The notes beneath the pieces are model-generated. The model searched no databases and was not told the DNA's origin. It worked only from the letters and a program-made list of their open reading frames with translations. Both the position numbers and the translations under genes were made by a program. Positions 1 to 53,710 of a stretch of DNA of 53,710 nucleotides are shown here, piece after piece (position 1 is the stretch's first letter; each line of letters opens with the position of its first letter). This DNA is from an uncultured Clostridia bacterium (GTDB taxonomy: Bacteria; Bacillota; Clostridia; Lachnospirales; CAG-274). The stretch is taken from assembly GCA_944381435.1 (NCBI GenBank), contig CALWLD010000016.1, positions 1 to 53,710 on the forward strand, given 5' to 3'.

Positions 1-19
1 GTCGTTTAACGACTAGATT

Positions 20-48
20 ATAATATCATATTTTTTTAACCTTGTCAA
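20..48 (-). promoter_or_regulatory. Strong sigma-A promoter P2 reading out of the window (rRNA-type)
   Basis: Read on the minus strand there is a TTGACA -35 (positions 43-48), a 17-nt spacer and a TATTAT -10 (20-25). The start would fall near position 12, just before a GTCGTTTAACGAC palindrome at 1-13. It shares surrounding sequence with a second promoter at 137-165, so the two form a tandem pair as rRNA operons commonly have. The transcribed gene lies beyond position 1, so rRNA is an inference. Confidence 0.6.
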
Positions 49-136
49 GAACTTTTTTCATTTTTTTGTAATTTTTTTATTTTTTGTAATTTCTTGACTT
101 TTATTTAAAATCTTGTCACTTTTTAGCGACTAGATT

Positions 137-165
137 ATTTTACCACTATTTCAAAACTTTGTCAA
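137..165 (-). promoter_or_regulatory. Strong sigma-A promoter P1 reading out of the window (rRNA-type)
   Basis: On the minus strand: perfect TTGACA (160-165), 17-nt spacer, TAAAAT (137-142), followed by TAATCTAGTCG as at the other promoter. The near-identical blocks about 117 bp apart suggest a duplicated promoter upstream of a highly expressed minus-strand operon beyond the window. Confidence 0.6.
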
Positions 166-294
166 CAACTTTTTTCATTTTTTATAAAATTTATTAGTTT
201 GGTTTGAAACAGCTTGTTTATATTAACACATTAATATTTATATGTCAATATCTAATTTTATTATTTTCAAAAAAATTTATTTTATACAATATTT

Positions 295-501
295 TTAATC
301 TTTAGTAAGCTTTGTTTCTGTCCCATCTTTTTCTACTATATAAATGTTATCTAGTATTTCAGTTTTAAACTGCTCCCTAAAATTTTTAATATATTCTTTT
401 CTAAGCTTATCTCTTTCTTTTATTTCATCTTCTGTAAGCCCTACAGTTTTTGCCTTTTTAGCAAGCTCATTTATTCTAACTATAAGTTTATCATTCGTCA
501 T
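295..501 (-). CDS. DUF896 (YnzC/UPF0291) family protein
   Basis: A 68-residue soluble, highly charged protein with the DUF896 pattern: an N-terminal RINELAKKAK helix, then LTEDEIKERDKLRKEYI and a short basic segment ending in KTEILDNIYIVEKDG. Its length is normal for the family, which is widespread in Firmicutes. The B. subtilis member YnzC lies in the SOS-induced yneA operon; the molecular function is unclear. A Shine-Dalgarno (AGGAG) precedes the ATG. It stands alone, between an upstream tRNA-Ser and rRNA-type promoters. An array of four 22-nt palindromes (529-615) occupies its 5' region and may control it. I see no canonical LexA box. Confidence 0.85.
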   Translation of the reverse strand: MTNDKLIVRINELAKKAKTVGLTEDEIKERDKLRKEYIKNFREQFKTEILDNIYIVEKDGTETKLTKD

Positions 502-528
502 ACTAAAACTCCTATAAAATTAAAACTT

Positions 529-615
529 GTACAAAACCAAGGTTTGTACGGTATAAAACTAAAGTTTATACAGTATAAAACCAAGGTTTATACGCTATAA
601 AACTAAAGTTTATAT
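529..615. repeat. Four tandem 22-nt palindromic units
   Basis: Units start at 529, 551, 573 and 595 with an exact 22-nt period. Each is a 21-nt near-palindrome with the layout GTATAAAACC-AA-GGTTTATAC or the variant with ACTAAAGT at its centre. The two centre types alternate (CCAAGG, CTAAAG, CCAAGG, CTAAAG). The array lies between the tRNA-Ser terminator and the DUF896 start. Two helical turns per unit would put all sites on one face of the DNA, as for cooperative operators. It is too short and spacerless for a CRISPR. Confidence 0.8.
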
Positions 616-619
616 AAAT

Positions 620-650
620 AATTAAGAAAACCCTAAGCAAAAACTTAGGG
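620..650 (-). terminator. Rho-independent terminator of tRNA-Ser
   Basis: On the minus strand a CCCTAAG/CTTAGGG stem (631-650, 7 bp, loop TTTTTG) is followed by TTTTCTTAATT, immediately after the tRNA 3' end at 658. Confidence 0.85.
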
Positions 651-657
651 TTAAATA

Positions 658-745
658 CGGAGGACAAGGGATTTGAACCCTCGCGCCGCGTTAACGACCT
701 ACTCCCTTAGCAGGGGAGCCTCTTCAGCCACTTGAGTAATCCTCC
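658..745 (-). tRNA. tRNA-Ser (GCU anticodon)
   Basis: On the minus strand the 88-nt molecule has a GGAGGAT/GTCCTCC acceptor stem with G discriminator, D arm (CTCAAGTGGCTGAAGAG), anticodon stem CTCCC/GGGAG with loop CTGCTAA giving anticodon GCU, a long type-II variable arm (TAGGTCGTTAACGCGGCGC) and T arm GGGTTCAAATCCC. The long variable arm and GCU identify serine (AGC/AGU codons). CCA is not encoded. Confidence 0.97.
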
Positions 746-821
746 AAACATAAGCAGTATCAACACTGCTTGTTTATTATATTACACTTTTTATATAATG
801 TCAATACTTTTTTTAAAATTT

Positions 822-1676
822 TTAAAAAATTTTTAAAACACCTAAGCCAACTGTCATTTTACCACCTTTTAATATATGCTGTTGTATAGATTTTTGCAAA
901 GATGTTTTAGCGTTAAAATCTTTTATATCTCCTTCAAATTTATTAAATACCCATTCTATATAATCATTGCTTTCAAAATAATTGTCTAACATATTATAAT
1001 CTTTTCTAAAATTATATATACCACTATCTTTTTTTATAAAGCCTTCTAGCTCTTTGCCTAAAAGCCAGCTAGAGCATAAAATTTTATATTGTTTATTAAA
1101 TATTTCATTAAAAAATATTTTTGCATTTTTATAGGTAGTATTTAATTTTTCATTTGTGCAAACAGCATCGCTTGGTATATGAACATATAAAACCTTATCT
1201 TCTTTAGGTATATTTATCTTCTTTGCTATCTCATCATTTAAAGAAGCTATTTCAAATTCTAATTCATCTATTCTAAATATCCTTAAAGATAACTGACGCC
1301 AAGCCCAAAAGCCTCTGTCAAAAACATATTTATTGATGTTATTATAAGTTTCTCTTACAAACCTAGAAAAACATTTCATAGTATCTAAATATATTTTTTC
1401 ATTTATGCCTTTTTCTATATATTTATCATAAGATAGTATAGCAGTATATAAAAATACTATAAGCTCACAAACCTTGTTTTCATCTAATGTATCTGTATAT
1501 ACTTTTAATGTTTTGTATGCTTCTTCTGCTTGTTTATCATTTAATAATTTTTCACATATAGGAATTATTTTATCCTTTTCTATAAAATGAAAGTTTTTTT
1601 CTATTTCTTGTATCATACCTTGTGGCATATCTATCTTGTAACATAATTTTATAATATCTTGTTTGTTAAACTGCAT
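822..1676 (-). CDS. Acyltransferase-domain protein of the DUF5596/GNAT-like type, function uncertain
   Basis: A soluble 284-residue protein without signal peptide or membrane segment. The first ~130 residues are helical (LCYKIDMPQGMIQEIEKNF). The C-terminal half has the pattern of a GNAT-like acyltransferase domain, with YVHIPSDAVCTNEKLNTTYK followed by a helix and an aromatic core (CSSWLLGKELEGFI). I recall proteins of this shape as 'acyltransferase domain-containing' or DUF5596 in Clostridia; substrate unknown. It is the last gene of a minus-strand run, 9 nt after the anti-sigma gene, so it may share that promoter. SD GAGG lies upstream of the ATG. Family assignment is moderate. Confidence 0.55.
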   Translation of the reverse strand: MQFNKQDIIKLCYKIDMPQGMIQEIEKNFHFIEKDKIIPICEKLLNDKQAEEAYKTLKVYTDTLDENKVCELIVFLYTAILSYDKYIEKGINEKIYLDTMKCFSRFVRETYNNINKYVFDRGFWAWRQLSLRIFRIDELEFEIASLNDEIAKKINIPKEDKVLYVHIPSDAVCTNEKLNTTYKNAKIFFNEIFNKQYKILCSSWLLGKELEGFIKKDSGIYNFRKDYNMLDNYFESNDYIEWVFNKFEGDIKDFNAKTSLQKSIQQHILKGGKMTVGLGVLKIF

Positions 1677-1685
1677 ATATACCTC

Positions 1686-2663
1686 TTATTCTTTAGCTAA
1701 CACTTCAACTTTAAGATACCCTTGTAAATTTGAGTTAGCACTTTCTACATTTATAGTATAAACATCTTGTTCTCTTTCTTCATCTGTCATATAAAATTCC
1801 ATAAAGTTATTAGAATTTTTAGGAACAACAGTATCTTGGCTAACTTTATTTCCATCTATATCTTGTATATATAATATTACATCTTCATCTGTGTTGTTTT
1901 CAAAATAAACACTGCATATTTGCTCTTTATATAGAGCTATATCGTGTTTAAAAGATTTAACCTGCATATCTTCAGTTATATTTTTTTCATATAAATATTG
2001 GTCATTGTCTAGGGTGTTTTCTGGTATGTTAAATAACTGAGCCTGTTGTGTGCTAGGTGCATCTGTTATACCTCTTGTAGCAACTTTAGGCACATTTTCT
2101 ATGTTTTCTTCTTGAACAATCACAGCTTCGCTAGCCACATCTTTAGCTTCCTCTGTTGTTGTTTCTTGGCTAGCCTCTTTTGTAGTTATGTCTTGGGTGT
2201 TATGTTCTATATTTTCTTTTAGCTCTCTACCTTCTATTTCTGTTGATGAAGGGATAGTTGTCTGCTCTATATGCTCTGTTATATTTTCTGTAGATTGTTC
2301 TATATTTTGAGCGATATATATGTTGTTTTTAACTGGACTATTTTCCATAGCCTTTATTATATAAAATCCACATATAAAAATAGCTATAGTTGCTGCCACA
2401 TAAGAATACTTTTTAAAATAAAGTATTTTAGGAGCTTGTTTTTCTTCTTTTTTAATATTTTCTAATATTTTATATTTTAAATCTTTAGGTGGGTCTATAT
2501 CTTTAATATTTTTAAGCTTAACAGTTATTTTTTCTAATTTATAATATTCATCTTGACAATGCTTGCAATCTTTCATATGCTCTTCAAATGCTTTAAGTTC
2601 TTCTTGGGAAAGTTGATGCTCTATATAGTCATACATTTTTTCACAAACTTCTCTACAATCCAT
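1686..2663 (-). CDS. Membrane anti-sigma factor with zinc-finger (ZAS) domain
   Basis: This 325-residue protein starts with a cytoplasmic anti-sigma zinc-binding motif (His29-x3-Cys33-x2-Cys36, with Cys3/Cys7 nearby). One membrane helix follows at about residues 86-103, then a long extracytoplasmic part. Residues ~110-215 are rich in Thr, Glu and Ser and look like a flexible stalk; the C-terminal ~110 residues look like a beta-rich sensor domain. Family knowledge: ZAS proteins hold ECF sigma factors inactive until proteolysis or ligand sensing releases them. The partner is the ECF sigma gene directly upstream (2771-3325). The signal it senses is unknown; dapF and PAP2 upstream suggest cell-wall or membrane stress. 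A strong SD (AAAGGAGG) precedes the ATG. Confidence 0.88.
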   Translation of the reverse strand: MDCREVCEKMYDYIEHQLSQEELKAFEEHMKDCKHCQDEYYKLEKITVKLKNIKDIDPPKDLKYKILENIKKEEKQAPKILYFKKYSYVAATIAIFICGFYIIKAMENSPVKNNIYIAQNIEQSTENITEHIEQTTIPSSTEIEGRELKENIEHNTQDITTKEASQETTTEEAKDVASEAVIVQEENIENVPKVATRGITDAPSTQQAQLFNIPENTLDNDQYLYEKNITEDMQVKSFKHDIALYKEQICSVYFENNTDEDVILYIQDIDGNKVSQDTVVPKNSNNFMEFYMTDEEREQDVYTINVESANSNLQGYLKVEVLAKE

Positions 2664-2770
2664 TAGCTATACCTCCTTTACATTTTTTAGAAATAAAATA
2701 AAGCCCACGGTTTTTAAATTTAATAATCAAATATATAATATTAAACGTAATTTATTTATATTTGTTCCTA

Positions 2771-3325
2771 TCAAGCTTTTAAAATATTTTTAAGCATATT
2801 TCTAGCACGGTTTATTCTAGACTTAACAGTGCCTATATTAAGGTTTAATATTTCGCTTATTTCGTTATAGCTAAAACCTTTTACATCTCTTAAAAATATT
2901 AAGGCTCTGTTTGTTTCGCTTAAGCTGTTAATAGCTTTTTCTATTTCTAAAATTCCTTCTTTTTGTATAAGAGCATTTTCTGGTGTAATATCATCAGAAG
3001 GTATATCAAGAGAATAGCTGTTATCTTCTCCTTCTAATTCCATATCAAGAGATATATTATTTTTGCCTTTTCTTTTTCTAACTTCATCTATGCAAGTGTT
3101 ATATGTTATGGTGTAAACCCAAGTTTTTATGCTTTGTTTACCTTCACACTTACTTAAATTTTTATAAATTTTCATAAATGCTTCTTGTGTCATATCTTCT
3201 GCATCTGATGTATTGTTAAATATTCTGTAAGAAAGGTTATAAACCATTTTTTCGTATTTTTCAATAATTTCAGAAAAAGCATCTATGTCGCCTTTTAAAA
3301 CTTTTTCTACAATTTCTATATCCAT
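2771..3325 (-). CDS. ECF-family RNA polymerase sigma factor (SigW/RpoE-like)
   Basis: A 184-residue sigma-70 family protein with only regions 2 and 4. Region 2 is at about residues 10-75 (YRIFNNTSDAEDMTQEAFMK, then WVYTITYNTCIDEVRKR). Region 4 is at about 125-180 (LSETNRALIFLRDVKGFSYN, then NIGTVKSRINRARN). It directs RNA polymerase to stress promoters and is paired with the adjacent anti-sigma gene, the usual arrangement. The gene begins 11 nt after the PAP2 stop, so it is probably co-transcribed from upstream. I could not identify an autoregulatory ECF promoter next to it. Confidence 0.93.
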   Translation of the reverse strand: MDIEIVEKVLKGDIDAFSEIIEKYEKMVYNLSYRIFNNTSDAEDMTQEAFMKIYKNLSKCEGKQSIKTWVYTITYNTCIDEVRKRKGKNNISLDMELEGEDNSYSLDIPSDDITPENALIQKEGILEIEKAINSLSETNRALIFLRDVKGFSYNEISEILNLNIGTVKSRINRARNMLKNILKA

Positions 3326-3336
3326 ATAAACCTCTT

Positions 3337-3837
3337 TTAAAACAAGATAAAAAAACCTAAAACACCTGTTGTTATCCCTATCATAAATCCAAATAACACA
3401 TCTATAGGGTAATGAAGCCCTGCTGTTATTCTGGATACGCCTGTAATAATAGCTAATATAATAAAAAGCATCAAATAGCTAGGGAAAACATAGCCTAAAG
3501 CTAGTGCTAAAACCATAGCACTAGCAGAGTGGTTGCTAGGCATAGAGTTTCCCCCTTTGTGCTTTACAAGGCTTTTAATATTAAGCCTTTCAAAAGGTCT
3601 TTTAGAATTTATCTTTTTTCTAAGTATTTTCGCTATAATGATAGTAATTAAAGGAATAATTAAATATTTTAATAAATCTTTATATGTATATATATGAAAG
3701 TTTAATAAAATATGTATAAACCCCATTAAGTACATAATAAAAAATAAATAACAAGAATATATAGTAGTAAAAACTGTTAATTTTTTATGTCTGTTACCAA
3801 AGCTAAATAGTATATCAAATAATTTTTCATTTAGCAT
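3337..3837 (-). CDS. PAP2-family membrane phosphatase (possibly undecaprenyl-diphosphate phosphatase)
   Basis: A polytopic membrane protein of about 166 residues with all three PAP2 catalytic motifs: KINSKRP, MPSNHSAS and SRITAGLHYPID. Family members dephosphorylate lipid phosphates such as undecaprenyl diphosphate, phosphatidic acid or phosphatidylglycerol phosphate. I set the start at the ATG that overlaps the dapF stop by one base (TAATG, 3837), a classic translational-coupling arrangement. An in-frame ATG at 3849 lies too close to the SD (AAGGAG). The neighbours dapF, ECF sigma and anti-sigma favour a role in the peptidoglycan lipid carrier cycle, which is inference. Confidence 0.87.
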   Translation of the reverse strand: MLNEKLFDILFSFGNRHKKLTVFTTIYSCYLFFIMYLMGFIHILLNFHIYTYKDLLKYLIIPLITIIIAKILRKKINSKRPFERLNIKSLVKHKGGNSMPSNHSASAMVLALALGYVFPSYLMLFIILAIITGVSRITAGLHYPIDVLFGFMIGITTGVLGFFILF

Positions 3838-4676
3838 TATAAAAGCCATTCTCCTTCAAATACAAACCTAGCAGGGCCTGTCATATAAACATTGTTATCG
3901 TCTTTGTTCCAAGTTATGTTAAGTGTGCCACCTAATAATTTTACAAAAACATTTTCTCTATCGCTTTTACCGTTTAAAAATGAAGCTACAACTGTTGCAC
4001 AAGTGCCTGTACCGCAAGCAAAGGTTTCCCCGCTACCTCTTTCAAAAACACGCATTTTTAAATGGTTGTTGTCTATAACTTCTACAAATTCAATGTTAGC
4101 TCTTTTAGGAAAAGCCTCGTGTTTTTCTAATATAGCTCCATATTTATCCACGTCAAAGTTATCAACGTCATCAACAAAGGTAACAGCGTGAGGGTTGCCC
4201 ATAGATACACAGGTAAAGGTAAATTCTTTATCTAATGCTTTAAGCTTTAAGTTTTTAACAACTTCTTCATCAGATATAACAGGTATGTCTTTAGGGTTAA
4301 ATATAGGCTCACCCATATTAACTTTAACATCTAGCACCATATCTTTATCATCTTTAAAAAATTCTAAAGTTTTAATACCTGCTAAAGTTTCTACCGTTAT
4401 TTTATCTTTTTTAGCAATGTTTTTATCGTGTACAAATTTACCAACGCATCTTATGCCATTTCCACACATTTCAGATTCTGAGCCATCGCTGTTAAACATA
4501 CGCATTTTACAATCTGCCACATCAGATGGCATAACTAATATAAGCCCATCTGAGCCTACCCCAAAGTTTCTGTTGCTCATTTGTATAGCAAGCTCTTTTG
4601 GGTTTTCCACCTTTTCTTTAAAACAATCTATATAAACATAGTCATTTCCACAACCTTGCATTTTAGTAAATTTCAT
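3837..4676 (-). CDS. dapF: Diaminopimelate epimerase
   Basis: Converts LL- to meso-diaminopimelate for lysine and peptidoglycan synthesis, in the cytoplasm. The 279-residue length is normal. Both catalytic Cys motifs are present: SEMCGNGIRC in the N-terminal half and SGETFACGTGTCA in the C-terminal half, with the family start FTKMQGCGNDYVYID. The stop overlaps the start of the PAP2 gene. Upstream, 15 nt away, lies the flavodoxin/SCP2 gene on the same strand, so the group 6074-822 may be one transcript. Confidence 0.97.
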   Translation of the reverse strand: MKFTKMQGCGNDYVYIDCFKEKVENPKELAIQMSNRNFGVGSDGLILVMPSDVADCKMRMFNSDGSESEMCGNGIRCVGKFVHDKNIAKKDKITVETLAGIKTLEFFKDDKDMVLDVKVNMGEPIFNPKDIPVISDEEVVKNLKLKALDKEFTFTCVSMGNPHAVTFVDDVDNFDVDKYGAILEKHEAFPKRANIEFVEVIDNNHLKMRVFERGSGETFACGTGTCATVVASFLNGKSDRENVFVKLLGGTLNITWNKDDNNVYMTGPARFVFEGEWLL

Positions 4677-4691
4677 AAAATTCCTCCTAAA

Positions 4692-6074
4692 TTAAATAAT
4701 TTTAAAAAATTGCTCAAACTTACTTATGATAACAAAATTACCTTTAACTTTTAACCTGCCTAGCATAAAGGCTTTTTGAAGGGTGCATTTACCGCTTATA
4801 ACCTCTTCCCAAACAGCACTATCAGATATAATTGTAACATCTGCAGATGGATAAATACCCTCTGTATAGCTACATTCTCCATTTTTTATAACAAAAAAAC
4901 CATTAAAATTTTCTTTTCCAGATATGCTAACTTGCATAGTAATGTCTATACCGCTTGCAATCTGAGGTTGAAAATAATGATATAGGCTTTGAGTTTTTTG
5001 TTTTAAACTGCTAATGCTAGCAGAAATGCTATTTTCACTGCTATATTTAACATATTCATTCATTTGCCTTTGTATATTAGCTTCTTCTTCATATTTTTGA
5101 CCTAATAATTTTGCAATATGGCTTATATCATCTGTTTTGTTGTTTTGGTCTAAAGTATTTCCAAATTGGTTGTTTACGCTGTTGTTGTTAAATTGGTTGC
5201 CAAATTGGTTGTTTACGCTGTTGTTGTTAAATTGGTTGTTATCTTTTATATTTGATAAATTTCCGCTAAACTGTTGGTTATTAAGCCCAGTGTTAGCTTG
5301 TTGGTTATTGTTAAGCTGTTGGCTTTTATATTGGTTTAGTATATCATTAATGTTATTTTTTGATATGTTATTAACAGGCTTGTTTTCCACTACATTGTCT
5401 ATTTCTTTTTTGTATAAGTTAGCAACTTGCTCTCCTGTTAAATTTCTTATAGGCTTGTCTTCTTTCATAAGGCTTTCTATGCTAACATTATTTTGAACAA
5501 CAGGTTCTTTTTGTTTTACATAAGCCTCTTTAAAAGGATTAGCAATAAAGTATTTACGGTTTTGCCTTAACATTCTGTAAAAATCTTCGGCATATTTTTC
5601 TATAGTTTCTGTAATTTCTTTAGATATTTCTATGTTGGTTAAATATTCTTTGCCTATAAGCATATTGTTAATGTTTATACCGCCTAACGCTCCTATAAGC
5701 ATATTCATATAATTTCCAGCCATATATTCACTATTATCAGATGATGTTATTATAGACATACAAGGCTTGTCCTTTAAAACATCTTTGTATAGGTTATCAT
5801 CTAAATGTTCTAGGAACGCGTGCATAAGGCCATTTACAGAAAACCTTTGTGCTGTTGTTGCAAATATAATGCCTTGTGCGTTTTTCATATGGTTAAATAT
5901 GTTTTCAACTATAGGTTGTTTTGTCCCGTTATAATAGCCTATATCTACTTTTGTTATATCTAAGGTAGATACATTAACCCCTATTTCATTTAATGTGTTT
6001 TTAAATATATTAAAAACATAATCTAGCTTTTGCTCAAAAGGAGAAACTCCAGAATATATACAAATTATTTGCAT
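4692..6074 (-). CDS. Flavodoxin-like FMN reductase fused to an SCP2 sterol/lipid-carrier domain
   Basis: About 460 residues in three parts. Residues ~1-180 resemble an NADPH-dependent FMN reductase/flavodoxin fold (IICIYSGVSPFEQKL, then GIIFATTAQRFSVNGLMHAF). Residues ~210-340 are an Asn/Gln-rich, low-complexity linker with a tandem repeat (NNQFNNNSVNNQFGN). Residues ~365-460 are an SCP2-type hydrophobic-ligand domain (GIDITMQVSISGKENFNGFF). I start at the ATG at 6074, 8 nt after AGGAGG; an upstream TTG is too close to the SD. It is first in the minus-strand run leading to dapF. The combination suggests a reductase acting on a bound hydrophobic ligand; substrate unknown. Confidence 0.75.
   Translation of the reverse strand: MQIICIYSGVSPFEQKLDYVFNIFKNTLNEIGVNVSTLDITKVDIGYYNGTKQPIVENIFNHMKNAQGIIFATTAQRFSVNGLMHAFLEHLDDNLYKDVLKDKPCMSIITSSDNSEYMAGNYMNMLIGALGGININNMLIGKEYLTNIEISKEITETIEKYAEDFYRMLRQNRKYFIANPFKEAYVKQKEPVVQNNVSIESLMKEDKPIRNLTGEQVANLYKKEIDNVVENKPVNNISKNNINDILNQYKSQQLNNNQQANTGLNNQQFSGNLSNIKDNNQFNNNSVNNQFGNQFNNNSVNNQFGNTLDQNNKTDDISHIAKLLGQKYEEEANIQRQMNEYVKYSSENSISASISSLKQKTQSLYHYFQPQIASGIDITMQVSISGKENFNGFFVIKNGECSYTEGIYPSADVTIISDSAVWEEVISGKCTLQKAFMLGRLKVKGNFVIISKFEQFFKII
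5130..5245. repeat. In-gene tandem repeat coding the Asn-rich linker
   Basis: Within the flavodoxin/SCP2 gene a ~45-nt unit containing GTTGTTGTTAAATTGGTTG is repeated about twice and then partly, producing the NNQFNNNSVNNQFGN repeat. It probably varies in length between strains by slippage. Confidence 0.7.
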
Positions 6075-6187
6075 AAACAAATCCTCCTAATTAAATTGTG
6101 AATTATTTTAATTATAGCATATTATAACAAATATATAAAGATTAAAATATATTTTTATAAAATTTATTGATATTTTTAAATTTGTTA

Positions 6188-6239
6188 TTGACAAAAATAC
6201 CTTGTTGTGCTAAACTAACTTCAGTTAGCTTTAGTTTAG
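6188..6239 (+). promoter_or_regulatory. Promoter with overlapping palindromic operator of the iron-siderophore importer
   Basis: TTGACA (6188-6193), 17-nt spacer and TAAACT (6211-6216) form a sigma-A promoter. The -10 lies in a palindromic stretch at 6210-6239: inner CTAAC-TTCA-GTTAG (6215-6228) and outer CTAAACTAA (6210-6218) with TTAGTTTAG (6231-6239). The TTAG/CTAA-rich dyad resembles operators of DtxR/IdeR/MntR-type metal repressors more than the classical Fur box. Binding by such a repressor is inference. Confidence 0.6.
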
Positions 6240-6283
6240 AAAAGTTAATTATTACTTAATACAAGTTATTAAGAGGGGGTAAT

Positions 6284-7240
6284 ATGAAAAGTATTTATAA
6301 AAAAATTATATATATTCTTATACTTTTAACATTAAGTATAATTTCTATACAAATAGGAGTTAAAGATTTTAGCATAATAGGTGCTTTATCTAGTAATGAA
6401 AGTGATGTATTTTTAATAACTATTAGCAGGTTACCTAGGCTTTTAGCAATCATAATAACAGGGGCAAGCCTTAGCATATGCGGGCTTTTAATGCAAACTA
6501 TAACAAATAACAAGTTTGTATCTCCATCTACAGTAGGTACTATGGAATGGTGCAAGCTTGGTATATTAGTATCAATTTTGTTTTTTGGCGGCGAACATAA
6601 ATTAATAAAAATATTAGTAGCTTTTATAATAGCTTTAATTGGTAATTTTTTATTTATGTCTATCCTAAAAACTATTAAATTTAAAAATAGCCTTGTAGTG
6701 CCTCTTATAGGTATAATGCTTGGTAGCGTTGTATCTTCTATAACAAGTTTTGTTGCTTATAAATATGAGCTTATCCAAAACATATCTTCTTGGTTGCAAG
6801 GTAATTTTTCAACAGTTATTAAAGGTAACTATGAAATATTATACATTGGTATCCCTATGTTAGCCTTCACTTACATATTTGCTAATAAATTTACTATAGC
6901 AAGTATGGGTGAAGATTTTGCCATAAACCTTGGCGTAAATTACCAAAAAATAGTAACTATAGGGCTTGTTATCATATCTTTTGTTAGCTCTTTAGTTGTT
7001 GTTACCATAGGTAGCATATCTTTTGTAGGGCTTGTAATCCCTAATATCGTTTCTATGACAAAAGGCGATAGCATAAAAAATACAATTTTTGATATAGCAA
7101 TTTTAGGCGCTATTTTCGTCTTGTTATGTGATATTTTAGGAAGGGTTATTATCTATCCTTACGAAATAAACGTTAGCACAATAATAAGTGTTGTAGGTAG
7201 CATTATATTTTTATTTATCCTATTTAAAAAGCAAAAATAA
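6284..7240 (+). CDS. FecCD-family iron-siderophore ABC permease 1 (YclN-like)
   Basis: A 318-residue polytopic permease of the BtuC/FecCD fold, with the family segments SRLPRLLAIIITGASLSICG near the N-terminus, the NLGVNYQK coupling region and GSISFVGLVIPNIV. It forms half of the membrane channel of an iron-chelate importer. Gene order permease-permease-ATPase-binding protein matches B. subtilis yclNOPQ (petrobactin) and the FatDCEB group. Strong SD (AGAGGGGG) precedes the ATG. The operon sits behind a metal-repressor-like operator, so low iron probably induces it. The exact siderophore cannot be read from the sequence. Confidence 0.9.
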   Translation: MKSIYKKIIYILILLTLSIISIQIGVKDFSIIGALSSNESDVFLITISRLPRLLAIIITGASLSICGLLMQTITNNKFVSPSTVGTMEWCKLGILVSILFFGGEHKLIKILVAFIIALIGNFLFMSILKTIKFKNSLVVPLIGIMLGSVVSSITSFVAYKYELIQNISSWLQGNFSTVIKGNYEILYIGIPMLAFTYIFANKFTIASMGEDFAINLGVNYQKIVTIGLVIISFVSSLVVVTIGSISFVGLVIPNIVSMTKGDSIKNTIFDIAILGAIFVLLCDILGRVIIYPYEINVSTIISVVGSIIFLFILFKKQK

Positions 7241-7258
7241 TTATAAAGGAAGTTCACT

Positions 7259-8212
7259 ATGTCTAATAACAAAAAAATTTTTATATTAATTATCTTAACT
7301 ATATTAGCTTGTAGCTTATCTTTATTTTTAGGTATAAATAAAGATAACATTGGCTTTTTCTTGCCAAGGCGTGCTACAAAAATTTTAGCAATAGCCTTAT
7401 GTAGTTATTGTATAGGCTATTCTGCTGTTACTTTTCAAACAATAACAAACAACAAGATATTAACGCCAAGCGTTATAGGGCTTGATTCTTTATATATGTT
7501 TGTTCAAACAATAATAGTTTATTTTTTTGGTTCAAAAACTTTAGCTATGTTAAGCGGATATACAAACTATTTTTTATCTATAGGTGTTATGATAATTTTT
7601 TCTTTAGTTTTGTTTTTTATACTGTTTTTAAAGGAAAATAAAAACCTATATTTTTTAATCCTTGCAGGCATAATAGTAGGTAACCTTTTTGGCGGTTTAT
7701 CTACCTTTATGCAGGTAATTTTAGACCCAAACGAGTTTTTAGTTTTGCAAGGTAAAATGTTTGCAAGCTTTTCTAACGTAAATGAAGAATTACTTTTTGT
7801 AAGCTTGTTAATTATTATAGCTATGTTTTTTATAACTATAAGAGATTATAACAAACTAGATGTTTTATCCCTAGGTAAAGACCATTCCATAAACCTTGGC
7901 ATAAACTATAATAAGTTTGTGCTTAAAAATCTTATAGTCATAACTGTGCTAATAGCAGTATCAACTGCTTTGGTAGGGCCTATAACATTTTTAGGTATAT
8001 TGGTAGCAAGCATATCTCGTGAGCTTATGAAAACATATAAACATACTTATGTTATTTTATGTGCTGTGTTAATTGGCTTTTTCTCTTTAGTTTTAGGTCA
8101 GTTTTTGGTAGAAAGAGTATTTAGCTTTAACACAACAGTTAGTACAATTATAAACTTTATAGGTGGTATATACTTTATATTCTTAATTTTAAAGGAGGCT
8201 AAAAAACAATGA
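7259..8212 (+). CDS. FecCD-family iron-siderophore ABC permease 2 (YclO-like)
   Basis: A 317-residue permease, paralogue of the previous gene, with family landmarks LPRRATKILAIALCSYCIGY near the N-terminus, SLGKDHSINLGINYNKFV and GPITFLGILVASI. It should form the second half of the heterodimeric channel. It begins 18 nt after permease 1, with SD AAAGGAAG, and its stop overlaps the ATPase start by 4 nt, so translation is coupled. About eight to ten hydrophobic segments are visible. Confidence 0.9.
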   Translation: MSNNKKIFILIILTILACSLSLFLGINKDNIGFFLPRRATKILAIALCSYCIGYSAVTFQTITNNKILTPSVIGLDSLYMFVQTIIVYFFGSKTLAMLSGYTNYFLSIGVMIIFSLVLFFILFLKENKNLYFLILAGIIVGNLFGGLSTFMQVILDPNEFLVLQGKMFASFSNVNEELLFVSLLIIIAMFFITIRDYNKLDVLSLGKDHSINLGINYNKFVLKNLIVITVLIAVSTALVGPITFLGILVASISRELMKTYKHTYVILCAVLIGFFSLVLGQFLVERVFSFNTTVSTIINFIGGIYFIFLILKEAKKQ

Positions 8213-8967
8213 TAAAGTTAAAAAACATAATAAAAAAATATGGCGAAAAACATATAATAGATAATGTTTCTTTAGATATCCCAAAAGGTGAAGTTATAGC
8301 CTTTATAGGTTCTAACGGTGCAGGCAAAAGCACCCTTTTATCTATAATAAGCCGTACTTTAGCTAAAAACAGCGGTGAGGTTTATATAGATGATAAGGAG
8401 CTCTCTAAATGGGATAACAACGAGCTTTCAAGGAAAATGTCTATATTAAAACAGTCTAACAGCTTAAACATAAGGCTTACTGTTAAAGAGCTTGTTAGCT
8501 TTGGTAGGTTTCCTTATTCTAAAGGTAAGCTTACAAAAGAAGATAAAAAACATATAGATGATGCTATAAAATATATGGGTATAGAGCATTTGCAAGATAG
8601 ATACCTAGATGAGCTATCAGGAGGACAAAAACAAATGGCTTTTATATCTATGATTATAGCTCAAGATACAGAGTATATCTTTTTAGATGAGCCTCTTAAC
8701 AACCTAGATATGCATCATTGTGTTAAAATAATGAAAAATATAAAAAAATTAGCTAGAGAAAAAGGTAAAACTATTATCATTGTAATCCACGATATAAACT
8801 TTGTATCTTTATATGCCGACCATATTATAGCTATGAAAGATGGCAAAATAGTTGAAAACAACAAAAAAGATGAAGTTATAAAAGAAAATGTATTAAAAGA
8901 AATCTACAATATGGATATACAAGTAAAAAATATAGATGGCAAAAATATATGCCTATATTATTCATAA
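8209..8967 (+). CDS. Iron-siderophore ABC transporter ATP-binding protein (YclP-like)
   Basis: A 252-residue FepC/FecE-type ATPase with Walker A GSNGAGKST (about residues 34-42), signature LSGGQKQMAF, Walker B YIFLDEPLNNLD and an H-loop (IVIHDINF). It powers import through the two permeases encoded immediately upstream; the overlap (8209-8212) indicates coupling. Full length, no anomalies. Confidence 0.93.
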   Translation: MIKLKNIIKKYGEKHIIDNVSLDIPKGEVIAFIGSNGAGKSTLLSIISRTLAKNSGEVYIDDKELSKWDNNELSRKMSILKQSNSLNIRLTVKELVSFGRFPYSKGKLTKEDKKHIDDAIKYMGIEHLQDRYLDELSGGQKQMAFISMIIAQDTEYIFLDEPLNNLDMHHCVKIMKNIKKLAREKGKTIIIVIHDINFVSLYADHIIAMKDGKIVENNKKDEVIKENVLKEIYNMDIQVKNIDGKNICLYYS

Positions 8968-9008
8968 ATTATAATTTTAAATAAAAATATATAATTAAAA
9001 AATAAAAG

Positions 9009-9055
9009 AAGGAGGAAGTAATGTTTTGTTTATAAATTTTTATAAATAAAACATT
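9009..9055 (+). promoter_or_regulatory. SD, four-codon mini-ORF and 15-bp hairpin ahead of the binding-protein gene
   Basis: A perfect SD (AAGGAGGAAGTA, 9009-9020) is followed by ATG TTT TGT TTA TAA (9021-9035), not by the lipoprotein gene. The same bases form the left arm (9020-9034) of a 15-bp hairpin with right arm 9041-9055 (loop AATTTT, one G-U pair). The real lipoprotein ATG at 9074 has no evident SD of its own. The element may set expression of the binding protein relative to the permeases. Confidence 0.55.
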
Positions 9056-9073
9056 ATATAAACAAAATTTACT

Positions 9074-10057
9074 ATGAAAAAATTATTAAAATTAACATTT
9101 ACATTTTTATTAGCATCTAGCTTATTTGCTTGTACAGCTAACAATGAAAGCCAAACAAGCCAAGCTACAGAAAGCTCTAGTGAAGCTAACCAAGGTGAAT
9201 CTAGCCAAGCTTTAGAAGAAATAACTATAAAACATTCTAAAGGGGAAGCTACAATTAAGAAAAACCCTGAAAAAGTTGTAGTTTTTGATATGGGTACGTT
9301 AGATACAATGGATAAACTAGGCGTTGAGGCAGATTTTGCTTTACCTTTAGATAGTATACCATCTTATTTAACAGGATATGAAAATGCAACAAATGCTGGT
9401 GGCTTAAAAGAGCCTGATATAGAAACAATTTATACATTTGAGCCTGATGCAATCTTTATAAGCGGAAGACAAGCAGATTTTTATGACGAATTAAATAAAA
9501 TAGCACCTACTGTATATGTAGATTTAGATTATAAAAAATATATGGAAGATTTTAAAACAAATGTAACTAACATAGGTAAAATATTTGATAAAGAAGATTT
9601 AGCATTAGAAGAATATAATAAAATAGAAGAAAAAATAGCATCTGTTAAAGAAAAAACTAATAACTCAAACGAAAAAGCATTAATTATTATGACAAATAGT
9701 GGCAAAATAAGTGCTTATGGTGCAGGTTCTAGGTTTGGTATTATCCACGATGTATTAGGCTTTAAAGAAGCAGATGAAAATATGTATAAAAGCGAAGAAG
9801 AAATAACTACACACGGTAAAGAAGTATCTTTTGAATATATTTCACAAATAAACCCTGATATATTATTTGTTGTAGATAGAGATGCTGCTGTAGGTGGCGA
9901 TGGTAACGCTAGTGATACATTAAACAATGAGCTTGTTAATAACACAAATGCAGCTAAAAATAACAAAGTAATTACGTTAGACCCTGAAATTTGGTATATA
10001 TCAGGAGGTGGCTTACAATCTGTTAGTGATATGATTGATGAAGCAAATATTTCATAA
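9074..10057 (+). CDS. Iron-siderophore ABC transporter substrate-binding lipoprotein (YclQ-like)
   Basis: A 327-residue lipoprotein. The signal peptide MKKLLKLTFTFLLASSLFAC carries the lipobox with Cys20. A Ser/Gln/Glu-rich linker follows (~22-45), then a periplasmic-binding-protein fold of the FhuD/FepB class: PEKVVVFDMGTLDTMDKLG, the EPDAIFISGRQ hinge region, and a C-terminal lobe ending WYISGGGLQSVSDMIDE. It captures ferric siderophore outside the cell and delivers it to the permeases. The gene follows the ATPase by 106 nt and its ATG lacks a clear SD. Confidence 0.92.
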   Translation: MKKLLKLTFTFLLASSLFACTANNESQTSQATESSSEANQGESSQALEEITIKHSKGEATIKKNPEKVVVFDMGTLDTMDKLGVEADFALPLDSIPSYLTGYENATNAGGLKEPDIETIYTFEPDAIFISGRQADFYDELNKIAPTVYVDLDYKKYMEDFKTNVTNIGKIFDKEDLALEEYNKIEEKIASVKEKTNNSNEKALIIMTNSGKISAYGAGSRFGIIHDVLGFKEADENMYKSEEEITTHGKEVSFEYISQINPDILFVVDRDAAVGGDGNASDTLNNELVNNTNAAKNNKVITLDPEIWYISGGGLQSVSDMIDEANIS

Positions 10058-10147
10058 ATCAATTTTTTAAATACTTTGTATTAAAAACAGGTATTCCTAA
10101 AATTTAAAACAAAAACCGTTTATAAATTTTAGGAATACCTTAATTTT
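10058..10147 (+). repeat. Intergenic structured repeat, family A, copy A1
   Basis: Shares its order with the copies at 39186, 51256 and 51381: AATCAATTTTTT, small hairpin (AATAC-TTT-GTATT, 10070-10082), AAAACAGG, a long inverted repeat whose apex is AAAC-AAAAACC-GTTT (10107-10121), then ACCTTAATT. In this copy the long stem (AGGTATTCCTAAAATTT) is uninterrupted, and it may serve as a terminator for the importer. Confidence 0.75.
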
Positions 10148-10153
10148 ATAAAT

Positions 10154-10185
10154 AAAAACCTGTAGATTTTATCTACAGGTTTTTT
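10154..10185. terminator. Bidirectional rho-independent terminator
   Basis: AAACCTGTAGAT-TTT-ATCTACAGGTTT stem with A-run on the left and T-run on the right, between the convergent binding-protein (plus) and NlpC (minus) genes. The same TGTAGAT/ATCTACA core recurs at 21513-21543. Confidence 0.9.
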
Positions 10186-10187
10186 AT

Positions 10188-11270
10188 TTATAAAACTCTT
10201 CTTGCACCATAGTAAGTTTTTAATGCATAATCACTATTTAAGCTAGATATAATAACGCCTTGGTTTTTGCTATCTGTGCAATGAATATATTGGTTATTTC
10301 CTATATAAATACCTACGTGAGATATTGCAGTGTTCCCACCAGTGTTAAAGAAAACTAAATCTCCAGGTAATAAATCATTTTTGTTATTAACAGGTGTACC
10401 GTTTAAATATTGGTCTCTAGATACACGGTTAAGGTTTATGCCAAAGTTTTTAAACACAGCATAAGTAAAGCCAGAACAATCTGTACCAACGCTAAGGTTT
10501 GTACTGCCGTATATGTAAGGTTTGCCTAAATGAGACATAGCAAAGTTTATAACTTGTGTTGCGTTAGCATTAGAGCTAGAGCTAGCAGGTTGTGTTTCTT
10601 TTTCATCAGTTATTTTTCCAAACTGTGAGCTAATATAACCAATTTTACCATTATATTTAACCTTTAACCAGCTTCCACTATCTTCTATTAAATCTGTATA
10701 AGCACCACTTGGAATAACACCTAAAACTTGTGCTGATGTAGAAGGTGCTTGTCTTAAATTAAGCCCTGTGCTAGATGTAATCATTACGTATTTACCGCTT
10801 GGTGTATTGTTTTGATTACTTTGGTTATTTTCAGCTGGTTTTTCTTGTGGCTTAGAGCTTATAAGATGTGTATTTTCTATATAGCCTATTTTCTCATCAA
10901 AAAATATTTGATAAAAATCTCCTTCTTGCTTACCTAAAACAACAGTAGCACCAGTAGGTATAGAGCCTATAGCACTGCTATTATTAGACGCGCTAGAATA
11001 AACAGGCACATAACCGGAGTTAGAGTTAGTAACTATAGCAAATTTTGTAGTAACATAGTCATTGTCTGTAAAAGATATTCTAAAAATAGAATTTAAGCTA
11101 TCAACCTTAGATACACTTTCGCCGTTTTTAGAAGATATAACAGATATATCATTTTGTTTAACCGTATTTACGTTTGTAGCTGTAACAACAGTAGCACCAT
11201 AAGCTAAAACAGAGTTAGATAACAATGCCATTACCATTACAGAAGCTTTGGCTAATGTATTTATTTTCAA
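10188..11270 (-). CDS. Secreted SH3-domain NlpC/P60 peptidoglycan endopeptidase
   Basis: A 360-residue exported protein. A signal peptide (residues ~1-26, ending VLAYGA) is followed by two bacterial SH3 domains (about 75-135 and 155-215; YVMITSSTGLNLRQAPSTSA) joined by a Gln/Asn linker, then an NlpC/P60 domain. The catalytic Cys265 lies in TDCSGF, and the His in ISHVGIYIG. It should cleave stem peptides of peptidoglycan, probably during growth or cell separation. It is monocistronic, with its own promoter (11307-11336) and SD (GGAGGTAATTTGG). Confidence 0.93.
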   Translation of the reverse strand: MKINTLAKASVMVMALLSNSVLAYGATVVTATNVNTVKQNDISVISSKNGESVSKVDSLNSIFRISFTDNDYVTTKFAIVTNSNSGYVPVYSSASNNSSAIGSIPTGATVVLGKQEGDFYQIFFDEKIGYIENTHLISSKPQEKPAENNQSNQNNTPSGKYVMITSSTGLNLRQAPSTSAQVLGVIPSGAYTDLIEDSGSWLKVKYNGKIGYISSQFGKITDEKETQPASSSSNANATQVINFAMSHLGKPYIYGSTNLSVGTDCSGFTYAVFKNFGINLNRVSRDQYLNGTPVNNKNDLLPGDLVFFNTGGNTAISHVGIYIGNNQYIHCTDSKNQGVIISSLNSDYALKTYYGARRVL

Positions 11271-11306
11271 ACCAAATTACCTCCTTAGTAAACATAAGTT
11301 TTGAAT

Positions 11307-11336
11307 ATTATACAATAATTGGTATCCTTTTGTCAA
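11307..11336 (-). promoter_or_regulatory. Promoter of the NlpC/P60 gene
   Basis: On the minus strand TTGACA (11331-11336), 18-nt spacer, TATAAT (11307-11312, preceded by TG), 37 nt upstream of the ATG. Confidence 0.75.
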
Positions 11337-11583
11337 TTATACATAATATAAAAAGGTCATAGGCTTTGTCTTCACCTTAAAATAAAGAAAACCCTTTTAC
11401 CATAAATAACTTTTTAATATTAGGTATAAATATATATGCTATAGCTCAATATATATAGGTATATTAGTTAGCCTTATAAAAGCTATAAGTCGCTACATAT
11501 AGAGCCTTATAAAATTGTTAAAGTTGCTAAAAAAAATATTTAAAATTTTTCAAAAAATTTAACTAAATTAATTAATATGTGTC
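11337..11583. other. Intergenic stretch between divergent nlpC and pfl genes
   Basis: About 250 AT-rich bases without a supported ORF. At 11364-11382 there is TTTGTCTTCACCTTAAAAT, matching one arm of the 3' hairpin of the family B repeat (see 53369-53395), so a decayed repeat fragment is likely. Several short palindromes (GCTATAGC) are visible but I assign no function. Confidence 0.4.
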
Positions 11584-11612
11584 TTGATTTATCAAAAGAT
11601 ATAGTATATAAT
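11584..11612 (+). promoter_or_regulatory. Promoter of the pyruvate formate-lyase locus
   Basis: TTGATT (11584-11589), 17-nt spacer, perfect TATAAT (11607-11612), 73 nt ahead of the ATG. The -35 is inside the palindrome TTGATTTATCAA, so a repressor could cover it. The dyad is 2 nt shorter than an FNR box. Confidence 0.6.
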
Positions 11613-11685
11613 GTTATTGAAAGTTTATTAAATTAATATACTTTATATTTTTAATTAAATATTGTTATTTAGGGGTGAATGATTA

Positions 11686-13725
11686 ATGAACACTGAATGG
11701 AAAGATTTTGTTGGTGGTAGTTGGCAAAAAGAGGTTAATGTAAGGGATTTTATCCAAAGAAATTACACACCTTATGAAGGTGATGATACCTTCTTAGCAG
11801 GCCCTACAAAAAACACAACAGAACTTTGGGCTCAAGTTATGGAGCTTACTAAACAAGAAAGAGAAGCAGGCGGCGTTTTAGATATGGATACAAAAATCGT
11901 ATCTACTATCACATCACACGGTGCAGGCTATTTAGATAAAGATAAAGAAACAATCGTTGGTTTCCAAACAGATAAACCTTTCAAACGTTCTTTACAACCT
12001 TATGGTGGTATAAGAATGGCAGAAAGCTCTTGCGAAGCTTATGGTTATAAAGTAGACCCAGAAATTAGTGAGTTTTTCACTGTTCACAGAAAAACACACA
12101 ACGCTGGTGTTTTCGATGCTTATACAGATGAAATGAAAGCTTGCCGTTCTAGCAAAGTTATCACAGGTCTTCCAGATGCTTATGGCCGTGGCCGTATCAT
12201 TGGTGACTACAGAAGAGTTGCTTTATATGGCGTAGATAGACTTATCGAAGATAAACAGGCTCAAAAACGTTCTACAGGCGGTATAATGACATCAGATATT
12301 ATCCGTGATAGAGAAGAATTATCAGAACAAATTAGAGCTTTAGGCGAGCTTAAAAAATTAGGCGAAATTTATGGCTTTGATATTTCAAGACCAGCAAGCG
12401 ATGTTAAAGAAGCTATCCAATGGATGTATTTAGGCTATTTAGCAGCTATCAAAGAACAAAACGGTGCTGCTATGTCTTTAGGTAGAACATCTACATTCAT
12501 TGATATATATGCAGAAAGAGACTTAAAAGCAGGTAAATACACAGAAGAGCAAATCCAAGAATTTGTTGACCATTTCATTATGAAATTAAGACTTGTTAAA
12601 TTTGCTCGTACACCAGAATATAACCAATTATTCTCAGGCGACCCTACTTGGGTTACAGAATCTATCGGTGGTGTTGGCTTAGATGGCAGACCTCTTGTTA
12701 CAAAAATGTCTTTCAGATATTTACACACTCTTAACAACTTAGGTACTGCTCCAGAACCAAACTTAACAGTTTTATGGTCTGTAAGATTACCAGAAGGCTT
12801 TAAAAGATTCTGTGCAAAAACATCTATCACATCATCTTCTATCCAATATGAAAATGATGACCTTATGAGAGTAACTCACGGTGATGACTATGCAATCGCT
12901 TGTTGTGTATCATCAATGAGAGTTGGTAAAGAAATGCAGTTCTTTGGTGCTCGTGCTAACCTTGCTAAATGTTTACTTTACGCTATCAACGGCGGTGTAG
13001 ACGAAGTTAAGAAAAACCAAGTAGGTCCTAAATTTAGACCTATTACAGATGAATACTTAACTTATGACGAAGTTATGCCAAGATACAAAGATATGATGAA
13101 ATGGCTTGCAGGTGTTTATGTAAACACATTAAATGTTATCCATTATATGCACGATAAATATTGTTATGAAAAATTACAAATGGCTTTACACGATAGACAC
13201 GTTACTCGTTGGTTTGCAACAGGTATAGCTGGTTTATCAGTTGTTGCAGACTCTTTATCTGCTATCAAATATGCTAAAGTTAAAGCTATAAGAGATGAAA
13301 ACGGTATCGCTGTAGACTACGAAGTAGAAGGCGATTTCCCTAAATATGGTAACAACGATGATAGAGTAGATAGCATTGCTGTTGAAATCGTTCATACATT
13401 TATGGAATATGTAAGAATGAACCAAACTTACAGAAATGGTATCCCTACAACATCTATCTTAACAATTACATCAAACGTTGTTTATGGTAAAGCTACAGGT
13501 TCTACACCTTGCGGTAGAAAAGCAGGTGAACCTTTTGCTCCAGGTGCAAACCCAATGCACGGCCGTGATAGCCACGGTGCTGTTGCAAGCTTAGCTTCTG
13601 TTGCTAAATTACCATTTATGGATGCACAAGATGGTATATCTAACACATTCTCTATTATACCAGGTGCTCTTGGTAAAGAAGACCAAGTTTTCGTTGGCGA
13701 TTTAGAGGTAGAGCTTGACAAATAA
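11686..13725 (+). CDS. pflB: Pyruvate formate-lyase core subunit lacking the glycyl radical domain
   Basis: Converts pyruvate plus CoA to acetyl-CoA and formate, in the cytoplasm. The 679 residues match PFL from the N-terminus ([20 protein letters not shown]) to the region before the radical domain ([19 protein letters not shown]), then end with two stop codons (TAATAA). The catalytic pair Cys406-Cys407 is intact (AIACCVSSM). The ~80 residues with the radical-bearing glycine are missing here and are encoded separately at 14033-14278; 679+81 equals the usual ~760. It is therefore inactive by itself. Codon use is richer in C than its neighbours, as in highly expressed genes. SD AGGGGTGA precedes the ATG. 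Activated by PflA encoded at 14281. Confidence 0.95.
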
Positions 13726-13745
13726 TAACCTAAGAAGGTGATATT

Positions 13746-13946
13746 TTGGAAAGTGATAAAAGAATAGACGATATCATTGCTATGCTTGATGGGTTTACTT
13801 CTAACAATGGGGGTCATATAAACATTGAGGTAAATGGCGAAGATATTAATAAAAAAATAGATACAGCTAACAGTTTAGACTGTTGTGCAGGCAATATGGC
13901 TTGTAGAGTGCCTACTCTTTTTGAAGGCATAGAAGATAATAATTAA
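13746..13946 (+). CDS. Short companion protein resembling the PFL linker without glycyl radical loop
   Basis: A 66-residue protein starting at TTG, 6 nt after SD AAGAAGGTG. Residues 6-29 (RIDDIIAMLDGF, then NNGGHINIEV) clearly match residues 8-31 of the radical-domain protein encoded next ([12 protein letters not shown], then [10 protein letters not shown]). The similarity stops there: the [12 protein letters not shown] radical loop is absent. Instead the tail has Cys46, Cys47 and Cys53 (LDCCAGNMACRVP) and an acidic end. It is placed between the core and radical-domain genes in the same direction, with a good SD, so it is likely made. A docking decoy, chaperone or radical-protecting factor is possible; the function is inferred only from position and partial homology. 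Confidence 0.8.
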   Translation: MESDKRIDDIIAMLDGFTSNNGGHINIEVNGEDINKKIDTANSLDCCAGNMACRVPTLFEGIEDNN

Positions 13947-13964
13947 TTTGAAAAATTAAAAATT

Positions 13965-13989
13965 AGGGCTATAGAAAGCCTATAGCCCT
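13965..13989 (+). promoter_or_regulatory. Perfect 10-bp stem-loop between companion and radical-domain genes
   Basis: AGGGCTATAG (13965-13974), loop AAAGC, CTATAGCCCT (13980-13989), followed by TTTAAATAAAA. The U-run is weak, so it may be a partial terminator, or a processing/stability structure that sets the amount of radical-domain mRNA independently of the core. Confidence 0.7.
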
Positions 13990-14032
13990 TTAAATAAAAA
14001 TATTATTTTTGTATAAATAGGAGGAATTTATT

Positions 14033-14278
14033 ATGACAAATGTAAACAACCAACAAGTAGACAATTTAGTAGCAATGTTAGACGGATATGCAGAGCAAGG
14101 TGGCCATCACCTTAACGTTAATGTTTTCACTAAAGAAACATTATTAGATGCTCAAGCTCACCCTGAAAAATATCCACAATTAACTATCCGTGTTTCTGGT
14201 TATGCTGTAAACTTTAACAAACTTACTAAAGAACAACAAGACGACGTAATCAGCAGAACATTCCACCAAGCAATGTAA
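14033..14278 (+). CDS. Separate glycyl radical subunit of pyruvate formate-lyase (GrcA-like)
   Basis: An 81-residue protein equal to the C-terminal domain of [23 protein letters not shown], then [19 protein letters not shown] and the C-terminal helix [17 protein letters not shown]. Gly56 in RVSGYA is the radical site. E. coli GrcA (YfiD) is a stand-alone copy of this domain that rescues PFL after the backbone is cut; here it is not a spare, because the adjacent core has no such domain. A strong SD (AGGAGGAATTTATT) precedes the ATG. pflA begins 2 nt after the stop, so activase and its substrate domain are translationally linked. Must associate with the core (11686-13725) to make active enzyme. 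Confidence 0.93.
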
Positions 14279-14280
14279 TT

Positions 14281-15039
14281 ATGGAAGGCTATATTCATTC
14301 TACAGAAAGCTTTGGTACGGTAGATGGCCCTGGTGTTAGGTTTGTAGTTTTTACACAAGGTTGCCCTCTACGTTGCCTTTATTGCCATAATCCAGATACC
14401 TGGGAGGTAAACAAAGGTACAAAAATGACTGCAGAAGAAATCTTAGCCAAGTATGATTTAACAAAAAGTTATTATAAAGATGGAGGGCTTACCGTTACTG
14501 GCGGTGAGCCTCTTCTACAAATAGACTTTGTAACAGAGCTTTTTGAAAAGGCAAAAGCCAAAGATATTCATACTTGCCTAGATACATCTGGCATTGTTTT
14601 TGACAAAGATAACGAAAAAATAATAGAAAAAATGGACAAGCTTTTATCTGTTACCGATTTAATTCTTTTAGATATTAAGCATATAAACAACGAAGAGCAT
14701 AAAAAGCTATGTGCTGTTCCTAACACACATATTTTACAATTTGCTAAATATTTAAGCGATAAAGAGCAACCTGTTTGGATAAGACACGTTGTTGTAGATG
14801 GTTATACTTTCAACGAAGAATATTTATATGAGCTTGGGCTTTTTATAGGCGAGCTTAAAAATGTTAAAGCTTTAGATGTGCTTCCTTATCACGAAATGGG
14901 TGAAGTAAAATATAAAAACCTTGGCATAGAATATCCTTTAAAAGGTATGCCTGCTCTTAAAAAAGAAGATGCTGTTAAAGCTAGAGAAACCATCTTAAAA
15001 GGTATTAAAGATAAAAGAAATGAGCTAAATAATAAATAA
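14281..15039 (+). CDS. pflA: Pyruvate formate-lyase activating enzyme (radical SAM)
   Basis: A 252-residue radical SAM enzyme that abstracts hydrogen from the PFL glycine. The [4Fe-4S] motif Cys28-x3-Cys32-x2-Cys35 lies in GCPLRCLYCHNPDTW, with GGL(T)VTGGEPLLQ for SAM binding, and the N-terminal STESFGTVDGPGVRFVVF typical of PflA. Full length. The ATG is 2 nt after the radical-subunit stop with no strong SD, suggesting translational coupling. It should act on the separate 81-residue protein, free or bound to the core. Confidence 0.96.
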   Translation: MEGYIHSTESFGTVDGPGVRFVVFTQGCPLRCLYCHNPDTWEVNKGTKMTAEEILAKYDLTKSYYKDGGLTVTGGEPLLQIDFVTELFEKAKAKDIHTCLDTSGIVFDKDNEKIIEKMDKLLSVTDLILLDIKHINNEEHKKLCAVPNTHILQFAKYLSDKEQPVWIRHVVVDGYTFNEEYLYELGLFIGELKNVKALDVLPYHEMGEVKYKNLGIEYPLKGMPALKKEDAVKARETILKGIKDKRNELNNK

Positions 15040-15052
15040 TGTATTTATATAT

Positions 15053-15086
15053 TAATTAAGGTTGTAGGTTTCTACAGCCTTAATTA
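15053..15086 (+). terminator. Stem-loop after pflA
   Basis: TAATTAAGGTTGTAG-GTTT-CTACAGCCTTAATTA, a 15-bp stem with one G-U pair. No strong T-run follows, so termination may be partial and the TDT gene may be read through. Confidence 0.6.
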
Positions 15087-15145
15087 GCGTATAAATATAG
15101 TATAAAATCTAAAAAAATGTAATTAATATATAAAGGAGGTTTGCT

Positions 15146-16090
15146 ATGAAAAATATACTTAAAAAAACAAAACATATCCCACTGCCTATAGTGCCTTGTA
15201 TGTTAGGAGCTTGTACATTATCTAATGTATATAATAGTTTAGGGTTTAGCTTTATAAAGCATTTAACAACCTTTTTAGCAATTATTGTAGTTATTTCCTA
15301 TATAGCAAAAATTGTAATCCACCCTAGCGTTATAAAAGAAGAATATAAAAACCCTAGCATATCTAGCTTATATCCTGGTATATGTATGGTATTAATGGTT
15401 ATAGGTGCTTATATTTATGATTATTTTAGCCCTATAGGCAAAATAATATGGGAAATATCAATTATCCTCCATATTATACACATTTTCTTATTTACCTATT
15501 TACATTTTATAAAATCAAGAGATATAAATACCTTTTTGCCAACTTGGTTTGTTACTTACAATGGTATAATGGTTAGTAGCGTAGTTGGGTCTAATATGAA
15601 TGAAAATAAGCTTTTAACCTTTATCGTTTATTATGGCATAATAATTTATTTGTTGTTACTTCCTATTATGGTTTGGCGTCTTATAAAATTTGAAATAAAA
15701 GATACAATGCAACACGGAACAGCCATACTTTTAGGCCCTTGTAGCCTTTGCGTTGTATCTTATATAAATATAATAGATAACCCTAATATGATTTTAACTT
15801 GGTTGTTATATATTTTAGTATTAGCCTCTCTTTTATATATTTTAATTATGCTACCTAAGTTTTTCTCTTATGCCTTTACACCTGCTTTTGCAGGGCTTAC
15901 CTTCCCTATGGCTATAGGTACAGTTGCCACGCAAAAAATGTCTATTTATCTAGCTAACACAGGCTATAGCAACATATCAAGCATACTCACCCAGCTAGAA
16001 GGAATACAAATATACATTACAACTGCTATTATAGGCTTTGTATTGTTTAATTTTGCAAGGCTTTTAAGGTTGCACTTTACAAAATTATGA
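15146..16090 (+). CDS. TDT/SLAC1-family anion channel or transporter (TehA-like)
   Basis: A 314-residue membrane protein with about ten hydrophobic helices and the family features IPLPIVPCMLGACTLSNVY at the start, HGTAILLGPCSLCVVSYIN and FPMAIGTVATQKM. The family covers TehA, plant SLAC1 and fungal Mae1, which pass anions such as chloride, nitrate, malate or other acids. SD AAGGAGG precedes the ATG. It lies about 106 nt downstream of pflA on the same strand, so it may move formate or another fermentation acid; this is inference from position. A dedicated FocA formate channel is not seen here. Confidence 0.78.
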   Translation: MKNILKKTKHIPLPIVPCMLGACTLSNVYNSLGFSFIKHLTTFLAIIVVISYIAKIVIHPSVIKEEYKNPSISSLYPGICMVLMVIGAYIYDYFSPIGKIIWEISIILHIIHIFLFTYLHFIKSRDINTFLPTWFVTYNGIMVSSVVGSNMNENKLLTFIVYYGIIIYLLLLPIMVWRLIKFEIKDTMQHGTAILLGPCSLCVVSYINIIDNPNMILTWLLYILVLASLLYILIMLPKFFSYAFTPAFAGLTFPMAIGTVATQKMSIYLANTGYSNISSILTQLEGIQIYITTAIIGFVLFNFARLLRLHFTKL

Positions 16091-16103
16091 TAGCTTAAAA
16101 TAC

Positions 16104-16131
16104 TTGACAACATAATTTATTGTGTTATAAT
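16104..16131 (+). promoter_or_regulatory. Promoter of the pheST T-box operon
   Basis: TTGACA (16104-16109), 16-nt spacer, TATAAT (16126-16131), directly upstream of the T-box leader. Confidence 0.85.
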
Positions 16132-16139
16132 TAAATATA

Positions 16140-16386
16140 TTTTAAATACTATGAAAGCGTAAGTATATATTATGGTTCTTTTAGAGAGAAAATGCCGTGG
16201 CTGAAAGCATTTTTAAGATAAAATAATATAGAAGTTCCCGCTGGAGTTTATCCTTTGAACAGGTTTCTTATTAGGAGGATACGGTTAAGGCACGTTAAGC
16301 CTACGAGTGTATAAGGTTTTCTTATAAATTTGGGTGGTACCGCGGAAGTTAGCTTTCGTCCCTTTTGGGACGGAGGCTTTTTTTAG
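16140..16386 (+). ncRNA. T-box riboswitch, phenylalanine specific
   Basis: The leader has the T-box landmarks in order: AGAGAGAAAATGCCGTGGCT (stem I base), specifier region TATAGAAGTTCCCGCTGG with codon TTC (16235-16237), the T-box sequence TGGGTGGTACCGCGG (16331-16345), and a terminator of 12 bp (16351-16362 with 16367-16378, loop TTTT) followed by a T-run. TTC predicts tRNA-Phe, agreeing with the pheS and pheT genes downstream. Uncharged tRNA-Phe would favour the antiterminator and readthrough. Confidence 0.97.
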
Positions 16387-16445
16387 TTTTAATAATGTGG
16401 TATTAATTTTTAATTATTATATAAATTTTTGAAAGGAGTATTAAA

Positions 16446-17471
16446 ATGAAAGAAAAATTATCACAAATTAAAGATATGGCAATAGATAAGCTTAATAAAA
16501 TAAGCGATTTAAAAGCCCTAGAAGAAATAAGAGTAGAAATTTTAGGTAAAAAAGGTGAGCTTACAAACATATTAAAAGGTATGGGCTCTTTATCAGCTGA
16601 GGAAAGACCTGTTATAGGTCAGCTTGCAAACGAGGTAAGAGGAGCTATTGAAGAAAAAATTGATAATATGAAAAAAGCTTTAATAGCTAAAGAGCAAGAA
16701 ATAAGGTTAAAAGCAGAAAAAATAGACGTTACAATGCCTGCTAAAGCTAGAAAGCTTGGTAATAAACACCCAATGACACAAGTTATAGATGATATTAAAA
16801 ATATATTTATAGGTATGGGCTATGAGATAGCAGAAGGCCCTGAGGTAGAAACAGCTTATTATAACTTTGAGGCTTTAAATATACCTAAAAACCACCCTGC
16901 AAGAGATGAGCAAGACACTTTCTATGTAGATGGACTTTTAGATTTTGTTTTAAGAACGCAAACATCTCCTGTGCAAATTCGTGTTATGGAAAACAAAGAT
17001 ATGCCTATAAAAATTGTAGCTCCTGGTAGAGTTTATCGTTCAGATGAGGTAGATGCTACCCATTCTCCTGTTTTCCATCAGTTAGAAGGTCTTGTTATAG
17101 ATAAAAACATAACAATGGGAGATTTAAAAGGTGCTTTAACTGTTTTTGCAAAAGAGCTTTTAGGGGAAGATACAAAAGTAAGGTTTAGACCGCATCATTT
17201 CCCATTTACAGAGCCTAGTGCTGAAATGGATGCATCTTGCTTTGCTTGCGGAGGTAAAGGTTGTAGAGTTTGTAAAAACAGTGGCTGGATAGAGCTTTTA
17301 GGTTGTGGTATGGTTCATCCTAAAGTTTTAGAAATGGCAGGTATAGACCCTAACGAATATAGTGGCTTTGCCTTTGGTATGGGGCTTGAAAGGGTTACTA
17401 TGCAAAAATATGCTATTAGCGATTTAAGGCTACTTTTTGAAAATGATGTTAAGTTTTTAGAACAATTTTAA
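16446..17471 (+). CDS. pheS: Phenylalanine--tRNA ligase alpha subunit
   Basis: A class II aminoacyl-tRNA synthetase subunit, acting with PheT as a heterotetramer to charge tRNA-Phe. 341 residues, normal length: an N-terminal coiled coil (~1-90) and the catalytic domain with motif 2 ([19 protein letters not shown]) and motif 3 ([13 protein letters not shown]). [18 protein letters not shown] insert carries four Cys and may bind zinc. SD AAAGGAG precedes the ATG. Controlled by the T-box upstream. Confidence 0.97.
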
Positions 17472-17489
17472 TTTAGGAGGGATATAAAA

Positions 17490-19880
17490 ATGAATTTACC
17501 AATGTCTTGGCTTAAAGATTATGTTGATATAGATTGTGATGTAAACACATTTTGTGATGAAATGACTTTATCTGGTTCTAAAGTTGAAGGTGTAGAAAAC
17601 AAAGGTGCTGACATAACAAAAGTTGTTGTTGCTAAAGTTTTAGAGATAGAAAAACACCCAGATGCCGATAAGCTTGTAGTTGTAAAAGCAGATATAGGTA
17701 GTGAGGTTATACAAATAGTAACAGGGGCTACAAACCTTTTTGTAGGTGCTTATGTACCTGCTGCTTTAGATGGTGCTACCCTTGCAGAAGGCTTAAAAAT
17801 CAAAAAAAGTAAATTAAGAGGGGTAGAATCTAACGGTATGTTTTGCTCTGTAGAAGAGCTTGGCTATACAAGAAACGATTATCCAGAAGCTCCTGAAAAT
17901 GGTATTTATATATTTGATAAAGAATATCCTTTAGGTAGCTGTGTTAAAGAGATATTACAAATAGATGAAGATGTTGTAGAGTTTGAAATTACATCTAACC
18001 GTCCTGATTGTTTTAGCATAACAGGGCTTGCAAGAGAGGCAGCAGCTACCTTTAGAAAACCTTTTAATATGCCTAAAATAGAGGTTAAAGAAGAAGACAA
18101 AACAATGGATAATATGATAGACATAGAAATTAAAAACTATGATATTTGTCCACGTTATACTTGCCGTATTATAGAAGATGTTAAGATAGAGCCTTCTCCA
18201 CAATGGTTAAGACATAGGCTAACATCTGCAGGTATCCTCCCTATAAATAACATTGTAGATATAACAAACTATGTTATGCTTGAGCTAGGTCAACCTATGC
18301 ACGCTTACAACTATGATGAAATAGAAGGTAAAAAACTTATAGTTAGAAACGCTAACAAAGGTGAAAAGCTTGTTACATTAGACGGTGTTGAAAGAGAATT
18401 TGATGAAAGTGTACTTGTTATACAAGATGAAAATAAGGTTATAGACCTTGCAGGTATAATGGGTGGCGAAAACTCTATGATTACAGATGATACAAAAACT
18501 ATCCTTTTAGAATCTGCTAACTTTAATGGTACACATATAAGACTTACTGCTAAAAAGCTAGGTCTTAGAACAGATGCATCTAGCAAATATGAAAAAGGTT
18601 TAGACCCTAACCTATCTATCCTAGCTTTAGATAGAGCTTGCCAGTTAATAAATATGTTAAACTGTGGTAAAGTTTTAAAAGGCCATTTAGATTTTTACCC
18701 TAACAAAAGAGAGGCTAAAACTATTAGCTATGACAATGAAAGAATAAACAAACTTTTAGGCACTAACCTTTCAGAAAAAGAAATAATAGATATTCTTAAA
18801 TTAGTAGAAATAGAGGCTGATGGCAAAACTGCTAAAATACCTACATTTAGACCAGATATAGAAAACAATGCAGACATTGCAGAAGAGGTTGCAAGATTTT
18901 ATGGCTATAACAACATAGAGGCTACACTATCTACAGGCACACCTACTGTTGGCAAAAAAACATATAAACAGTCTATAATAGAAAAAATAACTAACACTAT
19001 GGTTGCTTGTGGGCTTAGCGAGGCTTTAACTTATTCTTTTGAAAGCCCTAAAGTTTTTGATAAATTAAACATAGATAAAGATAGCAATTTAAGAAACACT
19101 GTAACTATATCAAACCCTCTTGGAGAAGATTTTAGCATAATGAGAACATCTACATTAAATGGTATGCTTACATCTATAGCTACAAACTATAACAGAAGAA
19201 ACAAAGAGGCGCATTTATTTGAAATAGGCAAAATTTATTTACCTAAAGAGCTTCCTCTTAAAGAATTGCCTATAGAAAGAGAGCTTTTAACAGTGGCTAT
19301 GTATGGTGGTGTAGATTTTTACGATGCAAAAGGTGTATTTGAAAATTTATTTGCAGAGCTTGGTATGTTAGATAAGGTAGAATACAGCCCTCTTGAAACA
19401 CTTTCTTATATGCACCCAGGAAGAACTGCCATTATAACAGATGATAAAAACGAAGAAATAGGCTATATAGGTGAAATACACCCACAAATAGCATCTAATT
19501 ATAACATAGAAACTAAAGTATATTTTGGTGTTTTATATATAGATAAAATTGTAGAGCTTGCAAACTTTGAAATAAGCTATAAACCTTTACCAAAATTCCC
19601 TACTATCCAAAGAGACATAGCTATGCTTGTTAAAGATGAGATAAATGTTAAAGAAATAGAAAAAATAATAAAAGCTAAAGGTGGTAAGCTTTTAGAAAGT
19701 ATTAAGCTTTTTGATGTTTACAAAGGTGAGCAAATAGAAAAAGGTTATAAATCTGTAGCTTATAGCATTTTATTTAGGTCTAACGAAAAAACTTTAACAG
19801 ATGAAGAAATTAATTCACCTATGAAAAAAATATTAAAAGAGCTAGAGGAAAAACTTAATGCTCAGCTTAGAGATAAATAG
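17490..19880 (+). CDS. pheT: Phenylalanine--tRNA ligase beta subunit
   Basis: The 796-residue bacterial PheT. Domains in order: N-terminal region, EMAP/tRNA-binding OB domain (~40-150; HPDADKLVVVKADIG), B3/B4 editing domain, B5 domain, catalytic-like core, and the C-terminal FDX-ACB anticodon-binding domain (~705-796; PLPKFPTIQRDIAMLVKDE). It recognises and edits tRNA-Phe in the complex with PheS. Begins 18 nt after pheS with SD AGGAGGG; ends before a terminator at 19899. Confidence 0.97.
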   Translation: MNLPMSWLKDYVDIDCDVNTFCDEMTLSGSKVEGVENKGADITKVVVAKVLEIEKHPDADKLVVVKADIGSEVIQIVTGATNLFVGAYVPAALDGATLAEGLKIKKSKLRGVESNGMFCSVEELGYTRNDYPEAPENGIYIFDKEYPLGSCVKEILQIDEDVVEFEITSNRPDCFSITGLAREAAATFRKPFNMPKIEVKEEDKTMDNMIDIEIKNYDICPRYTCRIIEDVKIEPSPQWLRHRLTSAGILPINNIVDITNYVMLELGQPMHAYNYDEIEGKKLIVRNANKGEKLVTLDGVEREFDESVLVIQDENKVIDLAGIMGGENSMITDDTKTILLESANFNGTHIRLTAKKLGLRTDASSKYEKGLDPNLSILALDRACQLINMLNCGKVLKGHLDFYPNKREAKTISYDNERINKLLGTNLSEKEIIDILKLVEIEADGKTAKIPTFRPDIENNADIAEEVARFYGYNNIEATLSTGTPTVGKKTYKQSIIEKITNTMVACGLSEALTYSFESPKVFDKLNIDKDSNLRNTVTISNPLGEDFSIMRTSTLNGMLTSIATNYNRRNKEAHLFEIGKIYLPKELPLKELPIERELLTVAMYGGVDFYDAKGVFENLFAELGMLDKVEYSPLETLSYMHPGRTAIITDDKNEEIGYIGEIHPQIASNYNIETKVYFGVLYIDKIVELANFEISYKPLPKFPTIQRDIAMLVKDEINVKEIEKIIKAKGGKLLESIKLFDVYKGEQIEKGYKSVAYSILFRSNEKTLTDEEINSPMKKILKELEEKLNAQLRDK

Positions 19881-19898
19881 TTTATAAATAATTTAACT

Positions 19899-19931
19899 AA
19901 AAAGGATATAAATTTTATTTATATCCTTTTT
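19899..19931 (+). terminator. Rho-independent terminator of pheST
   Basis: AAAAAGGATATAAA-TTTTA-TTTATATCCTTTTT, a 14-bp stem whose 3' side ends in a T-run. Confidence 0.9.
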
Positions 19932-20050
19932 ATAGTATACAAAATAAGACTTAAATATTGATTAAAAGCCTTCTATGATAAATATTTAAGTAATTAAAAG
20001 GTTCCTAGGGCGAAGCCCTAGAATAAGGGTGGTGGGTGGGAATAGATAAA
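19932..20050 (+). repeat. Intergenic structured repeat, family B, copy B1
   Basis: Contains the family order: ACAAAATAAG, AAAGCCTT, AATATTTAAGTAATTAAAAG, hairpin CTAGGGC-GAA-GCCCTAG (20006-20022), then the G-rich run GGGTGGTGGGTGGG (20027-20040) and TAGATAAA. The G-run stands out against the AT-rich background and could form a G-quadruplex. Confidence 0.75.
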
Positions 20051-20087
20051 TTTTATTTATAACATTTTAAATAAAATTTTGTAACAA

Positions 20088-20161
20088 AAAAACTCCTTTT
20101 TAATATTATATAATTAGGACAAACAATAGTCCTGATTATATAAATTAAAAAAGGAGTTTTT
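20088..20161 (+). promoter_or_regulatory. Large hairpin enclosing the Shine-Dalgarno of the vWA gene
   Basis: Two 33-nt arms (20088-20120 and 20129-20161; loop AAACAATA) pair at about 30 positions. The left arm carries ACTCCTTTTT, an anti-SD that pairs with the gene's own SD AAGGAG (20151-20156). The start codon follows at 20165. It could block translation, or end upstream transcription, until opened. Confidence 0.75.
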
Positions 20162-20164
20162 ATT

Positions 20165-21505
20165 ATGGGATTAAACCTTGCAAGTAAAACAATAGATAAA
20201 AATATAATTAATTGTAATGAAAACTTTTTTGTTACCCTAGCCCTTTCAGCATCACCTAATATACAAGATAACCCTACAGATATTGTGTTAATACTAGATA
20301 GGTCTGGAAGTATGACAGGCGTACCTTTAACAGAGGTTAAAGCTGCTGCTAAAACATTTATAGATATTATAGACGAATCTACAGATGGTGGCTTAAACGG
20401 ATTAATAGGTAATGGTAGCAACATAGGTATGGTTAGCTTTTCTACAGAGGCAACAAAAGATGTAGCTCTTACCACTAACACTGCCACATTAAAAAACGCC
20501 ATAGATTTAATGGTAGCAGGTGGTAACACAAACCACGCAGATGCTTTCCAAAAAGCAACAGAGCTTTTTAACCCTTTATCACAAAATGCCAAAGTTATGA
20601 TTATGTTTACAGATGGTGAAACAACTATAGGCACAAACCCTTTAATAGATGCAGACCTTGCTAAAGCTGCTGGTATAACTATTTATTGTATAGGGCTTAC
20701 AGGTGCTAATGGTGTAGATGTTACTGCTTTAAATAGCTGGGCTTCAGACCCAGATGCAACTCACGTTTCTATCGCTCCAGACCCTGAGGATTTAGTAAAC
20801 CTATTTGAAGAGCTTGCTAGCAATATCTCTAAAACAGGTGCCACAAACATCGTTATAGACGAGGTTTTAAACGACGATTTTAACATTGTAGATATATTAA
20901 CACCTAGCGTTGGTGATGCTAGCCTTGTAAATAATACAAGCCTAAAATGGAAAATAGCAGAGCTTGGCAAAAAGGGAGATGAAGGTGCATCTTTAACATT
21001 TGAAGTAAAATATATAGGCAAAAAATCTAAAATTACAAACGTAAATAAATCTATAACTTATACAGATACAGAAGGAAATATAGCTAACTTTGGTAACCCT
21101 GAGATAACTATAAATTGCTCAAAAGTTATTGTTGTAAACCCTTGTCCAGAACCTCAAGAAATGGATTTTGGCAGGTGTCAGGAATATTTAGAATATGATT
21201 TAGGAGATTACAGCTTAAGTGATTTAGGACGTATTTTAGAGCTTTCTGTAAATATTAAAAATGTATGTCCTAACAAAAAGGTTGCTGTTGCTATCACGTT
21301 AAATGAAGTAAACGATTTAGGCCAAGAAACTAAAAAAGCTATGAAAGTGCTTTCTATACCTGCTCACAATAGCACTGTATGTGAAGATATAAAATTAAAA
21401 AACATTAAATTTGTTTTACCAGAAGAAAATGGCTTATTATGTAGCGAAAGAAAACTTGTAGCTAGAATTTTAGCTAACTATATAGATAATAACCCTGTTT
21501 GCTAA
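20165..21505 (+). CDS. von Willebrand factor A domain protein with Cys-rich C-terminal domain
   Basis: A 446-residue protein without signal peptide or membrane helix. The vWA domain (~35-215) has a complete MIDAS: Asp45-x-Ser47-x-Ser49 in LDRSGSM, and the MFTDGETTIG loop, so a divalent metal and an acidic ligand can be bound. A beta-rich middle segment follows (~225-320), then a C-terminal ~130-residue domain with several Cys (NPCPEPQEMDFGRCQEY and later cysteines) that I do not recognise. Monocistronic, with its SD in a hairpin. No secretion signal: it may act inside the cell, or be assembled on a spore or other surface by another route. Function unknown. Confidence 0.85.
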   Translation: MGLNLASKTIDKNIINCNENFFVTLALSASPNIQDNPTDIVLILDRSGSMTGVPLTEVKAAAKTFIDIIDESTDGGLNGLIGNGSNIGMVSFSTEATKDVALTTNTATLKNAIDLMVAGGNTNHADAFQKATELFNPLSQNAKVMIMFTDGETTIGTNPLIDADLAKAAGITIYCIGLTGANGVDVTALNSWASDPDATHVSIAPDPEDLVNLFEELASNISKTGATNIVIDEVLNDDFNIVDILTPSVGDASLVNNTSLKWKIAELGKKGDEGASLTFEVKYIGKKSKITNVNKSITYTDTEGNIANFGNPEITINCSKVIVVNPCPEPQEMDFGRCQEYLEYDLGDYSLSDLGRILELSVNIKNVCPNKKVAVAITLNEVNDLGQETKKAMKVLSIPAHNSTVCEDIKLKNIKFVLPEENGLLCSERKLVARILANYIDNNPVC

Positions 21506-21512
21506 AAATAAT

Positions 21513-21543
21513 AAAAAGTTGTAGATTTTATCTACAACTTTTT
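21513..21543. terminator. Bidirectional terminator
   Basis: AAAAAGTTGTAGAT-TTT-ATCTACAACTTTTT between the convergent vWA (plus) and GH130 (minus) genes. Confidence 0.92.
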
Positions 21544-21552
21544 ATTATTTTA

Positions 21553-22548
21553 TTATAGTGGATTATTTTTCATATGGTTGATAAGCTCATCAACAGTTGT
21601 AAATGCAATGCCTGTTACAGAATCTGCACAACCATAATAAATACAAATTCTACCTGTTTCAGCATCTGTTAATGTAGCACAAGGGAAAGTAACGTTAGGT
21701 ACATCTCCTACACATTCATAAAGCTCTTCAGGCCCTAAAATATAATCTTTAGAACGCATAATAACTTTCCAAGGTTCATCTATATCTAATAAAACACATC
21801 CCATACGATAAACAAAACCGTTACAAGTGTTAATAACACCGTGGTAAATCATTAACCAACCTTCATCTGTTTCGATAGGTGTTGGGCCTGGGCCTATTTT
21901 TGTTATTTGCCAAGCACTTGTATCTCCAGGAACAGTGCCCATAACAAATCTGTGTTTACCCCAGTATGTTAAATCTGGGCTTTGGCTAAAGAATATATCA
22001 CCAAAAGGAGTATGCCCTGTATCGCTTGGTCTGCTTACCATTGCATAGTTACCGTTTATTTTACGTGGGAATAAAACACCATTTCTGTTATATGGTAAAA
22101 ATGCATTTTCTAATTGATGGAAAGTTTTAAAATCTGTAGTGTAAGCAACGCCGATTGTTGGTCCGTGGTAACCGTTACACCAAGTAATGTAATATCTGCC
22201 GTCTTCTTCTACATAGCAAACACGTGGGTCGTATCTATATTCTCTTTTTAAAATTTCTTCATCTTCACCTACAAATTTAATAGGCTCGTGGTTTATTTCC
22301 CAGTTAATACCGTCTTTACTAAAGCCTGCAAATATATCCATACTAATAGATTTGCTATCACATCTAAATACCCCTGCAAAGCCATCGCCAAAAGGCACAA
22401 CAGCACTGTTAAATATACTGTTAGATGAAGGTATAGCACGTCTACCTATTATAGGGTTTTGTGTGTATCTCCATACAGGCATTGTGTAACCTTCTGGCTT
22501 ATCTTGCCAAGGTATGTTTTTTAAAGCTTTTCCTATTATTTTTGTCAT
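21553..22548 (-). CDS. GH130 family beta-mannoside phosphorylase
   Basis: A 331-residue cytoplasmic five-bladed propeller enzyme. GH130 features: [32 protein letters not shown], the catalytic Asp107 in YRYDPRV, and [21 protein letters not shown]130 enzymes phosphorolyse beta-1,4-mannosyl bonds, for example Man-beta-1,4-GlcNAc of the N-glycan core or mannooligosaccharides, yielding mannose 1-phosphate. The neighbouring GH38 and GH31 favour an N-glycan substrate, but the choice is inference. Last gene of the minus-strand glycan operon; its SD (AAGGAG) lies in the last codons of the GH31 gene. Confidence 0.9.
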
Positions 22549-22550
22549 TT

Positions 22551-24791
22551 TTAAATCTCCTTTTTAAAGTTAAATTTTTCTTCTGCAATAGATTTATGAA
22601 CATAATTAACTATTGGTTTATCACCTTCAAAGATTATTTCACAAAGGTTGTATTTTTGGTCTAAATAATCGTTTGTTTCGCCGTCGTCATAGTAATATAA
22701 CGTGCTAGCTTTATCTCCATAAATTTTAAATGTTACCTCATTAGGTCTGTTTTTAGTGTTTTTATATTCTTGTTCATAAACAGGTATTATAGAACCTTCT
22801 TTTACAAACACTAAAACCTCATCAAGCTCACATTGTAAGTTGTAATATTTACCACCTTTAAATTTTTCATTTGTAAAATAATTATACCAATTACCTTTAG
22901 GTAAATAAACAACTTTCTTTCTTTCCCCTTCATAAACAACAGGAGCAACTAATATGTTTTTACCAAACATAAACTGTTCTTTTAAGTCTAAAACGTTTAT
23001 ATCGTCTTGATATTCCATAACCATAGGCCTAAAGATAGGAAACCCTAGCTTATGAGATTGATAGTATAAATTATAAAGATAAGGCATAAGCTCGTATCTA
23101 AGTTTTATACATTTTTTAGCAATATCTTCTGCTCTTTTACCAAAAGCCCAAGGTTCTTGCCTTCTTGTATACATATTAGAGTGATTTCTTAAGATAGGTA
23201 AAAATGTTCCTAGCTGGTTCCAACGGATAAAAAGCTCTTCTGTGCTATCTAAGCCAAAGCCTGAAACATCGTTACCAACAAAAGAAAATCCGCTAATACC
23301 TAGGTTGCAGTTCATAGTTATAGACATTCTAAGCTGTTGCCAAAGGCTCATATTATCCCCTGTCCATACAGAAGAATAACGTTGCCCGCCAGAATAAGTA
23401 GCTCTTGTCATAGAAAATCCACGTTTGTTAGGATATAGCTCTTTTTGAGCCTCACAAGATGCTCTGCTCATTTCAAAGCCATATCTGTTGTGGAATTCTT
23501 TATGCTCTATTACGCCATAATCGCTGTTATGTAAGCAGTTTTCTAGCATAGTTTTATAATCGTTATTAAATACGCAAGGCTCGTTCATATCATTCCATAT
23601 ACCGTCTATGTGATATTTTGATATAAACTGCTTAAGCTCTTCTTTCCACCATTTTCTACAGTTTTCATTAGAAAAATCAGGGAAGGCACTATCGTTAGGC
23701 CAAACAGCCCCAACATAAACCTTTCCATCTAAAGTTTTTGTAAAATGGTCACCTTCTAGCCCTCTGTTATAAACACCGTAGTTTTCATCTACCTTAACAC
23801 CTGGGTCTAGGATAGTTATAGTTTTTATGCCCTTTTCTTTAAAGCTAGCGATAGCATCTCCTATGCCGTCAAATTCTGGGCTTTTAAAAGTCATAACTCT
23901 AAAGCCGTCCATATAGTCTATGTCTAAATAAACTACATCTATAGGTATATCTTTTTCTTCAAAGGTAGCAAGTAGCTGTTCCACCTCTTGTTTAGAAAAA
24001 TAGCTAAATCTACATTGTTGATAGCCTAAGCTCCATAAAGGAGGCATATCCATTCTACCTGTTAAAAGGGTATATCTTTTAACTACATCTTTTATAGTTT
24101 TGCCAAATATAAAATAATATTTTATATCTCCACCGTTAGCTCCAAAGAAAATTCTATCTTTGTAGCTTTTACCCATATCAAAATAGCTTCTAAAGCTATT
24201 ATCAAAAAACATACCATAAGTATGATTTTCTTTAACTGCCACATAAAAAGGTATTGTTTTATAATACATTACAGAGTTATCATCTGTTTCTGGGTCATCT
24301 GTATTATAGTTTTCCATATAACAACCTTTTTTGTTAAGTTCTCCACCTTTTTCCCCAAATCCATAATAAGCTAGTGCATCATTTTCTTTTGTTACAAAAA
24401 TATGCCCGTTTTCATCTATAAAGCTTGGTTGAAAATCTTTACAAATAACGTTTTTATGTAAATCTAAAAATGTTATCTCTGTTGTATATTTATCTACATA
24501 TATATAGCCTTCTTCACATTTTATAACAACATTGTCTTCTTCTATATCAACTTTTACATTAGTGCAGTATTCATTGTAGCAAACAGCTCCTGTTTCTCTT
24601 GGTTCTTGGTTTATATCAGATATAAAAACCTTAACAATACCTTCTTTAAAAAATGTAAAAGTAAGCATTTTGTTTGTAAAATTTAAAGTTAAAATGTTAT
24701 TATCTAGGTTATGCTCTTTAAATTTTACAGGCTTATCTACATAAGCTTTAAACTCTTGATTTAATATTTCACGGTATTTTAATTGCTCCAT
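22551..24791 (-). CDS. GH31 family alpha-glucosidase-type glycoside hydrolase
   Basis: A 746-residue GH31 enzyme with N-terminal beta domain, (beta/alpha)8 barrel and distal beta domains. Nucleophile Asp401 lies in GIWNDMNEP and the acid/base Asp in [12 protein letters not shown], with [14 protein letters not shown] downstream. No signal peptide, so it acts on imported sugar. GH31 members are alpha-glucosidases, alpha-xylosidases or related. In this locus removal of an alpha-glucose cap or other alpha-linked sugar from imported glycan is plausible. 82 nt separate it from the binding-protein gene, with a hairpin between. Confidence 0.9.
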
Positions 24792-24831
24792 ATTAAATTC
24801 TCCTTTTAATATTAAATAATTTTATAAACTA

Positions 24832-24856
24832 ATACCACCAGATAAACTGGTGGTAT
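24832..24856 (-). terminator. Stem-loop after the glycan-binding protein gene
   Basis: ATACCACCAG-ATAAA-CTGGTGGTAT, 10 bp, between the binding-protein stop (24873) and the GH31 start. On the minus strand it is followed by TAGTTTATAAAATT, so it may be a partial terminator that lowers GH31/GH130 expression. Confidence 0.65.
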
Positions 24857-24872
24857 ATATTAAAATAGATTA

Positions 24873-26330
24873 CTATTTAGTAGCTTTCCACTCATCTAAT
24901 TGTTTTTGAGCTTCTGCAATAACTTTATCTATATTTTGAGCTTTTAATTTATCATTTAATTTTGTTAAATATTCATCAATATCAACAGAACCACTGTAAA
25001 TCGTAGCTTTAAATTCTTCCATAACGTTGTTAATAGCTGCAAGCTCGTTTGTTACAGGAGCTGTGTCAAACTTAAAGCCTAATAATGGAGAAGTTTCTGC
25101 ACTGTCGTTAAATGTTTTAAATTCTTCCCATTTAGTTTCAGGCTCTGTATCTAAAGTATAAGTTATAAATAAGTTACCACCGCCAAAATATGGAACAGAA
25201 TAATCTTTAGATTTTTCTGGGTCTAACTTGATAGCGTTTTCGCTACCTTCAACTTTAGTGTAATGTACACCTTCAATACCATAGTTTAATAAGTTTCTTA
25301 AATAAGGGTCTGTATTTAAAAGGTTTAAAAATTCTACAGCTTTTTCTGGGTTTTTAGAGTTTTTAGAAACACCTATCATAGAACCAGTAGTAGAATCGTT
25401 TGTAACTAAACCGTCCATAATAGGGCTAGCTACAACATCATAGCCTAAATCTTTGCTCCATAAAAGCTCAGCATAAGGTTGACCATCACCTTTAGTTACA
25501 AATCTTTTAACAGATTTATTATCTTGAGCTGTAGCAGAATCAGCATTTATATAACCTGCTTGATAATATCTTCTTAAAGTTTGTAAAGTGCTTTGCATTT
25601 TTTCTGTATCAAAAATATTTTTAACAGTTAAGCCTTCATCGCCAATTTCAACACCAACAGGGTTTACAATAAAGTCAAAATATTGAGGTGGAGAGAAACC
25701 TTTTGTAATGTATAAAGGTACCACGTCTGGTTCGTTTTCTTTAATAACTTTTAACCAAGGTTCTAAATCTTCAAGACTGTGTAAATCTTGGTAAGGAATG
25801 TTGTATTTATCTACATATTCTTTAGTGAAAACCCACATAGGCATTGTAGAAATTTCTTTTTGGTTAGGTACAGCATAGATTTTACCATCTATAGTAGCAC
25901 CTTCCCAAAATCTTTGGTCGATAGCATCATACATTGCTTTACCTGTTGTTTCTAAATAAGGTGTTAAATCTAAGAAAGCACCTTTTCTAGCGTTTCCAAG
26001 GTAATCTCCTGCCCAAGAGCAAGTGAAAGCAAGGTCAAATTGCTCACCAGAGTTTATTGTTACATTGATTTTTTGAGTATAATCACCAAAATCGATATAA
26101 GTCATATCAAGGTTTACGCCAATTTTGTCTGCTAAATATTTATTAGCTTCATCTAATACCATTTGTTTATCTTTAGGCTCTGCACCTATAGAATAATATT
26201 TTAATGTTACTATATCACCATTAGATGCACTACCACCATCTGATGAGCTACCACAACCTGTTAAAGCAGTAGCACCAAGCGCTACCGTTAAAGCTAAGGC
26301 TGCAAGTTTTTTCATTTTTTTAAAAATCAT
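24873..26330 (-). CDS. Extracellular solute-binding lipoprotein of a carbohydrate ABC importer (LplA type)
   Basis: A 485-residue lipoprotein: signal peptide with lipobox (LTGC, Cys at about 26) and a Ser/Gly linker, then a family 1 binding-protein fold (TLKYYSIGAEPKDKQMVLDE, then GEQFDLAFTCSWAGDYL) and a DUF3502-like C-terminal region. It should bind the oligosaccharide outside the cell and hand it to the permeases encoded at 29583-31528. Placed between GH38 and GH31 genes and bracketed by stem-loops, so its mRNA may be more abundant than its neighbours'. No ATPase gene is nearby; such importers often share an MsmK-type ATPase encoded elsewhere. Confidence 0.92.
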   Translation of the reverse strand: MIFKKMKKLAALALTVALGATALTGCGSSSDGGSASNGDIVTLKYYSIGAEPKDKQMVLDEANKYLADKIGVNLDMTYIDFGDYTQKINVTINSGEQFDLAFTCSWAGDYLGNARKGAFLDLTPYLETTGKAMYDAIDQRFWEGATIDGKIYAVPNQKEISTMPMWVFTKEYVDKYNIPYQDLHSLEDLEPWLKVIKENEPDVVPLYITKGFSPPQYFDFIVNPVGVEIGDEGLTVKNIFDTEKMQSTLQTLRRYYQAGYINADSATAQDNKSVKRFVTKGDGQPYAELLWSKDLGYDVVASPIMDGLVTNDSTTGSMIGVSKNSKNPEKAVEFLNLLNTDPYLRNLLNYGIEGVHYTKVEGSENAIKLDPEKSKDYSVPYFGGGNLFITYTLDTEPETKWEEFKTFNDSAETSPLLGFKFDTAPVTNELAAINNVMEEFKATIYSGSVDIDEYLTKLNDKLKAQNIDKVIAEAQKQLDEWKATK

Positions 26331-26375
26331 TTCTTACACTCCTTTTAACATTAATAATTTAATATTAATTATTAT

Positions 26376-26410
26376 TCCATTAGGATAAGATAATACTCTA
26401 TCCTAATGGA
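26376..26410 (-). promoter_or_regulatory. Stem-loop ahead of the glycan-binding protein gene
   Basis: TCCATTAGGATA (26376-26387) pairs perfectly with TATCCTAATGGA (26399-26410), 12 bp with an 11-nt loop, in the 100-nt gap between GH38 and the binding-protein gene. No U-run follows, so processing or 5' stabilisation is more likely than termination. Confidence 0.65.
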
Positions 26411-26430
26411 TATATATTAAATTAAAATAA

Positions 26431-29400
26431 TTATTTTAATTTAATTTTAAATGTTTTAATTTCGTAAGGTTTAATTTCAAATGATATTTCTTTACCATTT
26501 GCTTTAACCTCTTCAATGTTTTCTTCCATAAGGTTACATTCGTAAGCTTTTTCAATTTCTTTAAAGAAGCTTAATGTAGCGTTTGTTCTCTTATTGTGGT
26601 ATTCATATACCCTAACAATTAAATCATCGCTATCTTCTGCTTTTTTGATAACCTCTATCATAACGTTTTCTTTGTTTATATCTACAAAGCTAAGCTCTTT
26701 ATCTAAGCTACCGTTATGAGCATCTTCTACTATTGTAACTAATGGGTTATTTAAGTTGTAAGCTTGCATAGCAGTGTTAGCTTCTCTCCAATCACCTGTG
26801 TGAGGGTAGATAGAGTAAGTATAGTAATGTACTTCTTTATCTGCATCTGGGTTAGGGTCACAAGTAGATTTGATAAGAGTTAATCTCATATCACCTTCTA
26901 TAATGTCGTGGCCATATTTAGATTCGTTTAACATAGACACACCAAAACCATCTTCAGATAAATCTGCCCATTTATGACCGCAAACTTCAAATCTAGCTAT
27001 ATCCCAAGTAGTGTTGTTATGTGTAGGTCTTTTTACGTTACCGTATTGTATTTCATAAGTAGCTTCGCTTGTGTTAATATCAATAGGGAAACATACTTTT
27101 AATAATACGTCTTTTTCTTTCCAATCTACAACGTTTTCAAAATCTACTCTTCCAATGTTTTTGTAAACGTGCATATATTGAGTGATAGTAGATGTTAAAA
27201 ACTGTCTTACAATTTTTAAAGTAGCTCTAACAGGGCCGTTTTCTACAACCTCAGCACTTTGTAAATCGTCTACTAACCACATTTTTTCTTTGTAGAAAAT
27301 ATCAATATCCCAGTTATCAAAGCACATAGGTTTATCTTCAAAAGCTTGAAGCTCATTACCTAATCTACCTTCTTTTAATAACTCTCTGTTAGTTTCTTTG
27401 TGCATAAAAGATGTAATGTTAGCTTTATCATCTAAAGTAATTTTAAAGAAATCATTTTCAATGCTAGATTTTGTACAATCTATAGTAGCTTTTTCGCTTT
27501 CTTCATCAACAAGTTTAAATGCTTTATAACCGTTAGCAGGTATGTTTTCTGCAAAGAAAATAACTTTGTTATCTCTTGTCATTTGACAAGGAACTTTATT
27601 TCCGTTTTCATCTAATACAGATACATTTTTAAAGCCTTCTGGCATATCAAATGTAGCAACATCGCTTCTTGTAAAGCCTAAAGTATTGTTTACAACAACG
27701 CTTTTTGCATCTAAGTTAATTCTGTTAGCAAGAGCTTTAATGTTTTGCTCTAAAATGTTGTTACCTTTTTCTAAAAGCTCTTTATATTCCACCTCTGTAA
27801 CATCATATACTTCTTTAATAGAAGAACCTGGGATAATATCGTGGAATTGATTTAAAAGGATAGTTTCCCAAGAGCTGTTAATTTCTTGTTGAGGATAGCT
27901 ATCGCCAAATAACATATTTAATGAGCTTAATTTTTCTAAAGAAGTGTAAAGGTTTTCACATTTTCTGTTATCTCTTTTGTTTCTAGCCATAGAAGTGTAA
28001 GTACCTCTGTGGTATTCAAGATAAAGCTCACCGTTCCATTTTTTAAGCTTTTTGCTATCTTTAACTTTGTTTTCTAATCTTCTAAAGTAATCAAGAGATG
28101 TACCCATTTTAACTTTTGGAGCACCAGGAATACCTTTTGCAAATCTTCTTGCGTTTTCAAGCATTTCTAAAGTAGCGCCACCGCCACCGTCGCCCCAACC
28201 AAATGAGATTAAAACGTCATCGTTAATGTTTTTGTTTTGGTATCTTCTCCAAGCACCCATAACAGCATCTGCTTGTATGTGACCGTTGTAAGTAGTGTTA
28301 AATGATGTTTTAGGCTCACCTGGGTTTGTAGCAGTTATAAAGTGAGTAAATATTTCTGTACCATCAATACCTTTCCACATAAATGTGTCGTTAGGTATTT
28401 TGTTAAATTGGTTCCAAGAAATTTTTGTAGTCATAAAGTAGTTAATACCAGATTTTTTAAGGATTTGAGGTAACGCTGCTGAATAACCAAAAACGTCAGG
28501 TAACCATAAAATTTCGTTATCTACGTTAAATTCTTCTTTAAAGAATCTTTTACCGTGTAAAATTTGTCTAACTAAAGATTCACCAGATGTAACGTTACAG
28601 TCTGCCTCAAGCCACATAGCACCTTCTGTTTCCCAAACGCCTTCTTTAACTTTTTCTTTAACTTTTTCGTAAACTTTTGGGTGGTCTTCTTTTAAGAATT
28701 TGTATAATTGTGGTTGAGAAGACATAAATATATATTCTGGATATTCTTCCATAAGTTTTAAAACAGTAGAGAAGCTTCTTGCAACTTTTTCTCTTGTTTG
28801 AGCAACAGTCCAAAGCCAAGCTACGTCAATGTGTGTATGACCTACGCAAGTTGCTATGCAATCTTCGTGTCCGCAAAGCTCACCATAGAATTTTTCATTT
28901 AAAAATTCATTAGCTTTTTTAACACTTTCGTGATACATTTCACTTTTTGGTTGTCTTAAATCAATTAAATTACAAGCTTCTGTTAAAACTGTAATCATAT
29001 CTATTCTTCTTTTGTCGTTTTCATCTAGCTCTTTACATACATCAGCAGGTACTTTCATATTAAAGTAAAGCTCTCTTGATGCCATATCTATAACAACAAG
29101 TTTACCGTGTAATGTAGCTAATTTATCAGATAACATACCTGCATAAGCGTGTAAATCTATTTCGTATTTAGTGCCAGCAACAGCATTATGTGATAAAATA
29201 ACTTCTCTATGGTTCATATCTAAACCTTGGATATGCTCACCATTTACATATAAGATAAATTGAGGGTTTGTTGCGTCCCAACCTTCGTTAAATGTATGGA
29301 AGTTAAGAGCAATAGTTTTACCTTCAAATTCTTTAGGCACTTCAACGCTACATTTAAACCAACCGTGTTTATCTCTACCGCCCCATAAATCGCCTGTTTT

Positions 29401-29559
29401 AAATTCTCTAAATTCGTTTTCATCAACAGTTTTAATGTTATCTATATTGTGGTAGTTACCATCAATATATTTGTAATTTTCTAAAGGAATTTCTTGGTTG
29501 TAAACATTTTTTGCAATATGTTCACAAGTTTTGTTAATTCTTTCTAATAAATAATACAT
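26431..29559 (-). CDS. GH38 family alpha-mannosidase
   Basis: A 1042-residue GH38 enzyme with zinc-site motif GHTHIDVAWLW, nucleophile Asp355 in WLPDVFGYSAALPQIL, a three-helix middle domain (NQFHDIIPGSSIKEVYD) and a large C-terminal beta-sandwich region. It removes alpha-linked mannose from oligosaccharides. No signal peptide, so it works in the cytoplasm on imported glycan. It lies 23 nt after the second permease gene in the same operon. Full length for bacterial GH38. Confidence 0.95.
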   Translation of the reverse strand: MYYLLERINKTCEHIAKNVYNQEIPLENYKYIDGNYHNIDNIKTVDENEFREFKTGDLWGGRDKHGWFKCSVEVPKEFEGKTIALNFHTFNEGWDATNPQFILYVNGEHIQGLDMNHREVILSHNAVAGTKYEIDLHAYAGMLSDKLATLHGKLVVIDMASRELYFNMKVPADVCKELDENDKRRIDMITVLTEACNLIDLRQPKSEMYHESVKKANEFLNEKFYGELCGHEDCIATCVGHTHIDVAWLWTVAQTREKVARSFSTVLKLMEEYPEYIFMSSQPQLYKFLKEDHPKVYEKVKEKVKEGVWETEGAMWLEADCNVTSGESLVRQILHGKRFFKEEFNVDNEILWLPDVFGYSAALPQILKKSGINYFMTTKISWNQFNKIPNDTFMWKGIDGTEIFTHFITATNPGEPKTSFNTTYNGHIQADAVMGAWRRYQNKNINDDVLISFGWGDGGGGATLEMLENARRFAKGIPGAPKVKMGTSLDYFRRLENKVKDSKKLKKWNGELYLEYHRGTYTSMARNKRDNRKCENLYTSLEKLSSLNMLFGDSYPQQEINSSWETILLNQFHDIIPGSSIKEVYDVTEVEYKELLEKGNNILEQNIKALANRINLDAKSVVVNNTLGFTRSDVATFDMPEGFKNVSVLDENGNKVPCQMTRDNKVIFFAENIPANGYKAFKLVDEESEKATIDCTKSSIENDFFKITLDDKANITSFMHKETNRELLKEGRLGNELQAFEDKPMCFDNWDIDIFYKEKMWLVDDLQSAEVVENGPVRATLKIVRQFLTSTITQYMHVYKNIGRVDFENVVDWKEKDVLLKVCFPIDINTSEATYEIQYGNVKRPTHNNTTWDIARFEVCGHKWADLSEDGFGVSMLNESKYGHDIIEGDMRLTLIKSTCDPNPDADKEVHYYTYSIYPHTGDWREANTAMQAYNLNNPLVTIVEDAHNGSLDKELSFVDINKENVMIEVIKKAEDSDDLIVRVYEYHNKRTNATLSFFKEIEKAYECNLMEENIEEVKANGKEISFEIKPYEIKTFKIKLK

Positions 29560-29582
29560 AGTTTTTCTCCTTCTTTAAAATA

Positions 29583-30542
29583 TTATTCTTTAACAGCACC
29601 TATTGTTAAACCATTTACAAAGTATTTTTGGAAAAATGGATAAGCAAACATAATAGGTAATGTAGTTATAACAACTATTGCCATTTTTAAAGTTTCTGTA
29701 GGCATATTTTTAGAAGCCTCTATAGCGCTTGCACCTATGCTAGATGCGTTTTTAACTAAAAACTCCATAGATGTTTCTATTTTAATAAGCATATATTGAA
29801 GAGGTATTAAGTTTGGTTTTTCTATATATAACATAGCGTTAAACCAATCGTTCCAATAAGCAAGGGTTAAGAAAAGCCCTATTGTTGCAATACCAGGTAT
29901 TGCTATAGGTAAAACTATTTTAATAAATAGCTTTAATTCGCTTGCACCATCTATCCTAGCAGATTCTATAACTGCCTCTGGTACAGATGTTCTAAAGAAA
30001 GTTCTTAAAATAATTATATTAAATGAGCTTACACAAAGAGGTAATATCAAAGCTAATATATTATTTTTAAGCCCTAAAAAGTTTACCATAACTAAATATG
30101 ATGATACCATACCACCTGAGAAAAGCATAGGTATGAAAATAAGCTTTGTAAAAAATTTTCTATAAGTAAAGCTTCTTCTTGATAAAGCATAAGCGTAAGT
30201 AGACATTATTATAAGGCCTAATAAAGTACCGCTTATTGTAACAAAAATACTAACGCCATAAGCTCTTAATATATCACTACCTGATGATAAAATATGTTTA
30301 TAAGCCTCAAAGCTTATTTCTTCAGGTATAAATCTATAACCGTTCATTTTTAAGGCTTCTTCGCTAGTTAAAGAAATGATAATAACGAATATAAAAGGAA
30401 CAACACAAGCTAAAGCTAATAACAAGAACAATAAGCCTATTAAAAAGTTTACAGGCTTAGAAACTCTGTTAAATCTGCTTTCAGATTCCATTTCTTCCAT
30501 ATTTTTAGCCTTTTTAGGTTTTTTCTCTATTTTAGTCGACAC
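29583..30542 (-). CDS. Carbohydrate ABC permease (LplC/YtcP-like)
   Basis: A 319-residue MalG-type inner-membrane permease with six helices. The EAA coupling loop is SARIDGASELKLFIKIVLPI. A charged N-terminal tail (KIEKKPKKAKNMEEMESE) precedes the first helix. It pairs with the LplB-like permease encoded 17 nt upstream and the binding protein at 24873. Confidence 0.93.
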   Translation of the reverse strand: MSTKIEKKPKKAKNMEEMESESRFNRVSKPVNFLIGLLFLLLALACVVPFIFVIIISLTSEEALKMNGYRFIPEEISFEAYKHILSSGSDILRAYGVSIFVTISGTLLGLIIMSTYAYALSRRSFTYRKFFTKLIFIPMLFSGGMVSSYLVMVNFLGLKNNILALILPLCVSSFNIIILRTFFRTSVPEAVIESARIDGASELKLFIKIVLPIAIPGIATIGLFLTLAYWNDWFNAMLYIEKPNLIPLQYMLIKIETSMEFLVKNASSIGASAIEASKNMPTETLKMAIVVITTLPIMFAYPFFQKYFVNGLTIGAVKE

Positions 30543-30559
30543 AAAATTTACCCCCTATC

Positions 30560-31528
30560 CTAAAAGAATGCGTTTTCGTTATCTACTTTTCTAACAATGC
30601 CGTTAGTTACAAGTATTAAAACTAAACCTACAATAGATTGATATAAAGCTGCAGCCGAGCTCATACCGATGTTACCTAAGTTTATTAAAGCTCTATAAAC
30701 ATAAGTATCAATAACGTTTGTAACAGGGTATAAAGCACCAGAATCTTTTGGTAATTGATAGAATAAACCAAAGTCTGACCTAAACATACCACCAACTGCG
30801 TTAATAAACATAATTATAAGAACAGGTTTTAATAAAGGTATTGTAATGCTTTTTATTTGTTGCCATTTAGATGCACCATCTACAAGAGCAGCCTCATAGT
30901 AAGTTTTATCTATACCGCATATAGATGCTAAATAAACTACTGTACCATAACCAACGCCTTTCCATTGGCTCATAAAGATAATTATAAAAGGCCAATATTT
31001 AGCTTCTGTATACCAAGACACGCTTTCCATACCTAAGTTTTGTCTTATGCTGTTTAAATAACCTTTATCAGGGCTTAAGAAAGCATATAAACAATAGCTA
31101 ACTACAACCCAAGATAAGAAATAAGGTAAAAACATAGAAGTTTGAAAATATTTAGATAATTTTTTGTTATGTAACTCTTTAAGTAAAATGGCTAGAGTTA
31201 CAGGTAAAACTATACCTAATACGATAAATACTATATTATACAAAATAGTATTTCTTGTAATAAGCCAAGCATCGCTTGATGAAAATAAAAACTTAAAGTT
31301 ATCAAATCCTACAAAAGGACTTTTTATTAAGCTTTCTAAAAAGCCACCGTGTATCTGCCAGTTTTTAAAAGCTATCAAAACCCCAAACATAGGTAAATAA
31401 GCAAATATTAAAAACCATATTGTACCTGGCAAAGTTAAAAATAATAATTCTTTGTTTCTGTTTAAACTTTTAAGAAAAGAGCTATTATTTTTTTTAGCTT
31501 TAGGCTTTTTCTCTTTTTTATTTTGCAT
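30560..31528 (-). CDS. Carbohydrate ABC permease (LplB/YtrP-like)
   Basis: A 322-residue MalF-type permease with the EAA loop AALVDGASKWQQIKSITIPL and a Lys/Asn-rich N-terminal tail. First gene of the minus-strand glycan operon. SD AGGAGG precedes the ATG. Upstream (31529-31764) is the 236-nt gap that must hold the operon promoter; I could not fix a convincing -35/-10 pair there. Confidence 0.93.
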   Translation of the reverse strand: MQNKKEKKPKAKKNNSSFLKSLNRNKELLFLTLPGTIWFLIFAYLPMFGVLIAFKNWQIHGGFLESLIKSPFVGFDNFKFLFSSSDAWLITRNTILYNIVFIVLGIVLPVTLAILLKELHNKKLSKYFQTSMFLPYFLSWVVVSYCLYAFLSPDKGYLNSIRQNLGMESVSWYTEAKYWPFIIIFMSQWKGVGYGTVVYLASICGIDKTYYEAALVDGASKWQQIKSITIPLLKPVLIIMFINAVGGMFRSDFGLFYQLPKDSGALYPVTNVIDTYVYRALINLGNIGMSSAAALYQSIVGLVLILVTNGIVRKVDNENAFF

Positions 31529-31764
31529 CTTTAGTTCCTCCTAGTAAAATCTATTGCTATTTTTAATATTTTTATTAATTAACCATAACATAGTTGTTTA
31601 TTAATTTATAGTTGACTTTTTTTAGTTTTATTGTACAAATTTTATATTGTTATAACTTTTTTTTAATATAAATTTAACCTCAAAAAATGTATACAATTTT
31701 CACTTTCCTTTTTTGTGAATTATGTATATGTTTTTAGGTTATGGTTTTTTATGCAATTTTACTA

Positions 31765-33249
31765 TTAATAGTCTTGTAGTTCTCTTAGGGTAGCAGGCGT
31801 TACCCCATAGTACTTTTTAAATTTTCTATAAAAATAGCTTGTATCTAGGTATCCAACTTCTTTTGATATATCACTTATTTTTTTGTTTGTGTTTAATATC
31901 AAATCTTTAGCTACAGAGTTTCTTATTTTGTTAAGATAATCTGAAAACTGTATGCCTATTTCCTTTGTAAAAACTTGTCCTAAATAAGATGTGTTTACAT
32001 TATATTCTAATGCAAGGCTTTTAAGGCTTAAATCTTTGTTGTAGTTTTCGTTTACACATTTTACAATCCTTCTAACGATAGGGCTTAGCTTTATGCTTTC
32101 ATCTGCAATATGGTCTATAAGATAGACTAACTTATGCTTTAAATATGTTTTTATATCATCTAATGTGGTAAAATTTAAAACATTTATTATGGTGCTACCT
32201 AAAACATCTGCATTTTCATTATCTATTTTAAATTTAGCCTTTAAATTATCGTATAATATTAAAACTTTGGTAGCAAAATCATATATATTTTGAGGTGTTA
32301 GCTTATCATTATCTAATATTTCATCTATATATTTGTTAATGCCCTTTTTATCGTTATCTATTATTAGCCTATTTATTTCGTTTAGCTCATTTTCAAAATG
32401 CATTTCTATGTCGCTTAGTAAATCTTCTTTTGTAAGGCACTTGTTAAATCCTGATATTAATATGTTCTTTTTAACTATATTGCTAGTTTTAAAGCTTTTT
32501 CCAAGAAGATTAACATCTTCTACAATATCACCTACGGCTATTAATACGTCATAGCCATATTTTGTTTTTATATCCTCTAATATTTGTTCATAAAAATGCT
32601 TTATTTCTTTAATGGTTGTGTTTTTATCAAAGCTGTTAACTAAAATAAGGTTGCCGTAGTCATCATATAAAACTTCTGTTTTTTCTATGTATTTAAAATC
32701 TATTGTTGTAAAGCCTTCTTTTATTAAAAGTATGCTTGTAACATATAAGCTATTGTCCATATTTATCTTTATTTTTTCTTTACTGTTTATTAAGTCTTGC
32801 TTTGTTGCAATGTTATTTAATATACCTTTAAATATGGTATCTTTTTTAAGATTAATTTTTTTACTGCTTTTAGCCTCATCTAGCTTTAATACTATTTCTT
32901 TTAAAACTTTTGTAAGTTCATCTTCATCTATAGGCTTTAATATATAAGCCTCCACACCTATAGATATGGCAGCCTTTGCATAGTTAAATTCTTCATACCC
33001 ACTTAGAATAATAAACTTAGTGTTTTCGTTTATATCTTTTATTTGGCTTAATAAATCTATACCGTTTACAAGGGGCATATTAATATCTGTTATTACAATA
33101 TCTACAGGATTTTTTCTAAATTTATCTAAAGCTTGTTTGCCGTTTTCTGCCGTATCTAAAACTGTTATGTTTAGCTTTTCCCAGTCTATAATGTTTTTAA
33201 GCCCTTCAGTTATTAGGTTTTCATCATCTACAAGCATTGCTTTATACAT
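31765..33249 (-). CDS. AraC-type response regulator (YesN-like)
   Basis: A 494-residue transcription factor. Receiver domain (1-120; MLVDDENLITEGLKNIIDW, phosphoacceptor Asp55 in IVITDINMP, Lys in AYILKPIDEDE), a ~250-residue middle region, and a C-terminal AraC DNA-binding domain (~395-490; LALEYNVNTSYLGQVFTKE, then GYLDTSYFYRKFKKYYGVTP). It is two bases downstream of its kinase and next to the glycan operon, which it most likely activates when the sugar is sensed. Confidence 0.95.
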   Translation of the reverse strand: MYKAMLVDDENLITEGLKNIIDWEKLNITVLDTAENGKQALDKFRKNPVDIVITDINMPLVNGIDLLSQIKDINENTKFIILSGYEEFNYAKAAISIGVEAYILKPIDEDELTKVLKEIVLKLDEAKSSKKINLKKDTIFKGILNNIATKQDLINSKEKIKINMDNSLYVTSILLIKEGFTTIDFKYIEKTEVLYDDYGNLILVNSFDKNTTIKEIKHFYEQILEDIKTKYGYDVLIAVGDIVEDVNLLGKSFKTSNIVKKNILISGFNKCLTKEDLLSDIEMHFENELNEINRLIIDNDKKGINKYIDEILDNDKLTPQNIYDFATKVLILYDNLKAKFKIDNENADVLGSTIINVLNFTTLDDIKTYLKHKLVYLIDHIADESIKLSPIVRRIVKCVNENYNKDLSLKSLALEYNVNTSYLGQVFTKEIGIQFSDYLNKIRNSVAKDLILNTNKKISDISKEVGYLDTSYFYRKFKKYYGVTPATLRELQDY

Positions 33250-33251
33250 AA

Positions 33252-34970
33252 TTAACTCCTTTCTTCTATATATGGTAGCTTTATAGTTATTTTTGTGCCT
33301 ATGCCCTCTTGGCTATCAATTTCTAGCCCATACTCGCTTCCATATTTTATTTTTATCCTTTGGTCTACGTTTAAGATGCCAACCATCTGGCTATCATTTT
33401 CTTTATTTTTTATTTTTTCTTTTAAATCTATAAGCTTATCTTTAGGTATGCCTCTTCCGTTATCTTCTATTGTGATAATTATAAAACCTTTTATATGTTT
33501 TATTTTTATAAGCATTTTGTTATCATCGCTTTCAAGCCTTATACCGTGCACAAAATAGTTTTCCACTAAAGGCTGTAGCACAAACTTTATTATTTCTTTT
33601 TCTAACAAATCTTCTTCACATTCTACGTTATATAGTATTTTATTTGCATACCTAAATTTATAAAGCTCTAAAAATTTATCACAATATTCTATTTCACTTT
33701 TTATAGTTATTATATCTTTTTCTTTTAGCTGGCTTCTAAAAATATGTGCAAGTATATAAATCATTCTAGCAACTTCTTTATCGCTATTTATAATAGCTTT
33801 CATACGTATGCTTTCTAAAGTGTTGTATAAAAAATGAGGGTTTATACTATTTTGCAATGTTTTCATTTCAGCATTTTTTTCATTTATTTTAGATATGTAA
33901 TATTTGTTTATGTATTCTTCTAGGTTATCGCACATTTTATTAAAGTTTTTACAAATAATGCTTATTTCATCTTTTTCGTGTTGTACATCATAAGGTATCC
34001 TTTTTAGCTTATCATCTATGTTTATATCACTCATAGTATCTAATATAACATTAAGCCTGTTATTTAGCTTTTTAAGACGCTTAAATATAAATATTTCTGA
34101 TGCTATCAAAAATATTATGTTTATTATTACAATGTAAAGTATTAAGCTTTTATCTTTTATAATAAATGAGCTATTTTCTATAGTTCCTAAAACTATTATA
34201 TCGTTTGATAGCTCTACTGTATTTATGTTTCCTTTGTTGCCATTTAAAAGAGCCGTTACATCTAGCACATCTGTTTCTTGGTTTTCGATGTTTTTCTTTG
34301 AATCGTATAAAATTAATCCATTTTGCTTTAAAACTAAAAGCCTAAAATATTTATCGTATTGTTCTATGGCTTTATCTATTTCTTTTTTATTAAACTTAAA
34401 TATTGCAATCCCTTCTATCTCTAGGTTTAAAGGGTTGTTTATATTTCTTATATATAATATTTCCTGTTCTTCTCCTGTGCTTTGTAAAAAGCCTTGGTTT
34501 AGCTCAATATCTGAAAACCTTTTTTCTTTTATCTGGTTTTTTCTATCAAATAAATAAGATACATTGTTATTGTAAGATACAAGCTCTATACTTTCTATTA
34601 GCTCATTTCTTTTAAAACTATTTCTTATTAAATATTCTATACCTTTATAGTAACTATCGTCGCTTTCATAAAATTTATCTAGCTTGTTTTTAAGATAAGC
34701 ATTTAAGTCGTTATTTAAAAAATATATAGTATCGCTAATAATCTCATCGTCGCTATAAAGCTCTGACATAAAGGTTGTTATAAAGTTTTCTGTATTTTTA
34801 AAAAGCTCAGAAACATTATTTACCATACGTTTATTCACTTGCATATCATATTGTAAATCTTTTTGTTGTATATTTTTAAAAACAACGAAATTTATAACAA
34901 AAATAAAGCTAAATATAATAATGTTATAGCTTATCATAAGCTTTTTATAAAAAATAGTTCTTTTTTTCAT
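33252..34970 (-). CDS. Sensor histidine kinase (YesM-like)
   Basis: A 572-residue membrane kinase. Membrane helix 1 (~13-32), extracytoplasmic sensor (~33-275), helix 2 (~278-298), HAMP (~300-355), a His_kinase domain with phosphorylatable His379 in NPHFLYNTLES, and an ATPase domain with N-box VENYFVHGI and G-boxes EDNGRGIP and GIGTKITIKLP. It probably senses the glycan or its loaded binding protein and phosphorylates the YesN-like regulator encoded next. Confidence 0.95.
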   Translation of the reverse strand: MKKRTIFYKKLMISYNIIIFSFIFVINFVVFKNIQQKDLQYDMQVNKRMVNNVSELFKNTENFITTFMSELYSDDEIISDTIYFLNNDLNAYLKNKLDKFYESDDSYYKGIEYLIRNSFKRNELIESIELVSYNNNVSYLFDRKNQIKEKRFSDIELNQGFLQSTGEEQEILYIRNINNPLNLEIEGIAIFKFNKKEIDKAIEQYDKYFRLLVLKQNGLILYDSKKNIENQETDVLDVTALLNGNKGNINTVELSNDIIVLGTIENSSFIIKDKSLILYIVIINIIFLIASEIFIFKRLKKLNNRLNVILDTMSDINIDDKLKRIPYDVQHEKDEISIICKNFNKMCDNLEEYINKYYISKINEKNAEMKTLQNSINPHFLYNTLESIRMKAIINSDKEVARMIYILAHIFRSQLKEKDIITIKSEIEYCDKFLELYKFRYANKILYNVECEEDLLEKEIIKFVLQPLVENYFVHGIRLESDDNKMLIKIKHIKGFIIITIEDNGRGIPKDKLIDLKEKIKNKENDSQMVGILNVDQRIKIKYGSEYGLEIDSQEGIGTKITIKLPYIEERS

Positions 34971-35014
34971 AGCTAAATACCTTTCAAATTAACAAATTAA
35001 CCATATTATACACC

Positions 35015-35308
35015 TTATTTATCTAGTTTACAATTTTTCTTAAAATAAAAATATATAGATATAAAAATAAAAAAAGGTATAAGAGAAATTAATAACACAA
35101 TCAAAATATCTAATATTAAATAAATAATAGAACCATCTATTGTATCTATAGTAGGTAATAATATTACCAAAGAGCTAAGAGCAGGTGCTATAACGCTAAC
35201 TAAAGAAAGAAGAGGTATTATTAACCCTAGCTTATGGTTGGTTGCTTTTTTACATATAAAAACTTGTAATATGGTAGCTATAATAACTAAAATAATAAAA
35301 TATATCAT
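35015..35308 (-). CDS. Small membrane protein, paralogue of the upstream gene
   Basis: 97 residues, three hydrophobic helices: N-terminal (YFIILVIIATILQVFICKKA), middle (~30-52) and C-terminal (~65-88), ending in a Lys-rich tail. The CKKATNHKLGLIIPLLS segment matches CKNAKNKKLGLILPIGS in the next gene, so the two are tandem duplicates. Overlaps that gene's stop by 4 nt. Function unknown; subunits of a small hetero-oligomer are possible. Confidence 0.65.
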   Translation of the reverse strand: MIYFIILVIIATILQVFICKKATNHKLGLIIPLLSLVSVIAPALSSLVILLPTIDTIDGSIIYLILDILIVLLISLIPFFIFISIYFYFKKNCKLDK

Positions 35309-35676
35309 ATATCCCCCTCCTGTTTGTTTTTCTTTTTATAATGTAGGTAAATTAATGTAAATATAATTGTAGGTAAATATAACATAATAAGTAATATTAT
35401 TAAATTAAATAACTGTATAATATATCCTGGTAAAAAATCAAAAGTAACGCCACCTATTATTGTCATACCAAAATCCCATCTTGATGATGTGCTAGGCAAG
35501 ATACTTAAAATAAAAGCTACAGCCATAGATATTATAGGCATTGTTGCTATTAAAAACGAGCCTATAGGAAGTATTAAGCCTAACTTTTTATTTTTTGCAT
35601 TTTTACATATATAAGCTTGTAAAAAACAAAAAGTTAATAATGCAACTAAAAACACTATACTTGGTAAAATGTCCAT
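35305..35676 (-). CDS. Small membrane protein, first of a tandem paralogous pair
   Basis: 123 residues with three to four hydrophobic helices and a conserved CKNAKNKKLGLILPIG cytoplasmic motif shared with the 97-residue neighbour. Lys-rich C-terminal tail. SD AAGGAG precedes the ATG. Family not recognised. Confidence 0.65.
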   Translation of the reverse strand: MDILPSIVFLVALLTFCFLQAYICKNAKNKKLGLILPIGSFLIATMPIISMAVAFILSILPSTSSRWDFGMTIIGGVTFDFLPGYIIQLFNLIILLIMLYLPTIIFTLIYLHYKKKNKQEGDI

Positions 35677-35705
35677 ATAATCACTCCTTTTTATTTCTAA
35701 AATTT

Positions 35706-35850
35706 AGGTTGTAGACAAAATAATTTTTATAAAATTAATAGCATAAATATAAAAAAATGAGCGAAGCTCAAGGGGGGTACGGGGTACTCCCCGTAAAGGG
35801 GCGGTGGGCGGGTTTAGATAAAAAACCAACCCCTTAGCTTAAAACTAAAA
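35706..35850 (+). repeat. Intergenic structured repeat, family B, copy B2
   Basis: Reads TAGACAAAATAA, ATAGCATAAATATAAAAAAA, GAGC-GAA-GCTC hairpin, a second hairpin TACGGGG-TACT-CCCCGTA, then the G-rich run GGGGCGGTGGGCGGG (35798-35812) and TTTAGATAA. Its 5' part matches the inverted copy at 42708-42845 more closely than the others, so they form a subtype. Confidence 0.75.
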
Positions 35851-35878
35851 CACTTAAAATTATGAATAAACATAAAAA

Positions 35879-35928
35879 GATTGTCGACAAAGTCGACAAT
35901 CTCAGGTTGTAGACAAAGTCTACAACCT
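35879..35928 (-). terminator. Tandem hairpin terminators after sdaAA
   Basis: Two perfect stems: AGGTTGTAGAC/GTCTACAACCT (35904-35928) and GATTGTCGAC/GTCGACAATC (35879-35901). On the minus strand the second is followed by TTTTTATG, fitting termination of the serine dehydratase operon. Confidence 0.8.
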
Positions 35929-35953
35929 AAAACTAAACATTTATTTTATAAGA

Positions 35954-36823
35954 TTATTTTACAAGGTAACATTTGCTACAGCCTGTAGGCGTTTTAGCGC
36001 AACCACCAAGGGCAGTTTCTCTAAGCTCTGAAGGCATAGTTTTACCTACAGAATACATACATTCAATCATTTCATCTAAAGGTATAATGTTACCTATCCC
36101 TGCTAAAGCCATTTCGGCACAAATTAAAGAATTTGTAGTGCCTATACCGTTTCTTGCCTGACAAGGCACTTCCACAAGGCCTGCAACAGGGTCGCAAACA
36201 AGGCCTAAAAGGTTTTGTAAAGCTGTAGATGCGGCATACATACACTGCCTTGGGCTTCCTCCCATCATTTCAACAGCAGCGGCAGCAGCCATTGCCGATG
36301 CCGAGCCTACCTCTGCTTGACAGCCTGCCTCTGCCCCAGCAACAGATGCATTTCTCATTAATAAATAGCCAATAGCACTAGCGTTAAATAAACCGTTTAA
36401 AACAACTTCATCTGATAAGTTAAATTCTTCTTGTAAAGCAAGTAATAACCCAGGCACAACACCAGCAGCACCTGCTGTTGGAGCAGCAACGATAATGCCC
36501 ATACCTGTGTTTACCTCTAAAACACCAAGGGCATAAGCTAAAGCTTTTGTTGTAACGCTACCAGATAAGCTTTTACCTTCTTTTAATCTATCAAGAAGCT
36601 TTTTCTCTTCTCCACCTATTAAACCTCCCATAGTTTTTATAGGTTCTTTTAAAGGAGCTTTAACTGCATCTTTCATTATGTTTAAAGATTTAGTCATTTT
36701 TTCTATAATTTCTTCTCTTGTAGTATTTGTGTTGGCAAGCTCTCGCCTTATCATCACCTCAGATATAGGCAAATTATTTTTTTCACAAAGCTCTAAAAGC
36801 TCACTAGCATAATTAAAGTTCAT
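35954..36823 (-). CDS. sdaAA: L-serine dehydratase, iron-sulfur-dependent, alpha subunit
   Basis: Deaminates L-serine to pyruvate and ammonia using an oxygen-labile [4Fe-4S] cluster. 289 residues with the family segments PTAGAAGVVPGLLLALQEE, VGSASAMAAAAAVEMMGGSP, GLVCDPVAGLVEVPCQARN and a C-terminal Cys group (CAKTPTGCSKC) that helps hold the cluster. 11 nt downstream of sdaAB. It feeds pyruvate to the pyruvate formate-lyase system. Confidence 0.96.
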   Translation of the reverse strand: MNFNYASELLELCEKNNLPISEVMIRRELANTNTTREEIIEKMTKSLNIMKDAVKAPLKEPIKTMGGLIGGEEKKLLDRLKEGKSLSGSVTTKALAYALGVLEVNTGMGIIVAAPTAGAAGVVPGLLLALQEEFNLSDEVVLNGLFNASAIGYLLMRNASVAGAEAGCQAEVGSASAMAAAAAVEMMGGSPRQCMYAASTALQNLLGLVCDPVAGLVEVPCQARNGIGTTNSLICAEMALAGIGNIIPLDEMIECMYSVGKTMPSELRETALGGCAKTPTGCSKCYLVK

Positions 36824-36834
36824 AATTTACCTCC

Positions 36835-37500
36835 TTATATTTGAACTAACATTACATTTTTTATATTTTCGTTTTGTTTTAAAGCCTCTACAACGCTTTT
36901 ATCTATTTTGTCATCACATTCTATGATAGAATGAGCATTTTCTCCTTTAGCATCTCTAGTAACTTTTAAAAACGCTATATTAGCGTTAGCATCTTGAAGG
37001 CAGTTAGATATAAAAGCCATAACGCCTTTTTTATCTAAATGGTCTATAATTAATGTAGCATATTCCCCAAAAAACTCAACAGAAACATCATCTATAGCAA
37101 CAATTTTAACCTTGCCACCACCAACAGATACCCCGCGAACAACCATTTTATCTCCACATTTAGATTCCATACAAACATCAACAACGTTAGGGTGGTCAAG
37201 CTCTATGTTGCTTTCCTCAAAAGAATAGCTAACTCCTTGCTCTTTTGCTATGTCAAAAGAATCTCTTATTCTTAAATCATCAGATACAAAGCCTAGGCTA
37301 CCGCCTAAAAGAGCTTTATCTGTGCCGTGTCCTTTATAAGTTTTTGCAAAAGACCCATAAAGGATAAATTTTACATTTTTTATTTCTTTGCCAAACATTT
37401 TTTTAGCAATTAAAGTTATAGAAGCTGCCCCTGCTGTATGGGAGCTAGAAGGACCAACCATATTAGGGCCAACCACATCAAAAATACTAAGAAAAGCCAT
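36835..37500 (-). CDS. sdaAB: L-serine dehydratase, iron-sulfur-dependent, beta subunit
   Basis: 221 residues. The N-terminal domain has SIFDVVGPNMVGPSSSHTAG; a C-terminal ACT-like domain (~150-221; KGVMAFISNCLQDANANIAF) follows. I use the ATG at 37500 because AGGAGG lies 6 nt upstream; an in-frame ATG 11 codons earlier has no SD. Works with SdaAA. Confidence 0.95.
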   Translation of the reverse strand: MAFLSIFDVVGPNMVGPSSSHTAGAASITLIAKKMFGKEIKNVKFILYGSFAKTYKGHGTDKALLGGSLGFVSDDLRIRDSFDIAKEQGVSYSFEESNIELDHPNVVDVCMESKCGDKMVVRGVSVGGGKVKIVAIDDVSVEFFGEYATLIIDHLDKKGVMAFISNCLQDANANIAFLKVTRDAKGENAHSIIECDDKIDKSVVEALKQNENIKNVMLVQI

Positions 37501-37648
37501 CTTGCTACCTCCTAAAAGTATAGTTATAATCATTAAAATTTATAAAAAAATTATATATTAAATAGTAATAAAATACAAGTGTTTTATAAATATATATAGA
37601 AAAATTTTATAAACTATGGTAAAATGTTAAAAGATAAGGAGAATAAAT

Positions 37649-38716
37649 ATGGATAATATAAATGTAAACAAAAAGTACAATATATATATAGAACAAAATT
37701 TCAACAATTTAATTAAATTTTTAGATAAAAACAACATAAAATCTAAAAGCATAGTTATAATTACAGATGATAATGTTGCTAGCTATTATTTAAAAGATAT
37801 AGAAAACCTATTTATAAATTATAATGTTTTTAAATATATTTTAAGCTATGGGGAAGAAAGCAAAAGCTTAAATGAAATTTATAACATATATGAATTTTTG
37901 CTAGGTAACAATATAGATAGAAAAAGCCTTATAATAGCTCTTGGAGGCGGTGTTGTAGGCGATATTGCAGGCTTTGTATCCTCTACATATATGCGAGGCA
38001 TAAAATATATACAAATACCAACAACCTTGCTAGCTCAAGTTGATAGTAGCATTGGAGGTAAAACAGGTGTTGATTTTTTAAACAAAAAAAATATAATAGG
38101 TAGCTTTTACAACCCATCTTTAGTTTATATAAATATAAGCACTTTATCAACCTTGCCTAAGGTTCAGTTTGAAAACGGCCTTGCAGAAGTTATAAAACAC
38201 GCTTATATATTAGATAAAGATTACCTAGATTTTATAATACACAACAAAGAAAAAATTAAAAACCAAAATAAAAATACCTTAAAAAATATAATATATAAAT
38301 CTTGTAAAATAAAAGCAAACATTGTATCTATAGATGAAAAGGAAAAAGGCATAAGAGAAATTTTAAACTTTGGGCATACCTTTGGCCACGCTATAGAAAC
38401 AGAAAGTAACTTTAGCATACTTCACGGGCAAGGGGTATCTATTGGCATAATAGCTAGTATGTACATATCTTATAAGCAAAATCTTATACAAGAAGAAGAT
38501 TTATTAAATGCAAAATCACTTTTTAAATATTTTAATATATATGATAAAAAAAGCCTTAACATAGAAAATATATATAAAAATATGATATACGATAAGAAAA
38601 ATGAAAACAAACAAATAAAAATAGTTATGCTAAAAGAAATAGGCTATGCCTTTTCTACAAAAGAATTAGATGAAGGCATAATAAAAAGTGCTATAAAATA
38701 TGCTTTGGAGGGCTAA
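37649..38716 (+). CDS. aroB: 3-dehydroquinate synthase
   Basis: Second step of the shikimate pathway (DAHP to 3-dehydroquinate), NAD- and metal-dependent. 355 residues: nucleotide-binding ALGGGVVGDIAGFVSSTYMR, then IPTTLLAQVDSSIGGKTGVD, and metal ligands in the LNFGHTFGHAIE and LHGQGVSIG segments. Complete motifs. SD AAGGAG precedes the ATG. Divergent from sdaAB; lspA follows 1 nt after the stop, with its SD inside the end of aroB. Confidence 0.97.
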   Translation: MDNINVNKKYNIYIEQNFNNLIKFLDKNNIKSKSIVIITDDNVASYYLKDIENLFINYNVFKYILSYGEESKSLNEIYNIYEFLLGNNIDRKSLIIALGGGVVGDIAGFVSSTYMRGIKYIQIPTTLLAQVDSSIGGKTGVDFLNKKNIIGSFYNPSLVYINISTLSTLPKVQFENGLAEVIKHAYILDKDYLDFIIHNKEKIKNQNKNTLKNIIYKSCKIKANIVSIDEKEKGIREILNFGHTFGHAIETESNFSILHGQGVSIGIIASMYISYKQNLIQEEDLLNAKSLFKYFNIYDKKSLNIENIYKNMIYDKKNENKQIKIVMLKEIGYAFSTKELDEGIIKSAIKYALEG

Positions 38717-38717
38717 A

Positions 38718-39185
38718 ATGAAAAAAATACAACCAGTTATATACACAGTACTTCTTATAATCTTAGACCAAATAGTAAAATTTATATGTTTAGAAAAGCT
38801 AAAGCCTATAGGCTCTGTAAAAATAATAGAAAACTTTTTTTACCTTACATACGTAGAAAACAGAGGTGCAGCCTTTGGTATGCTACAAGGAGCTAGATGG
38901 ATATTTATAGCTATAGCTCTTATTGCATCTATCATTTGTGGTGTTTATTATACAAAGCTTCCTAAAAACAAGTTTTTAACCCTAGGTAAAATATCTTTAG
39001 TGCTTATTATATCAGGAGCTTTAGGCAATTTGATAGATAGGCTTTTTAGAGCTTATGTTGTAGATATGTTTCACTTTATATTTTGGGGCAACGATTTTGC
39101 CGTTTTTAACGTAGCAGATATATTGGTATGCGTTGGTACATTTTTACTTGCTATAGTTATTATTTTTTCAGAAGAGCATAAATAA
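38718..39185 (+). CDS. lspA: Lipoprotein signal peptidase (signal peptidase II)
   Basis: A membrane aspartic protease that removes signal peptides of lipoproteins. About 155 residues, four helices, family motifs DQIVKF, VENRGAAFGML, GALGNLIDRL (first catalytic Asp) and FAVFNVADI (second Asp). I chose the ATG at 38718 (SD TGGAGGG); an earlier in-frame ATG overlaps aroB and has no SD. In many Firmicutes lspA is followed by rluD and the pyr genes, as here. Confidence 0.96.
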   Translation: MKKIQPVIYTVLLIILDQIVKFICLEKLKPIGSVKIIENFFYLTYVENRGAAFGMLQGARWIFIAIALIASIICGVYYTKLPKNKFLTLGKISLVLIISGALGNLIDRLFRAYVVDMFHFIFWGNDFAVFNVADILVCVGTFLLAIVIIFSEEHK

Positions 39186-39299
39186 TTTTTTGAGTACTTT
39201 GTACTCAAAAACAGGCGCTCCTAAAATTTATTTAATTAAAATTTAATACAAAAAGCCGTATATAAATTTTAGCTAAATAAATTAAGTCGTACCTTAATT
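39186..39299 (+). repeat. Intergenic structured repeat, family A, copy A2
   Basis: Starts at the lspA stop. Hairpin TGAGTAC-TTT-GTACTCA (39191-39207), AAAACAGG, long inverted repeat with apex ATAC-AAAAAGCC-GTAT (39246-39261), then TAAGTCGTACCTTAATT. Confidence 0.8.
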
Positions 39300-39301
39300 C
39301 A

Positions 39302-39463
39302 AAATATAGACAAAATAATATTAAAGCCTTATCCCATAAATATTTAAGTAATTAAAGGGTTCTAGGGCAAAGCCCTAGAAGAAGGGCGGTAGGCGGGTTT
39401 AGATAATTACAAAAACCTTGCCTTAAAATAAAAAATCTAAAGGTGAAGACTTTATATTCAACC
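39302..39463 (+). repeat. Intergenic structured repeat, family B, copy B3, flanked by direct repeats
   Basis: Reads ATAGACAAAATAA, AAAGCCTTATCCCATAAATA, hairpin CTAGGGC-AAA-GCCCTAG (39362-39378), GGGCGGTAGGCGGG (39384-39397), TTTAGATAATTAC, ACCTTGCCTTAAAATAAAAA and AGGTGAAGAC. A 22-nt sequence (TAAATTAAGTCGTACCTTAA plus TT) flanks it at 39278-39299 and 39464-39485. Confidence 0.75.
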
Positions 39464-39492
39464 TAAATTAAGTCGTACCTTAATTGTAATAA
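39464..39492 (+). repeat. Second copy of the 3' end of repeat A2
   Basis: The last 22 bases of A2 recur exactly here, after B3, followed by GTAAT as in copies A3 and A4. This makes B3 look inserted into, or duplicated next to, a family A element. Confidence 0.75.
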
Positions 39493-39529
39493 AAACATAA
39501 AAATTTAAAAAAAGCAAAGGAAGATTAGT

Positions 39530-40438
39530 TTGGATAAGCTAGAATTTTTAATAGAAAAAGAAGATACTAATAAAAGAATAGATAGCTTTTTAAATGATAA
39601 TTTAGAAGATGTTTCAAGAAGCAGAATACAAAAATTAATAGAAGAAAAAAATGTTTTAGTAAATAACAAAGAAATTAACAAAAATTATAAACTTAGAGAA
39701 AATGACGCTATTACAGTTTATATAGAAGAACCAAAGGAAATAGATATACTTCCAGAAGATATACCTCTTGACATAGTTTATGAAGATGATGATGTTATCC
39801 TTATAAATAAACCACAAGATATGGTGGTGCACCCTGCTAACGGACATTACAGTGGCACATTGGTAAATGCTTTAATGTATCATTGTAAAGATAATTTATC
39901 AGGCATAAACGGCATTATGCGTCCTGGTATTGTTCACCGTATAGATAAAGATACATCAGGCATACTTATAATAGCCAAAAACGATAAAGCTCATCAAAGC
40001 CTAGCAAGCCAGCTAGAAGATCATTCTATGACAAGGGTGTATTATGCTATTGTATATAACAACCTAAAAGAAGACAAAGGCACAATAGACGCCCCTATAG
40101 GTAGACACCCTATAGATAGAAAAAAAATGGCAGTTACAGATAAAAACAGCAAGAGAGCAGTTACTCACTATGAAGTTATACAAAGGTTTAAAAAATATAC
40201 ATTTATTAAGCTAAAGCTAGAAACAGGGCGTACTCATCAAATAAGGGTACATATGGCATATATAGGAAACCCTCTTTTAGGAGATGTTGTATACGGCAAA
40301 GAAAAACAACCTTTTAAGCTTAAAGGGCAAGTTTTACACGCAAAGGTGCTAGGCTTTATCCACCCTAGCACAAATGAATATATGGAATTTGAAACAGAGC
40401 TACCTGCATATTTTCAAGAGCTTTTAAAAAAATTATAA
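39530..40438 (+). CDS. rluD: RluA-family 23S rRNA pseudouridine synthase (RluD type)
   Basis: Isomerises uridines in 23S rRNA. 302 residues: N-terminal S4 RNA-binding domain (~15-75; SRSRIQKLIEEKNVLVNNK) and catalytic domain with Asp139 in VHRIDKDTSGILI and the RTHQIRVHMAYIGNPLLGD segment. The start is TTG with SD AAAGGAAG. Homologues are called ylyB in B. subtilis, between lspA and the pyr operon. Confidence 0.94.
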   Translation: MDKLEFLIEKEDTNKRIDSFLNDNLEDVSRSRIQKLIEEKNVLVNNKEINKNYKLRENDAITVYIEEPKEIDILPEDIPLDIVYEDDDVILINKPQDMVVHPANGHYSGTLVNALMYHCKDNLSGINGIMRPGIVHRIDKDTSGILIIAKNDKAHQSLASQLEDHSMTRVYYAIVYNNLKEDKGTIDAPIGRHPIDRKKMAVTDKNSKRAVTHYEVIQRFKKYTFIKLKLETGRTHQIRVHMAYIGNPLLGDVVYGKEKQPFKLKGQVLHAKVLGFIHPSTNEYMEFETELPAYFQELLKKL

Positions 40439-40450
40439 AGGAGAGAGATT

Positions 40451-41374
40451 ATGATTTTTAAAAGAAAAGACTTTATAAGCCTTATGGACATAAGCAAAGA
40501 AGAAATCCTTCACATATTAGAAACAGCAGAAACAATGAAACACGTTATAGGAAAAAAAAATAAAAAAGCACCTTATTTAGAGGGTAAATCTGTAATTGTG
40601 TTATTTTATGAAAAAAGCGTACGTGCAAAGCTTTCTTATGAGCTTGCCGCTCAATATTTAAGCGCTAACATTGTAGATATTGTTGTATCAGAAACAAACA
40701 ACAGATATGAAAACCTACACGAAATGGGCAGAACTATCGACCAGATGGGGGCAGACTTTATCATCTGTAGGCACCCAATGAGCGGTAGCGCAAAATTTAT
40801 AGCAGAAAATGTAAATGCAAGCGTTATAAACGCAGGCGATGGCATAAACGAAAACCCAAGCCAAGCTCTTTTAGACCTTATGACAATAAAAAATACAAAA
40901 GGTGATTTTAAAGGGCTTAAGGTAGCGATAATAGGAGATGTTGAAAGCTCAAGAGTTACAAGAAGTAACATTTGGGGGCTTTTAAAGCTAGGAGCAGATG
41001 TATGCGTAACAGGACCTCCTACAATGCTTCCTCCTCAGCTTGAAAAGTTTGGCGTTAAAGTATGCTATAACCCTAAAGATGCTGTTAAAGATGCTGATGT
41101 TATAATGACCCTTAGGCTTCAAGATGAAAAATCTTACGGTAGCAAGCTAGCCTCTTTTAACGAATATAAAAATTTCTTTAAGCTAGATGAAACCTTACTT
41201 TCTTATGCAAACAAAGATGCTATAGTAATGCACCCTGGTATGCCTCATAAAAGCATAGAAATATCTTCATCTATATTAGATACTACTCGTGTTTTAATGG
41301 ACGACCAGATAACAAACGGTGTTGCCGTTCGTATGGCTTTATTATATTTATTGTCTTTAGGAATGGGGGTATAG
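40451..41374 (+). CDS. pyrB: Aspartate carbamoyltransferase-like protein with altered active site
   Basis: 307 residues, aligning over its length with PyrB: FYEKSVRAKLSYELA, VINAGDGINENPSQALLDL, GDVESSRVTRSN, RLQDEK. Several canonical residues are changed. The carbamoyl-phosphate motif S-T-R-T-R is S56-V-R-A-K60. The catalytic loop Lys (E. coli Lys84) aligns with Arg85. HPTQ is Asn135-P-S-Q, replacing His134. HPxPxNR near the C-terminus is HPGMPHK. Arg58, Arg107 and Gln138 remain. The reading frame is intact, so the protein is probably under selection. Activity may be reduced, changed or lost. It lies 12 nt after rluD and 4 nt before pyrC; pyrR, which often sits here, is absent. Confidence 0.85.
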   Translation: MIFKRKDFISLMDISKEEILHILETAETMKHVIGKKNKKAPYLEGKSVIVLFYEKSVRAKLSYELAAQYLSANIVDIVVSETNNRYENLHEMGRTIDQMGADFIICRHPMSGSAKFIAENVNASVINAGDGINENPSQALLDLMTIKNTKGDFKGLKVAIIGDVESSRVTRSNIWGLLKLGADVCVTGPPTMLPPQLEKFGVKVCYNPKDAVKDADVIMTLRLQDEKSYGSKLASFNEYKNFFKLDETLLSYANKDAIVMHPGMPHKSIEISSSILDTTRVLMDDQITNGVAVRMALLYLLSLGMGV

Positions 41375-41378
41375 GTTA

Positions 41379-42653
41379 ATGAATTTATTAATAAAAAACG
41401 CAAAGATTGTATCAAATGGTATAGAAGAAAAAGAAATAAAAGATATTTACATAGAAAATGGGCTTATTAAAAAAATTGATAAAAACATAAACTTAGAAAA
41501 CATAAAAACTATAGATGCTAAAGGAAATTATGTTCTCCCTGGCTTTATAGATATTAGTTGTAAAATATTTGAAAATGGATACGAAAGTAAAAATAACATA
41601 GAAAGACTATCTAATGCTGGTGCTAAAGGAGGATACACAACCTTAACAACATCATCTTCTGCAAAACCTATAGTAGATAACAAAACAGTTGTAGAATATA
41701 TAAATTCTAAATGTAAGCTAGATAAAAACATAAATTTATATCCTATTGGCAATATGACAAAAGGTGGCGAAGGCCTTGAAATATCTGAGATAGGTGAAAT
41801 GATTTTAACAGGTGTTGTTGCCATATCAGATGGTGGCAACCCTATAGAAAATGCTAACCTTTTAAGAGATATATTTTTATATTCTAAAATGTTTGATAAA
41901 ACAGTTATAACAACAATTATAGAGCCTAATTTATCTAAAAACGGGACTGTAAATTACGGCTGTATGGCTACAAAGCTTGGCCTTGTTGGCATACCTAGAG
42001 AAGCAGAAGAGATAGAAGCCTCTAAAAATATTATTTTAGCAAAATATACAGGAGCTAAAATACACGTAAACTACGTTACAACAAAAGGCACTGTTGAGCT
42101 TATAAGACAAGCTAAAAAAGAAGGTGTAAACATAACTTGTAGCACAGCTCCTCATTATTTTACCCTTACAGATAGAACAGTAGATAATTACAACACCTTT
42201 GCAAAGGTTATGCCTCCTTTAAGAGAAGATGAAGATATTAAGGCTATAAAAGAAGGGCTTAAAGATGGTACAATAGATGCTATATCTTCTGGCCATTCCC
42301 CTTCCCTATATGAGAAAAAAATTACAGAGTTTGAAAGAGCAGAGTTTGGCATATCAAGCCTAGATGTGTCTTTTAACATTACAAATACAAAACTAATAAA
42401 AGAAGATAATTTTTCTATAGAAGATATAACAATGTTAATGAGCAAAAACCCTGCCAACATTTTAGGCTTTAAAAACAAAGGAGAAATAAAAGAAGGCTTT
42501 GACGGTGATGTTATAATAGTAGATTTTGATAAAGAAAAAACTATAGATTCTAGTACGTTTTTATCAAGGGCAAAATATTCACCTTATGAAAATATGCCTG
42601 TTTTTGGTGAAGTTTTAGCAACAATCGTAGGTGGAAATATATTATATAGTTAA
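41379..42653 (+). CDS. pyrC: Dihydroorotase-like protein lacking the metal-binding residues
   Basis: 424 residues of class I dihydroorotase fold, with VLPGFID and the C-terminal SKNPANILGFKNKGEIKEGF typical of the family. The zinc motif D-x-H-x-H-x-R is D58-I-S60-C-K62-I-F64, so both His and the Arg are lost. MPNT is replaced by TSSSAKP. The H-x-E-D segment near 180 reads IIEPN. DHAPH is G305-H-S-P-S309. A functional dihydroorotase is therefore unlikely. Pseudomonas has an inactive PyrC' that holds PyrB together as a scaffold; a similar role here is inference. Only 4 nt from pyrB, followed by a terminator. Confidence 0.88.
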   Translation: MNLLIKNAKIVSNGIEEKEIKDIYIENGLIKKIDKNINLENIKTIDAKGNYVLPGFIDISCKIFENGYESKNNIERLSNAGAKGGYTTLTTSSSAKPIVDNKTVVEYINSKCKLDKNINLYPIGNMTKGGEGLEISEIGEMILTGVVAISDGGNPIENANLLRDIFLYSKMFDKTVITTIIEPNLSKNGTVNYGCMATKLGLVGIPREAEEIEASKNIILAKYTGAKIHVNYVTTKGTVELIRQAKKEGVNITCSTAPHYFTLTDRTVDNYNTFAKVMPPLREDEDIKAIKEGLKDGTIDAISSGHSPSLYEKKITEFERAEFGISSLDVSFNITNTKLIKEDNFSIEDITMLMSKNPANILGFKNKGEIKEGFDGDVIIVDFDKEKTIDSSTFLSRAKYSPYENMPVFGEVLATIVGGNILYS

Positions 42654-42661
42654 TCAATTTT

Positions 42662-42690
42662 AAAAGCTTGTAGGTTTTCTACAAGCTTTT
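42662..42690 (+). terminator. Rho-independent terminator of the aroB-pyrC run
   Basis: AAAAGCTTGTAG-GTTTT-CTACAAGCTTTT, 12-bp stem continuing into a T-run. A near copy occurs at 42849-42873. Confidence 0.9.
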
Positions 42691-42707
42691 TGTAATTTTT
42701 AAATTTT

Positions 42708-42845
42708 TTGTTTTAAGGCAAGGTTTTTGTAATTATCTAAACCCGCCCACCACCCTTTACGGGGAGTGCCCCCTACCCCCTGCCAGCTTCGCTCATTTTT
42801 TTATATTTATACTATTAGTTTTATAAAATTTATTTTGTCTATATT
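42708..42845 (-). repeat. Intergenic structured repeat, family B, copy B4 (inverted)
   Basis: On the minus strand: ATAGACAAAATAAATTTTAT, AATAGTATAAATATAAAAAA, TGAGCGAAGCT, a GGGG-CACT-CCCC hairpin, GGGTGGTGGGCGGG (plus positions 42742-42755), TTTAGATAATTAC, ACCTTGCCTTAAAA. The closest relative is B2. Confidence 0.75.
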
Positions 42846-42848
42846 CTG

Positions 42849-42873
42849 AAGCTTGTAGGTTTTCTGCAAGCTT
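42849..42873 (+). repeat. Near-duplicate of the upstream terminator hairpin
   Basis: AAGCTTGTAG-GTTTT-CTGCAAGCTT, same hairpin as 42664-42688 with one base change that keeps a G-U pair. The two copies bracket B4, as if B4 lay within a duplicated terminator. Confidence 0.65.
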
Positions 42874-42875
42874 TT

Positions 42876-42990
42876 AATCTATCAAAATCTACCCAATAAC
42901 TCAAAGGGTTATAGGGCTTTAGCCCTATAATAAGGGTGGTGGGTGTGAAAAGATAACCTATAACCTTACCTTTATTTACAACACTTAAAT
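42876..42990 (+). repeat. Intergenic structured repeat, family B, copy B5
   Basis: Shares AAAGGGTTATAGGG, hairpin TATAGGGCT-TT-AGCCCTATA (42909-42928), GGGTGGTGGGTGTG (42934-42947), AGATAA and ACCTTACCTTTA with the family. The stem differs from B1/B3 at a paired position (TA for CG) yet still pairs. Confidence 0.7.
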
Positions 42991-43080
42991 TGTAAAAAGC
43001 TTACACATTTTTTAAAAAAATTGATTTTATCCCCTTTTTAATTAGAACCTTTATTTTTTAATAAAAATTATCAAATGTTA

Positions 43081-43137
43081 TTGACAAAAAATAATAGTTA
43101 TAGTATATTTATAAAGCAAAATGAACAATGTTCATTT
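43081..43137 (+). promoter_or_regulatory. Promoter with palindromic operator of the hsmA-like gene
   Basis: TTGACA (43081-43086), 17-nt spacer, TATATT (43104-43109). At the start site lies a perfect inverted repeat AAATGAAC-AAT-GTTCATTT (43119-43137), a shape common among TetR-family operators. No regulator gene is adjacent. Confidence 0.75.
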
Positions 43138-43169
43138 TTATGTTTTTATACTTTAAGGAGGTTTATCTT

Positions 43170-43544
43170 ATGCCTAATTTACTTGTTATGGCTATCGTTT
43201 TTATAACCCTTGCTTTAGTGTTTTATACTATAGGTGTTTTTGGAGAAAAGAAAAAAGGTGAGCTTAGCCTATTTCACACTATCTTATTTTGGTTTGGCTT
43301 TGTTTTTGACACAATAGGTACATCTGTTATGAGCAAAATTGCTGAAGGTGGCTTTAAGCTTAATGCACACGGAATAACAGGCTTAATAGCCTTATTGTTA
43401 ATGGCTTTTCACGCTATATGGGCAACAGTTATTATTATAAAAAAAGATGATAAGGCAAAAAAAGTTTTTCATAAATTTAGCGTTGTTGTTTGGGCTATAT
43501 GGCTAATACCTTATGTGCTAGGTATGTTTATCGGTATGAAATAA
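43170..43544 (+). CDS. HsmA/TIGR03987-family four-helix membrane protein
   Basis: 124 residues, four membrane helices: LLVMAIVFITLALVFYTIGV, the SLFHTILFWFGFVFDTIGTS helix, HGITGLIALLLMAFHAIWAT and FHKFSVVVWAIWLIPYVLG. Several His within or near helices could bind haem. I recall the family name HsmA from a haem-sensing membrane system in Clostridioides difficile. I use the ATG at 43170 (SD AAGGAGG); an upstream in-frame ATG lies in the operator region and has no SD. Likely repressed through the dyad at 43119-43137. Confidence 0.75.
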   Translation: MPNLLVMAIVFITLALVFYTIGVFGEKKKGELSLFHTILFWFGFVFDTIGTSVMSKIAEGGFKLNAHGITGLIALLLMAFHAIWATVIIIKKDDKAKKVFHKFSVVVWAIWLIPYVLGMFIGMK

Positions 43545-43558
43545 TTTATAAAAAACTA

Positions 43559-43587
43559 TTGCATTATATACCTAATAATGCTATAAT
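43559..43587 (+). promoter_or_regulatory. Promoter of the rimP-nusA-infB operon
   Basis: TTGCAT (43559-43564), 17-nt spacer, perfect TATAAT (43582-43587). Confidence 0.7.
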
Positions 43588-43611
43588 ATTTATAACATAA
43601 AACAAGGTTTC

Positions 43612-43644
43612 AAAATGAGAGTGGGCTTTTCCCACTCTCATTTT
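43612..43644 (+). promoter_or_regulatory. Leader hairpin before rimP
   Basis: Perfect 14-bp stem AAAATGAGAGTGGG-CTTTT-CCCACTCTCATTTT in the 5' leader, ending in TTTTGCATACT. I recall similar GAGTGGGC hairpins ahead of rimP in other Firmicutes. It may be an attenuator through which NusA controls its own operon; that is inference. Confidence 0.75.
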
Positions 43645-43668
43645 GCATACTATTAAAGGAGGGTTTTT

Positions 43669-44130
43669 ATGCAGGCAAAAGATATTATAAAAAAAGTTGA
43701 AGATTTGGTTATGCCTATCATTTTAGAAAATAACTATGAACTTGTAGAAACAGAATTTATAAAAGAAGGTTCTAACTATTACCTTAGGCTTTATATAGAT
43801 AAAGATGGTGGCTTTTCTATAAACGACTGTGAAAAAGTTAGCAGATATTTAGAGCAAAAGCTAGAAGAAGATGATTTTATAGACAAAGCATATATATTAG
43901 AGGTTAGCTCTCCTGGTATAGATAGAGTGTTAAAAAAAGATAGCGAATATGTAAAATATAAAGGGCGTATTGTAGATATTAAGCTTTATAAGCCTATAGA
44001 TAAAGTTAAAGAATTTCAAGGTGAGCTTGTAGGGCTTATAGATGATAAAATTGTTATCATAGAAAACGATAAAGAGCTTAGCTTTGATAAAAAAGACGTT
44101 GCAATATGTCGTTTAGCAGTAATTTTTTAA
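43669..44130 (+). CDS. rimP: Ribosome maturation factor RimP
   Basis: 153 residues with the RimP two-domain pattern: YELVETEFIKEGSNYYLRLY, IDKDGGFSINDCEKVSR and VSSPGIDRVLKKDSEYVKY. Needed for 30S subunit maturation. First gene of the classic rimP-nusA-ylxR-ylxQ-infB operon. SD AAAGGAGGG precedes the ATG. Confidence 0.96.
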   Translation: MQAKDIIKKVEDLVMPIILENNYELVETEFIKEGSNYYLRLYIDKDGGFSINDCEKVSRYLEQKLEEDDFIDKAYILEVSSPGIDRVLKKDSEYVKYKGRIVDIKLYKPIDKVKEFQGELVGLIDDKIVIIENDKELSFDKKDVAICRLAVIF

Positions 44131-44179
44131 ACATTAATATATTAATTGTATAAATTTAACTTTCAAGGAGGATAATATA

Positions 44180-45364
44180 ATGGATAGCCGTGAACTTATG
44201 AAAGCTTTACAGCTAATAGAAAAGGAAAGAGGGATAGATAGAGAAGAGATTTTTCAAGCGATAGAAAATTCTTTAATGTCTGCTTGTAAGAAAAACTTCG
44301 GTACATCACAAAATATAAAAGTTAGTATGGATAGAGAAACAGGTGAAATAAACGTTTATGCTCAAAAAGAGGTTACAGAAGATGTTTATGATGCCTTTTT
44401 AGAAATATCTCTTGAAGATGCTAAAGAAATAAACCCAAACTATGAATATGGCGATATTGTTGATATACCTGTTATTCCTAAAGATTTTGGCCGTATATCT
44501 GCTCAAGCTGCAAAGCAGGTTGTTGTGCAAAAATTTAGAGAGGCAGAAAGAGAAAAAGTATATAACCAGTTTATCGTTAAGAAACACGAAATAGATACAG
44601 GTATAATAAGAAAAATAGAAAATAAAAATTTAATAGTATCTTTAGGGCCTATAGATGCAATCATACCTCCAAAGGAGCAAGTGCCTACAGAAACATATAA
44701 CGTGCACGATAGGCTTAAAGTATATATAAGTAATGTTGTAAAATCTACAAAAGGTACAAAAATTACTGCATCTAGAACACATCAAGACCTTGTTAAAAGG
44801 CTTTTTGAGCTAGAGGTACCAGAAATACACGATGGCACTGTAGAGATTAAATCTATAACTAGAGATGCAGGCTCTAGAACAAAAATGGCAGTTTTTTCTA
44901 AAAACGAAAATGTAGATGCTATAGGTGCTTGCATAGGTAACAATAGCAACCGTATAAACGCTATAATAAATGAGCTTAGAGGCGAAAAAATCGACCTTAT
45001 AAACTGGAACAAAGACCCTGTTATATATATAGCAGAAGCTTTAAAGCCAGCTAAAGTAATAGCTATAGAGATTATAGAAGAAGAAAGGCTTGCTAAGGTT
45101 GTTGTATCAGAAGACCAGTTTTCTCTTGCAATAGGTAAGGAAGGGCAAAACGTTCGTCTTGCTGCTAGGCTTACAGGCTGGAAAATAGATATAAAAGATG
45201 AAAACACTGCAAAAGAGATAAACTTTATAGATTTTAGCAATGAAAATGTATATCTTGAAAATTACTTAAAAAATGTAAACAACAAAGATGACTTTGAAAC
45301 AGAAGATTTTTCTGAAACAGAAGATATTTTTGAAATAGAAGATTATTTTAAAGATAATATTTAA
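44180..45364 (+). CDS. nusA: Transcription termination/antitermination protein NusA
   Basis: 394 residues: N-terminal RNA polymerase-binding domain (~1-125), S1 domain (~135-200; GIIRKIENKNLIVSLGPIDA), KH1 and KH2 (~205-345; VVSEDQFSLAIGKEGQNVRL) and a short acidic tail (FETEDFSETEDIFEIEDYF). It modulates pausing, termination and antitermination. Lacks the C-terminal AR repeats of E. coli, as usual in Firmicutes. Confidence 0.97.
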   Translation: MDSRELMKALQLIEKERGIDREEIFQAIENSLMSACKKNFGTSQNIKVSMDRETGEINVYAQKEVTEDVYDAFLEISLEDAKEINPNYEYGDIVDIPVIPKDFGRISAQAAKQVVVQKFREAEREKVYNQFIVKKHEIDTGIIRKIENKNLIVSLGPIDAIIPPKEQVPTETYNVHDRLKVYISNVVKSTKGTKITASRTHQDLVKRLFELEVPEIHDGTVEIKSITRDAGSRTKMAVFSKNENVDAIGACIGNNSNRINAIINELRGEKIDLINWNKDPVIYIAEALKPAKVIAIEIIEEERLAKVVVSEDQFSLAIGKEGQNVRLAARLTGWKIDIKDENTAKEINFIDFSNENVYLENYLKNVNNKDDFETEDFSETEDIFEIEDYFKDNI

Positions 45365-45378
45365 TTAGGAGGTAAAGT

Positions 45379-45648
45379 ATGGTTAAAAAGAAAGTTCCTC
45401 TTAGAAAATGCACAGGTTGTCAACAAATGAAAGAGAAAAAAGAGCTTATACGCGTTGTTAGAACAGATGATAATAACTATAGCATTGATTTAACAGGTAA
45501 GCTTTCAGGACGTGGTGCTTATATATGTAAAAATATAGATTGTTTAGAAAAAGCCTTTAAATCTAAAGGGCTTGAGCGTTCTTTTAAATCTGCCATACCA
45601 AAAGATATATACGAAAAACTTAGAAATGAGCTGATTTTAGATGAATAA
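45379..45648 (+). CDS. YlxR/RnpM family RNA-binding protein
   Basis: 89 residues with the family signature PLRKCTGCQQMKEKKELIRV and SGRGAYICKN. The B. subtilis homologue has been named RnpM, an RNase P modulator. It overlaps ylxQ by 8 nt. SD TTAGGAGGTAAAG precedes the ATG. Confidence 0.92.
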   Translation: MVKKKVPLRKCTGCQQMKEKKELIRVVRTDDNNYSIDLTGKLSGRGAYICKNIDCLEKAFKSKGLERSFKSAIPKDIYEKLRNELILDE

Positions 45649-45952
45649 AAAACTATTATCTATGCTTTCTATTTGTCAAAAAGCAGGAAAGATTGCATCT
45701 GGCGAATTTGCCGTTGAAAAAGCCTTACAAGATGGAAGTGCTTTTTATATAATAATAGCAAATGATGCCTCAGAAAATACAAAAAAGAAATTTGAAAACA
45801 AAGCATTTTATTATAAAACAGATTGTGTTATATTTGGCGAAAAGGAAGTGCTTAGCCATAGCATCGGAAAAGCTAACAGAACAGTTTTTGCTATTTTAGA
45901 TGAAGGTTTTTATAACAAGATAAAATTATATATAGAAAGTGATATTAATTAA
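45641..45952 (+). CDS. L7Ae-family ribosomal/RNA-binding protein YlxQ
   Basis: 103 residues of the L7Ae/L30e fold: [20 protein letters not shown], then [16 protein letters not shown]. Expected to bind kinked RNA. Conserved between ylxR and infB in Firmicutes; translation overlaps ylxR. Confidence 0.9.
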
Positions 45953-45966
45953 TAGAGGTGATTTAT

Positions 45967-48066
45967 TTGGGAAAAATTAGAGTGCACGAGCTTAGAAAAA
46001 AAATAAGTGAAACTATTAATAAAGATTTAGAAAATAAAGAACTTATAGAAAAACTTAAAGAGTTTGGTATAGAGGTTAAAAGCCATTCTAGCAGTATAGA
46101 TGAAAAGGACGCCGAGCTTATATTAGAATATTACACAGAAGAAACACAGCCTAAAGAAGAGAAAAAGGCAGATGTAGAAATAGCTAGCGTTAAAGAAGAG
46201 AAAAAAGAAGAAAAGAAAGAAAAAAAAGAGAAGAAAGGCAAAAATAAAAAAGAAGGTAAAAAAGAAAATCAGGTTATGGAAAAAGAAAATTTTGAAAACT
46301 TAGAAGACGATATAAAAATTATACAAATAGAAAAAACTATAACAGTTAAAGAACTTGCAGAAAAAATAGGCACAACAAGCTCAGACTTAGTTATGAGGCT
46401 TATGAAACGTGGGGTTATGGCTAACCTTAACCAAGAGATAGATTTTGAGCTTGCATCTTCTATATGTGAAGAATTTGATATTTTAACAGAGGAAGCTCCA
46501 GAGGTTGACATTTTAGAAGAGGCTTTCAAAGAAGATGAAGATGACAATGAAAAAGATTTAGAAGAAAGACCACCTGTAGTTGTTGTTATGGGGCACGTAG
46601 ACCACGGTAAAACATCTCTTCTAGATTCTATAAGAAAAAGCCGTGTAACAGAAAAAGAAGCAGGCGGTATTACACAACATATAGGTGCTTATACAGTTTC
46701 TATAGATAACAAGCCTATAACATTTTTAGATACACCAGGACACGAGGCTTTCACAGCTATGCGTATGCGTGGGGCTAGCGTTACAGACATTGCTATCCTT
46801 GTTGTTGCAGCAGATGACGGTGTTATGCCACAAACTATAGAGGCTATAAACCACGCAAAAGCTGCAGGGGTTGAAATAATCGTTGCTATAAACAAAATAG
46901 ACAAAGAAAGTGCTAACCCTGATAGAGTTAAACAAGAGCTTACAGAATACGGCTTATTAGCAGAAGATTGGGGTGGCGATACTATATGTGTGCCTGTATC
47001 TGCTGTTAGCAAACAAGGTATTGATAACTTGTTAGAAATGATTATCCTTGTTGCAGAAATGAAAGAGCTTAAGGCTAACCATAAGAAAAAAGCAAGAGGT
47101 ACTGTTATAGAAGCTAAGCTTGACAAAGGTAGAGGCCCTGTTGCTACAATCTTAGTACAAAGTGGTACATTAAAAGTAGGCGACCCTATCGTTGCTGGTT
47201 CTTCTTATGGTAAAATAAGAGCTATGATGAATGATAAAGGACAAAAAGTAAAATCGGCTGGACCTTCTGTACCTGTAGAAATTTTAGGTCTTAGCGAAGT
47301 GCCATCTGCTGGTGATAGCTTCTATGTTGCTAAAAGCGATAAACAAGCAAGACAAGTTGCAGAGGCAGTTATCGCTAAAGATAGAGTAGATATGATTAAA
47401 TCTACACCTCAAAAAGTATCTTTAGATGATTTATTTACACAAATACAATCTGGTAATATGAAAGAGCTTAACATAGTTATTAAAGCCGATGTTCAAGGCT
47501 CTGTTGAGGCTGTTCGCTCAAGCCTTGAAAAGCTATCTAACGAAGAGGTAAGAATCCGTACTATCCACGGTGGCGTTGGTGCTATCACAGAATCTGACGT
47601 TATGCTTGCTAGTGCATCTAACGCTATCATTATAGGCTTTAACGTTCGCCCTGAAAATATGGCAAAATCTGTAGCAGAAGACCAAAAGGTAGATGTTAGG
47701 TTATACCGTGTAATATATAACGCTATAGAAGATATAACTGCTGCTATGAAAGGTATGCTTGACCCTGTTTATGAAGAAAAAGTTACAGGCCACGCAGAAA
47801 TAAGACAAATCTTTAAAGCATCAGGTGTTGGTACTATCGGTGGTTCTTATGTTACTGATGGTAAAATTGTAAGAAACTCACAAGTTAGAATAATAAGAGA
47901 TGGTATTGTTGTATATGAAGGTGAGCTTGCAGCCCTTAGAAGATTTAAAGATGATGTTAAAGAAGTAAATGCAGGTTATGAATGTGGTCTTTTATTTAAT
48001 AAATTTAACGATATTAAAGAAGGAGATATGGTAGAAGCATTTGTAATGGAGCAAATACCACATTAA
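45967..48066 (+). CDS. infB: Translation initiation factor IF-2
   Basis: About 699 residues: IF2_N segment ([12 protein letters not shown]), a Lys/Glu-rich linker (~70-120), second IF2_N, then the GTPase domain (G1 [10 protein letters not shown]3 DTPGHE, G4 NKID) and domains II-IV ([40 protein letters not shown]). It places fMet-tRNA on the 30S subunit. I use the TTG at 45967, 6 nt after GAGGTG; the GTG at 45958 is itself part of the SD. Confidence 0.97.
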
Positions 48067-48079
48067 AGGATTGATTTTT

Positions 48080-48433
48080 ATGAAAAATAATACAAGAATG
48101 ATAAGAATAAACGACGAAATTAAAAGAGAATTATCAGAGATAGTTCGCTCAGAGCTTAAAGACCCACGCATTGGGGTTATGACAAGTGTTTTAAAAGTAG
48201 AAACTACTAACGATTTAAAATATTGTAAAGTTTATGTTAGCGTTTTAGGCGACGATGAACAAAAAAAAGATGTTTTAGAAGGGCTTAAAAATGCTAGTGG
48301 TTTTATAAGAAAACAAGTAGCTATGAGAATAAACTTAAGAAATACACCTCAGTTTAAATTTGAGCTTGATGATTCTCTTGAATATAGTATAAGAATATCA
48401 AAATTGATAGATGAGGTAAATAAAAATGAATAA
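48080..48433 (+). CDS. rbfA: Ribosome-binding factor A
   Basis: 117 residues, KH-like RbfA fold: RMIRINDEIKRELSEIVRSE, LKDPRIGVMTSVLKVETTND, LRNTPQFKFELDDSLEYSIR. Helps process the 5' end of 16S rRNA. I use the ATG at 48080 (SD AAAGGA, 9 nt); a TTG at 48071 touches the SD. Overlaps the next gene by 8 nt. Confidence 0.95.
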   Translation: MKNNTRMIRINDEIKRELSEIVRSELKDPRIGVMTSVLKVETTNDLKYCKVYVSVLGDDEQKKDVLEGLKNASGFIRKQVAMRINLRNTPQFKFELDDSLEYSIRISKLIDEVNKNE

Positions 48434-49406
48434 TATTTACGAAAATATAGAGCCTTTTATAAAGGAAATAGAGCATAGCAACAACATAGTTATAGCAGGG
48501 CATACATCTCCAGATGGTGATGCTATCTGTTCAAGCCTAGCTCTTGCTATGACTATTGAAAAAATGGGCAAAACACCTATTGTACTTTTAGAAGATTTTG
48601 GCTCTAACTATGATTATATAGAAGGTAAAAATTTAATTTATAAAGAAGACTATAACAACATAGAAAATATAGATTTATTTATCAGTGCCGATTGTGGAGA
48701 TATAGAAAGGCTTGGAGATACTAAGGTTATCTTTGAAAAAGCTAAAAAAACTGTTAATATAGACCATCATATTAGCAACGATTGTTTTGCTAGCTTAAAT
48801 ATTGTAAACCCTAAAGCTTCTTCTACATCTGAAATTATGTTTGAAATAATAAACCATATAGGTGCAATAGATTTTAACATTGCAACTGCTATTTACACAG
48901 GTATTGTATTTGATACAGGTGGTTTTAAATACAGTTGCACAAGCAAAAGAACTCACGAGATAGCTGGTGAGCTTATAGAGCAAGGCATAGATACATCTAA
49001 AATACACTCTACAATATTAACTATGCATTCTTTAGAAAGTAGCAGGCTTCTTGCTAAGGCTATAAACAATATTTATGTAGAAGATGATATAATAATCTCT
49101 AGCTTATCTAATGAAGAAATTAAAAGCTTAGATGCTACATCTAAAGCTACAGGTGCTATTGTTCCTTATTTGTTAGATACAAAGTTTATTAATATTGCCG
49201 TATTTTTATATGAAAAAGAAGATGGCTCTATAAAAGTAAGCTTTAGGTCTAAATCTATTGATGTTAATAAAATAGCAAATTATTTTGGTGGTGGCGGGCA
49301 TATATTAGCCTCTGGTGCTACCCTAAAAAACATATCTTTAGAGCAAGCTAAAGAAGATGTTTTAGCTCAAGTAAGACTAGCTAACAAGAAAGAAGATGAT
49401 AAATAA
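48426..49406 (+). CDS. nrnA: DHH-DHHA1 phosphoesterase (NrnA: nanoRNase / pAp phosphatase)
   Basis: 326 residues with the DHH motifs: GHTSPDGDAICSSLAL, SADCGDIERL, NIDHHISND, VFDTGGFKYS, and DHHA1 motif NYFGGGGHILASGAT. It degrades 2-5-mer RNA and 3'-phosphoadenosine 5'-phosphate. Between rbfA and truB, its usual firmicute position. Translation overlaps rbfA. Confidence 0.95.
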   Translation: MNNIYENIEPFIKEIEHSNNIVIAGHTSPDGDAICSSLALAMTIEKMGKTPIVLLEDFGSNYDYIEGKNLIYKEDYNNIENIDLFISADCGDIERLGDTKVIFEKAKKTVNIDHHISNDCFASLNIVNPKASSTSEIMFEIINHIGAIDFNIATAIYTGIVFDTGGFKYSCTSKRTHEIAGELIEQGIDTSKIHSTILTMHSLESSRLLAKAINNIYVEDDIIISSLSNEEIKSLDATSKATGAIVPYLLDTKFINIAVFLYEKEDGSIKVSFRSKSIDVNKIANYFGGGGHILASGATLKNISLEQAKEDVLAQVRLANKKEDDK

Positions 49407-49408
49407 AA

Positions 49409-50302
49409 ATGGTATCGGGTGTTATAAATATATATAAAGAAAAAGGCTTTACATCTCACGACGTGGTAAATATCGTAAGAAAAAAGCTAAATAGAGTAAA
49501 AACAGGGCATACAGGCACGCTAGACCCAGATGCTATGGGGGTTTTGCCTGTATGCATAGGCAAAGCAACAAAGCTATCAGAGCATATAGCTTCATCTATA
49601 AAAGAATATAAAGCTATAGTTAGCCTTGGTAAAACTACAACAACCCAAGACGCTAGCGGAGAAACTATAGAAGAAAAAGAAGTTAATTGTACAAAAGAAG
49701 AAATAATAAATGCAGTTAATTCTTTTAAAGGGGATATTTTTCAAACCCCTCCTATGTATTCGGCAATAAAGATAGACGGTAAAAAGCTTTATGAGCTGGC
49801 AAGAGAAGGAAAAGAAATTGAGCGTAAAAGCCGTAAAATAACTATATATAACATAGAGGTAACTAACTTTATAGATGATAAAAATTTTGAAATAACCGTT
49901 CTTTGCTCAAAAGGCACATATATAAGAACTCTTTGTAACGACATAGGGGCTTATCTTGGTTGTGGTGGATATATGAGCTATCTTTTAAGAACAAGAAGTG
50001 GTAATTTCTATATAGATAATGCCATAAAGTTAGATGAACTTGATAATATAATACAAAATAATAAATTAAACGATGTTTTAATACCTATGGATAAAGTTTT
50101 AGAAGATTATAAAAAAATTACTGTTTTAAAAGTGGCTAATAAGTTTTTATATAATGGTAATAAAATAAGCCTTAACTTTATAAAAGATAAATTACCATTA
50201 AATATAGATGAAAAAATACTTGTATACGATGAAGATAACAATATGATTGGTATTTACATTGTATTAGATGACTTTATAAAGCCTTTAACTATGCTAATTT
50301 AG
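49409..50302 (+). CDS. truB: tRNA pseudouridine(55) synthase
   Basis: 297 residues. Makes pseudouridine 55 in the T loop of tRNAs. Catalytic Asp39 in HTGTLDPDAMGVLPVCIG, with TPPMYSAIKIDGKKLYELAR and CSKGTYIRTLCNDIG downstream. The start is 2 nt after the nrnA stop and lacks a strong SD, so coupling is likely. Confidence 0.95.
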   Translation: MVSGVINIYKEKGFTSHDVVNIVRKKLNRVKTGHTGTLDPDAMGVLPVCIGKATKLSEHIASSIKEYKAIVSLGKTTTTQDASGETIEEKEVNCTKEEIINAVNSFKGDIFQTPPMYSAIKIDGKKLYELAREGKEIERKSRKITIYNIEVTNFIDDKNFEITVLCSKGTYIRTLCNDIGAYLGCGGYMSYLLRTRSGNFYIDNAIKLDELDNIIQNNKLNDVLIPMDKVLEDYKKITVLKVANKFLYNGNKISLNFIKDKLPLNIDEKILVYDEDNNMIGIYIVLDDFIKPLTMLI

Positions 50303-50311
50303 AGGTGAAAA

Positions 50312-51241
50312 ATGAAAATAACAAGTGATTTTAACATTTTTGAAGAAAATAACAAACAAGAAACAGTAGTTACTATAGGTAATTTTGATGGCTTACATAT
50401 AGGGCATAAAAAGCTTATTACTACAACAAAAAAATATGCACTAAATAATAACTTAAAATCTGTGGTTATAACTTTTAACCCCCACCCTTTAGAAGTTATA
50501 AAAAATACAAAGCCATTTTACTATATCTTCTCAGAAGAAGAAAAAACTTTAGAAATAGAAAAAGAAAATATAGACTTTTTTATAAAATATCCTTTTAATA
50601 AAGATTTTGCAAGCATAACTCCAAATGAATTTATTGACATTTTAATAAATAAACTAAATTGTAAAATACTTGTTGTTGGTGAAGATTATTGCTTTGGTAA
50701 AAACAGAACAGGCAATATAGAAACACTACAAAATATAGGAAGGGAAAAAAATATAAAAGTTATAAAAATACCTAATATTATTATTAACGGTGAAAGAGCA
50801 AGCAGTACTCTTATTAGAGAGGCTATAAATAATAGAAATATTAAAAAAGCTAATCTAATTCTTAATAAACCTTATTATATTTTAGGCAAAGTTGTGGAAG
50901 GTAATAAGCTAGGAAGGACTATCGGCTTTCCTACTGCTAATATTATTCCACCAAAAAATAAACTTTTACCACCAGATGGCGTATATATAACTAAAACACA
51001 AGTTGGTAAGAATATTTATGATAGCATAACAAATATCGGTACAAACCCTACCGTAAATAACTTACATAGAACAATAGAAACGTTTATTTTTGATTTTAAT
51101 GAAAATTTATATAATAAGATAATACAAGTTTATTTCTATGATTATATAAGAGGTGTTAAAAAGTTTAACAATATACAAGAGCTTAAAGCTCAAATATCAA
51201 AAGATATAAATATTGCTAGCAACTTCTTTAATATAAAATAA
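50312..51241 (+). CDS. ribF: Bifunctional riboflavin kinase / FAD synthetase
   Basis: 309 residues: N-terminal FAD synthetase nucleotidyltransferase (TIGNFDGLHIGHKKLI, VGEDYCFGKNRTG) and C-terminal flavokinase (NKLGRTIGFPTANIIPPKN, then GVYITKTQVG). Turns riboflavin into FMN and FAD. Last gene of the rimP operon; two family A repeats follow. Confidence 0.96.
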   Translation: MKITSDFNIFEENNKQETVVTIGNFDGLHIGHKKLITTTKKYALNNNLKSVVITFNPHPLEVIKNTKPFYYIFSEEEKTLEIEKENIDFFIKYPFNKDFASITPNEFIDILINKLNCKILVVGEDYCFGKNRTGNIETLQNIGREKNIKVIKIPNIIINGERASSTLIREAINNRNIKKANLILNKPYYILGKVVEGNKLGRTIGFPTANIIPPKNKLLPPDGVYITKTQVGKNIYDSITNIGTNPTVNNLHRTIETFIFDFNENLYNKIIQVYFYDYIRGVKKFNNIQELKAQISKDINIASNFFNIK

Positions 51242-51255
51242 ATCTAAACATCTAT

Positions 51256-51376
51256 AATCAATTTTTTGAATACTCTGTATTCAAAAACAGGCACTCCTAA
51301 AATTTATTTAACTAAAATTTAATACAAAAAGCCGTATATAAATTTTAATTAAATAAATTAAGTCGTACCTTAATTG
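51256..51376 (+). repeat. Intergenic structured repeat, family A, copy A3
   Basis: Hairpin TGAATAC-TCT-GTATTCA (51267-51283), AAAACAGG, long inverted repeat with apex ATAC-AAAAAGCC-GTAT (51322-51337), then AAGTCGTACCTTAATTGTAA. Starts about 15 nt after the ribF stop. Confidence 0.8.
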
Positions 51377-51380
51377 TAAT

Positions 51381-51507
51381 TAACAATTTTTTGAATATAA
51401 ATATTCAAAATCAGGTGCTCCTATTATTTTTTAAGTTAAAATTTAAAACATAAACCCGTTTATAAATTTTAACTTAAAAAATAAAGTCGTACCTTAATTG
51501 TAATTAA
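51381..51507 (+). repeat. Intergenic structured repeat, family A, copy A4, in tandem with A3
   Basis: Hairpin TTGAATAT-AA-ATATTCAA (51391-51408), CAGG, long inverted repeat TTTTTTAAGTTAAAATTT / AAATTTTAACTTAAAAAA with apex AAAC-ATAAACCC-GTTT (51446-51461), then AAGTCGTACCTTAATTGTAA. Offset from A3 by 124 nt. Confidence 0.8.
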
Positions 51508-51520
51508 TAAAAATATTTTT

Positions 51521-51551
51521 AACCTATAGCATTAAATTAATGTTATAGGTT
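51521..51551 (+). promoter_or_regulatory. Hairpin ahead of the ABC exporter genes
   Basis: AACCTATAGCATT-AAATT-AATGTTATAGGTT, 13-bp stem with one G-U pair, 33 nt before the ATG. No T-run follows, so a leader structure is more likely than a terminator. Confidence 0.55.
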
Positions 51552-51584
51552 AAAAACATAAATTCTAAAAAAGGTGGGAATGAT

Positions 51585-52496
51585 ATGGAATATATTTTAC
51601 AAACATCTAATTTATCAAAAGTATATGGCTCAAAAAATGTTTTAAACAACATAAATATTAATGTTCCAAAAGGCTCTATCTATGGCTTGGTAGGTAAAAA
51701 TGGAGCTGGTAAAACTACTCTTATGCGTATTATATGTGGTTTAACGAAACAAAGCTCTGGAAACTATACATTGTTTGGAAAGCCAGATAGCTATAACCTA
51801 AGAAACAATATAGGAATGCTCATTGAAAAACCTGGTATTTATGATAATATGACGGCATTAGAAAATTTACAATATTTTTCATTATTATTTGGTATGCCAT
51901 CTAATAATCATAATAAAATACTAGAAATGGTTGGCTTAGAAAACACTGGAAAAAAGAAAGCTCGTCAATTTTCTCTAGGTATGAAGCAAAGATTGGGAAT
52001 TGCTATAGCATTATTAGGCAACCCTTCATTTCTTATCCTTGATGAACCTATAAACGGTCTTGACCCAGAAGGCGTATATAATATGCGTAAAATGCTACAA
52101 AAACTAAATGAAAACTACAATATAACCATTATGATTGCTAGCCATATTTTAAGCGAATTACATAAATTGGCAACTAACTATGCCATCATTGATAAAGGCT
52201 CTTTAATTGATGAATTTGATAAAGAAACACTAGAAAATAATTGTAAAAGTAATATTAAAATTACAGTAGAGCCACAATGTTTAGAAGACGCAAAAATATT
52301 GCTTACCTCTCATTATCCTAACCTTAATTATAAAATCACTAACAAAAATGTATTTCTTTTATATGATGAAATTAATCTAGCAGATATTAACCAGTTGTTA
52401 GTAAAAAACGGTATAAGGGTATGTGGTTTAGGCGTAAACAATGAAAATATAGAAAAATTCTTTGTAGAAAAACTTTCAGGGGGTGATATGATATGA
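51585..52496 (+). CDS. ABC transporter ATP-binding protein (BcrA-like)
   Basis: 303 residues: Walker A GLVGKNGAGKTTLMR, signature FSLGMKQRLGIA, Walker B FLILDEPINGLDPEG and the H-loop IASHILSEL, then a ~90-residue C-terminal extension typical of the BcrA/lantibiotic-immunity group. It probably energises the permease encoded next (4-nt overlap) to remove or sense a membrane-active peptide. No two-component system is adjacent, unlike classic Bce modules. SD AAGGTGGGAATG precedes the ATG. Confidence 0.9.
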   Translation: MEYILQTSNLSKVYGSKNVLNNININVPKGSIYGLVGKNGAGKTTLMRIICGLTKQSSGNYTLFGKPDSYNLRNNIGMLIEKPGIYDNMTALENLQYFSLLFGMPSNNHNKILEMVGLENTGKKKARQFSLGMKQRLGIAIALLGNPSFLILDEPINGLDPEGVYNMRKMLQKLNENYNITIMIASHILSELHKLATNYAIIDKGSLIDEFDKETLENNCKSNIKITVEPQCLEDAKILLTSHYPNLNYKITNKNVFLLYDEINLADINQLLVKNGIRVCGLGVNNENIEKFFVEKLSGGDMI

Positions 52497-53230
52497 AAAA
52501 CTTAATTAAGGGACATATTTATCAATTAAAAAAGGACTATTTCTTTTTAGGTTGCATTATTTTTAGCCTTATATATTTAGGCTTATCTATCAAATTTAAC
52601 TCTCTTAGGATAGAATTAACAGGTGATAACGGTATTGAAACTATGATTAACTCATTTTTAAGCGTAAATATTATACTTTATGCCTTTATGCTATTAACCG
52701 CTAATACCGTTTCTGAGACGTATCGTTCTGGCGTAATGAAAAATATTATAGGCAGGGGTATTAAGAAAAAAAATTATTATGTTTCAATGGTTTTAACAAT
52801 GTCTGTTATATGCTTAACAGTAATATTTATTTATAGTTTAATTATGGGATATTTTGCATTTACTAAGGTTGGTATGGGAGCTATATCCTACCCTATTTAC
52901 CATTTGCTATCAGTAATAATACGTATTATTTTTATATTTACCTATATAAGCTTTGTTGTTACTGCAAGTATAATTACAAAAAATGCAATTACAGGGTTTA
53001 TATTAAGCATTATTATACCTTATATTCCTAAATTTTTAGAAATATTTCTTAGCATTTTTAAAATTAATATTAGCTTTGATTTTTTAAAAATCTCTCATTA
53101 TATGCCATCTTTTTATGATGCATCTAATGATTTATCATTTTTTATGCCAAGCCTTTTTATCCTTTTAGGATATCTTTGTTTATCCTTAATAATAGGTATT
53201 AATGTTTTTAAAAAGCAAGATATAAAATAG
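52493..53230 (+). CDS. ABC-2 type permease partner of the BcrA-like ATPase
   Basis: 245 residues, six membrane helices (LGCIIFSLIYLGLSIKF; IILYAFMLLTANTVSETYRS; later helices to ~238). The ETYRSGVMKNIIGRGIKKKN loop is typical of ABC-2 exporters. Translationally coupled to the ATPase gene (52493-52496). Substrate unknown. Confidence 0.85.
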   Translation: MKNLIKGHIYQLKKDYFFLGCIIFSLIYLGLSIKFNSLRIELTGDNGIETMINSFLSVNIILYAFMLLTANTVSETYRSGVMKNIIGRGIKKKNYYVSMVLTMSVICLTVIFIYSLIMGYFAFTKVGMGAISYPIYHLLSVIIRIIFIFTYISFVVTASIITKNAITGFILSIIIPYIPKFLEIFLSIFKINISFDFLKISHYMPSFYDASNDLSFFMPSLFILLGYLCLSLIIGINVFKKQDIK

Positions 53231-53234
53231 TTAA

Positions 53235-53346
53235 TTTTTTAAACATTGTAATAAAATAATATTAAATATTAATTAAAAGCCTTTGTTTAAGTAATTAAAG
53301 ATTTCTATGTAAAGCCTGGAATGGTGATAATCAGCACCTTGCCTTA
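53235..53346 (+). repeat. Degenerate family B repeat, copy B6
   Basis: Retains AATAAAATAATATTAAATAT, AAAGCCTT, TTTAAGTAATTAAAGATTTC, TAAAGCC and ACCTTGCCTTA of the family, but the G-rich run has decayed to TGGAATGGTGATAATC. Confidence 0.55.
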
Positions 53347-53368
53347 TCCTTAATATTAAAAATACAAA

Positions 53369-53395
53369 GAGGGTGAAGACTTTGTCTTCACCCTC
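53369..53395 (-). terminator. Terminator downstream of tRNA-Trp
   Basis: Perfect 12-bp stem GAGGGTGAAGAC-TTT-GTCTTCACCCTC. On the minus strand it is followed by TTTGTATTTTTAATATT. It coincides with the 3' hairpin of the family B repeat. Confidence 0.8.
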
Positions 53396-53432
53396 AAGCA
53401 AAGATAAAACCTTTGCTTACTAATTTATAAAA

Positions 53433-53503
53433 CAGGGGTAGTAGGAATCGAACCCACACTAAAGGTTTTGGAGACCTCTGTCATACCACTTGACCATACC
53501 CCT
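53433..53503 (-). tRNA. tRNA-Trp (CCA anticodon)
   Basis: On the minus strand, 71 nt: acceptor AGGGGTA/TACCCCT with G discriminator, anticodon loop CTCCAAA (anticodon CCA) on an AGGT/ACCT stem, T arm GTGGGTTCGATTCCTAC. It lies about 165 nt downstream of the 23S 3' end on the same strand and may be part of that rRNA transcript. Confidence 0.95.
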
Positions 53504-53669
53504 ATAAATAATATTTATAAAAAAATAGATATTACTGTATTTTTATAAAAAAATCAAGTTATATCTTAAATTTTATAATAATAAATATTAACTTTTATTT
53601 ACATTAAAACAATAACAAACACTTAACCAGATTGGTAAAACAGTTTTTCCTGATTTAAACCTTATCTTT

Positions 53670-53710
53670 GGACAAGCACTCGACCATTAGTACCTATCAG
53701 CTGAATGCGT
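53670..53710 (-). rRNA. 3' end of 23S rRNA (partial, continues beyond the window)
   Basis: Reverse complement reads ACGCATTCAGCTGATAGG then TACTAATGGTCGAGTGCTTG, matching the conserved 3' end of bacterial 23S (E. coli: GCGTTGAGC, GGTACTAATGAACCG). The GCTTGTCC end would pair with the 23S 5' end. No 5S gene follows within the 165 nt before tRNA-Trp. Confidence 0.88.

Follow-up and report, generated by a model that had tools for sequence, protein, structure and literature searches.

A pyruvate formate-lyase encoded as a truncated core and a separate glycyl radical subunit, accompanied by a conserved cysteine module

The window (the whole stretch of DNA analysed, 53,710 nucleotides) encodes pyruvate formate-lyase (PFL), a central enzyme of anaerobic fermentation, as a truncated catalytic core followed by a short third gene that we term mid, a stand-alone glycyl radical gene and, starting 2 nt past the latter, pflA (Table 1). 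The coordinates, lengths, Gly56, separate Shine-Dalgarno (SD) sites and 307-bp distance between core and radical gene given in an earlier note on this DNA are all correct. Its description of a two-protein enzyme does not hold, since the third, conserved gene lies inside those 307 bp. PflA scores 298.7 bits against TIGR02493 (cut-off 231.75), so that a dedicated activase is present.

Table 1. Features of the split PFL locus (positions in the window)
Feature	Position	Strand	Basis
Truncated PFL catalytic core, 679 aa, without glycine loop	11686..13725	+	TIGR01255; alignment to E. coli PFL
Core active-site pair Cys406-Cys407 (E. coli Cys418-Cys419)	12901..12906	+	
Third protein, mid, 66 aa; TTG start preceded by AAGAAGGTGA	13746..13946	+	Partial match to NF038360; conservation
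Hairpin between the mid and radical subunit genes	13965..13989	.	10 pairs
Glycyl radical subunit GrcA3, 81 aa (E. coli PFL 683-759)	14033..14278	+	NF038360
Gly56 codon GGT in RVSGYA, radical site (E. coli Gly734)	14198..14200	+	
PflA, radical SAM activating enzyme	14281..15039	+	TIGR02493

The core matches TIGR01255 at 1113.5 bits (cut-off 994.2) over profile positions 2-670 of 744; the glycyl radical loop is absent from its chain and is encoded by the separate 81-aa gene, whose product reaches 169.9 bits with the GrcA3 profile NF038360 (cut-off 158) and also aligns to YfiD (6owr). Because the core aligns with residues 9-682 of E. coli PFL (1h16) and the small protein with residues 683-759, the two tile one enzyme. 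The earlier view that the core ends exactly where the radical domain begins has to be amended, as the core matches positions 1-51 of Pfam Gly_radical, placing the break inside that domain and not at its border. The C-terminus of the core is a short extension (12 letters), unlike those of the 22 ordinary PFLs compared. The statement that the sum equals a normal PFL thus survives in that the parts tile the E. coli enzyme, the total of 760 aa being partly coincidental in view of the internal break and the core extension. Catalytic cysteines and glycine loop are both retained across split loci: ACCVS is found in 133 of 137 cores and contig ends truncate the remaining four, the radical-site glycine is invariant (9 of 9 rows of alignment A2), and the catalytic cysteine stretch of one relative, L128, was aligned to E. 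coli PFL.

A search of the source genome (98.8% complete) gave no full-length PFL, the window core being its single match to PF02901; as had been proposed, no copy of the radical domain other than the stand-alone protein was found. All eight genomes of the genus examined (this one included) have the enzyme split in this way, each core ending in TAA, which rules out a sequencing error and bears out the earlier judgement that error correction was unlikely to join the frames. A re-coded stop was likewise rejected, the core stop being TAA in all 20 parsed cores (four loci were unparsed). The radical ORF lies in a different frame from the core in 14 of the 20, including the window, and in the same frame behind a stop in six. 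Frames of 771-803 aa in three genomes (G014, G026, G032) were considered as fused enzymes and rejected on the evidence of stops, separate ATGs and SD sites.

The survey of related genomes that had been suggested for this arrangement found it in quantity. A core without the radical glycine lies immediately upstream of the stand-alone radical gene in 79 of 80 named loci, and of 79 genomes of the order that carry a stand-alone GrcA3, 75 have exactly one PFL, a truncated one (counted as TIGR01255 matches at E 1e-100); two (G347, G371) have a full-length PFL. Across the phylum, GrcA3 exceeded its cut-off in just two of 398 genomes surveyed (G000 and G063), indicating that the split clusters in certain families. 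The split PFL is nevertheless a widespread clade and not the oddity of one organism, and its tree requires at least two reversions to a single-chain PFL.

GrcA3 is homologous to YfiD, one of the stand-alone radical domains known as spare part proteins (GrcA/YfiD/Y06I, TIGR04365), and is entered in NCBIfam as "autonomous glycyl radical cofactor GrcA3"; NF038360 already covers the window protein. YfiD, whose N-terminal half is disordered, rescues a full-length PFL that has been cleaved, according to PMC8683613. An ordinary spare part of this kind, rescuing an oxygen-cleaved full-length enzyme, might also be expected to occur apart from any core, and four genomes do carry an extra GrcA3 without a PFL core within 4.5 kb (loci L228, L235, L236, L245). 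However, the window protein has 81 aa and no full-length PFL found to rescue, here or in the 75 genomes noted, and the core itself is devoid of the glycine, so that a spare-part role for GrcA3 is highly improbable. As the only copy found, the radical protein should instead be an obligate part. We consider it probable (about 0.8) that the sole PFL found in this genome works as a multi-chain enzyme. In such an enzyme the core would hold the substrate site and Cys406-Cys407, GrcA3 would dock at the position that an ordinary PFL fills with its C-terminal domain, and PflA would install on Gly56 a radical that is then handed to the core cysteine. Only the 81-aa subunit would be lost to oxygen, and it could be replaced, perhaps as cheaply as the earlier note suggested; docking, radical transfer and replacement are all inferred from the arrangement of the parts.

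Compared with conventional PflB (TIGR01255), the locus encodes the same essentials, namely a core above the cut-off, the catalytic cysteine pair, the glycine loop and a dedicated PflA, but it differs in placing the radical domain on its own polypeptide, in the C-terminal extension of the core and in an extra cysteine module. Most glycyl radical enzymes, PFL included, are single-polypeptide homodimers, according to PMC12590467. Among solved structures the window core is closest to PDB 38la and 38lb (1165.6 and 1155.6 bits), which are entered as "Formate acetyltransferase" and are themselves truncated cores; neither is among the 34 solved chains that match GrcA3, and neither entry has a chain matching the GrcA3 or mid profile. 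The 38lb chain ends in a cysteine tail resembling that of Lancefieldella rimae, and the truncation of 38la could be natural or by design. The earlier note knew of no enzyme so organised, and this holds in part: in open-licence PubMed Central text no title or abstract among the matches listed describes a split PFL (which is not proof of absence) and no paper names GrcA3, whereas NCBIfam already names the family. Passages from PMC12288474, PMC9403272, PMC7478625, PMC11528403 and PMC13252398 make no mention of a split PFL.

The mid protein begins with a helix-strand copy of the N-terminus of the radical domain, without the glycine loop, and continues with Cys46, Cys47 and Cys53. It matches NF038360 at positions 2-32 (E 2.5e-4), and the mid profile in turn matches GrcA3 genes at 4e-6 to 1e-3. 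The conserved cysteine-pair piece seems to be undescribed. Against solved structures the mid profile gave a best E of 0.13, apparently from chance cysteine matches, and a fold search with the mid model gave no match (best E 3). Alignments were built from 16 members of a first set of 21 mids (A1) and from the window with 39 of 41 mids from named loci (A3; L168 and L183 excluded). One might regard this ORF as a duplicated radical domain in decay and ascribe the split to neutral drift, in keeping with its partial resemblance to that domain and with the returns to one chain required by the tree. Against this, at least two cysteines are present in 74 of 74 mids, changes within the genus concentrate at third codon positions (308/193/634 pairwise changes by codon position among eight members), and in three genomes (G331, G352, G375) a mid gene stands at a distant locus while the core has neither an adjacent mid nor a cysteine tail. 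With the complementarity of mid and tail described below, these observations leave decay and drift with very little credibility.

Among 130 split loci, mid lies beside the core in 74, cysteines are carried on the core C-terminus in 47, both occur in none and neither in nine (by profile search; an earlier pattern search had given 34). Two of these nine have a mid gene elsewhere in the genome, so that a cysteine module is counted in 123 of 130; the remaining seven, six searched at the locus only and one (G014) searched elsewhere as well, yielded none, and the module may therefore be dispensable. Outside the 130 are L172, with no core in the locus, and L228, L230, L231, L233, L235, L236, L244 and L245, with core absent or unparsed; L230 does have a core and would by place be a tenth locus with neither, its mid being at L231. 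Fisher's test on the placing of mid and tail gives p 1e-26, a value inflated by identical or nearly identical rows (L037/L126, L160/L217, L169/L218), for which reason a test on independent pairs is fairer. On starred branches, a mean of 5.9 of 6 such pairs changed in opposing directions and no pair changed in the same direction (median p 0.031, range 0.031-0.125). Exchanges between tail and mid number at least 14 on the best trees and about six on well-supported branches, the trees excluding seven of the 130 loci with cut cores.

Core tails contain 0, 2 or 3 cysteines, never one (alignment A4 comprises the window and 24 of 31 tailed cores). The cysteine motif of mid is detected at 5 bits or more in 23 of 47 cysteine tails and in none of 83 cysteine-free tails, with control rates of 4 in 940 shuffles and 1 in 363 other C-termini, the last being itself a mid; many CACCEP and CGCC tails resemble the motif in little beyond their cysteines. 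Linkers of the 22 ordinary PFLs have no cysteines in any instance, nor any mid or tail module. Three linker cysteines are retained in one of five re-fused PFLs, the other four (L207-L210) having none.

Since its helix-strand portion resembles the radical domain, mid is expected to dock at, or close to, the position of GrcA3. This resemblance, and the missing glycine loop, would also suit a role of mid and tail as a dummy radical domain that acts as placeholder or inhibitor in the vacant site of a GrcA3-free core or of the second protomer of the dimer, its cysteines just fixing the fold. Yet 47 of 130 loci have a cysteine tail alone and no mid, so the helix-strand copy is expendable while the cysteines are kept; moreover the half-site reactivity of PFL itself is disputed, according to PMC12338860. 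We regard a dummy domain as rather doubtful. Another precedent is provided by benzylsuccinate synthase (BSS) and hydroxyphenylacetate decarboxylase (HPAD), whose accessory subunits are likewise small cysteine-containing partners of glycyl radical enzymes and which, according to PMC12590467, are 7-10 kDa and bind [4Fe-4S] clusters. The module could hold a metal or cluster in the manner of BSS beta/gamma or the HPAD small subunit, but mid has few cysteines and is in part homologous to the radical domain. The window mid has three cysteines, below the four needed in-chain for [4Fe-4S], although a few relatives would reach four: tails have two or three and mids two to four (alignment A3), at spacings from CxC to Cx8C, and a cluster would mostly require a shared site. 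Metal or cluster binding is thus unlikely.

In class I ribonucleotide reductase a flexible C-terminal cysteine pair serves an active site that has a cysteine pair of its own. We draw on this as an analogy only and claim no homology. Without GrcA3, the core pair Cys406-Cys407, normally buried, would be exposed; our preferred guess at the chemistry of the module, put forward tentatively, is a dithiol arm by which this pair is reduced or shielded. Between successive radical subunits such an arm would keep the active-site cysteines usable, or would quench stray radicals. AlphaFold2 models of mid (mean pLDDT 61.8, H2-19 and E24-29 best, the cysteine part in the 50s) and of a core with tail (poor, mean 62.3, residues 583-702 below 50, the arm not placed) are of low confidence and give the arm no structural support. 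By extension, and equally speculatively, a PFL clade common in gut anaerobes may combine an exchangeable radical subunit with a tethered or docking dithiol arm in a built-in repair cycle, the core being permanent and the radical part consumable.

If a multi-chain PFL is used by many Lachnospiraceae, Ruminococcus and some Erysipelotrichaceae and Atopobiaceae, accounts of the architecture and oxygen death of this enzyme need a second case, annotation of the radical subunit as a spare misleads, and "pflB" expressed alone from such bacteria should yield dead enzyme. The system would also open to experiment the standing question of how an enzyme of the glycyl radical kind keeps its radical apart, protects it and replaces it.

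The intergenic stretch between mid and the radical gene folds at -17.8 kcal/mol and contains a hairpin, with comparable hairpins in three of seven other members of the genus; a terminator-like pattern is satisfied there on the minus strand only, and the hairpin is possibly a processing or attenuation site.

The window encodes a pyruvate formate-lyase (PFL) whose catalytic chain (the core) and glycyl radical domain lie in separate genes. The core scores above the PFL family cut-off, yet it matches the profile only as far as position 670 of 744; the small radical protein scores above the cut-off of the NCBIfam family GrcA3 (NF038360). In alignment with E. coli PFL the core corresponds to residues 9-682 and the small protein to 683-759, so that together they make up one PFL, as the earlier note had claimed and as these ORFs and the alignment bear out. 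Its two-gene account of the locus, however, overlooked a conserved third gene, here termed mid, inside the 307-bp gap.

Features of the split PFL locus and its flank in the window
Feature	Position	Strand	Basis
PFL core, 679 aa	11686-13725	+	ORF
mid, 66 aa	13746-13946	+	ORF
Hairpin, 10 pairs	13965-13989		
Glycyl radical protein, 81 aa	14033-14278	+	ORF
PflA	14281-15039	+	ORF
SLAC1/TehA-type anion channel	15146-16090		PF03595, E 3.5e-23

Profile searches of the genome holding the window (98.8% complete, 38 contigs) gave a single PF02901 match and three PF01228 matches, namely the radical protein, the core, and a weak third (23.9 bits) at C2 in a 720-aa frame taken to be a putative anaerobic ribonucleotide reductase. 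No full-length PFL was found in these searches, which agrees with the further claim that the separate radical gene is not a spare for an intact enzyme. In PFL, the activating enzyme PflA makes a glycyl radical that abstracts a hydrogen atom from the second of the two catalytic cysteines; here, PflA would generate the radical on Gly56, which would then take a hydrogen atom from Cys407 of the core. Passages of two papers show E. coli GrcA to be a separate radical protein serving PFL that lacks an intact radical domain (PMC12338860, PMC8683613). Radical transfer from a separate protein is a rescue in that case, whereas GrcA3 offers the only way visible for the PFL of the window to work.

The identical split occurs in all eight genus genomes examined, this one included. 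In a survey of 392 genomes of the order, sampled from a larger set, 73 had a GrcA3 match above cut-off (three in fused frames); a phylum survey found such matches in only 2 of 398. From the matches listed, a list that stopped short of the weakest ones, we took 79 genomes with a stand-alone GrcA3 frame, and searching these with the PFL profile TIGR01255 at E 1e-100 revealed exactly one PFL, truncated, in 75. Exceptions were G347 and G371, each with an extra full-length PFL, G165, with two contig-end pieces, and G104, with no match at that threshold. In named genomes (the best 80 of 578 relatives), a core lacking the radical glycine lay directly upstream of the stand-alone radical gene at 79 of 80 loci, seven of these cores running off a contig at their opposite end; the pair at L164 is an additional copy, the matched gene itself having less than 1 kb upstream, and at L172 no core was seen at the locus. 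Members include Lachnoclostridium phytofermentans, Lacrimispora amygdalina, Lachnotalea glycerini, Claveliimonas bilis, Blautia sp. An81, Ruminococcus bicirculans and Beduini massiliensis, and, in Actinomycetota, Olsenella uli and Lancefieldella rimae. Four loci (L228, L235, L236, L245) carry a second stand-alone GrcA3, with no PFL core within the fetched 4.5 kb, in genomes that also hold a split PFL; we propose that it serves as a back-up for the detachable subunit. Two short records without annotation, labelled as phage and derived from human faeces (MT838895.1, MT838692.1), also hold GrcA3-like genes with about 80% identity to that of the window; they may be bacterial DNA within phage collections.

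The start of mid resembles GrcA3, KRIDDIIAMLDGFTSNNGGHINIEV (NF038360 positions 2-32, E 2.5e-4), and LDCCAGNMACRVPTLFEGIEDNN stands at the place of the GrcA3 glycine loop. Two cysteines and a PTL motif are invariant in a 16-row alignment; across families (40 rows), one cysteine and a proline never vary, and the second cysteine is almost invariant. Pairwise changes among eight genus members at codon positions 1, 2 and 3 (308, 193 and 634, over 28 non-independent pairs) are as expected for a protein under selection.

We parsed 130 split loci (the window, 23 loci L035-L057, 79 of the 80 named loci and 27 further unnamed ones). A mid gene adjoins the core in 74, always with at least two cysteines; another 47 have no mid, but carry two or three cysteines on a C-terminal tail of the core (in L128, FNGDCCEGGACDSPTLFEGLDRE). 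None has both, and nine have neither, of which two (L232 and L243, in G375 and G352) have mid at a distant locus, as does an unparsed locus outside the 130 (L230, in G331). The distant mid genes of these three genomes adjoin a gene whose start resembles glutamate 5-kinase, probably proB. In the same three genomes (L230/L231, L232/L233, L243/L244) pflA lies between core and GrcA3. None of 22 ordinary, single-chain PFLs has a cysteine in the corresponding linker. On core trees, built by quick methods, mid and tail states exchange at least 14 times, about six forced by well-supported branches; among independent pairs on such branches that differ in tail, an average of 5.9 of 6 show the reverse difference in mid, and no pair shows a mid difference in the same direction (median p 0.031, range 0.031-0.125). 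Matches at 5 bits to a profile of the mid cysteine motif came from 23 of the 47 cysteine tails and none of the 83 tails lacking cysteine, from 4 of 940 shuffled sequences and, among 363 other C-termini, from a single one, itself a mid. Many remaining tails (CACCEP, CGCC) share little with the motif except cysteines, and their homology to mid is at best conjectural.

A tree of 67 rows that we selected from 150, likewise built by a quick method, places all 37 sampled cores bearing this cysteine module (24 with mid, 13 with tail) in a single clade (SH-aLRT 99). The clade also contains L044, without the module, and, nested in two places, five re-fused single-chain PFLs: L206 (G373), which keeps three cysteines in a cysteine-rich linker, and L207-L210, with no linker cysteine. 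Outside it lie L180 and L186, two plain splits that lack the module, so PFL may have split on more than one occasion.

Our guess is that the module would act as a dithiol arm serving exposed core cysteines, which fits the complementary placing of mid and tail as well as the idea, raised for another glycyl radical enzyme in passages of PMC12590467, that idle radicals are protectively quenched. AlphaFold2 models gave no usable placement of the module.

All five Atopobiaceae loci in the core tree set are split, and Fannyhessea (Atopobium) vaginae belongs to this family. Passages of PMC12208373 describe formate secretion by this species, reduced by about 90% by the PFL inhibitor hypophosphite with little effect on growth; linked to the split at family level, these data are a weak and indirect indication that split PFL is active.

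The radical subunit family is already named in NCBIfam, and two truncated PFL cores have been solved (PDB 38la, and 38lb with a cysteine tail like those of Atopobiaceae cores), so split PFLs may already be under study elsewhere; neither core was among the 50 fold-library matches listed (library to 8 April 2026). Neither a split PFL nor the cysteine module was found described in searches of open-licence PubMed Central texts. An October 2025 specialist paper, in the passages seen, lists PFL with the homodimers built from a single polypeptide and suggests that more accessory subunits may await discovery (PMC12590467).

Located between mid and the gene for the radical subunit, the hairpin could give rise to unequal amounts of core and mid versus GrcA3 and PflA; similar hairpins occur in only three of seven other genus members. 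The anion channel gene directly 3' of pflA is a possible formate exporter, and at L037 the ORF in the 0.8 kb after pflA is a different one.
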